Assembly (NCBI GenBank): GCA_026414325.1
Contig: JAOAJF010000003.1
Span: forward strand, 1-36,035
Origin: Microcaldota archaeon
GTDB taxonomy: Archaea > Micrarchaeota > Micrarchaeia > Anstonellales > Anstonellaceae
DNA: 36,035 nt
Direction of reading: 5' to 3'
Positions 1 through 36,035 of this stretch are shown here, one piece after another. The number at the start of each line of letters is the position of its first letter. Position 1 is the stretch's first letter. A program made the position numbers and the translations under genes. The notes below the pieces were generated by a model. That model made no database searches. It saw nothing but the letters and a program-made list of their open reading frames with translations, and had not been told where the DNA came from.

Positions 1-671
1 CCTTGGTTTTTTCCTTCATAAGCTAAAAATTCTAATTTATCTTTTCTAAATTCTCCTATGATTGCATTTAGGTGCCTTTCATAAACTTCTCCAAAATCTA
101 TAATCATATTTATTAGTTTTGTAGTATCAGCTGGGCTAAAGCCATATTTTTCAAAGCCAAATTCCACTTGATAGAGGTTGTTGTTTATTTTTTTTACTTT
201 AATTAAACTTTGTAAATCTGTTTCAATTACATCTCCTTTTTTAGTTATTAGGTTTATTTTTTTTCCATTAATTTTTATTGTATCAAATGGACTAGTTTTA
301 GGATCAGTTGCAACTAAGTTTAAGGTTGTGTCTTTTCCTATAGATAAAAATGCAAGGTATTTTAAGTTTGTGTTTGCTTCAAATAAATCAACTTTATTTT
401 CCTGTGTAGAACTATAATTAAATCTTTGTAAAATTCTTAGAGTATCTACATAAATGTCAAAAAAATGAGTTCTTGTTTTTAGAAAAACTGTTACATTAGG
501 AGTATAATTTTTTATAATGGTTGAATCTTGGCCCAAATTTTGAGTAAAAAAAGAGTTTTTAGAAGGAAGTCTTCCTTCTGCCTCTGTTGGAGATAATAAA
601 TTTGCTAAAGAAGCTGCTAAAGAAGGTGGAACAAACAATAAATTTTTATTTTGAAAAATTTTTGAGCTCAT
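1..671 (-). CDS. Hypothetical protein, partial (N-terminal ~223 aa; continues off the left edge)
   Basis: Read directly on the minus strand: ATG at 671, open to base 1 (MSSKIFQNKNLLFVPPSLAASLANLLSPTEAEGRLPSKNSFFTQNLGQDS...). Not in the supplied ORF list because its stop is outside the window. No family recognised. Confidence 0.75.
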   Translation of the reverse strand, partial: MSSKIFQNKNLLFVPPSLAASLANLLSPTEAEGRLPSKNSFFTQNLGQDSTIIKNYTPNVTVFLKTRTHFFDIYVDTLRILQRFNYSSTQENKVDLFEANTNLKYLAFLSIGKDTTLNLVATDPKTSPFDTIKINGKKINLITKKGDVIETDLQSLIKVKKINNNLYQVEFGFEKYGFSPADTTKLINMIIDFGEVYERHLNAIIGEFRKDKLEFLAYEGKNQ

Positions 672-705
672 AAACAAACCCAACTTTTAGACTATTTTTA
701 AATTT

Positions 706-921
706 TTAAATTTTTTGTTTTTCAATTTTTTGTTTATATTTATCAAGCTCTTTAAAAACACTTAATTTATCATCAGTCATAGAACAGAGGTTAGACAAAT
801 CAATATTGAATTTTGGATATTTTTCTATTAGTTTAGAAGCTGTTTTATAAAGTCCAAAACCTAAAGCTGCTCCTCCCAAAACATATGCTGTAATTTTAAA
901 TAATTTTTTTGCTTCTGTCAT
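706..921 (-). CDS. Small hypothetical protein with one N-terminal hydrophobic segment
   Basis: 71-aa ORF, MTEAKKLFKITAYVLGGAALGFGLYKTASKLIEK; one likely TM/amphipathic helix. Confidence 0.6.
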   Translation of the reverse strand: MTEAKKLFKITAYVLGGAALGFGLYKTASKLIEKYPKFNIDLSNLCSMTDDKLSVFKELDKYKQKIEKQKI

Positions 922-971
922 ATATTCACCTAATAATAATTGTGTCTAAAAAAGATTAAAAATGTTTCTAT

Positions 972-2393
972 TTAATTTATTTCTTTTTGTGAAGCTGGAC
1001 TGAGATCAAAATCCCAATCAGCCAAAGAAGCCTTATACAAACTTCCATATTTTAAATTAAGCTGCTCTTCAGCAATTTTTCTTTTTTGCACTGCTGCTAA
1101 AACATGCTCTTTTTCTATTAATGGAGAGTTTAAATACTTTGCAATATCTCCAGCTGCTTTAATTAAACCCACCATGCTTCTTAGCCTAAGGCTTATACCA
1201 TTTTGTTTATCTATTTTTTTTGCTCTTTGTTTTGCAATATCTAACAAAGCATATACTGCATCTAAAGAAGCATGAGGAATTTTTCCATCCTTTACTATTT
1301 CTTGAGCTACAAATTGTGCAAAAAGCCTTTGATTTTTTAGATTATCCTCCATCACAGTATTTAAAATTATTTCATAACCTTCCCCAGCAATTCTTGAGCG
1401 AAGCTGTGGCATAATTTTTGGTAAATCAGACAAATTAATTGCTGATACTAAAATAAAATTGCAAGGCACTCTATCCACTCTAACAGAAGAGCCAGTAGAA
1501 GAAGAATTTCTTCCAGTTATTGGAAAATGTTTTTCTTGCATTGCAGTTAGAATGTGGCGCTGTAATCTTCCTAAAGAGACAAGCTCATCAATAAAAAGCA
1601 CTCCTTCATGAGCCTCATGAATTGCTCCAGCAATAATTCTTTGATAAGGAGGTATTCCAATCTGTGGATGGCCCCCATATGGGTCATGCCTAACATCTCC
1701 TAATAACTCTGTTTTTGAAGCACCAGTTGCCTGCACAAATAATTTTCTATCCAGAGGAACAATTATGTTTCTTTCAAAATTTTTTTCTTTTTGATACTCC
1801 TCTACCTCACTAAGCTCAATTAAGTCCTTATTAAATCTTCTAAAAACAACCAAATCTTCTCTATTGTTTATAATACGAGAGCTAAAAACATTGTCTTCTC
1901 GTTTTATTCCAGGCCCTAAATAAAGCATATCTCCAAAAGGCCCAAGATAAGTTTTTTTAAATTTTTGAACTTTACAAAATGGACAAATTTCTACTTCTGG
2001 GTCTGAAATTTTTTTACAATATTTGCACAAATAGCCTAATTTTTGGCTTACAAAACTTGGAACTTCTTCTGGCTTGAGATAAAGCTTTTTTGGAGGCTGT
2101 ATTGAACTCTTTTGGTTTATGCTATCCTTTGTTCTGATTTCTAAAAATGGTCTCTCTGGCTTTTGTGGATTGTGCAAAACAGAAATCTCTTCTGTTGCTG
2201 GAGGCAGGCACTGAGCAATTGCTTGTGCTATTAGAGATTTTCCAGTTCCAGGTGGTCCGATTAGAAGAAGATGGCGACGTTGTTTTGCAGCTACTTTAGC
2301 TATTTGAACTGCTTCATCCTGCCCAATGATTTGATCAAATAAATTAGAAGGGATGGGCAATTCTGCTGTTGAGTTAAATTGTAGTTTTTCCAC
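972..2393 (-). CDS. LonB-like AAA+ ATPase with zinc-ribbon insertion, lacking the Lon protease domain
   Basis: Walker A GPPGTGKS, Walker B GVLFIDEL, Arg-finger-like LRSR, 'FDQIIGQDEAVQIAKVAAKQRRHLLLIGPPGTGKSLIAQAIAQ' as in archaeal LonB; CxxC...CxxC (CKYCKKISDPEVEICPFC) insertion; ends after the lid region. ORF track start is 2432, but a TATA-like TTTTTATAT lies about 27 nt upstream of an internal GTG at 2393, the more likely start. Confidence 0.8.
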   Translation of the reverse strand: MEKLQFNSTAELPIPSNLFDQIIGQDEAVQIAKVAAKQRRHLLLIGPPGTGKSLIAQAIAQCLPPATEEISVLHNPQKPERPFLEIRTKDSINQKSSIQPPKKLYLKPEEVPSFVSQKLGYLCKYCKKISDPEVEICPFCKVQKFKKTYLGPFGDMLYLGPGIKREDNVFSSRIINNREDLVVFRRFNKDLIELSEVEEYQKEKNFERNIIVPLDRKLFVQATGASKTELLGDVRHDPYGGHPQIGIPPYQRIIAGAIHEAHEGVLFIDELVSLGRLQRHILTAMQEKHFPITGRNSSSTGSSVRVDRVPCNFILVSAINLSDLPKIMPQLRSRIAGEGYEIILNTVMEDNLKNQRLFAQFVAQEIVKDGKIPHASLDAVYALLDIAKQRAKKIDKQNGISLRLRSMVGLIKAAGDIAKYLNSPLIEKEHVLAAVQKRKIAEEQLNLKYGSLYKASLADWDFDLSPASQKEIN

Positions 2394-2467
2394 AAAATAA
2401 TTATAAAACAAATGATATAAAAATATTGCCACAAAAATTATATTTAATTCAATAGCTATTTTTTAGA

Positions 2468-2541
2468 GCCAAGGTAGCTCAACCTGGGAGAGCAATCGGC
2501 TGAAGACCGATGTGTTGCCGGTTCAAATCCGGCCCTTGGCA
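2468..2541 (+). tRNA. tRNA-Phe (GAA)
   Basis: GCCAAGG/CCTTGGC acceptor, ATCGG-CTGAAGA-CCGAT anticodon arm with GAA, GCCGG-TTCAAAT-CCGGC T-arm, discriminator A; no intron. TATA-like AATTATATTTAA about 26 nt upstream. Confidence 0.95.
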
Positions 2542-2544
2542 ATT

Positions 2545-3000
2545 TTATTTTTTGCTTTGCCCTAAAAATGGAAAAAGTTTTTCTAAATTTAGAAGAACTA
2601 TATCAAATTTTGCTGAGTAAGTCTCCCAAAAAACAGCACAGCTATAGCCAAATTTTTTAACAAATTCTTTAAGCTCTTGTTCTTCGTCTTCAAAAGAAGT
2701 TAAAAGAACTTTGTGAAAAAGAGAGTGGGATTTATCTAATTTTCCTCCAAAAAGAATTCTTGCTTTGGTTATTATAATATAATCCAGGTAAATTCCATTA
2801 GTATTAAAAAGAGAGTTTAGTTCAAAAATTAATTTATTAATATTAGCAGCTTGCTTTTCTTTTGGAAAATCTTTATTATTAAAATCATAAATTAAAGGCT
2901 TTGGGCTATACTCTAAATTTTCAAAAATATTTTTAAGATTGTTTTTAACTTCCCTAACTAATTGAGCTATTGGTAATTTTTTTGTTTTTAGCTCAGACAT
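2545..3000 (-). CDS. Hypothetical protein
   Basis: 151-aa ORF on the dominant strand of this block, ATG start; no recognised motif. Confidence 0.6.
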   Translation of the reverse strand: MSELKTKKLPIAQLVREVKNNLKNIFENLEYSPKPLIYDFNNKDFPKEKQAANINKLIFELNSLFNTNGIYLDYIIITKARILFGGKLDKSHSLFHKVLLTSFEDEEQELKEFVKKFGYSCAVFWETYSAKFDIVLLNLEKLFPFLGQSKK

Positions 3001-3045
3001 AAAAAAATAAAATAAAAAAAATTTATAGATTTTAGGGGGTTGAAT

Positions 3046-3771
3046 TTAGTTGCTCTTTTTTTTAGAGCTTTCAATGTTTAATTTAAAAATAGTCTCAAGA
3101 CTTTTTCTGTTTTCTTCTAAAATAACTTCATTTTTAGAGGATAGTACAAAAGTACCTATAGCCATGAGGTTTACTAGAATATATGCAGTTACGCCAAAGC
3201 CAAATAAAGGATCATTAACTAATTGTGTTGGGTCTAAATAAAGCCATAAAATTCCTCCTAAATTGAGCAATAAACTTACTGGAGTTAATAATTTTTTAGA
3301 TGAATTAAGAAATAATATAAAGGAAAGTTTGGTTGATTTTGAAATTTTTTCAAGTGCTTGCTCTTCTTCTAAAAGTTTTTCTGAAAGTTCTTTAAATGCT
3401 TTTTTTAAATTCTGAATATATCCAAACTCATTTTTCAATTTTAGACTAGAGAGATAATCAGCACTTGCTAAATCTTTTTTTATTTTCTCTTCCTTTTCTA
3501 ATAATGAAAAATAAAATTCTGGCCCTCTATCAGCCATTAAGAAATTGGCACAAACATTATAGGGATTAAAGTTAGTATAATCTCTGAAGCGATTAGTTAA
3601 ATCTATAGAAAATTTAACAGCAACCTCTTTTTTTTGGTCTTCATCTAAAGAGCTAAATAATGGATGCTTGTGAAATATTTTGTTGATTGTTTGTTCTGAA
3701 ACACTGCCTGTATAGTTTATTTCTTTTAAGATTGAAAAGTAATCTCTTTTTGTTAAAAATTTTTTACCCAT
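3046..3771 (-). CDS. Hypothetical membrane protein (about two C-terminal TM segments)
   Basis: Hydrophobic segments SFILFLNSSKKLLTPVSLLLNLGGILWLYL and FGFGVTAYILVNLMAIGTFVLS. ORF track begins at a TTG (3783); the ATG at 3771 preceded by GGTGGT is more likely. Confidence 0.6.
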   Translation of the reverse strand: MGKKFLTKRDYFSILKEINYTGSVSEQTINKIFHKHPLFSSLDEDQKKEVAVKFSIDLTNRFRDYTNFNPYNVCANFLMADRGPEFYFSLLEKEEKIKKDLASADYLSSLKLKNEFGYIQNLKKAFKELSEKLLEEEQALEKISKSTKLSFILFLNSSKKLLTPVSLLLNLGGILWLYLDPTQLVNDPLFGFGVTAYILVNLMAIGTFVLSSKNEVILEENRKSLETIFKLNIESSKKKSN

Positions 3772-3890
3772 ATAAACCACCAAATAACACTTTTTTTTGT
3801 GTTATAATAAATGTACAAAAAAGAATATAAAGCTTTGCATTAAAAAAGAGCAACAAACACTTTTTAAACTTTTTAGAATTAAAGATTTTG

Positions 3891-5030
3891 ATGGAGAAGA
3901 TTTTAAAAATTCTTTTTCTTTTGATAGTTGCCCTAGCTCTTTTTCTTTTTTTTGAAAATAATTCAAAGGCTCAGGAAATTGAAAAATTAAAAAAAGAATT
4001 TGAAAATTATAAACAAAATGCTAAAATAGAGCTACTAAATCTTCAAAATCAAATTGATAAATTAAAAGAAAGAAATGAGCATTTGGAGCGTATAATTTTG
4101 CAAAAAGATGGGACAATAGAAGGAAAAAACAAAGAAATTAAACAGCTTAAAGAAGAATTAGAAAAAGAACAGCAAGAGCTAAAAAATCTTGAAGAAAATC
4201 TAAAAACAAAAGAGCAAGAGTTTGGAAAAATAAAACAAGAATATTTGGATTTGCTTTTGGAGCTAAACGAATCAGTAAAATGGTTTAAAAACAATTCTGC
4301 TATTGAGCAAAAATATAGCTGGAAGTCAGATATATTAATAGAGCGAGTAACAAAAGATTGTGTTTTTAAAGACAAATTAAATTTAGCCTGTATTAGCCAT
4401 TTGATGGAAAATACTGCAATTTCTATAAAATACAAAAACGATAGTGAATTAGGCAAGGTAGATTTTTTACAATCAGTAAAACAAACAATAGATAGAGAGG
4501 GTGGCGATTGCGAGGATTATTCTTTATTTTTCAAAGCCTTATTAAACACATTAAAGCAATCAAAAATAAATGCAACAATAGAGCTATTTAAATACGACCC
4601 TAAAGTAGACAGTATATTTGTAATTTATCCTCTAAAAAGAGAGGCTTCAGAAAGCTACTGGTATATGCCTCATTCTTATTCTTATCCGACTTTGAAGCTA
4701 AATGAAAGTTATTTTTATGTTGTGTGCTATTTAGAAAATGAAACCCAAGGCCATTGTGTTGTAGCAATAGATAAAAACAAAATAAATAATTCAGAGCAGC
4801 TTATTCTTTTAGATGGAGCAGAATTATTCGAGCCACAAAACGGCCAGTTTGTAGGAAAATTAGAAAAACTAAAAAATAAATTACTTTATTGTTATCAGGA
4901 GCAGAAGCAAAAAAGTTGCTATGACGTAATTTTAATAATTTCTGATTGGGATATTTACTATAAAAAAAATGAACAATATGTTGGATTAAAAGACTATGAG
5001 AAAAAAATTTTAACAGTTCTTTCTTCTTGA
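3891..5030 (+). CDS. Membrane-anchored coiled-coil protein with transglutaminase-like cysteine-protease-fold domain
   Basis: N-terminal TM (ILFLLIVALALFLFFE), long heptad-like K/E/L coiled coil, then DREGGDCEDYSLFFKALLN (Cys core), GHCVVAIDK (His) and LLDGAELF (Asp). TTG at 3888 is the ORF-track start; ATG at 3891 preferred, with TTTTTAAA about 27 nt upstream. Confidence 0.7.
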   Translation: MEKILKILFLLIVALALFLFFENNSKAQEIEKLKKEFENYKQNAKIELLNLQNQIDKLKERNEHLERIILQKDGTIEGKNKEIKQLKEELEKEQQELKNLEENLKTKEQEFGKIKQEYLDLLLELNESVKWFKNNSAIEQKYSWKSDILIERVTKDCVFKDKLNLACISHLMENTAISIKYKNDSELGKVDFLQSVKQTIDREGGDCEDYSLFFKALLNTLKQSKINATIELFKYDPKVDSIFVIYPLKREASESYWYMPHSYSYPTLKLNESYFYVVCYLENETQGHCVVAIDKNKINNSEQLILLDGAELFEPQNGQFVGKLEKLKNKLLYCYQEQKQKSCYDVILIISDWDIYYKKNEQYVGLKDYEKKILTVLSS

Positions 5031-5036
5031 GAAAAT

Positions 5037-5127
5037 CGGGCTCGGTGGGATTTGAACCCACGACCTTCAGCTTTCTTCTTAGAACAATTAGAAGGCTGCC
5101 GCTCTATCCAAACTGAGCTACGAGCCC
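5037..5127 (-). tRNA. tRNA-Arg (TCT) with 16-nt intron at 37/38
   Basis: Reverse complement GGGCTCG TA GCTC...GAGC G GCAGC CTTCTA[attgttctaagaagaa]A GCTGA AGGTC GTGGG TTCAAAT CCCAC CGAGCCC; intron 5073..5088. Removing 16 nt gives a 75-nt tRNA with anticodon TCT. Confidence 0.9.
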
Positions 5128-5181
5128 ACTAAAAAATATTTATTAGAATTATATTTAAAACCTTGTGTTATAAATAAGAGT

Positions 5182-5976
5182 ATGGACAAAATTCAAAAAA
5201 TAATTTTTGAGTCTTTAGTCTATAGTTCAAAACAGCTTCTAAAAATGCAACAAAAAAAAGAAGTTTATAAAAAAAGCTTAAGGGATTTGGTTACAAGTGC
5301 TGATTTTCTATCCCAAAAAATAATAATAAAACAAATAAAAAAGAATTTTTCTGATCATAAAATTTATTCTGAAGAAAATATTGGAAATAAAGAAGACTTG
5401 TTTGCAAAAAATTGTTGGATAGTAGACCCATTAGATGGTACAAATAATTATGCCTATGGCTTAGATTTGTGGGGAGTGAGTATAGCATATGCAAAAAATT
5501 CTATTTTAGAATATGGGGCAATTTCTTATCCTAAGCTGCAGACCATTTTATTTGCTAAAAAAGATGCTGGAGCTTACGAGTATAAAATTGTAAAAAATAC
5601 TATAAAAAAAATAAGAAAAATTCAAGTCTCTAATAGGGAATTGAACCAGGCTATGGTTTTAGCCTGTTATGCTCAAGGAGAGAATTTAGCAAATACTTTT
5701 CAGAAGTTAGAGCAGCTTCATAAAAATGTTTTTCATATTCGCCATCTTGGTGCAGCTGTTTTTGAGCTTGGCTATGTTGCACAAGGCTATGCAGATGCAG
5801 CTGTTTTGTTTAGAATAAAGCCCTATGATATTGCTGCAGGGGCTTTGCTAATCCAAGAAGCAGGAGGAAAAGTTAGTAAAATCGATGGCTCACCTTACAC
5901 ATTAGATAGCACAAGCTTTGTTGCAGCAAATAAAAAAATCCATTGGCAATTAATCCAGGTTTTAAATAAGGGATAA
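5182..5976 (+). CDS. Inositol monophosphatase family protein (IMPase / FBPase-type)
   Basis: WIVDPLDGTNNYAYGL metal-binding motif, SEENIG, and C-terminal PYDIAAGALLIQEAGGKVS. Confidence 0.9.
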   Translation: MDKIQKIIFESLVYSSKQLLKMQQKKEVYKKSLRDLVTSADFLSQKIIIKQIKKNFSDHKIYSEENIGNKEDLFAKNCWIVDPLDGTNNYAYGLDLWGVSIAYAKNSILEYGAISYPKLQTILFAKKDAGAYEYKIVKNTIKKIRKIQVSNRELNQAMVLACYAQGENLANTFQKLEQLHKNVFHIRHLGAAVFELGYVAQGYADAAVLFRIKPYDIAAGALLIQEAGGKVSKIDGSPYTLDSTSFVAANKKIHWQLIQVLNKG

Positions 5977-5977
5977 A

Positions 5978-6691
5978 ATGAGAATTGAGCAGCTTGATGC
6001 TCTTAGAGGAATTGGTATAGCTGCTGTTGTGCTCTATCACATTTTTTTTGATTTACATTTTTTTTCTCTTACAAGCATTGATCCAAATGTAGGGCTATTG
6101 GCTCTACTTGGAAGAGGGGCTGCATCATTAATGATAATAATTGTTGGTGCCTCTTTAGTCTTAAGCTATGAGCGAGTAAAAAATCTTCCTTTTTTAGAAT
6201 TAACAAAAAAATATTTTACTAGGGCGGCTAAATTATTTTTGGTTGCCTTACTTATCTCTTTAGTTAGCTATATTTTCTATCCAGAAGGTTGGATTATATG
6301 GGGAATAATCCATTTTATTTCTTTTGCAGTATTTTTTTGCTCTTTCTTTGCAAGATTTGATAAAATAAATTTGATTTTAGCAATTTTGTCAATAATAATA
6401 GGCTTTATCATAAAAAACATAGAAACTAATAATATCTTGCTCTTTGTTTTAGGTTATCGCTATCCTATTTATACTTTAGACTATTTTTCTATTTTTCCTT
6501 GGATTGGTTTAGTTTTTTTAGGAATGTTTTTAGGAAAAAAAATTTATATTGAAAAAAAATTTTCTTTAGCAAAAAAAGAGCTTTGGGCTCAAAAATATTT
6601 TGCAATATTGGGAAGACATAGCCTTAGCATATATTTGCTTCATCAGATTCCAATAATTGGAATTATTTTAATTTTAAAACAAATACTTTAA
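5978..6691 (+). CDS. DUF1624 / acyltransferase-like integral membrane protein
   Basis: RIEQLDALRGIGIAAVVLYHIFFDLHFF N-terminus, multiple TM segments, C-terminal GRHSLSIYLLHQIPI. Confidence 0.75.
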   Translation: MRIEQLDALRGIGIAAVVLYHIFFDLHFFSLTSIDPNVGLLALLGRGAASLMIIIVGASLVLSYERVKNLPFLELTKKYFTRAAKLFLVALLISLVSYIFYPEGWIIWGIIHFISFAVFFCSFFARFDKINLILAILSIIIGFIIKNIETNNILLFVLGYRYPIYTLDYFSIFPWIGLVFLGMFLGKKIYIEKKFSLAKKELWAQKYFAILGRHSLSIYLLHQIPIIGIILILKQIL

Positions 6692-6728
6692 GCAAAAAAA
6701 TTTTAATTATTAGCAAACAAAAACAAAT

Positions 6729-7556
6729 ATGCAAATTTTAGTAAAAAAATCTGATGGAACTTTAGAGCCACTAGACTTTAATAAAATAAGAACTGCGCTG
6801 CGAAGGGCTGGGGCCTCCTATCCATTAATAGAAGAAGTAATTGATAATATTCAGCAAGAGATAAAACCAAATATAAGCACTAAACAAATCTATAAACTAG
6901 CTTTTGAGGCTTTAGACAAATTAGAACCAGAATCAGCAGCAAGATTTGGTCTAAAAAATGCTTTAATAAAAATGGGCCCAGATGGTTATCCTTTTGAAAC
7001 ATTTATAGCAGCATTGCTAAAGGGAAGAAACTATCAGACTCAAACACGAATAATTTTAGCAGGAAAATGTATAACACATGAGATAGATGTTTTTGCTACA
7101 AGGCAAGAGGAAAACAAAACAAGAAAAATAATAATAGAGTGCAAGTTTCATAATGCACCTCATATAAAATGCAGCATTCAATCTGCACTCTATACCTGGG
7201 CAAGATATTTGGATATAAAAGAAGTAAATCCAGATATAGATAACTGCTGGCTTGTAACAAACACAAAATTTAGCGGAGATGTAATACAATATGCTGATTG
7301 TGTTGGACTAAAGCTTTTAGGCTGGTCTTTTCCAAAGCATGAAAGTATTCAGCAAAGAATTGAAGAAAATAAACTCTATCCAATAACTTTAATTAAAGGA
7401 TTAAAACGAGAAGAGTTTGTTAAGCTTCATAATAATCAAATAATTTTGCTAAAAGAGCTTGTAAATACACCAACCCAAAAGCTTCTAACAATTGGGCTTA
7501 AAGAAAAAAGAATAGAAAAACTAAAAGAGATTGCAACTAAAATTTTGTCTAAGTAA
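6729..7556 (+). CDS. ATP-cone domain fused to PD-(D/E)XK (Mrr-like) endonuclease domain
   Basis: N-terminal VKKSDGTLEPLDFNKIRTALRRAGAS (ATP-cone signature), then HEIDVFATRQEENKTRKIIIECKFHN (D...ExK nuclease core). Confidence 0.75.
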   Translation: MQILVKKSDGTLEPLDFNKIRTALRRAGASYPLIEEVIDNIQQEIKPNISTKQIYKLAFEALDKLEPESAARFGLKNALIKMGPDGYPFETFIAALLKGRNYQTQTRIILAGKCITHEIDVFATRQEENKTRKIIIECKFHNAPHIKCSIQSALYTWARYLDIKEVNPDIDNCWLVTNTKFSGDVIQYADCVGLKLLGWSFPKHESIQQRIEENKLYPITLIKGLKREEFVKLHNNQIILLKELVNTPTQKLLTIGLKEKRIEKLKEIATKILSK

Positions 7557-7571
7557 TTTTAGGGTGGTGCA

Positions 7572-8426
7572 ATGATTGTTGGAGCAATGAATAATCCTCA
7601 TAAAAATTTAGTTGAACAAATATATTTTCTTGGAGAACTAAATTTTGAATTTTTTGAACTTACAATAGAGTATCCTGCAGCAACTCCTAAAAAAATAATT
7701 GAAAACAAAAAGAGAATAGCTGATGCTTTAGAAAGTTATAATCTTGGGCTGCTAGCTCATCTTCCTTGGTATTTTAATCTAGCCCATCCATATGAAAGAA
7801 TTCAACAAGCAACTAACAAGGAGATAGAAGCTGCTGCTCATATTGCAACTACGCTGGGGGCAAAGATACTTACAATTCATCCTGATCTAACCTTGCCACA
7901 ATCCTGCCAAGCAAGAAAAAAAAGATTTGAAAGAACGCTTTCTACTCTAAAATCTATTGAAAAGATTACAAAGAATTTTGGTTTAAAATTATGTTTAGAA
8001 ACTGTGGATGAAGAGGCTTTAGAAATTAAAGAGTATAAAGAGATTTTAGAGCAAACTGATATAAAAATTACTTTGGATGCAGGCCATGCTCATACTTATT
8101 TTTCTGCTGGAGTAGTAGGGCTAATTGAGGAATTTAAAAAAGATATTGCGCATGTGCATTTACATGATGGAAAAAAACAAATCGACCACTTGCCATTAGG
8201 AGTAGGAACTTTAGATATGAAAAAATTTGTTGAAAAATTAAAAGAAGTTTATAATCAAACAATTACTTTAGAAGTGCATTGCTCAGATCCACATTATTTG
8301 GCTTATTCAAAAGATATTTTGGAAATCTATTGGTATGGAAAAGAACAATTTGAAGAAAATAAAAAATATATTTATCTGATCGAAGAGGAAGAAGAGGAGG
8401 AGGAAGGCAGAAATACAGAAAAATAA
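7572..8426 (+). CDS. Sugar phosphate isomerase/epimerase (xylose isomerase-like TIM barrel / AP endonuclease 2 family)
   Basis: LAHLPWYFNLAHP, KILTIHPD, LCLETVDEE, ITLDAGHAHTY, HVHLHDGKKQIDHLPLGVGTLDM, ITLEVH motifs. Confidence 0.85.
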   Translation: MIVGAMNNPHKNLVEQIYFLGELNFEFFELTIEYPAATPKKIIENKKRIADALESYNLGLLAHLPWYFNLAHPYERIQQATNKEIEAAAHIATTLGAKILTIHPDLTLPQSCQARKKRFERTLSTLKSIEKITKNFGLKLCLETVDEEALEIKEYKEILEQTDIKITLDAGHAHTYFSAGVVGLIEEFKKDIAHVHLHDGKKQIDHLPLGVGTLDMKKFVEKLKEVYNQTITLEVHCSDPHYLAYSKDILEIYWYGKEQFEENKKYIYLIEEEEEEEEGRNTEK

Positions 8427-8435
8427 AAATAAAGT

Positions 8436-10211
8436 TTATTTTTTGTTAAAAAAATCCATATTTGCTATAAGGCGATATTTTTGCATAAATTTTTTAATAT
8501 CTCTTCCTTCTTGCTCAAAAAGCTTTTCAGTTTCTTTTTCTGTTAGCTGATAGAGATTTTTTTGCTTTACTAATTCTTCTAAATCAAAATTGTTTGAAAG
8601 CAAAGCTTGCCTCAAAAGTTCAGCTAATGCAAAAGCATTAATCTTTTTTTGAGAATAAAGCCTTAGAGCTTTTATTAAAACTTCTTTTGTTAAATTTTCT
8701 ATAGCTAAACCCTCTCTCCTAAATTCAACCAAATGTTTTTCAAGAACTATTGCACTCTGCTTTGGCTCTAAGCCGTGTTCTAAAAACTCTTCAAATAAAA
8801 ATAGATTGTGCGAATTTAGAATTTGTAAAGCCAAATCCCTTCCAATTAATTTTTCATATTTTGCTAATCTTTCTGAATAAGGAACTATTTTTATTAATGA
8901 TTTTAAATAAGGTTTTGTACTAATTGGTCTTAAATCAGTTTCTGGATAAAGTCTCATCCAACTGCCAATAGGTCTTAAAAAACTCGAAGAGCCATCTTCA
9001 TTAGCTTTACGAGTTTCAGAAACCAAGGAATCTTGTTTTATTCTTTCAATTAATAAATCTATAGCATAAAGCACAATTTCTTTTTTCTCTGCAATTAAAA
9101 CAAAGGAGTCCTCTTCTTCTAATTCAAGCTCCTTTTTTAATTGATTAAGCTCTGAAGAAGAAATTTTGTATTTTTCTAAATTTTCATCCGAATGAATTAA
9201 ACCTTTTAGTGGACAGTAAGCTTTTATATAATCTAAGACTTCTGTTGCAAATCTTTTATTTGTATAAAGCTCTGTTCCTAACAAGCCTCTAAACTTTGGA
9301 ATTTTTAGAGCATAAACCACTCCTCCGTTTTTTAGAGCATTTAAAAATATGTTGCAAGCACTATTTTCAAAGATTTTACTAACATCTTTAGTTAAAATAG
9401 AAGAAAAATCTATTTTTCTTTTCTTTATTTCTTTTAAAATCTCTATTAGCTGAGTCTGCCTTTTTACTTCATTGTTTATTAAAAGCTCTAAAAGCTCTAT
9501 ATTCTGCAAACCCTTTATTTCTACTCTTGCACCTCCCTCTACAGAGATGTTTACATCTTGCCTAATAGAGCCAATCCCTCGCATTGTTAGAGGCATCAGT
9601 CTAAGAAGCTGGCCGATTTGTAAAGCTGCCTTTTTTGCATCAGAGGAATTTAGAAAAACTGGTTCAGTACTTATTTCTATAAGCGCAATACCTTGCCTAT
9701 CAAGCCTATAGTTAGTAGAATCATAAGACTGGCTTAAAATTCCTGCAGATTCTTCTTCTATACAAACTGTTTGAATAGGAACATTAATACTTCCTTTAAT
9801 TTCTCCACCTAAAGAAACAAGTGCTGTTCTTTGAAAGCCAGAAACATTTGAGCCATCTACTACTATTTTTCTCATAACATAAATCTCGTCTACTATTTTT
9901 GCACCAATAAATTTGGAAAAAGAGAGTGCATAAATCAAAGCATCTTGATTTATTAAATCAGGTGGCTCTTCGTCCATATCAACAAGAGAGCAGTTTTTAA
10001 AAGGAGCGATATAAAAAAAAGTTTTGGCTTTTTTTGATTCATAAACTGCAGCCTTATCAATCTGGCCCAGCTCTCCTGCAGCTGGATTTAGCTGCCTGAA
10101 AAATTTAATTGAAGGAAGTTTTTCGATCTCTGCATCTGGCATTTGAGCCAGAGTTGCAGTAAATAATTTTTTTCCTTCTACTCTTTGATGGATTTCTAGC
10201 CCACAGCGCAT
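8436..10211 (-). CDS. gatE: Glu-tRNA(Gln) amidotransferase subunit E
   Basis: MRCGLEIHQRVEGKKLFTATLAQ, GatB/E core (RQDVNISVEGGARVEIKGLQN, YPETDLRP), adjacent to gatD. Confidence 0.95.
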   Translation of the reverse strand: MRCGLEIHQRVEGKKLFTATLAQMPDAEIEKLPSIKFFRQLNPAAGELGQIDKAAVYESKKAKTFFYIAPFKNCSLVDMDEEPPDLINQDALIYALSFSKFIGAKIVDEIYVMRKIVVDGSNVSGFQRTALVSLGGEIKGSINVPIQTVCIEEESAGILSQSYDSTNYRLDRQGIALIEISTEPVFLNSSDAKKAALQIGQLLRLMPLTMRGIGSIRQDVNISVEGGARVEIKGLQNIELLELLINNEVKRQTQLIEILKEIKKRKIDFSSILTKDVSKIFENSACNIFLNALKNGGVVYALKIPKFRGLLGTELYTNKRFATEVLDYIKAYCPLKGLIHSDENLEKYKISSSELNQLKKELELEEEDSFVLIAEKKEIVLYAIDLLIERIKQDSLVSETRKANEDGSSSFLRPIGSWMRLYPETDLRPISTKPYLKSLIKIVPYSERLAKYEKLIGRDLALQILNSHNLFLFEEFLEHGLEPKQSAIVLEKHLVEFRREGLAIENLTKEVLIKALRLYSQKKINAFALAELLRQALLSNNFDLEELVKQKNLYQLTEKETEKLFEQEGRDIKKFMQKYRLIANMDFFNKK

Positions 10212-10213
10212 TT

Positions 10214-11578
10214 TTATTCCTCCTGCTCTAAAGCCTCCAGACTAGAATAAGGATTAATATCATAATTTATTGGTTTTAGCATAAGCTCCTTTACTTTTTT
10301 TGGGTCTTTGCTCTGGCCTAAAGCCCAGCAAAGCTTTACAAAAGCAGTTTCAACCAACCAATCGCAACCATTTCCGATTATTCCAATATCTTGCAAAATT
10401 CTTCCAGTTGAATAAGTCTGAAGCATTACTCGTCCTTCTAATGTTTGAGAGGCCATAACTAAAACAACACCGCTTGCTATAAGCTCTTTTAGCTCAGAGA
10501 TAACTTTTTTGTGCAGCTCTTGTTGGTGAGAATAAATTGGTAAATGGCCCAAGCCTGTGCCGGCTATTACCACCCCATCATATTTTGCCCAATGTTTTAT
10601 TTCTTCTGGCTTTAGACCAGGATAGGCCCAAGCTAAATGCACAGCTTGGCTAAACTTGTTTTTTAGTATTATTTTTTGTTTTTCTTCAAATTTTGGAAGA
10701 ACAAATTCTGGATTTAGCTCCACTTGCTTTTCTTTAAAATAGATTTTTGCAACTGGTCTTAGTCCAATGGATCTAAAGGCCCATCTTCCACTGCTGTGGC
10801 TTTTTCTCACTCTGGTTGCTAGATGCAAATAATTAAAATCATCTGAATAAGTTGCATGCATACAAACATAAACTCCTGCTATTTTCTTTTCAGCAGCTAA
10901 AAGAGAGCAAAACAGATTTTGCCTTGCATCTGAAGAGGGCCTATCTGAAGAGCGTTGAGAACCACATAAAATCAAGGGCTTTGCTAATCCCTCAAGAGCA
11001 TAATTTAGTGCAGCAGCAGTATAGCAAAGAGTATCAGTACCATGTAAAACAACTACTGCGTTTGCTCCATCATCAAAAATATTTTTTATTTCTTTGGCTA
11101 ATTCTTCCCATTCTGGTTGAGAAATATTTTCTGAAAGTAGGTTAAATACGTTTTTTGCTTTTAGTGGCTCGAATCTTTTTAGCTCAGGATAGAGCTCAAC
11201 AATTTCTTGTGGATTTAATTTTGAATCAACTGCTCCTGTTAGATAATCTACTTTTGAAGAAATTGTTCCTCCAGCACCTACTAAAACAAAAGAGTTTTTA
11301 TACTCTTGCTGTAGTTCTTCTTTTTTTAGGCCTTTTTTTTCAACTTCTCTTACCACAGCAGAAGAAGAAATTTTCTCTATTATTGCCCCAGAAATATCTA
11401 AACCAATATTGTAGCCAGAAGAGAGTTTTAGAACAATACAGTTTGGATCAGAGCCCAACTGCTTTGGAAGTAAAATGCCTCTAAATTCTTTTTTTGTGTC
11501 TTTGTAATAAATTTTAATTTCATCGCCTATTTCTATTTTTTTCTTTTTTAAAATGTCCAAAATTTTTTTACCATACAT
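10214..11578 (-). CDS. gatD: Glu-tRNA(Gln) amidotransferase subunit D (asparaginase-like)
   Basis: AGGTISSKVDYLTGAV, VVLHGTDTLCYTAAAL, LCGSQRSSDRPSSDARQNL; N-terminal GatD-type barrel domain. Confidence 0.95.
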   Translation of the reverse strand: MYGKKILDILKKKKIEIGDEIKIYYKDTKKEFRGILLPKQLGSDPNCIVLKLSSGYNIGLDISGAIIEKISSSAVVREVEKKGLKKEELQQEYKNSFVLVGAGGTISSKVDYLTGAVDSKLNPQEIVELYPELKRFEPLKAKNVFNLLSENISQPEWEELAKEIKNIFDDGANAVVVLHGTDTLCYTAAALNYALEGLAKPLILCGSQRSSDRPSSDARQNLFCSLLAAEKKIAGVYVCMHATYSDDFNYLHLATRVRKSHSSGRWAFRSIGLRPVAKIYFKEKQVELNPEFVLPKFEEKQKIILKNKFSQAVHLAWAYPGLKPEEIKHWAKYDGVVIAGTGLGHLPIYSHQQELHKKVISELKELIASGVVLVMASQTLEGRVMLQTYSTGRILQDIGIIGNGCDWLVETAFVKLCWALGQSKDPKKVKELMLKPINYDINPYSSLEALEQEE

Positions 11579-12524
11579 CCTCGATCCCTTCGGCTTTTAG
11601 GTTTAATTTGTATTCGTTTGCAACCAAATTTGGAGAAGCAGAGTTTAAAATTACTCCAGTCTGATGCTCTAATCCTGCCCATTTTGCAATACGAGGAGTT
11701 AGAGAGATATGAAAATGAAAATTTTTTACTCTATAAGGAGCAAAATGATACAAAATATTGTAAGGAGGATAGCCCAAATAAGAATCCTGAGTCCTGATAG
11801 CTATTAACAAAATTTTTGCAAGCTCTTTTAATAACTCATCGTTTAGATCGAGTATAGAAGCTATGTGTTTTTTTGGTAAAATCCAGGTTTCGAATTTATA
11901 TTTTGGAACAAAAGGGGCTAAAAACCAAAAATTTTTACTACTATAAATTTGTGGAAATTTTTTATTCTTAGCTATTTTGCAGAGTGGGCAATTTTTGGAA
12001 AGAACCTTTTGCTGTATTTTTACATAGTCTGGAACAAAAGGTAAAAAAACAAGCTGAGTGTGAGTGTGTTCTAAGGATGCTCCTGCAGCCTCCCACTCGT
12101 TTTTAAATACTGATGGGTATTTTAATTTTTTGTTCTTTGATCTAGCTAAAACTCTTTTTTGAATCATTTTTAGATAAAAATAGATTTCTTTTGTGCTAAG
12201 ATCTGAAAGAGTTTTAAAATGATCTGGGGTTTCTACCAAAACCTCATGAAAGCCATAGGCCTTTGCCCAGTTTTCACTCACTGCTGGAAATTTGTTTGGA
12301 AATACTCTATTTAGCCAAACACTCTGCCCTTCTAAAGTAGTTCTATCAATTTCAGGTGGAGTTAAATTTTCATTGCCTGGACAAAAAAAGCATTTTGAAG
12401 GGTCTTGTTTTTTTGTTGGTTTGGTTGGAACAAAATCATGAGGCCGAAATGCTCTTGAAGGAGTGATAATTGCAGTTCTTCCAAAAAAATCTCTTCTGAT
12501 TTCACCTTCAAAATCTTCTTGCAT
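11568..12524 (-). CDS. Galactose-1-phosphate uridylyltransferase (GalT) family nucleotidyltransferase
   Basis: CFFCPGNENLTPPEI, NRVFPNKFPA, EVLVETPDH, GASLEHTHTQLVFLPFVP (HIT-superfamily HxHxQ), CPLC. Overlaps the gatD start by 11 nt. Confidence 0.85.
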   Translation of the reverse strand: MQEDFEGEIRRDFFGRTAIITPSRAFRPHDFVPTKPTKKQDPSKCFFCPGNENLTPPEIDRTTLEGQSVWLNRVFPNKFPAVSENWAKAYGFHEVLVETPDHFKTLSDLSTKEIYFYLKMIQKRVLARSKNKKLKYPSVFKNEWEAAGASLEHTHTQLVFLPFVPDYVKIQQKVLSKNCPLCKIAKNKKFPQIYSSKNFWFLAPFVPKYKFETWILPKKHIASILDLNDELLKELAKILLIAIRTQDSYLGYPPYNILYHFAPYRVKNFHFHISLTPRIAKWAGLEHQTGVILNSASPNLVANEYKLNLKAEGIEDVW

Positions 12525-12543
12525 GAAATAACTATCAAAGATA

Positions 12544-12555
12544 ATTTATATAAAT
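12544..12555. promoter_or_regulatory. Perfect palindromic TATA box (ATTTATATAAAT) between divergent genes
   Basis: 12-bp palindrome centred at 12549.5; start codons at 12524 (-) and 12574 (+) are about 25 nt on either side. Confidence 0.65.
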
Positions 12556-12573
12556 CATATGTGTAATTTTTTT

Positions 12574-13134
12574 ATGCTTTTACAGCACTTGTCTGTTATT
12601 ATACTTATTATAATTCTAACTATTTTTACTGCTATTTATTCTGAGCAAATTATTCAATATTTTCAGAGCTGGACCTATATTGGAATATTTTTTTTAGCTT
12701 TGCTTTCCTCTGCTTCTCTTTTTATTCCTCTTGCACCTATGCAATTAGCAATAGTTTTTCTCTCCCTAAAGCTAAACCCAATTTATTGTGCAATCTTAGC
12801 TGGGATTGGCTCAGCAATTGGAGAGAGCACAGGCTATTTTTTTGGAAAAGAGCTGGAGGATATAGTAAAAGAAAGTAAAGATCTTAAGAAAAATAAAATA
12901 ATAAAAGCGATTTACCAATTGCAGAAAAATTTTTTAGAAAAACACACTGCTGCTGCAATCTTTATTCTTTCATTTTTTCCAAATCCTATTTTTGATATTG
13001 TTGGGCTCTATGCTGGAGTAAAAAAAGTAAATTATTTGCATTATTTGCTTTTAACTTCTGCAGGAAGAATTCTAAGGTTTTATATATTGATACAAATTGG
13101 GCTAGGATTAAACGGTTTGATAGGATTTGTATAA
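12574..13134 (+). CDS. VTT-domain (DedA/YqaA-like) membrane protein
   Basis: Multi-TM, LNPIYCAILAGIGSAIGESTGYFFGKEL and FFPNPIFDIVGLYAGVKKVNY. ORF track starts at 12559; ATG at 12574 fits the TATA spacing better. Confidence 0.8.
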   Translation: MLLQHLSVIILIIILTIFTAIYSEQIIQYFQSWTYIGIFFLALLSSASLFIPLAPMQLAIVFLSLKLNPIYCAILAGIGSAIGESTGYFFGKELEDIVKESKDLKKNKIIKAIYQLQKNFLEKHTAAAIFILSFFPNPIFDIVGLYAGVKKVNYLHYLLLTSAGRILRFYILIQIGLGLNGLIGFV

Positions 13135-13138
13135 AGAG

Positions 13139-14647
13139 CTAAAGATAAAGATTTAGCTCTTGTTCTAATTGGTTTTGTTTTTCTTCAAATTCTTTTGCCT
13201 CTTGCTCTATAGTTTTTGAAATTTTCTGCTCCTGGCTCTTTCTTTTTCTAACTTCTAAGAATATTGGAAAGCGGCTAAAATCACCAAGTAAAAGTGCATT
13301 TCCAACTTCTAGACCAGGGATAAATTTTATTGAATCAGAATCTATTGACTCTGAGCTCTTTGCAATATGGTCTAAATCATTTGGATTAGTGATTCTTAAA
13401 ATAACATTGCTTGTGCATTGAGAAAGAGCAGTGGTGGAAAGATGAACTGGCCTCTGAGAAATAAGGCAGAGGCAGAAAAAGAATTTTCTCCCTTCTCTGG
13501 CGATGGTATTTATAATATCTCTCGAGAGTGCTGCGGAGGCTTTCTCTTTTTCTGGGCAAAAGTTGTGTGCTTCCTCAATAATAACTAAAGAAGGTGGGAT
13601 TTTGTTCTTTTTTCTTGCATTAAAAAATTTTGCTAAAAAATAATGTACAATTAATTGTTTTTGCTCCAAACTATCAATAGAAGAAAGATCAAAGATTAAA
13701 ATTTTTCCTGGTGCTGGATAGGAAGCTTTTGGAAAATTATCCTTATTGGATATAAATTTAAAGCCTTTTAAACTAGCCAGTGCTTCTAATAAAGCTGCTT
13801 TAGTTTTTTTATTTACCTCGTCTTTTTTTATCATTTCAAAAAGTTCTTCGAAAGTAGGAGTTGGGCAGCCTTCTTTTTTCTTTTTTTGTTTGATGTATCT
13901 AAAAAGTTTATATAAAAGAAATCTTGACCTGGAGCCTAAATCAAGCATTGCTGCTATTTTATTTACTCCTAAATTAAAATAATTAAGTTTTAGGCTTTTG
14001 CCATCTATTACCTCAACTAAATTAGAATATTGAGAATTTTTAAAAAAAGTATAATCCTGATGACTATCAAAAACTATAGTTGCAATTCTTCCATCCTCTT
14101 TTTTTAATTCCAAAAGCTCTTCTAGCAAAACACTACAAAAATAAGATTTACCTGCACCAGACATTGCCAAAATTGCTAAATGTTTTCCTATAAGTTTTGA
14201 AAGCTCTAATCTAAGTTCAATATCATGGTGCAAAATCTTTCCTAAATAAATTCCTTTTTGTGGAAGGTTCAATACTTTTTTTAAGTCAACTACTGAAGCC
14301 AAAAAAACATGCTCTCCACATTTTGGAGGAAAAAAACAGCGTTCAAATTTTTCTCCATTTATAAGCCCAACAATTTTTACTTTTGCTAGACCATAGCTCC
14401 AGGCCTCGGTTGGAAAATTTTCAATTCCTCCTGTTGAGGATAAATCTGCAATTATTTCATGGCTTTTAAAATAACGATTGGTCCAATAAATTTCAATAAT
14501 CTGGCCAACAATTTTTTTGTTTTCTAGGCCAACAACAACATAGTTACCTTTTTTTACTTTTTCTGAATTTAGAGTAAAAAGAAAATAATTTGTATTTGGG
14601 CTATCCTCGTTTGCTACTACTAGACCTATTTTTTCCACTGCTTGCAT
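13139..14647 (-). CDS. HerA-like (DUF87) FtsK/HerA superfamily ATPase
   Basis: HLAILAMSGAGKSYFCSVLLEEL Walker A, PPSLVIIEEAHNFCP Walker B, IAREGRKFFFCLCLISQRPVHLSTTALSQCTSNVILRITNPNDL. Confidence 0.88.
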   Translation of the reverse strand: MQAVEKIGLVVANEDSPNTNYFLFTLNSEKVKKGNYVVVGLENKKIVGQIIEIYWTNRYFKSHEIIADLSSTGGIENFPTEAWSYGLAKVKIVGLINGEKFERCFFPPKCGEHVFLASVVDLKKVLNLPQKGIYLGKILHHDIELRLELSKLIGKHLAILAMSGAGKSYFCSVLLEELLELKKEDGRIATIVFDSHQDYTFFKNSQYSNLVEVIDGKSLKLNYFNLGVNKIAAMLDLGSRSRFLLYKLFRYIKQKKKKEGCPTPTFEELFEMIKKDEVNKKTKAALLEALASLKGFKFISNKDNFPKASYPAPGKILIFDLSSIDSLEQKQLIVHYFLAKFFNARKKNKIPPSLVIIEEAHNFCPEKEKASAALSRDIINTIAREGRKFFFCLCLISQRPVHLSTTALSQCTSNVILRITNPNDLDHIAKSSESIDSDSIKFIPGLEVGNALLLGDFSRFPIFLEVRKRKSQEQKISKTIEQEAKEFEEKQNQLEQELNLYL

Positions 14648-14783
14648 AAATAAATTTAAATCAAAAAATAATTAACTTTTAGCCTTTAGAAGCCTTCGAT
14701 TATAGAAAAAAACTTCTTAATTTTGGTTTTTGACGAATTGGAATACGACATTTTTTTAAATCTTTTTAGGCAATAATAAATTA

Positions 14784-15470
14784 ATGGAAAAACTAAAATT
14801 TGAGATAGCTGGAGAGATAACTCTTTCTAAAAATCCAGGTTCTACCATGAGAAAATGGCGAGAAATCTTTCAAATAAGCCAGATTGAATTAGCTAAACAC
14901 TTAAAAATTTCAAGCTCTACCATCTCAGATTATGAAAGTAGTAGAAGAAAATCTCCAGGTGCTGGAGTGATTTCAAGATTTGTTGATGCTCTTTTTGAAA
15001 TAGATAAAAGCAGAGGAAACATAGTGCTCTCTAAACTCTCTCTTCCGCTTAATCCAGAGGTAGAACAATATTATGAAACTCATGAGTTTGCCTCCCCTTT
15101 TTCTGGAGAAGATTTTGCAAAATTAATAAATTCCCAAGTTGTTGCAAACGATGAGCTTTTAAAAATAAAAAAAGTCTATGGCTACACTTTAGTAGACTCA
15201 ATAAAAATAATAATGGAAATGCCAACAGATCAGTACCACAAGCTTTATGGCTCTATGGCAGAAAGAGCCTTTATTTTTACAAAGGTTTCTACTGGCCGCT
15301 CTCCGTTAGTAGTAATACGAGTTAGTCCAATGAAACCATCCATAGTAGTGCTCCATGGAATTGAACAAGTAGATGAATTGGCCTTAAAAATAGCAAAAAA
15401 AGAGCAAATACCTGTTCTTACAACCAAATTAGACCTACAAAAAATTAGGCAAACATTAAATAAATTTTAA
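14784..15470 (+). CDS. HTH (XRE-type) transcriptional regulator, archaeal COG1709-like
   Basis: MRKWREIFQISQIELAKHLKISSSTISDYESSRRKSPGAGVISRFVDAL; C-terminal domain typical of an archaeal regulator encoded beside HMG-CoA synthase. Confidence 0.85.
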   Translation: MEKLKFEIAGEITLSKNPGSTMRKWREIFQISQIELAKHLKISSSTISDYESSRRKSPGAGVISRFVDALFEIDKSRGNIVLSKLSLPLNPEVEQYYETHEFASPFSGEDFAKLINSQVVANDELLKIKKVYGYTLVDSIKIIMEMPTDQYHKLYGSMAERAFIFTKVSTGRSPLVVIRVSPMKPSIVVLHGIEQVDELALKIAKKEQIPVLTTKLDLQKIRQTLNKF

Positions 15471-15551
15471 AACAAATAAATAAATTTAAAAACAAAAATA
15501 AAGGCTAAAATAAAAATTTAAAAATGTTGAAAATAGAAAAAAGGTGAGAAT

Positions 15552-16601
15552 TTGCAAAAGGTAGGAATTGTTGGCTATGGCTGTTATGTTCCAATCTATC
15601 GAATAAAGCCAGAGGAGATTGCTCGAGTTTGGGGAGAGGATGGAGAGAGAATAAAAAAGAGCCTCAATATTGAGCAAAAAGCTGTTCCAGATTTGGATGA
15701 GGATAGTGCTACCATGGCAGTAGAGGCAGCAAAAAATGCTCTTGTAATGGCACAAATTGATAGCCAAAATATAGATGCAATATATGTTGGTTCAGAATCT
15801 CACCCATATGCAGTAAAACCAACTGCCTCAATAGTTGCAGAAGCAATTAAAGCAACAGCAGATTTAACAGCAGCGGATTTGGAATTTGCCTGTAAAGCAG
15901 GGACTGCAGCTATTCAAATTAGTATGGGATTAGTACTTGCAGATATGGCTCAGTACGCATTAGCAATTGGTTCAGATACTGCACAAGGAAAACCATCTGA
16001 TGCTTTAGAGTATAGTGCAGGAGCAGGGGCAGCTGCTTTTATAATTGGAAAGAATAATTTGGTAGCTGAGATTGAAGCAACTTATTCTTTTACTACAGAT
16101 ACTCCAGACTTTTGGAGAAGGCAGCATGCTGAATTTCCAAGCCATGGAGGGAGATTTACTGGAGAGCCAGCTTATTTTAAACATATTCTTTCTGCCACAG
16201 GGGGTTTGTTTGAAAAATATGGTTATAGAGCAGATGACTTTGATTATTTTGTTTTTCATCAGCCAAATGGAAAGTTTCCACTTGAAGCTGCAGCAAAATT
16301 AGGTCTGGAGCCAAAAAAAGTTTTGCCTTCGCTAGTAACACCAAAAATTGGAAACACCTATTCGGCAGCTTCTTTAATAGGCCTTTGTGCTGTTTTGGAT
16401 AAGGCAAAGGCTGGAGAGAAGATATTGCTAACTTCTTTTGGCTCTGGAGCTGGTTCAGATAGCTTTGCAATAACAGTAACAGATAAAATTGAGCAAGCAA
16501 GACAAAGAGTGAAAAAAAATTTCGAATTTTACAACAAAAGAGAAGTTTTTATTGATTATGCAACATATGCCAAGTTAAAAAGAAAAATTAAAACCTTATA
16601 G
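15552..16601 (+). CDS. Hydroxymethylglutaryl-CoA synthase, archaeal type
   Basis: [30 protein letters not shown] (catalytic Cys), [31 protein letters not shown] start preceded by AAAGGTGAG. Confidence 0.93.
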
Positions 16602-16609
16602 GTGAAAAG

Positions 16610-17779
16610 ATGAGAAAGGTTGCTATTGTTGGAGTTGGAATGACAAAGTTTGGAGAGGAATGGAACAGAGGATTTAGAGATTTAATACTAGAAGCAGGAA
16701 TAAAAGCTTTGGAAGATGCAAATCTTAGTGGAAAAGAAATAGATGCAATTTATTGTGGTACTATGGCTCCAGGGCCACTTATAGGCCAGGAGCATGCTGC
16801 TGCATTGTTAGCAGATTGGATGGGACTAAACCCAATTCCTTCTACAAGAGTAGAAGCTGCCTGTGCCTCAGGTGGAGTTGCCCTCAGACAGGGCTATTTG
16901 GCAGTTGCTTCTGGTTTACATGACTGCGTGGTTGTTGGAGGAGTAGAAAAAATGACTGATGTTCCTGGGCCAGATGTAATTAGTACATTAGGTGGAGCTG
17001 GAGACGAGGAATGGGAATTGTTTTTTGGTGCTACTTTTCCAGCAATTTATGCTCTTATGGCTAAAAGATATATGTATGAATTTAATGCTACTGAGGAGCA
17101 ATTAGCAGCAGTAGCTGTAAAAAATCATAAGCATGGAGCAAAAAATAAATATGCTCAATTTCAAAAAGAGATTGATATAAAAACTGTTCTCTCTTCTAAA
17201 GTAGTTGCCTGGCCTCTAAAGGTCTTTGATTGCTCGCCAATAACAGATGGGGCAGCAGCAGTAGTTCTAATGCCTCTTGAAAAAGCAAAAAAAATAGTAG
17301 AACAGCCAATAGAGATAGTTGCAAGTGCTCAGGCTTCAGATACATTAGCGCTTCATGATCGAGAAAGTCTAACTGAGTTAAAAGCAACAAAAATAGCTGC
17401 CAAAAAGGCTTTTGAACAAGCTGGTCTACAGCCAAAAGATGTAGATGTTGCAGAGGTTCATGACTGCTTTACAATTGCTGAAATACTTGCAATTGAAGAT
17501 ATTGGATTTTTTGAAAAAGGAAAAGGTGGCACAGCTGCAGAGAACTCTCTAACTGAGATAGGAGGTCAGATTCCTATAAACACTTCCGGTGGATTAAAAG
17601 CCTGCGGCCATCCAGTAGGTGCAACTGGAATAAAACAAGCAGTAGAGATAACTTGGCAGCTAAGAGAGCAGGCAAATTCTAGACAAGTAAAAGGAGCAAA
17701 AATAGGACTTACCCACAATGTAGGAGGCTCAGGTGCAACTTGTGTTATTCATATTATGAAAAATCCTGCTAAATTTTAA
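16610..17779 (+). CDS. Thiolase (acetyl-CoA C-acetyltransferase), archaeal
   Basis: [40 protein letters not shown]; preceded by AGGTGAAAAG. Confidence 0.93.
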
Positions 17780-17794
17780 GCTCGAGGTGAAAAA

Positions 17795-18190
17795 ATGACA
17801 AATATAGCAATTACCTGGAGAAGAATACCAGAAAGATATTGTATTATTGGCTCGATTTGTAAAACTTGTTCTACTAAATATTTTCCTTTAAGAAAATTTT
17901 GTCCAAAATGTAGAAGAAAGGGAAAGATGGAACGCTATCAATTTAGCCCAAGAGGAACAATTTATTCTTATACTAAAGTTTATGCTCCACCTGCAGGCTT
18001 TGAGCTTGAAGCCCCTTACATTTTAGCGATAGTAAAATTAGATGAAGGACCGATGCTTAGTGCACAAATTGTAAACACCCAAAATGTTGAAATAGGCGAT
18101 AGGGTAGAAATGGTTTTTAGAGTTATAAAAAGAGATGAGCCAGAAGGATTAATTCATTATGGCTACAAGTTTGAAAAAATAACAGACTAA
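17795..18190 (+). CDS. DUF35 / Zn-ribbon OB-fold protein (HMGCS-thiolase scaffold)
   Basis: CKTCSTKYFPLRKFCPKC zinc ribbon followed by OB-fold GTIYSYTKVYAPPAGFELEAPYILAIVKLDEGPMLSAQI; third gene of the operon. Confidence 0.92.
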   Translation: MTNIAITWRRIPERYCIIGSICKTCSTKYFPLRKFCPKCRRKGKMERYQFSPRGTIYSYTKVYAPPAGFELEAPYILAIVKLDEGPMLSAQIVNTQNVEIGDRVEMVFRVIKRDEPEGLIHYGYKFEKITD

Positions 18191-18274
18191 AATAAATATT
18201 CTAAATTAAAAAATAGGGTAGAAAAAATAAGAAAAAGAAAAAAGAAAAATTGTTTAGTTCTAGCTAAATTTGTT

Positions 18275-19846
18275 TTAAATTTGTTTTTCTAGCTCCTTTA
18301 GCTCAGAGTAGAGAGAAGCGTATTTTTTCTCTTGTACTTTTGCGCTTTTTAGTGATTGAATAGAATTTAATTGTTTTTCTGCTTTTTCTATTTTCTCTAA
18401 AATATAGTCTATTTTGTTCTCATCCTGTAGTTCATTAGCCTTATGAACAATGTTTTCAATTAGTGCGATTATATCTTCTTTTGTTACTTTATTTTTAAGA
18501 AGGGTGTTAATAAGATATTTTTCTGCTTCCTCTTTTGCCGATTGGATTATAGAATTTTCTATAATTTTTGTTTTTGCTAATTGTTCTTCTAATGAAGCTG
18601 TTTGTTGCTGGCTTGCAGTACTAGATGCTTGTTCCAAAGCTTTTTGTTTTTTGATAAAGCTATAAATCTCTTGAATCTGGAATGGATTTAGAACACCTTT
18701 TTGGTTTATTGTGTCCAAAATTGATTTTGCCCATTCATCTGTCCGATTTTTTAATAGAGCTAAGCCTTCTTGAATGGATGGAGTTATTTTCTCAACATAG
18801 TAAGAGCGTAAAGCAGTTAGATCTAAAATTGAAAGTGGGGTATTTTCTTCTATTCTTTGCAAGATTCTTTGAATATACTCTTTGTTTGCCTCATTTTCTT
18901 CTTTAGTAATTAGATCTTTTATAATTTCTACTGAGCCTTCAAACTCTTTTCTATCTACATAAGCAGCGAGCTCAAATATTTCTTGAGGAGTTGGATTATT
19001 TTTTGATAAAATTCCTAAAATTTTTCTTGCTTGATTTATTTTATTTTCATCTTTCTCTTCTCTTAACTCTTTTTCTGCATATAAAAATCCATTTTCAAAA
19101 ATATATTCATATCTAGAGCGTTGCATTACATAAAAATTCAGTCCTTGGATATCCTCTATACCCATATTTTTGTTGTTAATTAATTCCAAGATTGCTTTGG
19201 CAGTTTGTGCTAATGTTGGATTTTTTGATTTTAAATCCATTTTTGCAAACATTTGGGCAGATTCTAAAGTCTGATAGTATGCTCTTCTGCTCTGCAAATA
19301 TGCAGCTATTTCATTGATTTCATCATTAGTTAGCTCTTTCTTTTCTTGAATTTTTCTTTGTATTTTTTGATCAATTTCTTTTGCAAATTCTCTTACTATT
19401 TTGTATTCAGATTGTTTATCTTTTTCTATTACTTCAAAAAATTCATCTAATAGTTTTACTATTTGGTCCTTTAGAATATCTTCTAAATGTTTGCTTGGAG
19501 AAACTTGCAACTCGAGGTTTATAGGTTGAGCTTTTTCTTCTTTTTTATTTTCTTGTTTCTCAAGATGAAGGTTTAGAACTATCTCTAAAAATTTTTCAGA
19601 TAAAAATAGCTTAGATACTTCTGTTAAAGAATTTGGAAAAAGGTTTAGAGAGCCATTGGTGTTTAAAGCAACTATCCCCCCTCTTTTTAATTTTTTTGCT
19701 ATTTTTAGGGCTTGGCTTTCGCTAAGACCGTATAGGCGTGAAAGATAGCTGGAAAGATTTTGCTCCAAGCTTTTATTTCTATCAAAATCTACTTCGATAA
19801 GGTTTAAAGATTTAAATAATTCCACATATTTTTCTGGATTCATCAT
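18275..19846 (-). CDS. Hypothetical Lys/Glu-rich, predicted helical/coiled-coil protein
   Basis: 523-aa ORF, charged and helical throughout; N-terminal LYGLSESQALKIAKKLKRGGIVALNTNGSLNLFP; no family recognised. Confidence 0.7.
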   Translation of the reverse strand: MMNPEKYVELFKSLNLIEVDFDRNKSLEQNLSSYLSRLYGLSESQALKIAKKLKRGGIVALNTNGSLNLFPNSLTEVSKLFLSEKFLEIVLNLHLEKQENKKEEKAQPINLELQVSPSKHLEDILKDQIVKLLDEFFEVIEKDKQSEYKIVREFAKEIDQKIQRKIQEKKELTNDEINEIAAYLQSRRAYYQTLESAQMFAKMDLKSKNPTLAQTAKAILELINNKNMGIEDIQGLNFYVMQRSRYEYIFENGFLYAEKELREEKDENKINQARKILGILSKNNPTPQEIFELAAYVDRKEFEGSVEIIKDLITKEENEANKEYIQRILQRIEENTPLSILDLTALRSYYVEKITPSIQEGLALLKNRTDEWAKSILDTINQKGVLNPFQIQEIYSFIKKQKALEQASSTASQQQTASLEEQLAKTKIIENSIIQSAKEEAEKYLINTLLKNKVTKEDIIALIENIVHKANELQDENKIDYILEKIEKAEKQLNSIQSLKSAKVQEKKYASLYSELKELEKQI

Positions 19847-19955
19847 GTTAAAAATATTCAGCTAATATTTAAAAAATTTTGCTTTATTTCTCTTCATTTG
19901 AAAAATTTTTAGAATCTTAAAGCTTAAATACTTCTTTAATTCAATATAGTTATTA

Positions 19956-20849
19956 ATGATAGATTTAACTACTACTTTGTGTGGAATAAAGCTCTCTAAC
20001 CCATTAGTTCTTGCATCTGGTGTAAAGGGTACTGATAAAGAGATGCTAATTAGAATTGCTAAAGAAGGTGCAGGGGCAGTAACTTCAAAGTCTTGCTCAC
20101 TAGAGCCAAGAGAGGGGCATGAAAATCCTACAGTCTTAGATTATAAATATTATTTGATAAATGCTGTTGGGCTTTCCAATCCTGGTGTTGAAGAAGAAAT
20201 AAAAGAACTAGAATATGCTATTAAAAATTGCCCAGCACCAGTTATTGTCTCGATATATGAAAATAGTGTGGAGAGATTTGTGCTTTTAGCTAAAAAAATA
20301 GAAAAAATAAAACCTGTGATGATAGAGTTAGATGCTTCTTGTCCGAATGTAAAAGGCAAACTTTTTTGCTCTTGTGCAAGTTCTGCTGCTGAACTAGTCT
20401 CTGCAGTAAAAAAGGAGGTAAAAATTCCAATTTCTATTAAGCTTTCTGCAGCAGTTGCTGATATTGGCCAGATAGCAAAAGAATGCCAAGATGCAGGAGC
20501 AGATTGCATAACTGCAATTAATACCATTCCTTGTATGGCCATAGATGTTTGGGCAAGAAAACCGATACTTACAAATAAATATGGTGGCCTTTCAGGTCAG
20601 GCAATTTTTCCAATAGCTCTAAGAGCAGTAAATCAAATAAGAGAGTATTGCACAATACCAATAATCGGAGGGGGAGGAGTATATAGCGGAGAGGATGCTG
20701 CTGCAATGCTTATGGCTGGAGCAAATGCAGTAAGTGTAGGCTCTGCTCTCTATCGCTATAAATTTGCCTTTAGAAAAATCAAAAGAGAATTAATAGAATA
20801 TATGAGAAAAATGAATTTTGAAAAAATTTCGGATATAAAATTTGCTTAA
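19956..20849 (+). CDS. pyrD: Dihydroorotate dehydrogenase, catalytic subunit (class 1B)
   Basis: GIKLSNPLVLASGVKG, LDASCPNVKG, IPISIKLSA, IPIIGGGGVYSGEDAAAMLMAGANAVSVGSAL; followed by pyrK. Confidence 0.93.
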   Translation: MIDLTTTLCGIKLSNPLVLASGVKGTDKEMLIRIAKEGAGAVTSKSCSLEPREGHENPTVLDYKYYLINAVGLSNPGVEEEIKELEYAIKNCPAPVIVSIYENSVERFVLLAKKIEKIKPVMIELDASCPNVKGKLFCSCASSAAELVSAVKKEVKIPISIKLSAAVADIGQIAKECQDAGADCITAINTIPCMAIDVWARKPILTNKYGGLSGQAIFPIALRAVNQIREYCTIPIIGGGGVYSGEDAAAMLMAGANAVSVGSALYRYKFAFRKIKRELIEYMRKMNFEKISDIKFA

Positions 20850-20858
20850 GGGAGAAAA

Positions 20859-21638
20859 ATGCTTAGTCCATACAAAAGATTTGTAATTGTTAGAAAAAAA
20901 CAAGAAACAAAAAATGTTAGTTATATTAGTTTTGATAAAAATTTGAAAGCAAAACCAGGACAATTTGTAATGGTTTGGATAGACCAAGGAATAGAAAAAC
21001 CTTTCTCGGTTGCTAATTCCAAACCATTTGAATTAGCAGTTGCTGCAATAGGCCCTGGCTCAAACGCCCTTTGTGAAAAAAAAGAAGGCCAGGAAGTTTT
21101 TGTAAGAGGACCTTATGGAAAAGGATTTGACTATGTTGGAAAGCGCTGGCTTGTTGTTGGAGGAGGATATGGCTTTGCTCCATTAAGATTTCTAATTAAA
21201 GAGGGGCTTTTGAAAAATAAGAACTTGAAAGTAGATTGTGTTATTGGTGCAAGAGAGGGCCAATATCTTATGCAGCCTTTAGAGCATAAAGCAGTAAAAA
21301 CTATTTTTACCACCGATGATGGTTCAGTAGGATTAAAAGGTACAGTGTTAGTTGCTGTGGAAAAACTTATCAAACAAAATAAATACGATTGTATTTATTG
21401 TGCTGGTCCAGAAAAAATGATGAAAGCAGTTGCACTTTTAGCCCAAGAATATAAAATTCCCTCGCAACTTTCGATAGAAAGATATTATAAATGTGGATTT
21501 GGTATATGCGGTCATTGCTCTCTAAACGGATGGCTTTCTTGTTATGATGGGCCAACTATTTCTGGCCAGAAAGCTTTAGCATTGCCTGATTTTGGACTAT
21601 TTACTAAAGACAAAGCTGGAAGAAAAATAAAAATTTAA
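20859..21638 (+). CDS. pyrK: Dihydroorotate dehydrogenase electron transfer subunit
   Basis: FAD/NAD-reductase fold (GQFVMVWIDQGIEKPFSVA, GGGYGFAPLRFL) and [2Fe-2S] CGFGICGHCSLNGWLSC. Confidence 0.92.
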   Translation: MLSPYKRFVIVRKKQETKNVSYISFDKNLKAKPGQFVMVWIDQGIEKPFSVANSKPFELAVAAIGPGSNALCEKKEGQEVFVRGPYGKGFDYVGKRWLVVGGGYGFAPLRFLIKEGLLKNKNLKVDCVIGAREGQYLMQPLEHKAVKTIFTTDDGSVGLKGTVLVAVEKLIKQNKYDCIYCAGPEKMMKAVALLAQEYKIPSQLSIERYYKCGFGICGHCSLNGWLSCYDGPTISGQKALALPDFGLFTKDKAGRKIKI

Positions 21639-21656
21639 AAACTGGAAGGTGAGAAA

Positions 21657-23018
21657 ATGATTATAAGATCTGGAAGAGTCTTTCTAAAAAATAAGCTTGT
21701 GGCTGCTTCAATTAAAATTTTGTCAGAAAAGATTCACTCAATTCATAGCTATAGCTATAGTGATGGAGATGAAATAATAGATTTTAAAGATAAGATAATT
21801 TTACCTGGAGCAATAGATGGGCATGTTCATTTTAGAGAACCTGAAGCGATAGCAAAGGAGGATTTTACAACCGGAAGTGCTGCTGCATTAGCTGGTGGAG
21901 TTTGTTCTATTTTAGATATGCCTTGTTATAATTCTCCACCAACAATTACCATTGGTGCACTCACAGAAAAGGAGCAAATTGCTGCAAGAAAATCTCTCTG
22001 TGATTTTGGTTTTCATTTTGGAGCTAGCCCCACAAATGTTGAATTAATAAAAAAGCTTCAGCCACCTTCACTAAAAGGATTTTTAACAAAAACAAACTCT
22101 CCTCTTACTCTAACAGAGGAGGACTTAAAAAAGCATTTTGCAATATACTTGCCACACTTGCCTTTTTTAGTTCATTGTGAAGATCAAAAAACCATTGACC
22201 AAAATAAGCTAAAATATAGTGAGCATCATAAAATCCGTTCGATTAAAGCAGCAGTTAGAGCAGTAAAAAACGTGAATTTGCTTGGAAGAAAATTTAAAAG
22301 AAGAGTTCATTTTTGCCACCTAACAACTGCAACAGAAGTATCAACAGCAAAAAGCCAGAATAAAAAGCTTTCAAAAGATTTGCCAGGACTATATCCAAAT
22401 TATTTTAGTTGTGAGGTTAGTCCTCACCATTTATTTTTATCCACTGCAGATATTAAAACCTTAGGAGTATATGCAAATGTAAATCCTCCTTTACGAGATA
22501 AAAAAGAAGTTGCAAAATTATGGAAAAAATTAAAATATGTAGATTGTATAGCAAGCGATCATGCTCCACATAGGATAGAGGACAAAGAAAATGGAGCAAG
22601 TGGTTTTCCTGGAGTGCAAACAATGGTACCATTAGTATTAGACGCTGTTTTAAATAAAAAATTAAAATTACAAGAGGCAGTTAGATTATTTTCTTCTGGT
22701 CCAGCAAAAGTATTTAATATTTATTATAAAGGAGAGATAAAAGAAGGCTATTTTGCTGATTTTATAGTTTTTGATCCAACTGCTAGTTGGCAGATAAAAG
22801 AGGAAGAGCTTTTTAGCAAATGCGGCTGGTCTCCATTTTTGAAAAGAACATTGAAGGGAAAAATTTATTGCACAATTCTAAGAGGGCAGCAGGCCTATTT
22901 GGATGGAAAAATATTGCTAAAAGCTGGTGAAGGAAAACCTCTTATTAGAACAAAACAAATAGGCCAAATACCATTATTTTTAAAAAAGCATTCAAAGGAG
23001 GCTTTTTTTAGTTTTTAG
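21657..23018 (+). CDS. pyrC: Dihydroorotase
   Basis: LPGAIDGHVHFREP, EVSPHHLFL, IASDHAPHRIEDKENGASGFPGVQTMVPLVL. Confidence 0.92.
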   Translation: MIIRSGRVFLKNKLVAASIKILSEKIHSIHSYSYSDGDEIIDFKDKIILPGAIDGHVHFREPEAIAKEDFTTGSAAALAGGVCSILDMPCYNSPPTITIGALTEKEQIAARKSLCDFGFHFGASPTNVELIKKLQPPSLKGFLTKTNSPLTLTEEDLKKHFAIYLPHLPFLVHCEDQKTIDQNKLKYSEHHKIRSIKAAVRAVKNVNLLGRKFKRRVHFCHLTTATEVSTAKSQNKKLSKDLPGLYPNYFSCEVSPHHLFLSTADIKTLGVYANVNPPLRDKKEVAKLWKKLKYVDCIASDHAPHRIEDKENGASGFPGVQTMVPLVLDAVLNKKLKLQEAVRLFSSGPAKVFNIYYKGEIKEGYFADFIVFDPTASWQIKEEELFSKCGWSPFLKRTLKGKIYCTILRGQQAYLDGKILLKAGEGKPLIRTKQIGQIPLFLKKHSKEAFFSF

Positions 23019-23028
23019 AAAAACCCTG

Positions 23029-23472
23029 CTAATTTATTTTTATTTTTACTTTCCCAAATTCTGAACATTCTATAGTAACATAATAATAACCTGCAGGAAG
23101 CTCAAGAACATAGTCTGAGGCTAATTGCTCTGAGGGAAGCAAAAAATAAATTTCAAAATCAGAAGAATGAAGATGAGTTATAGTCCTTCCATCATCTGCT
23201 AGATAGGAGAGAAAAATTTCTTTATTTTTTAGTCCTAATTTTGAATTTATTGGAAAAAACAATTTTATTTGCATAGCACTAGTTGGCCCAGCACTAGCCA
23301 CAGCTTTTATTGCCTGTGCAAGACGAGAAAAGCTTTCAAAATTTTTTGACTGAAAGGCTAAAGAATTTTGGCCCTGTAGATTAAGCTGAACATATAAAAA
23401 GATTGGAGTAAGAAGAAATAAAAACAAGGCGATTACAACTAAAAATTCTATGGCTAACTGGCCTTTAGACAT
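23029..23472 (-). CDS. Class III signal peptide (pilin-like) secreted protein
   Basis: MSKGQLAIEFLVVIALFLFLLTPIFLYV: KG|QxxxE motif followed by hydrophobic helix. ORF track starts at 23490; ATG at 23472 (MSKGQ) overlaps the upstream gene's stop by 8 nt. Confidence 0.8.
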   Translation of the reverse strand: MSKGQLAIEFLVVIALFLFLLTPIFLYVQLNLQGQNSLAFQSKNFESFSRLAQAIKAVASAGPTSAMQIKLFFPINSKLGLKNKEIFLSYLADDGRTITHLHSSDFEIYFLLPSEQLASDYVLELPAGYYYVTIECSEFGKVKIKIN

Positions 23473-24556
23473 TTTCTTCGCCCTCCTCAAAAATTTCTTT
23501 TAATTTCTTTTTTTCAGTTGTTTTTTTCCCTTTCTTTTTTAAGATAATTGTTTTTAGCTCAAATAAAAAGTTGTTGAGTGCATCCTGCACACTAAAGCCT
23601 TCTGCTTTTATAAATATGTCCTCTTTTGCTTTTATTTTTCCTTGAATTTCTTTTTTTGAGCCATCGTTCTTAAAATGTAAGGAAAAATGTTTTAAAGAAA
23701 AAATTTTTTTGAATTTTTTAGCAAAGTTTTGCACACTTGAAACAACCAGCTCTTTATATTCATTTTCAAGGTTTGAGACAAAAACTGGGATTTCCTCTTC
23801 TGAAAGTGCAATTTCTTTTATTATATCTTTTATTGTAATAATACCGATTGGGTTTTTGTTTTGGTTAACTACTATTAAATTTGTTGTTTTATTTTTAATC
23901 ATTTCTTTTGCAGCATCTTCTAATGTTTTTTCCTGGCCTATAGTATAAATTGTTGTTTTCATAAAGGATTTAACTTCTAAATTTCTAATATCGGTTTTTT
24001 TAGTACTAAGAAGAGGCTTTCTTTCTTTTTGAGCAATGTTTGCACTTAGAATATCAAACATTGAAATTATTCCAACAAGCTTTGAGCCATCTACAACTGC
24101 AAGCCTTCTAACCTTATGCTGCTTCATCAACGAATTTGCAAAGGAGACTTTTGCATCTTGCGCTACTGCAATAACTGGACTTACCATATAGTCCTTAACT
24201 TTTTTATTTTTTAGAATTTGTTCTTCTAATAAAAGCGAAAGTAAGGCCCACCTATCAATAGCACCAGCTATTTTATTTTTTTGTTCAACTAAAATAATTT
24301 TGTTTTTTCCTGAATAGAATTTTTTTGCTATTGTGCTAAGAGAGCTATCGGCAGAAACTATTGGTACTTTCTTTGCTAAGTTTTTTGCTTTTGTATCTAA
24401 GGATACTTTTTTATACGAAAAATCTTTTTCTTCTATTATTCCTAATAGTTTTTTTTGAGAGTAAACCAAAACAGGCAAGCCGGTTTCTTTTATTTTTGAA
24501 AGTGCTTTTGAGACTGGCTCAGAACCATCTATTTCTTCTAATGAGATTAGCTGCAT
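23465..24556 (-). CDS. Multi-CBS-domain protein with C-terminal HPF/S30AE-like region
   Basis: Repeated CBS signatures (VKDYMVSPVIAVAQDAKVSFANSLMKQHKVRRLAVVDGSKLVGIISMFDIL; VKSFMKTTIYTIGQEKTLEDAAKEMIKNKTTNLIVVNQNKNPIGIITIKDII) then FSLHFKNDGSKKEIQGKIKAKEDIFIKAEGFSVQDALNNFLFELKTIILKKKGK. Confidence 0.8.
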   Translation of the reverse strand: MQLISLEEIDGSEPVSKALSKIKETGLPVLVYSQKKLLGIIEEKDFSYKKVSLDTKAKNLAKKVPIVSADSSLSTIAKKFYSGKNKIILVEQKNKIAGAIDRWALLSLLLEEQILKNKKVKDYMVSPVIAVAQDAKVSFANSLMKQHKVRRLAVVDGSKLVGIISMFDILSANIAQKERKPLLSTKKTDIRNLEVKSFMKTTIYTIGQEKTLEDAAKEMIKNKTTNLIVVNQNKNPIGIITIKDIIKEIALSEEEIPVFVSNLENEYKELVVSSVQNFAKKFKKIFSLKHFSLHFKNDGSKKEIQGKIKAKEDIFIKAEGFSVQDALNNFLFELKTIILKKKGKKTTEKKKLKEIFEEGEENV

Positions 24557-24569
24557 TAGCTCACCCTTT

Positions 24570-26387
24570 TTACATCTCCTCTACAACAACAAAACCTATA
24601 ATATTAAAAATGCTTTCTATTAGTTTGCAATAAAAATCAACAATATAAAGGCGCATTTGCATTGTTTTTGTGTCAGATTGCAAAACTGGGCAATTATCAT
24701 AAAATCTGTTGAATTTTTCAGCCAATTCTAAAGAATATGAACAAAGAGGGTGAATCTCAAAATTTTTTATACAATGTTCTAATATTTCTTCAAAAAAAGC
24801 AGCCTGAGCTAAAAATTCTTTTTCAAAATTATTAAATTCATAATCTGAAAAAAGTTTTGGTTTTAATTCTGCCTTTTTTAATATGTTTTTTGCTCTAACA
24901 AAAGAATAAAGTAAGTATGGACCAGAATCACCATTTAAAGATAGAGCTCTGGAAAAATCAAAAATTATTTTTTGATTTGGAGAAGTTTTTAAAAACCAAA
25001 ATTTTATTGCATTTATTGCTACTGCTTTAGCTACTTCTTCTCTTTTTTCTATAGAAAGCTCTTTTTTTATATTAGAGAGTGCAACTTTAATGCATTCATC
25101 TAATAACTCATCTGCACTATAGCCTAATTGGCCATTTTGAGCAATCCAGCTGCCTTCTCTTCCTGAAAATTTTTTATCAGCTAATGTAACATGCTCATAA
25201 GATAGATGAATATAATTTTTTGCTTGTTTTTTATAACCCATTTCTGAGAGGCAGAAGCGAATAATTTTTTGTAAATAGGTCTGCTCAGTTCCAATCACAT
25301 TCACTACAATAGCTGCAGCTGGAAATTTCATTTTTTTTCCTGAGCTACAAGTCATAAATACTATCTCTTTGTTTGGCTGGCAGTCAAATTCTTTGTAAAA
25401 AAATTTGTCTTCTAAAAGGCCAAATTTCCAGAGCTGAAAAGCAATATCCTTTGCAATATAAGTAGCAGTCCCATCACTTCTTATTACAACTTTTTGAGGT
25501 TGGGTTAAATTAGCAAAATCTTTTTCCGAACTTAGGTCTATAACCCAACAATTAGCGTTTTGCCCAGTGGGTTGAAATTTCAAAATTGAAGAAGACTTTA
25601 TTTTTTCAACTCCGTCTTTAAATATTGAACTAATTATATCTGATTCAAAAACTATTAGATTATGAAAAATATTAAAATTGTAAGCTGTTTTATATTGCTC
25701 TTTTAGTACTTTATAAACAAATTCTTTTACTTGAGAACTTGTTGGCTGAATTCCTTGCTCCATTTGTTTTAGAATTTGTCTTACTTGCTCTTCTACTTCT
25801 TTTTCTTGAAATTTTTTTGCTACCTGAACATATTGTATGCCTACAAAATGATCAAATTTGTTTTTATATGCTTTAAAATCAGCTGCTAAGTTTTTAAACC
25901 CCCAAAAAGATTGAGCAATTTGTAAACCAAGATCGTCTATATAATCAAGCTTTAGTACATTAAAACCATAAAACGAATATAAATTAGCAATTGAGTCACC
26001 TAAAAGCGCATTTCTTAAATGGCCAACATGCCAGGGTTTGTTTGGATTTACTGAAGGATATTCTACCATAATTGTTTTTTTCTTTTTTGAAAATTTCCAG
26101 CCCTTTTTTAATAAACTTGTAAAAAAATTTTTGTTAAAATAAAAATTTAAATAAGGCCCTTCTGCTTTTATATCTAGCTCTTTTATTTTTCCTTTAAGCT
26201 GAGCCTCTAGCTCTTTGGCTATTTGTGCTGGCTGAGTTTTTCTTTCCTTTGCTAATAAAAATGAAATAGTGGAACATAGATCAGCTTGTCCTCCTTTTGG
26301 CTTAGAAATAGATAAATATATCTCATCTACTTTTTTAGAAGTTAGTTTGCTTAGATAAAGCGCTATTTTTCTTTTAATTTTTTTCAT
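24570..26387 (-). CDS. argS: Arginyl-tRNA synthetase
   Basis: VEYPSVNPNKPWHVGHLRNALLGDSIANLY, DDLGLQIA, KKFSGREGSW, C-terminal DALR-like anticodon domain. Start placed at MKKIKRK (26387). Confidence 0.95.
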   Translation of the reverse strand: MKKIKRKIALYLSKLTSKKVDEIYLSISKPKGGQADLCSTISFLLAKERKTQPAQIAKELEAQLKGKIKELDIKAEGPYLNFYFNKNFFTSLLKKGWKFSKKKKTIMVEYPSVNPNKPWHVGHLRNALLGDSIANLYSFYGFNVLKLDYIDDLGLQIAQSFWGFKNLAADFKAYKNKFDHFVGIQYVQVAKKFQEKEVEEQVRQILKQMEQGIQPTSSQVKEFVYKVLKEQYKTAYNFNIFHNLIVFESDIISSIFKDGVEKIKSSSILKFQPTGQNANCWVIDLSSEKDFANLTQPQKVVIRSDGTATYIAKDIAFQLWKFGLLEDKFFYKEFDCQPNKEIVFMTCSSGKKMKFPAAAIVVNVIGTEQTYLQKIIRFCLSEMGYKKQAKNYIHLSYEHVTLADKKFSGREGSWIAQNGQLGYSADELLDECIKVALSNIKKELSIEKREEVAKAVAINAIKFWFLKTSPNQKIIFDFSRALSLNGDSGPYLLYSFVRAKNILKKAELKPKLFSDYEFNNFEKEFLAQAAFFEEILEHCIKNFEIHPLCSYSLELAEKFNRFYDNCPVLQSDTKTMQMRLYIVDFYCKLIESIFNIIGFVVVEEM

Positions 26388-27378
26388 CAATATAAAATGT
26401 GTAGGCAATTATTTTATATATTTTTATCCAATCTTGTTTTACTATTTCGTTTCTAAATTTTGAATAAACTTCACTTAGTATCTTTCTAAGTTCTACAATA
26501 TTTTTTACCCTAGCATCATAGGTTAGATCATATTCTCCAAATGTAAGAAGACAGCGATAAATTTGAGGATGAGAAAACAAATAATCTAAAAATTGATTTC
26601 TCTTAGAAGGGGAGATATTTCTTAATTTTACAAGTACTCTAAAATACTCCAGATTTTCAATATTTGGATTGAGTTTTGCAATATAGCCTTTTATTACTTT
26701 TTCTCTTTCTAATCTTTTTAGTGTTGTTGCAACTTTAGAAGGAGAGAGACCAGTTTTTTGACTTAATTCTTTTATAGAAAGCTCTGCATTGTTTGCTATT
26801 GCTGCTAAAAGTTTTTCTTCTTCTTTGTTTAGCTCTATAGTCTCCTCTAATTCATCAATTATTAAAATTCTTTGGCTTACCTTAAAGTGTTTGAGTTTCT
26901 GTTCTTTTTCTAATTCTAAAAAAAGTTTTCTATCAAATAATTCTGAACGAAGATAGATTAAAATAACTTCATCTATTATAAGGTTCTCTAAAATTTGCCT
27001 GATTAGTAAAATATTTTGAGCTGCATTATACATGTTTTTTTCTAAGAGAGTAACATGAAAATTGTATACCCCTTCACATTCTAAAATATCAGCAACAGAA
27101 GGAATTTTTTTTATTTTTTCTATAATTTGCTCATATTCCTCCTCTGTTTGGTCTTTCAGCCTATAATAAATAGAATAGGCATTAAAACCCAATCGCCTAT
27201 AGTCTACTAAAGTTAAAAACTTGTAAAAAAAATTATTTTTAATTAAATTATTATAATGGTACTTTACTCTTGCTGGAGAGGTGTTTAAAAACTTAGCGAT
27301 TTTAGTTAATTTCATCCTACAATTTAAAGATAAAAAATAAATCAGATATTTATCGATTTTTGATAGCTCTTGGCCCAT
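26374..27378 (-). CDS. Lrp/AsnC-type regulator with two HTH domains
   Basis: KIDKYLIYFLSLNCRMKLTKIAKFLNTSPARVKYHYNNL and LNKEEEKLLAAIANNAELSIKELSQKTGLSPSKVATTLKRLEREKVIKGYIAKLNP. ATG at 27378 preferred to the TTG at 27393. Confidence 0.85.
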   Translation of the reverse strand: MGQELSKIDKYLIYFLSLNCRMKLTKIAKFLNTSPARVKYHYNNLIKNNFFYKFLTLVDYRRLGFNAYSIYYRLKDQTEEEYEQIIEKIKKIPSVADILECEGVYNFHVTLLEKNMYNAAQNILLIRQILENLIIDEVILIYLRSELFDRKLFLELEKEQKLKHFKVSQRILIIDELEETIELNKEEEKLLAAIANNAELSIKELSQKTGLSPSKVATTLKRLEREKVIKGYIAKLNPNIENLEYFRVLVKLRNISPSKRNQFLDYLFSHPQIYRCLLTFGEYDLTYDARVKNIVELRKILSEVYSKFRNEIVKQDWIKIYKIIAYTFYIDEKN

Positions 27379-27577
27379 ATAAAAACTACGCAAAAAAAAT
27401 TTTTAATTTTACCTCCTTGAAGCAGAAGAAGAAATTAAAGATATTTTATAAAAATTTTAAAAAAATTAAAAAAAAGCCTATTTTTTTAAAAAAAATAAAA
27501 AATATTATGGAGGAATATTTAAATTAGCCAAGATAGTAGAAAGTATGGATAAATAAGCGGTAGGAGGAGGTGAGAAT

Positions 27578-27706
27578 ATGAAATGGATTGAAAAAAAACT
27601 CAAATCCTCTAAAATAAGGCCGCTTAGAGTGTTAGGAGAAATAATTTTTGGCACAGCTGGAGAAGTTTGGGAAGACAAAAAATTGTTTGAAGAGGTGTAT
27701 AGATGA
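27578..27706 (+). CDS. Candidate 42-aa microprotein
   Basis: Strong SD (GGAGGAGGTGAG) upstream of ATG: MKWIEKKLKSSKIRPLRVLGEIIFGTAGEVWEDKKLFEEVYR*. Below the ORF-track length cutoff. Confidence 0.45.
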   Translation: MKWIEKKLKSSKIRPLRVLGEIIFGTAGEVWEDKKLFEEVYR

Positions 27707-27795
27707 CAGAAATAAAAAAATCTATAGTTTTGGAAAAATTAAACCATATATTGGCTAAAGCATCTAAAACAAATTTGAAGGATTTAGAATACTAA
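27703..27795 (+). CDS. Candidate 30-aa microprotein, ATGA-coupled to the preceding microORF
   Basis: ATG overlaps the preceding TGA: MTEIKKSIVLEKLNHILAKASKTNLKDLEY*. Confidence 0.3.
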   Translation: MTEIKKSIVLEKLNHILAKASKTNLKDLEY

Positions 27796-27820
27796 AAAAT
27801 TTTTTAGATTTTTTAAGTTG

Positions 27821-29035
27821 TTAGCTTAGCTTTCTTATTCTAATTTGTTGTAAATGTTGCATCTGATCTGTCTGAATTACTTCTAATTTTATTCCATTGA
27901 TAATAATTCTATCTCCTCTTAGTGGAGGGCGTTTAAAATAGTAATGAAATAAAGCTGAAACTGAACCCAAAGAATCTGCCTGAGCTATTGTAACACCAAA
28001 CTCTTTTTCAATATCATGAAGTGCGGTTTGGCCATTAACAACTAATTCTCCACTATATTCTTGGGTGGGGGCAGAAGAAGGAGCTTCCTCTATTTCGCCA
28101 ACAATCTCTTCTACTAAATCTTCCATAGTCACTATTCCCTCAAAAGTTGAGTTTGGGCCTAAAACAACAGCCAGATATGTTTTTTGTTTTTGCATTATTT
28201 TAAAAACATCAAAAGCAATGCTCTCTGTTGAAACAAAAAATGGAGGCTTTAGCAAATCTTTAATCTCTTTATTTGGGTTTTGATCTAGTAAATCTTTAAT
28301 ATTTAATATTCCTACAACCTTATTTTCTTTATCTAATACTGGATAGCGGACTTTTTTGTGTTTTGCTGCAAATTTTAAAGCCTCTTTTACAGTAAAGTTT
28401 TCTCTTACAAATTTCACTTCAGAAAAAGGCACCATAATTTCTTTTATCAAAGTATCATTAAAATCCAAAACTCGCTCGAAAAATTTTTTTTCTTCTGCTG
28501 AAATAGCTTTGTCTTCTACACCTATATCTAAAATTGTGCGTAATTCTGCTTCTGAAAAATAAGCCCTTCTTTTGTCTTTTCTAAACAAGAAATTTACAAG
28601 CTTTTCTAAGAAAATGGTTAGCGGTAAAAGCAATTTATATAAAACAAAAAGTGGAACTGCTCCAAAGAGTGCTATCTTTTCATTATAAAAAATTGCAAGA
28701 TTTTTTGGAATTATCTCTCCGAATAAAATAATTATTATTGTTGCTAATGTTGCTATTGGTGCAAGAGCCCACTCTCCAAAATACTTTACTGCTAAAAAGG
28801 TTGAAAGAACTGTAAAAGAGATATTTAAGATATTGTTTGCAATTAGAATGCAGAGAATAACTTTGTCGATATTGTTTTTTAAAAAAGAGAGACAGTTTGC
28901 TCTTTTAGAAGAGGGGTTGGTTTTTAGAATATGCCTAACTCTTATTCTGCTTAAACTAAGGAGAGCACTTTCGCTAGCTGAAAAAAATGCAGATAAAATT
29001 ATCAATGAAAATAAAAGAGTTAGTTCTAAAAACAT
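27821..29035 (-). CDS. CNNM/HlyC-CorC family transporter (DUF21 + CBS pair + CorC domain)
   Basis: FSASESALLSLSRIRVRHI, GEIIPKNLAI, IKEIMVPFSEVKFV, TFEGIVTMEDLVEEIVGEIEE. Confidence 0.93.
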   Translation of the reverse strand: MFLELTLLFSLIILSAFFSASESALLSLSRIRVRHILKTNPSSKRANCLSFLKNNIDKVILCILIANNILNISFTVLSTFLAVKYFGEWALAPIATLATIIIILFGEIIPKNLAIFYNEKIALFGAVPLFVLYKLLLPLTIFLEKLVNFLFRKDKRRAYFSEAELRTILDIGVEDKAISAEEKKFFERVLDFNDTLIKEIMVPFSEVKFVRENFTVKEALKFAAKHKKVRYPVLDKENKVVGILNIKDLLDQNPNKEIKDLLKPPFFVSTESIAFDVFKIMQKQKTYLAVVLGPNSTFEGIVTMEDLVEEIVGEIEEAPSSAPTQEYSGELVVNGQTALHDIEKEFGVTIAQADSLGSVSALFHYYFKRPPLRGDRIIINGIKLEVIQTDQMQHLQQIRIRKLS

Positions 29036-29121
29036 AACAATTTAATTATGAAATGTAATTATTAAATTTATTCGCTATTGTTTGTGTGTTTGAGTTATTT
29101 AAATTTTATTAGTATTTAAAA

Positions 29122-29194
29122 GGGGCTGTGGGCTAATCTGGTATGCTGCAGCGTTCGGGACGCTGTGATCTGAGTTCAAATCTCAGCAGCCCCA
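29122..29194 (+). tRNA. tRNA-Pro (CGG)
   Basis: GGGGCTG/CAGCCCC acceptor, CAGCG-TTCGGGA-CGCTG anticodon arm, CTGAG-TTCAAAT-CTCAG T-arm, discriminator A. Confidence 0.93.
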
Positions 29195-29195
29195 T

Positions 29196-29654
29196 TTATT
29201 CTGCTTCAGATGCTTTTTGTCTAAGCTTTATTGTATTTGCCTTAATTGTTACTGGGATTGGAACTGCTACATCTATAAGTTCTACTACCAATTCGTCTTT
29301 CTTATCATCTATTCTTAAAACTTTTGCTCTCTCGCCCTTAAATGGCCCAGCAGTGAGTTCAACAATATCTCCTTTTGAAATTTTTTCTGATATTTGTTTA
29401 ATTTTTGATGAAAGCAGTGGCTCGATATCCTTAAGCTCTATTTCTTTAGATAAAACTCCTTTAATATGATGGATTTTGTTTGCTGCAGCCCTTGCTGCCA
29501 TCTCGTTTTCTGCTTCAACAAACATATAGCCTTTCATATCTTCTATATGAATAATAGAATAAACTGCCAAATTCTCTGCTTTTATTTTTTTTACTAACAT
29601 TTCCATTACTATTTTTTCTTGCCCAGAAACTACACGATAGCTATAGATTGGCAT
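29196..29654 (-). CDS. spt5: Transcription elongation factor Spt5 (NusG-like, NGN + KOW)
   Basis: MPIYSYRVVSGQEKIVMEMLVKK; KGYMFVEAENEMAARAA; KGDIVELTAGPFKGERAKVLRIDDKKDELVVEL KOW. Confidence 0.93.
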   Translation of the reverse strand: MPIYSYRVVSGQEKIVMEMLVKKIKAENLAVYSIIHIEDMKGYMFVEAENEMAARAAANKIHHIKGVLSKEIELKDIEPLLSSKIKQISEKISKGDIVELTAGPFKGERAKVLRIDDKKDELVVELIDVAVPIPVTIKANTIKLRQKASEAE

Positions 29655-29664
29655 AAAATCACTC

Positions 29665-29877
29665 CTAAATTAAGTCCAATAAAGAGAATAAAAATGAAAC
29701 TATTAAACCAAATAAACCTAAAAGAAAAATTCCCCCTACTGAAAGCTTAAGCAAAAAATTGAAATCTTTAGTAGATGGTTTGGTGGAAACTTTTATAACC
29801 CTAATAACTTTTTTTAATTCCTGGTCTATAAAATTTTTAAATTCTTCTAGTTTTGAAAGCCCAAAATTTGAAAGCAT
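29665..29877 (-). CDS. secE: Preprotein translocase subunit SecE (Sec61 gamma)
   Basis: Short single-TM protein: FIDQELKKVIRVIKVSTKPSTKDFNFLLKLSVGGIFLLGLFGLIVSFLF, located between ftsZ and spt5. ATG at 29877 preferred to the TTG at 29889. Confidence 0.9.
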   Translation of the reverse strand: MLSNFGLSKLEEFKNFIDQELKKVIRVIKVSTKPSTKDFNFLLKLSVGGIFLLGLFGLIVSFLFSLLDLI

Positions 29878-29881
29878 TTGC

Positions 29882-30985
29882 TCACCCAATAAGGTCTAAA
29901 TCCATCTCTTCAAAACTAAACTGTTGTTTTTCAAAATAACTTAGGTCATATTTTGGAAATTTTGCTCCAGCAATAACTACCAATACTCGTATTTTACTTT
30001 TTTTCGAGTTTTGCTCTATTCTTGCACCCCAAATAATATGAGCATTTTTGTCTATTCGTTTTGAGATTGTGTCTACTATTAACTCTGCTTCTTTTAAGGA
30101 CATGTCCTCTCCACCACTTACATTTATCAAAGCTCTTTGAGCTTGAGAAATATCCACATCTAAAAGTGGAGAGTTTAAAGCCATCTCTGCAGCTAAAACT
30201 GCTCTTTCTTCTGGCTTTGCTTCTAGACTAGACTCACCTACTCCAACAACTGCACAACCTGCACCTGAAAGCACTGTTCTTAAATCAGCAAAATCTAGAT
30301 TTACCAGCCCAGCTTTTGTTATTAATTCAGTTATTGATTTTACTGCTGAGGTTAAGACCTCATCACAAACTTTGAAGGCTGTGTTAAGAGGAAGATTTGG
30401 AGCTACAGTTAAAAGCTTATCGTTTGGAATAACAATTACTGTGTCTGCTTGTCTTTTTAATTTTTCTAAACCTTCTAAAGCATTTTGCAATCTTATTTTT
30501 CCTTCTGAAGCAAAGGGGAGAGTTACAACTGCTACTGTAAGTGCTCCTACTTGTTTTGCTGTTTCTGCTATTATGTGTGCTGAGCCTGTTCCAGTACCTC
30601 CACCTAAACCACAGGTAATAAAAACCATGTTTGCTCCTTCTAAAGCTTTTTTTATTTCTGGCTGAGATTCTTTAGCAGCATTCTCTCCCAAAAGTGGGTT
30701 GGAGCCTGCTCCCATTCCTTTTGTAGTCATTTTTCCTAGAAGAATTTTTTTATCTGCTTTCATTTTTATTAAGTGTCTTACATCAGTATTCATGGCTATT
30801 AAAGTTGCTCCCTCTATCCCAACCTCAGCCATTCTAGTAAGAGTATTGCAACCAGAGCCTCCTGTGCCAACTACTAAAATTTTTGGTTTTGTTTGTTCTA
30901 AAAATGCTAAAAGCTCCTCGTCAGCTTCAGTATAATCTTCTTTCTTTTTTGCAATTTGCTCTGCTATTTTTTCATCCAAGTCCAT
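29882..30985 (-). CDS. ftsZ: Cell division protein FtsZ
   Basis: ILVVGTGGSGCNTLTRM, FITCGLGGGTGTGSAHIIAE tubulin signature, VNLDFADLRTVL. True start most likely MDLDEKIAEQ at 30985 (ORF track 31060). Confidence 0.95.
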   Translation of the reverse strand: MDLDEKIAEQIAKKKEDYTEADEELLAFLEQTKPKILVVGTGGSGCNTLTRMAEVGIEGATLIAMNTDVRHLIKMKADKKILLGKMTTKGMGAGSNPLLGENAAKESQPEIKKALEGANMVFITCGLGGGTGTGSAHIIAETAKQVGALTVAVVTLPFASEGKIRLQNALEGLEKLKRQADTVIVIPNDKLLTVAPNLPLNTAFKVCDEVLTSAVKSITELITKAGLVNLDFADLRTVLSGAGCAVVGVGESSLEAKPEERAVLAAEMALNSPLLDVDISQAQRALINVSGGEDMSLKEAELIVDTISKRIDKNAHIIWGARIEQNSKKSKIRVLVVIAGAKFPKYDLSYFEKQQFSFEEMDLDLIG

Positions 30986-31006
30986 AAAACCACTTGAAAA
31001 ATACAA

Positions 31007-31034
31007 TATATAAAATTTGTTATATAAAATTTGT
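31007..31034. repeat. Exact 14-bp tandem duplication (TATATAAAATTTGT x2) containing a TATA box upstream of ftsZ
   Basis: 31007-31020 and 31021-31034 are identical; on the minus strand each copy reads ACAAATTTTATATA. Confidence 0.9.
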
Positions 31035-31076
31035 TTACCAATATTTATAAAAATATCCAAATAATTGCTTAAATAT

Positions 31077-32138
31077 ATGGCAACTAAAGAAGCAATGTTT
31101 TATAATATAATAAAAAATACCCCTATAAATAATTTGCTTAGATGTAGATTGTGCTCGCATTATTGTGTAATTGCTCCTGGAAAAGAAGGGCTTTGTTTAG
31201 TTAGAAAAAATATTGATGGAAAGCTCTACTCGTTAAATTGGGCAAAAGCAGTATCTTTAAATATCGATCCTATAGAAAAAAAGCCTTTTTTTCATTTTAA
31301 GCCAGGAACAAGAGTGCTTTCATTTGGAACTCCTGGTTGTAATTTTAGATGTTTAAATTGTCAGAACTGGGATTTGAGCCAGGGGGTTAGAGAACATGGA
31401 AAAACTGCCCTGGACATTATAGAGGATATTGAGCCAAAGGAGATTGTGAAAATTGCAATAGAGTATAAGGCTGATGGTTTTGCTTATACTTATTCAGAGC
31501 CAACAATATTTTTTGAATATGCTTATGACACAATAGTACAAGCAAGAAAAAATAAATTGAGTGCAGCAAAGTTCCATACATTTGTGAGCAATGGGTATTT
31601 TTCAAAAGAGTTGTTAGATTTTATAATAGAACAAAAACTTCTTGAGGCTATAAGAATAGACCTAAAATTTATTGAGGATGAAAAATATTACAGGGTCTGT
31701 GGAGGAAGACTAAAGCCAGTTTTAGAGAATATAAAAAAAGTTTACAAATCTGGTATTCACTTAGAGCTAATAAATTTAGTAATTCCAAAAGAAAACGACC
31801 AGGAATTTGAAATTGAAAAATTAGCAAAAACAGTTTATGAGATTAGCCCAGAAATTCCTTTGCATTTTTCCAGATTCTTTCCATACTATAAATTAGCAGA
31901 TAGAGAGCCAACACCTCTTAAAACTTTAGAAAAAGCAAAAAAAATTGCTTTAGAAATTGGGCTAAAATATGTATATATAGGAAATACTAGCTTAGAGGGT
32001 GCAGAAGATACCTATTGCCCAGAATGTAATTTGCTATTAATAAAAAGAAATAGATTTTTTATAGAGAAAAATGTTTTTGAAAAAACAAAAGAGCCTATTT
32101 GTCCTAATTGTAGTTATAAAATAAACATTGTTTTATAA
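31077..32138 (+). CDS. AmmeMemoRadiSam-system-type radical SAM enzyme (PflA-like)
   Basis: CRLCSHYCVIAPGKEGLCLVRKN, RVLSFGTPGCNFRCLNCQNWDLSQ (CxxxCxxC), YTYSEPTIFFEYA; C-terminal CPEC...CPNC. ATG at 31077 preferred, with TATA (TTTATAAAAATA) about 29 nt upstream. Confidence 0.88.
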   Translation: MATKEAMFYNIIKNTPINNLLRCRLCSHYCVIAPGKEGLCLVRKNIDGKLYSLNWAKAVSLNIDPIEKKPFFHFKPGTRVLSFGTPGCNFRCLNCQNWDLSQGVREHGKTALDIIEDIEPKEIVKIAIEYKADGFAYTYSEPTIFFEYAYDTIVQARKNKLSAAKFHTFVSNGYFSKELLDFIIEQKLLEAIRIDLKFIEDEKYYRVCGGRLKPVLENIKKVYKSGIHLELINLVIPKENDQEFEIEKLAKTVYEISPEIPLHFSRFFPYYKLADREPTPLKTLEKAKKIALEIGLKYVYIGNTSLEGAEDTYCPECNLLLIKRNRFFIEKNVFEKTKEPICPNCSYKINIVL

Positions 32139-32139
32139 A

Positions 32140-32469
32140 CTAAATGAATTTAGTTCCGCAGCTTGGACAAGAGGTCATAAAAAAATTTGCTCTATAGTTA
32201 CAAATTGGGCAGATATAAACAGAGCTAAAATCTCCTTGTTCTTTTGTTAAGGGTTTTTTGCATTTGGAGCATTTTTGATTTTTTAAATTGTTTGGCTCTC
32301 CGCAAAATGGGCATTTTATTCTAAATAAGAGCTCAGTATGAACCCCGCAATGTGGACAGCGCTCTAAAGAGATATCAAATTCTTTTTTGCAGTTAGGGCA
32401 TTTGAGAATTATGTTTTGATAGGATGATTTTTTTGAAAATAATGAAGAGAGAAAATCCAATATTCCCAT
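32140..32469 (-). CDS. Small protein with three zinc ribbons
   Basis: Six CxxC knuckles: CPNC/CPHC, CPFC/CSKC, CPIC/CPSC. Confidence 0.75.
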   Translation of the reverse strand: MGILDFLSSLFSKKSSYQNIILKCPNCKKEFDISLERCPHCGVHTELLFRIKCPFCGEPNNLKNQKCSKCKKPLTKEQGDFSSVYICPICNYRANFFMTSCPSCGTKFI

Positions 32470-32490
32470 AAAAATCTTTCTTAATGATTT

Positions 32491-33561
32491 TTATTTTTTA
32501 TTTTTAGAAAACAAAAAGTAAAATAATAGTAATAAAACTAAAGAGATAAATGTTGTAAGGCCAAATAGAATAAGTATTTCTAACTCGCCTGCTGTTGTTT
32601 TCTTTGGCTGAATTATTGGTTTTTCAAATTCCTGGTTTGTGGTTTTATTAAAAATTGTTTGGTTTTGCTCTGGTTGATTTGATTTTTCTTTTTGTTCTTG
32701 CTGAGTAGTTTTATTTTCTTCTGTTAAAGGAGTTTGGATAACTTTTTTTGCAAGAGTAGTAGTTGTATAATTTTCATAAATAAAAGTGTATTGGCCTTCT
32801 TGGGCAGCGTTTAGAAGAGCAATACCATAGGTATCTGTGGTTAGATTAATTGTTTGATTTGTTGGCAAAATAGCAATTATTGTTTTGTTTGTTAGAGGCT
32901 GCTCTCCAAATTTTAGTACAATAGAAATTTTCTCTCCAACAAAAACTTCTTTTTTTGAGCTAAAAAATATCTCCTTTTTTTGGAACTGTTGCTCATCTTG
33001 TAAATCTAGCTCTAGATAATATGCCCCAGCAGTAGGATAAGAAAAGTATTGGCTAAATTTCTTTTTTTCATTATCTTCTAATACAATACGATATTGGGTT
33101 TGTGGATAGAGAGTAGAAAAAAGAAAATATCCCTGATCATAAATTTTGGTTTTTGCTGCCTCTTTGCCATTTTTGTCTATTAGCCGAAGGGTTTTTCCTT
33201 CGAAGTTAGAGTAATTTTTTAATGAGCCATAAAGAGTGTAGCTTTGGCTTTCTTTTATTAAAATTGCTTCTAAGTATTGGTCAGAGTTTAGCTCAACAAG
33301 ATAGACTTTTGGCTGATAGTAGCCTCTTTCTATAACAATAAAATAGGTTCCTTTTTCTAAATCAAAACTTGCTAAAGCTAGTGACTTTTCTCCCAATTTT
33401 TGATAGAGAGAAGTTTGGGAAAAATTTATTAGCTCTTTGCCTTTGTAGACAGAGATATTTGTACCAACAAGCTTAACCCCTGTTGGATCAAAAACTGAGA
33501 TATTTAGCTGATAGCAAAAGGCTAGTGTAAAAAAAACAAGTAAAAAAAATAATTTTTTCAT
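32491..33561 (-). CDS. Predicted secreted, C-terminally membrane-anchored surface protein (beta-sandwich-like repeats, N/Q/T-rich stalk)
   Basis: Signal peptide MKKLFFLLVFFTLAFCYQ; N-x-T/S sequons; low-complexity NKTTQQEQKEKSNQPEQNQT; C-terminal TM LEILILFGLTTFISLVLLLLFYFLF then KNKK. Start at 33561 preferred to ORF-track 33615. Confidence 0.65.
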   Translation of the reverse strand: MKKLFFLLVFFTLAFCYQLNISVFDPTGVKLVGTNISVYKGKELINFSQTSLYQKLGEKSLALASFDLEKGTYFIVIERGYYQPKVYLVELNSDQYLEAILIKESQSYTLYGSLKNYSNFEGKTLRLIDKNGKEAAKTKIYDQGYFLFSTLYPQTQYRIVLEDNEKKKFSQYFSYPTAGAYYLELDLQDEQQFQKKEIFFSSKKEVFVGEKISIVLKFGEQPLTNKTIIAILPTNQTINLTTDTYGIALLNAAQEGQYTFIYENYTTTTLAKKVIQTPLTEENKTTQQEQKEKSNQPEQNQTIFNKTTNQEFEKPIIQPKKTTAGELEILILFGLTTFISLVLLLLFYFLFSKNKK

Positions 33562-33717
33562 ATAATAAATAAAAAGCAAAAAAATAAAAATAAGAAGGTT
33601 TTGAATTTTGCTCAAACCCTTAAAAAAGCTAAAGTATTTATTTAATTGTTTAGATTAAAAGGAGGAATCAAGGAATGATGAAATCAAAATGAATAGAAAA
33701 AAGTGGAGAAGGTTGAT

Positions 33718-36035
33718 TTAGTACAAAGACAAAGGAATGCTTAACTTAAAAAAAAGATTAAAACGTCCATAACCGTTAAGTTTTTCAGAATCCCCAAGAC
33801 CAATTGAATTTATCCCAACTGTGGCGTATCCACCCCTGATACCCCCTAATTGCAAACCCAAAGATATTTGATCAACATCAACATATTCTTTCTTTCCTTC
33901 TTCTTTTTTCGTTATTTTCGAGTAAGAATAGTTTCCAAATAACCTAAACTTCTCAGATAAGTTTATAGCAGCCCCTATCTGAAAAGCAGTGAGAGAAAAG
34001 GGATCAAATTCGGAATCGGTTTTGGAATAATGACCAGTAACGTAAAAGAGCACTTTATTATCAGCATTTACATATAAATTTCCACTAAAAGAGTAATGCT
34101 TATATATATCAGGACTTTCAGGTATGCTAAATTCTGATTTTTCTCCTGAGAGTACAGTACCAACAGTGGTATCATCTATTTTTGTAGATACTGCAATTTG
34201 ACCGCCAAAAGATTCTCCACTTTTATAAAGTAAGATGCCAAAACTAGTAAGACCCAAAGAAAGCTTGCCTCCAAGAGCGGCAGGTGAAGTCTTAAAATCT
34301 TTCATTTCACTCAAAGTGGCAATAACCCCCCATTTGTTGCTTTCACCTAGAAGAGAAAAAGTTAAACCTAATTTTCCTTCTTTATTTTTAGAACAGCCGA
34401 GATAAGCTCTAAGACCATCAGGAAATAAGAGATCAATTGAAATATCATCTGAAACAGAAAAAAAGCCTTTATGAAAATTTGAATTAATAATAGATGCAAG
34501 CTTAATTGAGATAGCTTCTAGAGCAGCTACTTTCGCCGCCTCATGCATAAGAGAAGCCTGACGGATATATTTGTCAATCTCTTCTTTTAAGGAGTTTAAC
34601 TCCTTAGTAAGTTGTTCGGGCTTAAGGCTAAGGTTTCTTATAAATATATCAGTAGAAGTTGGATACTTTGCAGAAATAGTAAGGATTGAACCATCTGGAA
34701 GGAAGAGATAACTACCTGGGAATGATAAACGGAGATCTGCTTTTTTAACTTTATCTTTTAGCTTTTTATTGTTTAAGTCTAGACTTAAAGAAGCTGCAAA
34801 ATGTTTACTAGCATAACCCCCAACATTAAGAGTTTTGTCTATATTATTATAAGTAATAGCTCCTCCAAATAAATTATCAGTAATAAAACCCAAACCTCCC
34901 TCTTGAAATTTATGGTTCTTCATTTTTTTACCAGCACCATATAGTTGAAAATACCCTGCAGTATAATACTTATGGCCTAAATTAATAAGAGATATTGCAA
35001 AAGAATGCTTATCTAAAACATTCTTAACAGACCTTGTCTTTGGTAAATCTGAAGGTTTGCTAATAGGTTCAAAGAAATCAGCATCTTTGTTAAACATATA
35101 AGCAGATATTGCTAACAATTCTGCGTTTTCTTTATCAGCAGAAACCTTAGCAAAAGTTCCAGCTACATTTCCTTGTGCATCAATACTTGAAAATACTGCT
35201 GAATCTTGTATTAGAACTGGTATTTTAAAACCAACAAAACCAGCCCTTACTTGATTTTTATAATCTACATTTTTATCTGTTCCACCAAGAGCTTGAACAC
35301 CTATCTGCAAGGAATTAGAAAAGAGGCTCATTTCAGCTAAAAAATTATTAAACTTTTCTAACTGAGAATTCTTAGCTGGATCTCCTTGGCTGTAATTATT
35401 GTTACTTACTACATGAAACCATTGATCACCTATTTTTATATAAGCACCACCTATTTGGTCTTTTTGTTGGCTTTTTTTATCTTCATTAGTTTGCAAAGTA
35501 TCACAATAATAAACTAAAAGATTTGCATCATCAACCGCAAAAGAAGCGGGAGGAAGAGGTGGTCCTTCTACAGGTATAAATGTTAAAGGTAAATTAGATG
35601 TTTCTTGTTCCTTAATTATCCGATCTATTAAAGATTTGCTATATACGTTTGCTGAACTAAGGCGTATTTCTTTAATTTTTTGGTCAATCTTATTCTCATA
35701 AAAATAATTTACTAGAAAATCGAAAATATTTACTGCTTTGGATGTAAGATTCTGTGCTTCAGCACCAGCAGCAGTAATAGTATCTTTTACTTTTTGAGCT
35801 GCAATTCCAACATAAGAATTGTCGCCCCTAAGAAAAATTTTACCCCCACCACTTGCTGTGTCTACTGCATCTGAAGAAAATAACCCACTATCACCTATAA
35901 ACGCTCCTTCTCCTTCTAGACTACGTGGAGAAAAGTATTTTACAAATAAGTCATGGTATTTCCTTTCAATATTTAGAAGATACTCGTGCTCTTGTGAAGT
36001 AAAAGTATAGAAAGTAGATAAAAACGGGTTAAAGT
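33718..36035 (-). CDS. Large protein with beta-strand-rich, porin-like C-terminal region (partial; runs off the right edge)
   Basis: The supplied ORF starts at a TTG (35496), but the same frame stays open to the window end (...FNPFLSTFYTFTSQEHEYLLNIERKYHDLF...VYYCDTLQTNEDKK...). C-terminal half has repeated alternating, Gly/aromatic-rich strands ending GYGRFNLFFKLSIPLSLY*. Confidence 0.7.
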   Translation of the reverse strand, partial: FNPFLSTFYTFTSQEHEYLLNIERKYHDLFVKYFSPRSLEGEGAFIGDSGLFSSDAVDTASGGGKIFLRGDNSYVGIAAQKVKDTITAAGAEAQNLTSKAVNIFDFLVNYFYENKIDQKIKEIRLSSANVYSKSLIDRIIKEQETSNLPLTFIPVEGPPLPPASFAVDDANLLVYYCDTLQTNEDKKSQQKDQIGGAYIKIGDQWFHVVSNNNYSQGDPAKNSQLEKFNNFLAEMSLFSNSLQIGVQALGGTDKNVDYKNQVRAGFVGFKIPVLIQDSAVFSSIDAQGNVAGTFAKVSADKENAELLAISAYMFNKDADFFEPISKPSDLPKTRSVKNVLDKHSFAISLINLGHKYYTAGYFQLYGAGKKMKNHKFQEGGLGFITDNLFGGAITYNNIDKTLNVGGYASKHFAASLSLDLNNKKLKDKVKKADLRLSFPGSYLFLPDGSILTISAKYPTSTDIFIRNLSLKPEQLTKELNSLKEEIDKYIRQASLMHEAAKVAALEAISIKLASIINSNFHKGFFSVSDDISIDLLFPDGLRAYLGCSKNKEGKLGLTFSLLGESNKWGVIATLSEMKDFKTSPAALGGKLSLGLTSFGILLYKSGESFGGQIAVSTKIDDTTVGTVLSGEKSEFSIPESPDIYKHYSFSGNLYVNADNKVLFYVTGHYSKTDSEFDPFSLTAFQIGAAINLSEKFRLFGNYSYSKITKKEEGKKEYVDVDQISLGLQLGGIRGGYATVGINSIGLGDSEKLNGYGRFNLFFKLSIPLSLY

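Follow-up and report, generated by a model that had tools for sequence, protein, structure and literature searches.

Giant proteins with a barrel-like C-terminal domain form a lineage-specific family in one Micrarchaeota order

The stretch of DNA analysed here (the window) is a complete contig of 36,035 bp from a Micrarchaeota genome of 798 kb, assembled in 62 contigs and estimated to be 84% complete. It carries GatD/GatE, archaeal HMG-CoA synthase, thiolase and DUF35 genes, as well as genes for FtsZ and a radical SAM enzyme (all names except the last two were assigned by reading the sequences), and its gene content marks the contig as archaeal. A single tRNA gene call deserves comment: ARAGORN names positions 5036-5128 (minus strand) tRNA-Pyl(CUA), but by our reading of the sequence this is a tRNA-Arg(UCU) with an anticodon-loop intron of ~17 nt, and there is therefore no sign of UAG recoding.

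At the edge of the contig lies part of a gene for a giant protein, the start of which is lost because its minus-strand frame runs off the end (Table 1). An earlier sequence-only reading of this DNA had claimed that the frame is open from its stop to the window edge, and no stop interrupts the 771 codons between 36033 and 33718. The TTG at 35496, which that reading took to be internal, very probably is, because the frame continues without a stop for 537 bases upstream of it, and relatives of 1,404-1,850 aa far exceed the open reading frame that begins there. Comparison with these relatives suggests that the fragment lacks several hundred to about 1,000 N-terminal residues.

Table 1. Positions in the window of the giant-protein gene, its parts and its conserved neighbours.
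Feature	Coordinates	Strand	Basis or remark
Giant-protein gene, 5' end absent at contig edge	33718..36033	-	Open frame, 771 codons plus stop TAA (33718-33720)
C-terminal end of the predicted alpha-helical N-terminal part, residues 1-186	35476..36033	-	Alpha-type hydrophobic moment; residues 1-180 without dyads
Family-HMM region, residues 187-323	35065..35475	-	21.2 bits with an HMM of nine other members
Region of the conserved hairpin motif GAYIKIGDQWFHVVSNN	35401..35451	-	Family pattern D-I-x-I-x-x-x-G-x-W-[YF]-x-phi
Predicted amphipathic beta (barrel-like) domain, residues ~255-771, ending ...FKLSIPLSLY	33721..35271	-	Amphipathicity, dyad repeats and strand meander of low-confidence models
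Putative helical pair inside the beta domain, residues ~472-521	34471..34620	-	Low-confidence models and inspection of relatives' sequences; helical insert of L082 at the corresponding place
Conserved neighbour with N-terminal signal sequence, extracellular domain and C-terminal transmembrane (TM) helix	32491..33615	-	Follows the giant gene after ~100 bp in several genera
Conserved zinc-ribbon protein, second neighbour in the syntenic block	32140..32469	-	
AmmeMemoRadiSam radical SAM enzyme, next in the block	31065..32138	+	Order matches G003

What had drawn attention to this protein was an alternation of polar and hydrophobic residues towards its C terminus, reminiscent of porins. The observation is real: the beta segments quoted in support of it are present, as is the final ...FKLSIPLSLY with Tyr as the last residue, and the alternation exceeds chance, with 10 dyad-repeat windows in residues 205-771 compared with 4.9 expected from shuffles and a beta-moment z of +2.8. 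The last third of the full-length protein has a barrel-like pattern that merits direct testing.

Searches with the window protein returned no relative in a GTDB r220 scan, IMG/VR, plasmids or phages, and no convincing match in Pfam, NCBIfam, PHROGs or PDB. The matches that direct searches did produce were noise (an S16-protease gene, a repeat-rich ORF and a frame over carbamate kinase), and a 26-bp DNA match in contig C11 proved to be intergenic. Sequence search alone would have given an orphan; the family was found through the same slot beside the TM-anchored neighbour in relatives, as this neighbour is kept in most genomes of the window's Micrarchaeota family. At that slot lie giants of at least 1,140 aa in G003, 1,435 aa in G014 (from its likely start), 1,850 aa in G002 and 1,504 aa in G012, each of which ends in barrel-like strands. 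The gap between the giant and the TM gene is 102 bp in the window and 91-111 bp in G003, G002 and G012, and the order giant, TM protein, zinc ribbon and radical SAM enzyme is identical in the window and G003. The first three of these genes recur, as blocks or in part, in G000, G003, G014, G002 and G012. The position upstream of the TM-anchored protein holds for the window gene, as for the g1, g3 and g4 members; in the giant-bearing g2 and g5 genomes, the giant does not adjoin the TM protein.

Between G000 and G003, the TM protein is 32% identical, the zinc-ribbon protein 49% and the radical SAM enzyme 60%, whereas the giants have no significant BLAST match to one another; the giant is diverging far faster than its neighbours. 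Near the same TM neighbour in g5 and g7, other large signal-less proteins (505-915 aa) replace the barrel-like giant (L044:5366-7996, L045:1624-10902 and L039:4851-11164).

Profile searches define a family of 11 members in three families (f1, f6 and f9) of one Micrarchaeota order. Searches with the slot giants and with profiles built from them added giants of 1,516 aa (G027, complete), at least 1,339 aa (G024), 1,404 aa (G004), 1,512 aa (G018), 1,499 aa (G013) and 1,466 aa (G017). Comparison of profile groups A2 and A3 by hhalign shows them to be homologous (E 1.7e-21). When profile A2 was run against 301 genomes of the phylum, there were only marginal matches outside the order, and the family has no match in Pfam, NCBIfam, PDB, plasmids, phages or IMG/VR. 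The best explanation is that these giants are a previously unnamed, fast-evolving chromosomal family of about 1,400-1,850 aa that is order-specific as far as searched. A phage or plasmid origin found no support. Three of the 11 members are cut by contig ends (window 33718-36035, L029:1-3423 and L053:3-4022), which may reflect strain-level variability of giant genes that breaks assemblies. A protein start free of Cys and Trp also runs off the left end of the window (3-683, minus strand); its local similarity to L054 is marginal (E 0.0075, from a very small database) and, as it shows no similarity to profile A2, its place in the family as a further fragment found no support.

Membership of the window protein itself can be judged from several measures. 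A hairpin motif, GxWY/F, is present in nearly all members, and the distance from its Trp to the C terminus is 567 aa in the window protein and 541-656 aa in the other motif-bearing members. Groups A2 and A3 independently picked one short stretch of the window protein, around GAYIKIGDQWFHVVSN. An HMM of the 150 aa around the motif, constructed from nine other members, gives the window protein 21.2 bits over the full region compared with at most 6.9 for 2,000 shuffles, although the region was picked after the motif was seen, which adds some selection. This score is mid-range for the family, as true members span 1.8 to 69 bits when left out one at a time. Lengthening the HMM region lowered the best-domain score of the window protein to 10.9 bits, against 8.8 for the best shuffle, and an HMM limited to the beta domain gave no score for it. 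Synteny together with the one 150-aa profile region makes it very likely that the window gene belongs to this lineage-specific giant family.

The barrel-like pattern, the aromatic last residue and a weak NCBIfam match to the OmpO porin (E 0.06) would also fit a bacterial outer-membrane protein, either acquired laterally, as the sequence-only reading had suggested, or brought in by a contig chimeric with bacterial DNA. We consider both versions highly improbable. No relative was found in bacteria, plasmids, phages or elsewhere; the impression that the segment is less rich in A/T homopolymers than its neighbours did not hold, as its GC content (0.334), GC3 (0.198) and codon usage are all in the range seen for the window's remaining genes; and the gene is syntenic in sister genera, with the same gene order repeated in several independent Micrarchaeota genomes. 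Recent lateral acquisition and chimerism are therefore not supported.

Members share a predicted layout of a large alpha-helical N-terminal part, a beta-hairpin and a C-terminal domain of ~500 aa made of amphipathic strands with a helical insert. Their N-terminal parts are strongly alpha-type, and G, Y, F, W, T, S and N make up 36-47% of the C-terminal composition. With moment and dyad measures devised for this analysis, and few control proteins, the C-terminal domains of ten non-redundant members exceeded 15 soluble controls in both beta-minus-alpha moment (p 0.0021) and dyad ratio (p 0.00018). In neither measure was there a significant difference from six E. coli barrels (p 0.18 and 0.073, respectively). 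Dyads are 1.95 times as frequent as expected in the window protein and 1.99 times in OmpF. The amphipathicity of the window beta domain is within the range of known barrels, on a measure that does not separate barrels from every soluble beta protein: BamB, a soluble propeller, has values that overlap those of the family, and amphipathicity is weak in L033, L053 and L054.

Structure prediction gave models of very low confidence. AlphaFold2 reached a mean pLDDT of 33.5 for the window fragment as a single sequence, with helices at a place matching the insert of L082, and 33.2 for the L082 domain with L081 (two sequences). The low-confidence L082 model has about 24 strands, mostly of 8-11 residues, around the helical insert. 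Its best Foldseek match was non-significant (E 0.018); porins and VDAC were the commonest entries in a list that also holds propellers, such as acylaminoacyl-peptidase and sortilin. The window-fragment model gave nothing significant, with VDAC among the noise. With a mean pLDDT of about 33 in each run, the models do not establish the fold, and a soluble beta fold is possible; sequence and low-confidence models support calling the C-terminal domain 'barrel-like' in pattern rather than a 'barrel'.

The giant could accordingly be a soluble protein, cytosolic or secreted, whose C terminus is a propeller, a beta-sandwich array or another soluble fold and whose porin look reflects generic amphipathicity. 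The overlap of the weaker members with BamB and the propellers among the Foldseek matches point in this direction, but the predicted strands are mostly longer than is typical of propellers, and dyad enrichment and C-terminal composition are nearer to those of barrels. Evidence on export also bears on this possibility. Judged by hydrophobicity in the complete relatives, seven of eight lack an N-terminal hydrophobic segment and L054 has a weak one, a pattern at odds with export through Sec. The N terminus of G027 (MFKHKTVRKIANYTSVLYTL...) is K/R-rich and weakly hydrophobic, and the start of the G002 and G012 giants is well placed, as in-frame stops lie close before it and a TATA-like TTTAATAA lies upstream. 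A search for the BamA homologue that a classical barrel would call for found Omp85 in none of 84 genomes of the order (the window's own being the incomplete genome described above), whereas the seven control genomes that pass the cut-off are all bacteria. The missing signal and the missing Omp85 both favour a soluble giant, and together they argue against a classical porin. On the other side, Cys makes up only 0-0.34% of all members compared with typically about 1-2% in neighbouring genes, an indirect indication of work outside the cytosol, and fast divergence, as expected of exposed or host-facing proteins, likewise suggests an exposed location. Weighing these points, we hold a soluble giant to be a serious possibility that nevertheless falls short of being probable. 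Of the earlier proposal of an archaeal beta-barrel surface protein, the part that stands is a giant archaeal protein with a barrel-like amphipathic beta C terminus; a transmembrane barrel is left undecided by the lack of Omp85, the mostly missing signal and the low pLDDT.

A surface role could take another form. The organism of the window is uncultured. In the part of a report on a cultured Micrarchaeote considered here, a hexagonal S-layer is described above the cytoplasmic membrane, and no lipid outer membrane is described (PMC11329633). By analogy with SlaA/SlaB of Sulfolobales, the giant might build an S-layer or surface lattice for which the adjacent TM-anchored protein serves as stalk. 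Like that archaeal pair, the giants are encoded beside a TM-anchored extracellular protein, as a conserved pair ~100 bp apart, and they are Cys-poor and fast evolving. Unlike S-layer proteins, however, most complete members carry no signal peptide; no match to S-layer families and no sequence relation to SlaA/SlaB was found, and the adjacency is absent from g2 and g5. We regard this analogy as rather unlikely to apply.

The reading that we prefer is a new lineage-specific giant family with a barrel-like domain that acts at the cell envelope or in host-cell contact. The exposed portion would be the large helical domain, and the beta domain, barrel-like and closed on itself, would associate with a membrane or the surface layer. 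The giant may work next to or with its membrane-anchored neighbour, and its export would probably follow a route without a classical N-terminal signal. An extracytoplasmic role is probable, and a closed, barrel-like beta domain is somewhat favoured. We consider the chances evenly balanced for the combination of a lineage-specific family, such a domain and such a role, leaving aside any membrane-spanning step. Membrane insertion is plausible but unproven: a truly membrane-spanning barrel is doubtful, and a transmembrane beta-barrel family in archaea without Omp85 and mostly without a Sec signal, inserted into their own envelope or a host membrane, is unlikely.

Transmembrane beta-barrels are considered a hallmark of bacteria and their organelles. 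The giants resemble bacterial outer-membrane barrels (porins, FadL and TonB-dependent receptors) in their long amphipathic dyad-repeat strands, their G- and aromatic-rich, Cys-poor composition, and a strand at the very C terminus, often with an aromatic residue at or near its end. They differ in being archaeal, with no Omp85 found and mostly no Sec signal, in their very large helical N-terminal part and in the absence of sequence similarity. As in autotransporters (type V secretion), a large N-terminal part and a C-terminal barrel-like domain occupy one chain; in the giants, however, the N-terminal part is helical rather than a beta-helix, a signal peptide is mostly missing, there is no homology, and the domain, at ~500 aa, is larger than the autotransporter translocator of ~12 strands. 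Barrel-like giants across an order of small-genome archaea, without the known assembly machine, would make the building of membrane barrels by archaea directly testable. Even if the domain is soluble, these genes commit much coding capacity (up to 5.5 kb in genomes of ~1 Mb), and a giant that diverges fast beside a surface protein would still be a candidate for the host-contact apparatus of Micrarchaeota.

Two further features of these loci were observed. In several genera, the barrel-like giant shares a tandem with further giant proteins that lack a signal (485-1,126 aa), one of which has TPR repeats (L072:10420-16993, L071:3-5916, L067:3390-4847 and 9166-11877, and L080:709-5397); the g2 tandem adjoins HMG-CoA synthase, thiolase and DUF35 genes. 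A hexapeptide, M-phi-phi-F-Q-phi (MFLFQV, MLIFQV, MFIFQL and others), also stands at the start of several giants and of proteins encoded in their operons, which are unrelated afterwards; it heads many signal-less proteins that otherwise have nothing in common. Such starts occur in f1 genomes at L031:3693, L072:13602 and 16993 (minus strand), L080:709 and 3682, and at L109, L101, L094, L105 and L136. The string MFLFQV was not found in the literature searched. The corresponding DNA pattern occurs 60 times in 20 f1 genomes compared with 12 times for a reversed control, and it is also commoner than the control across the whole order (by pattern counts, not gene starts); matches in the window's own genome are attributable to chance. 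About 27 of 44 inspected unique matches begin ORFs of 150 aa or more, and most of these are closely preceded by an in-frame stop. From background composition, about one such start would be expected in 20 genomes, and the peptide follows none of 1,619 internal Met residues. As its codons vary, selection seems to act on the peptide, which could be a new targeting or export tag.
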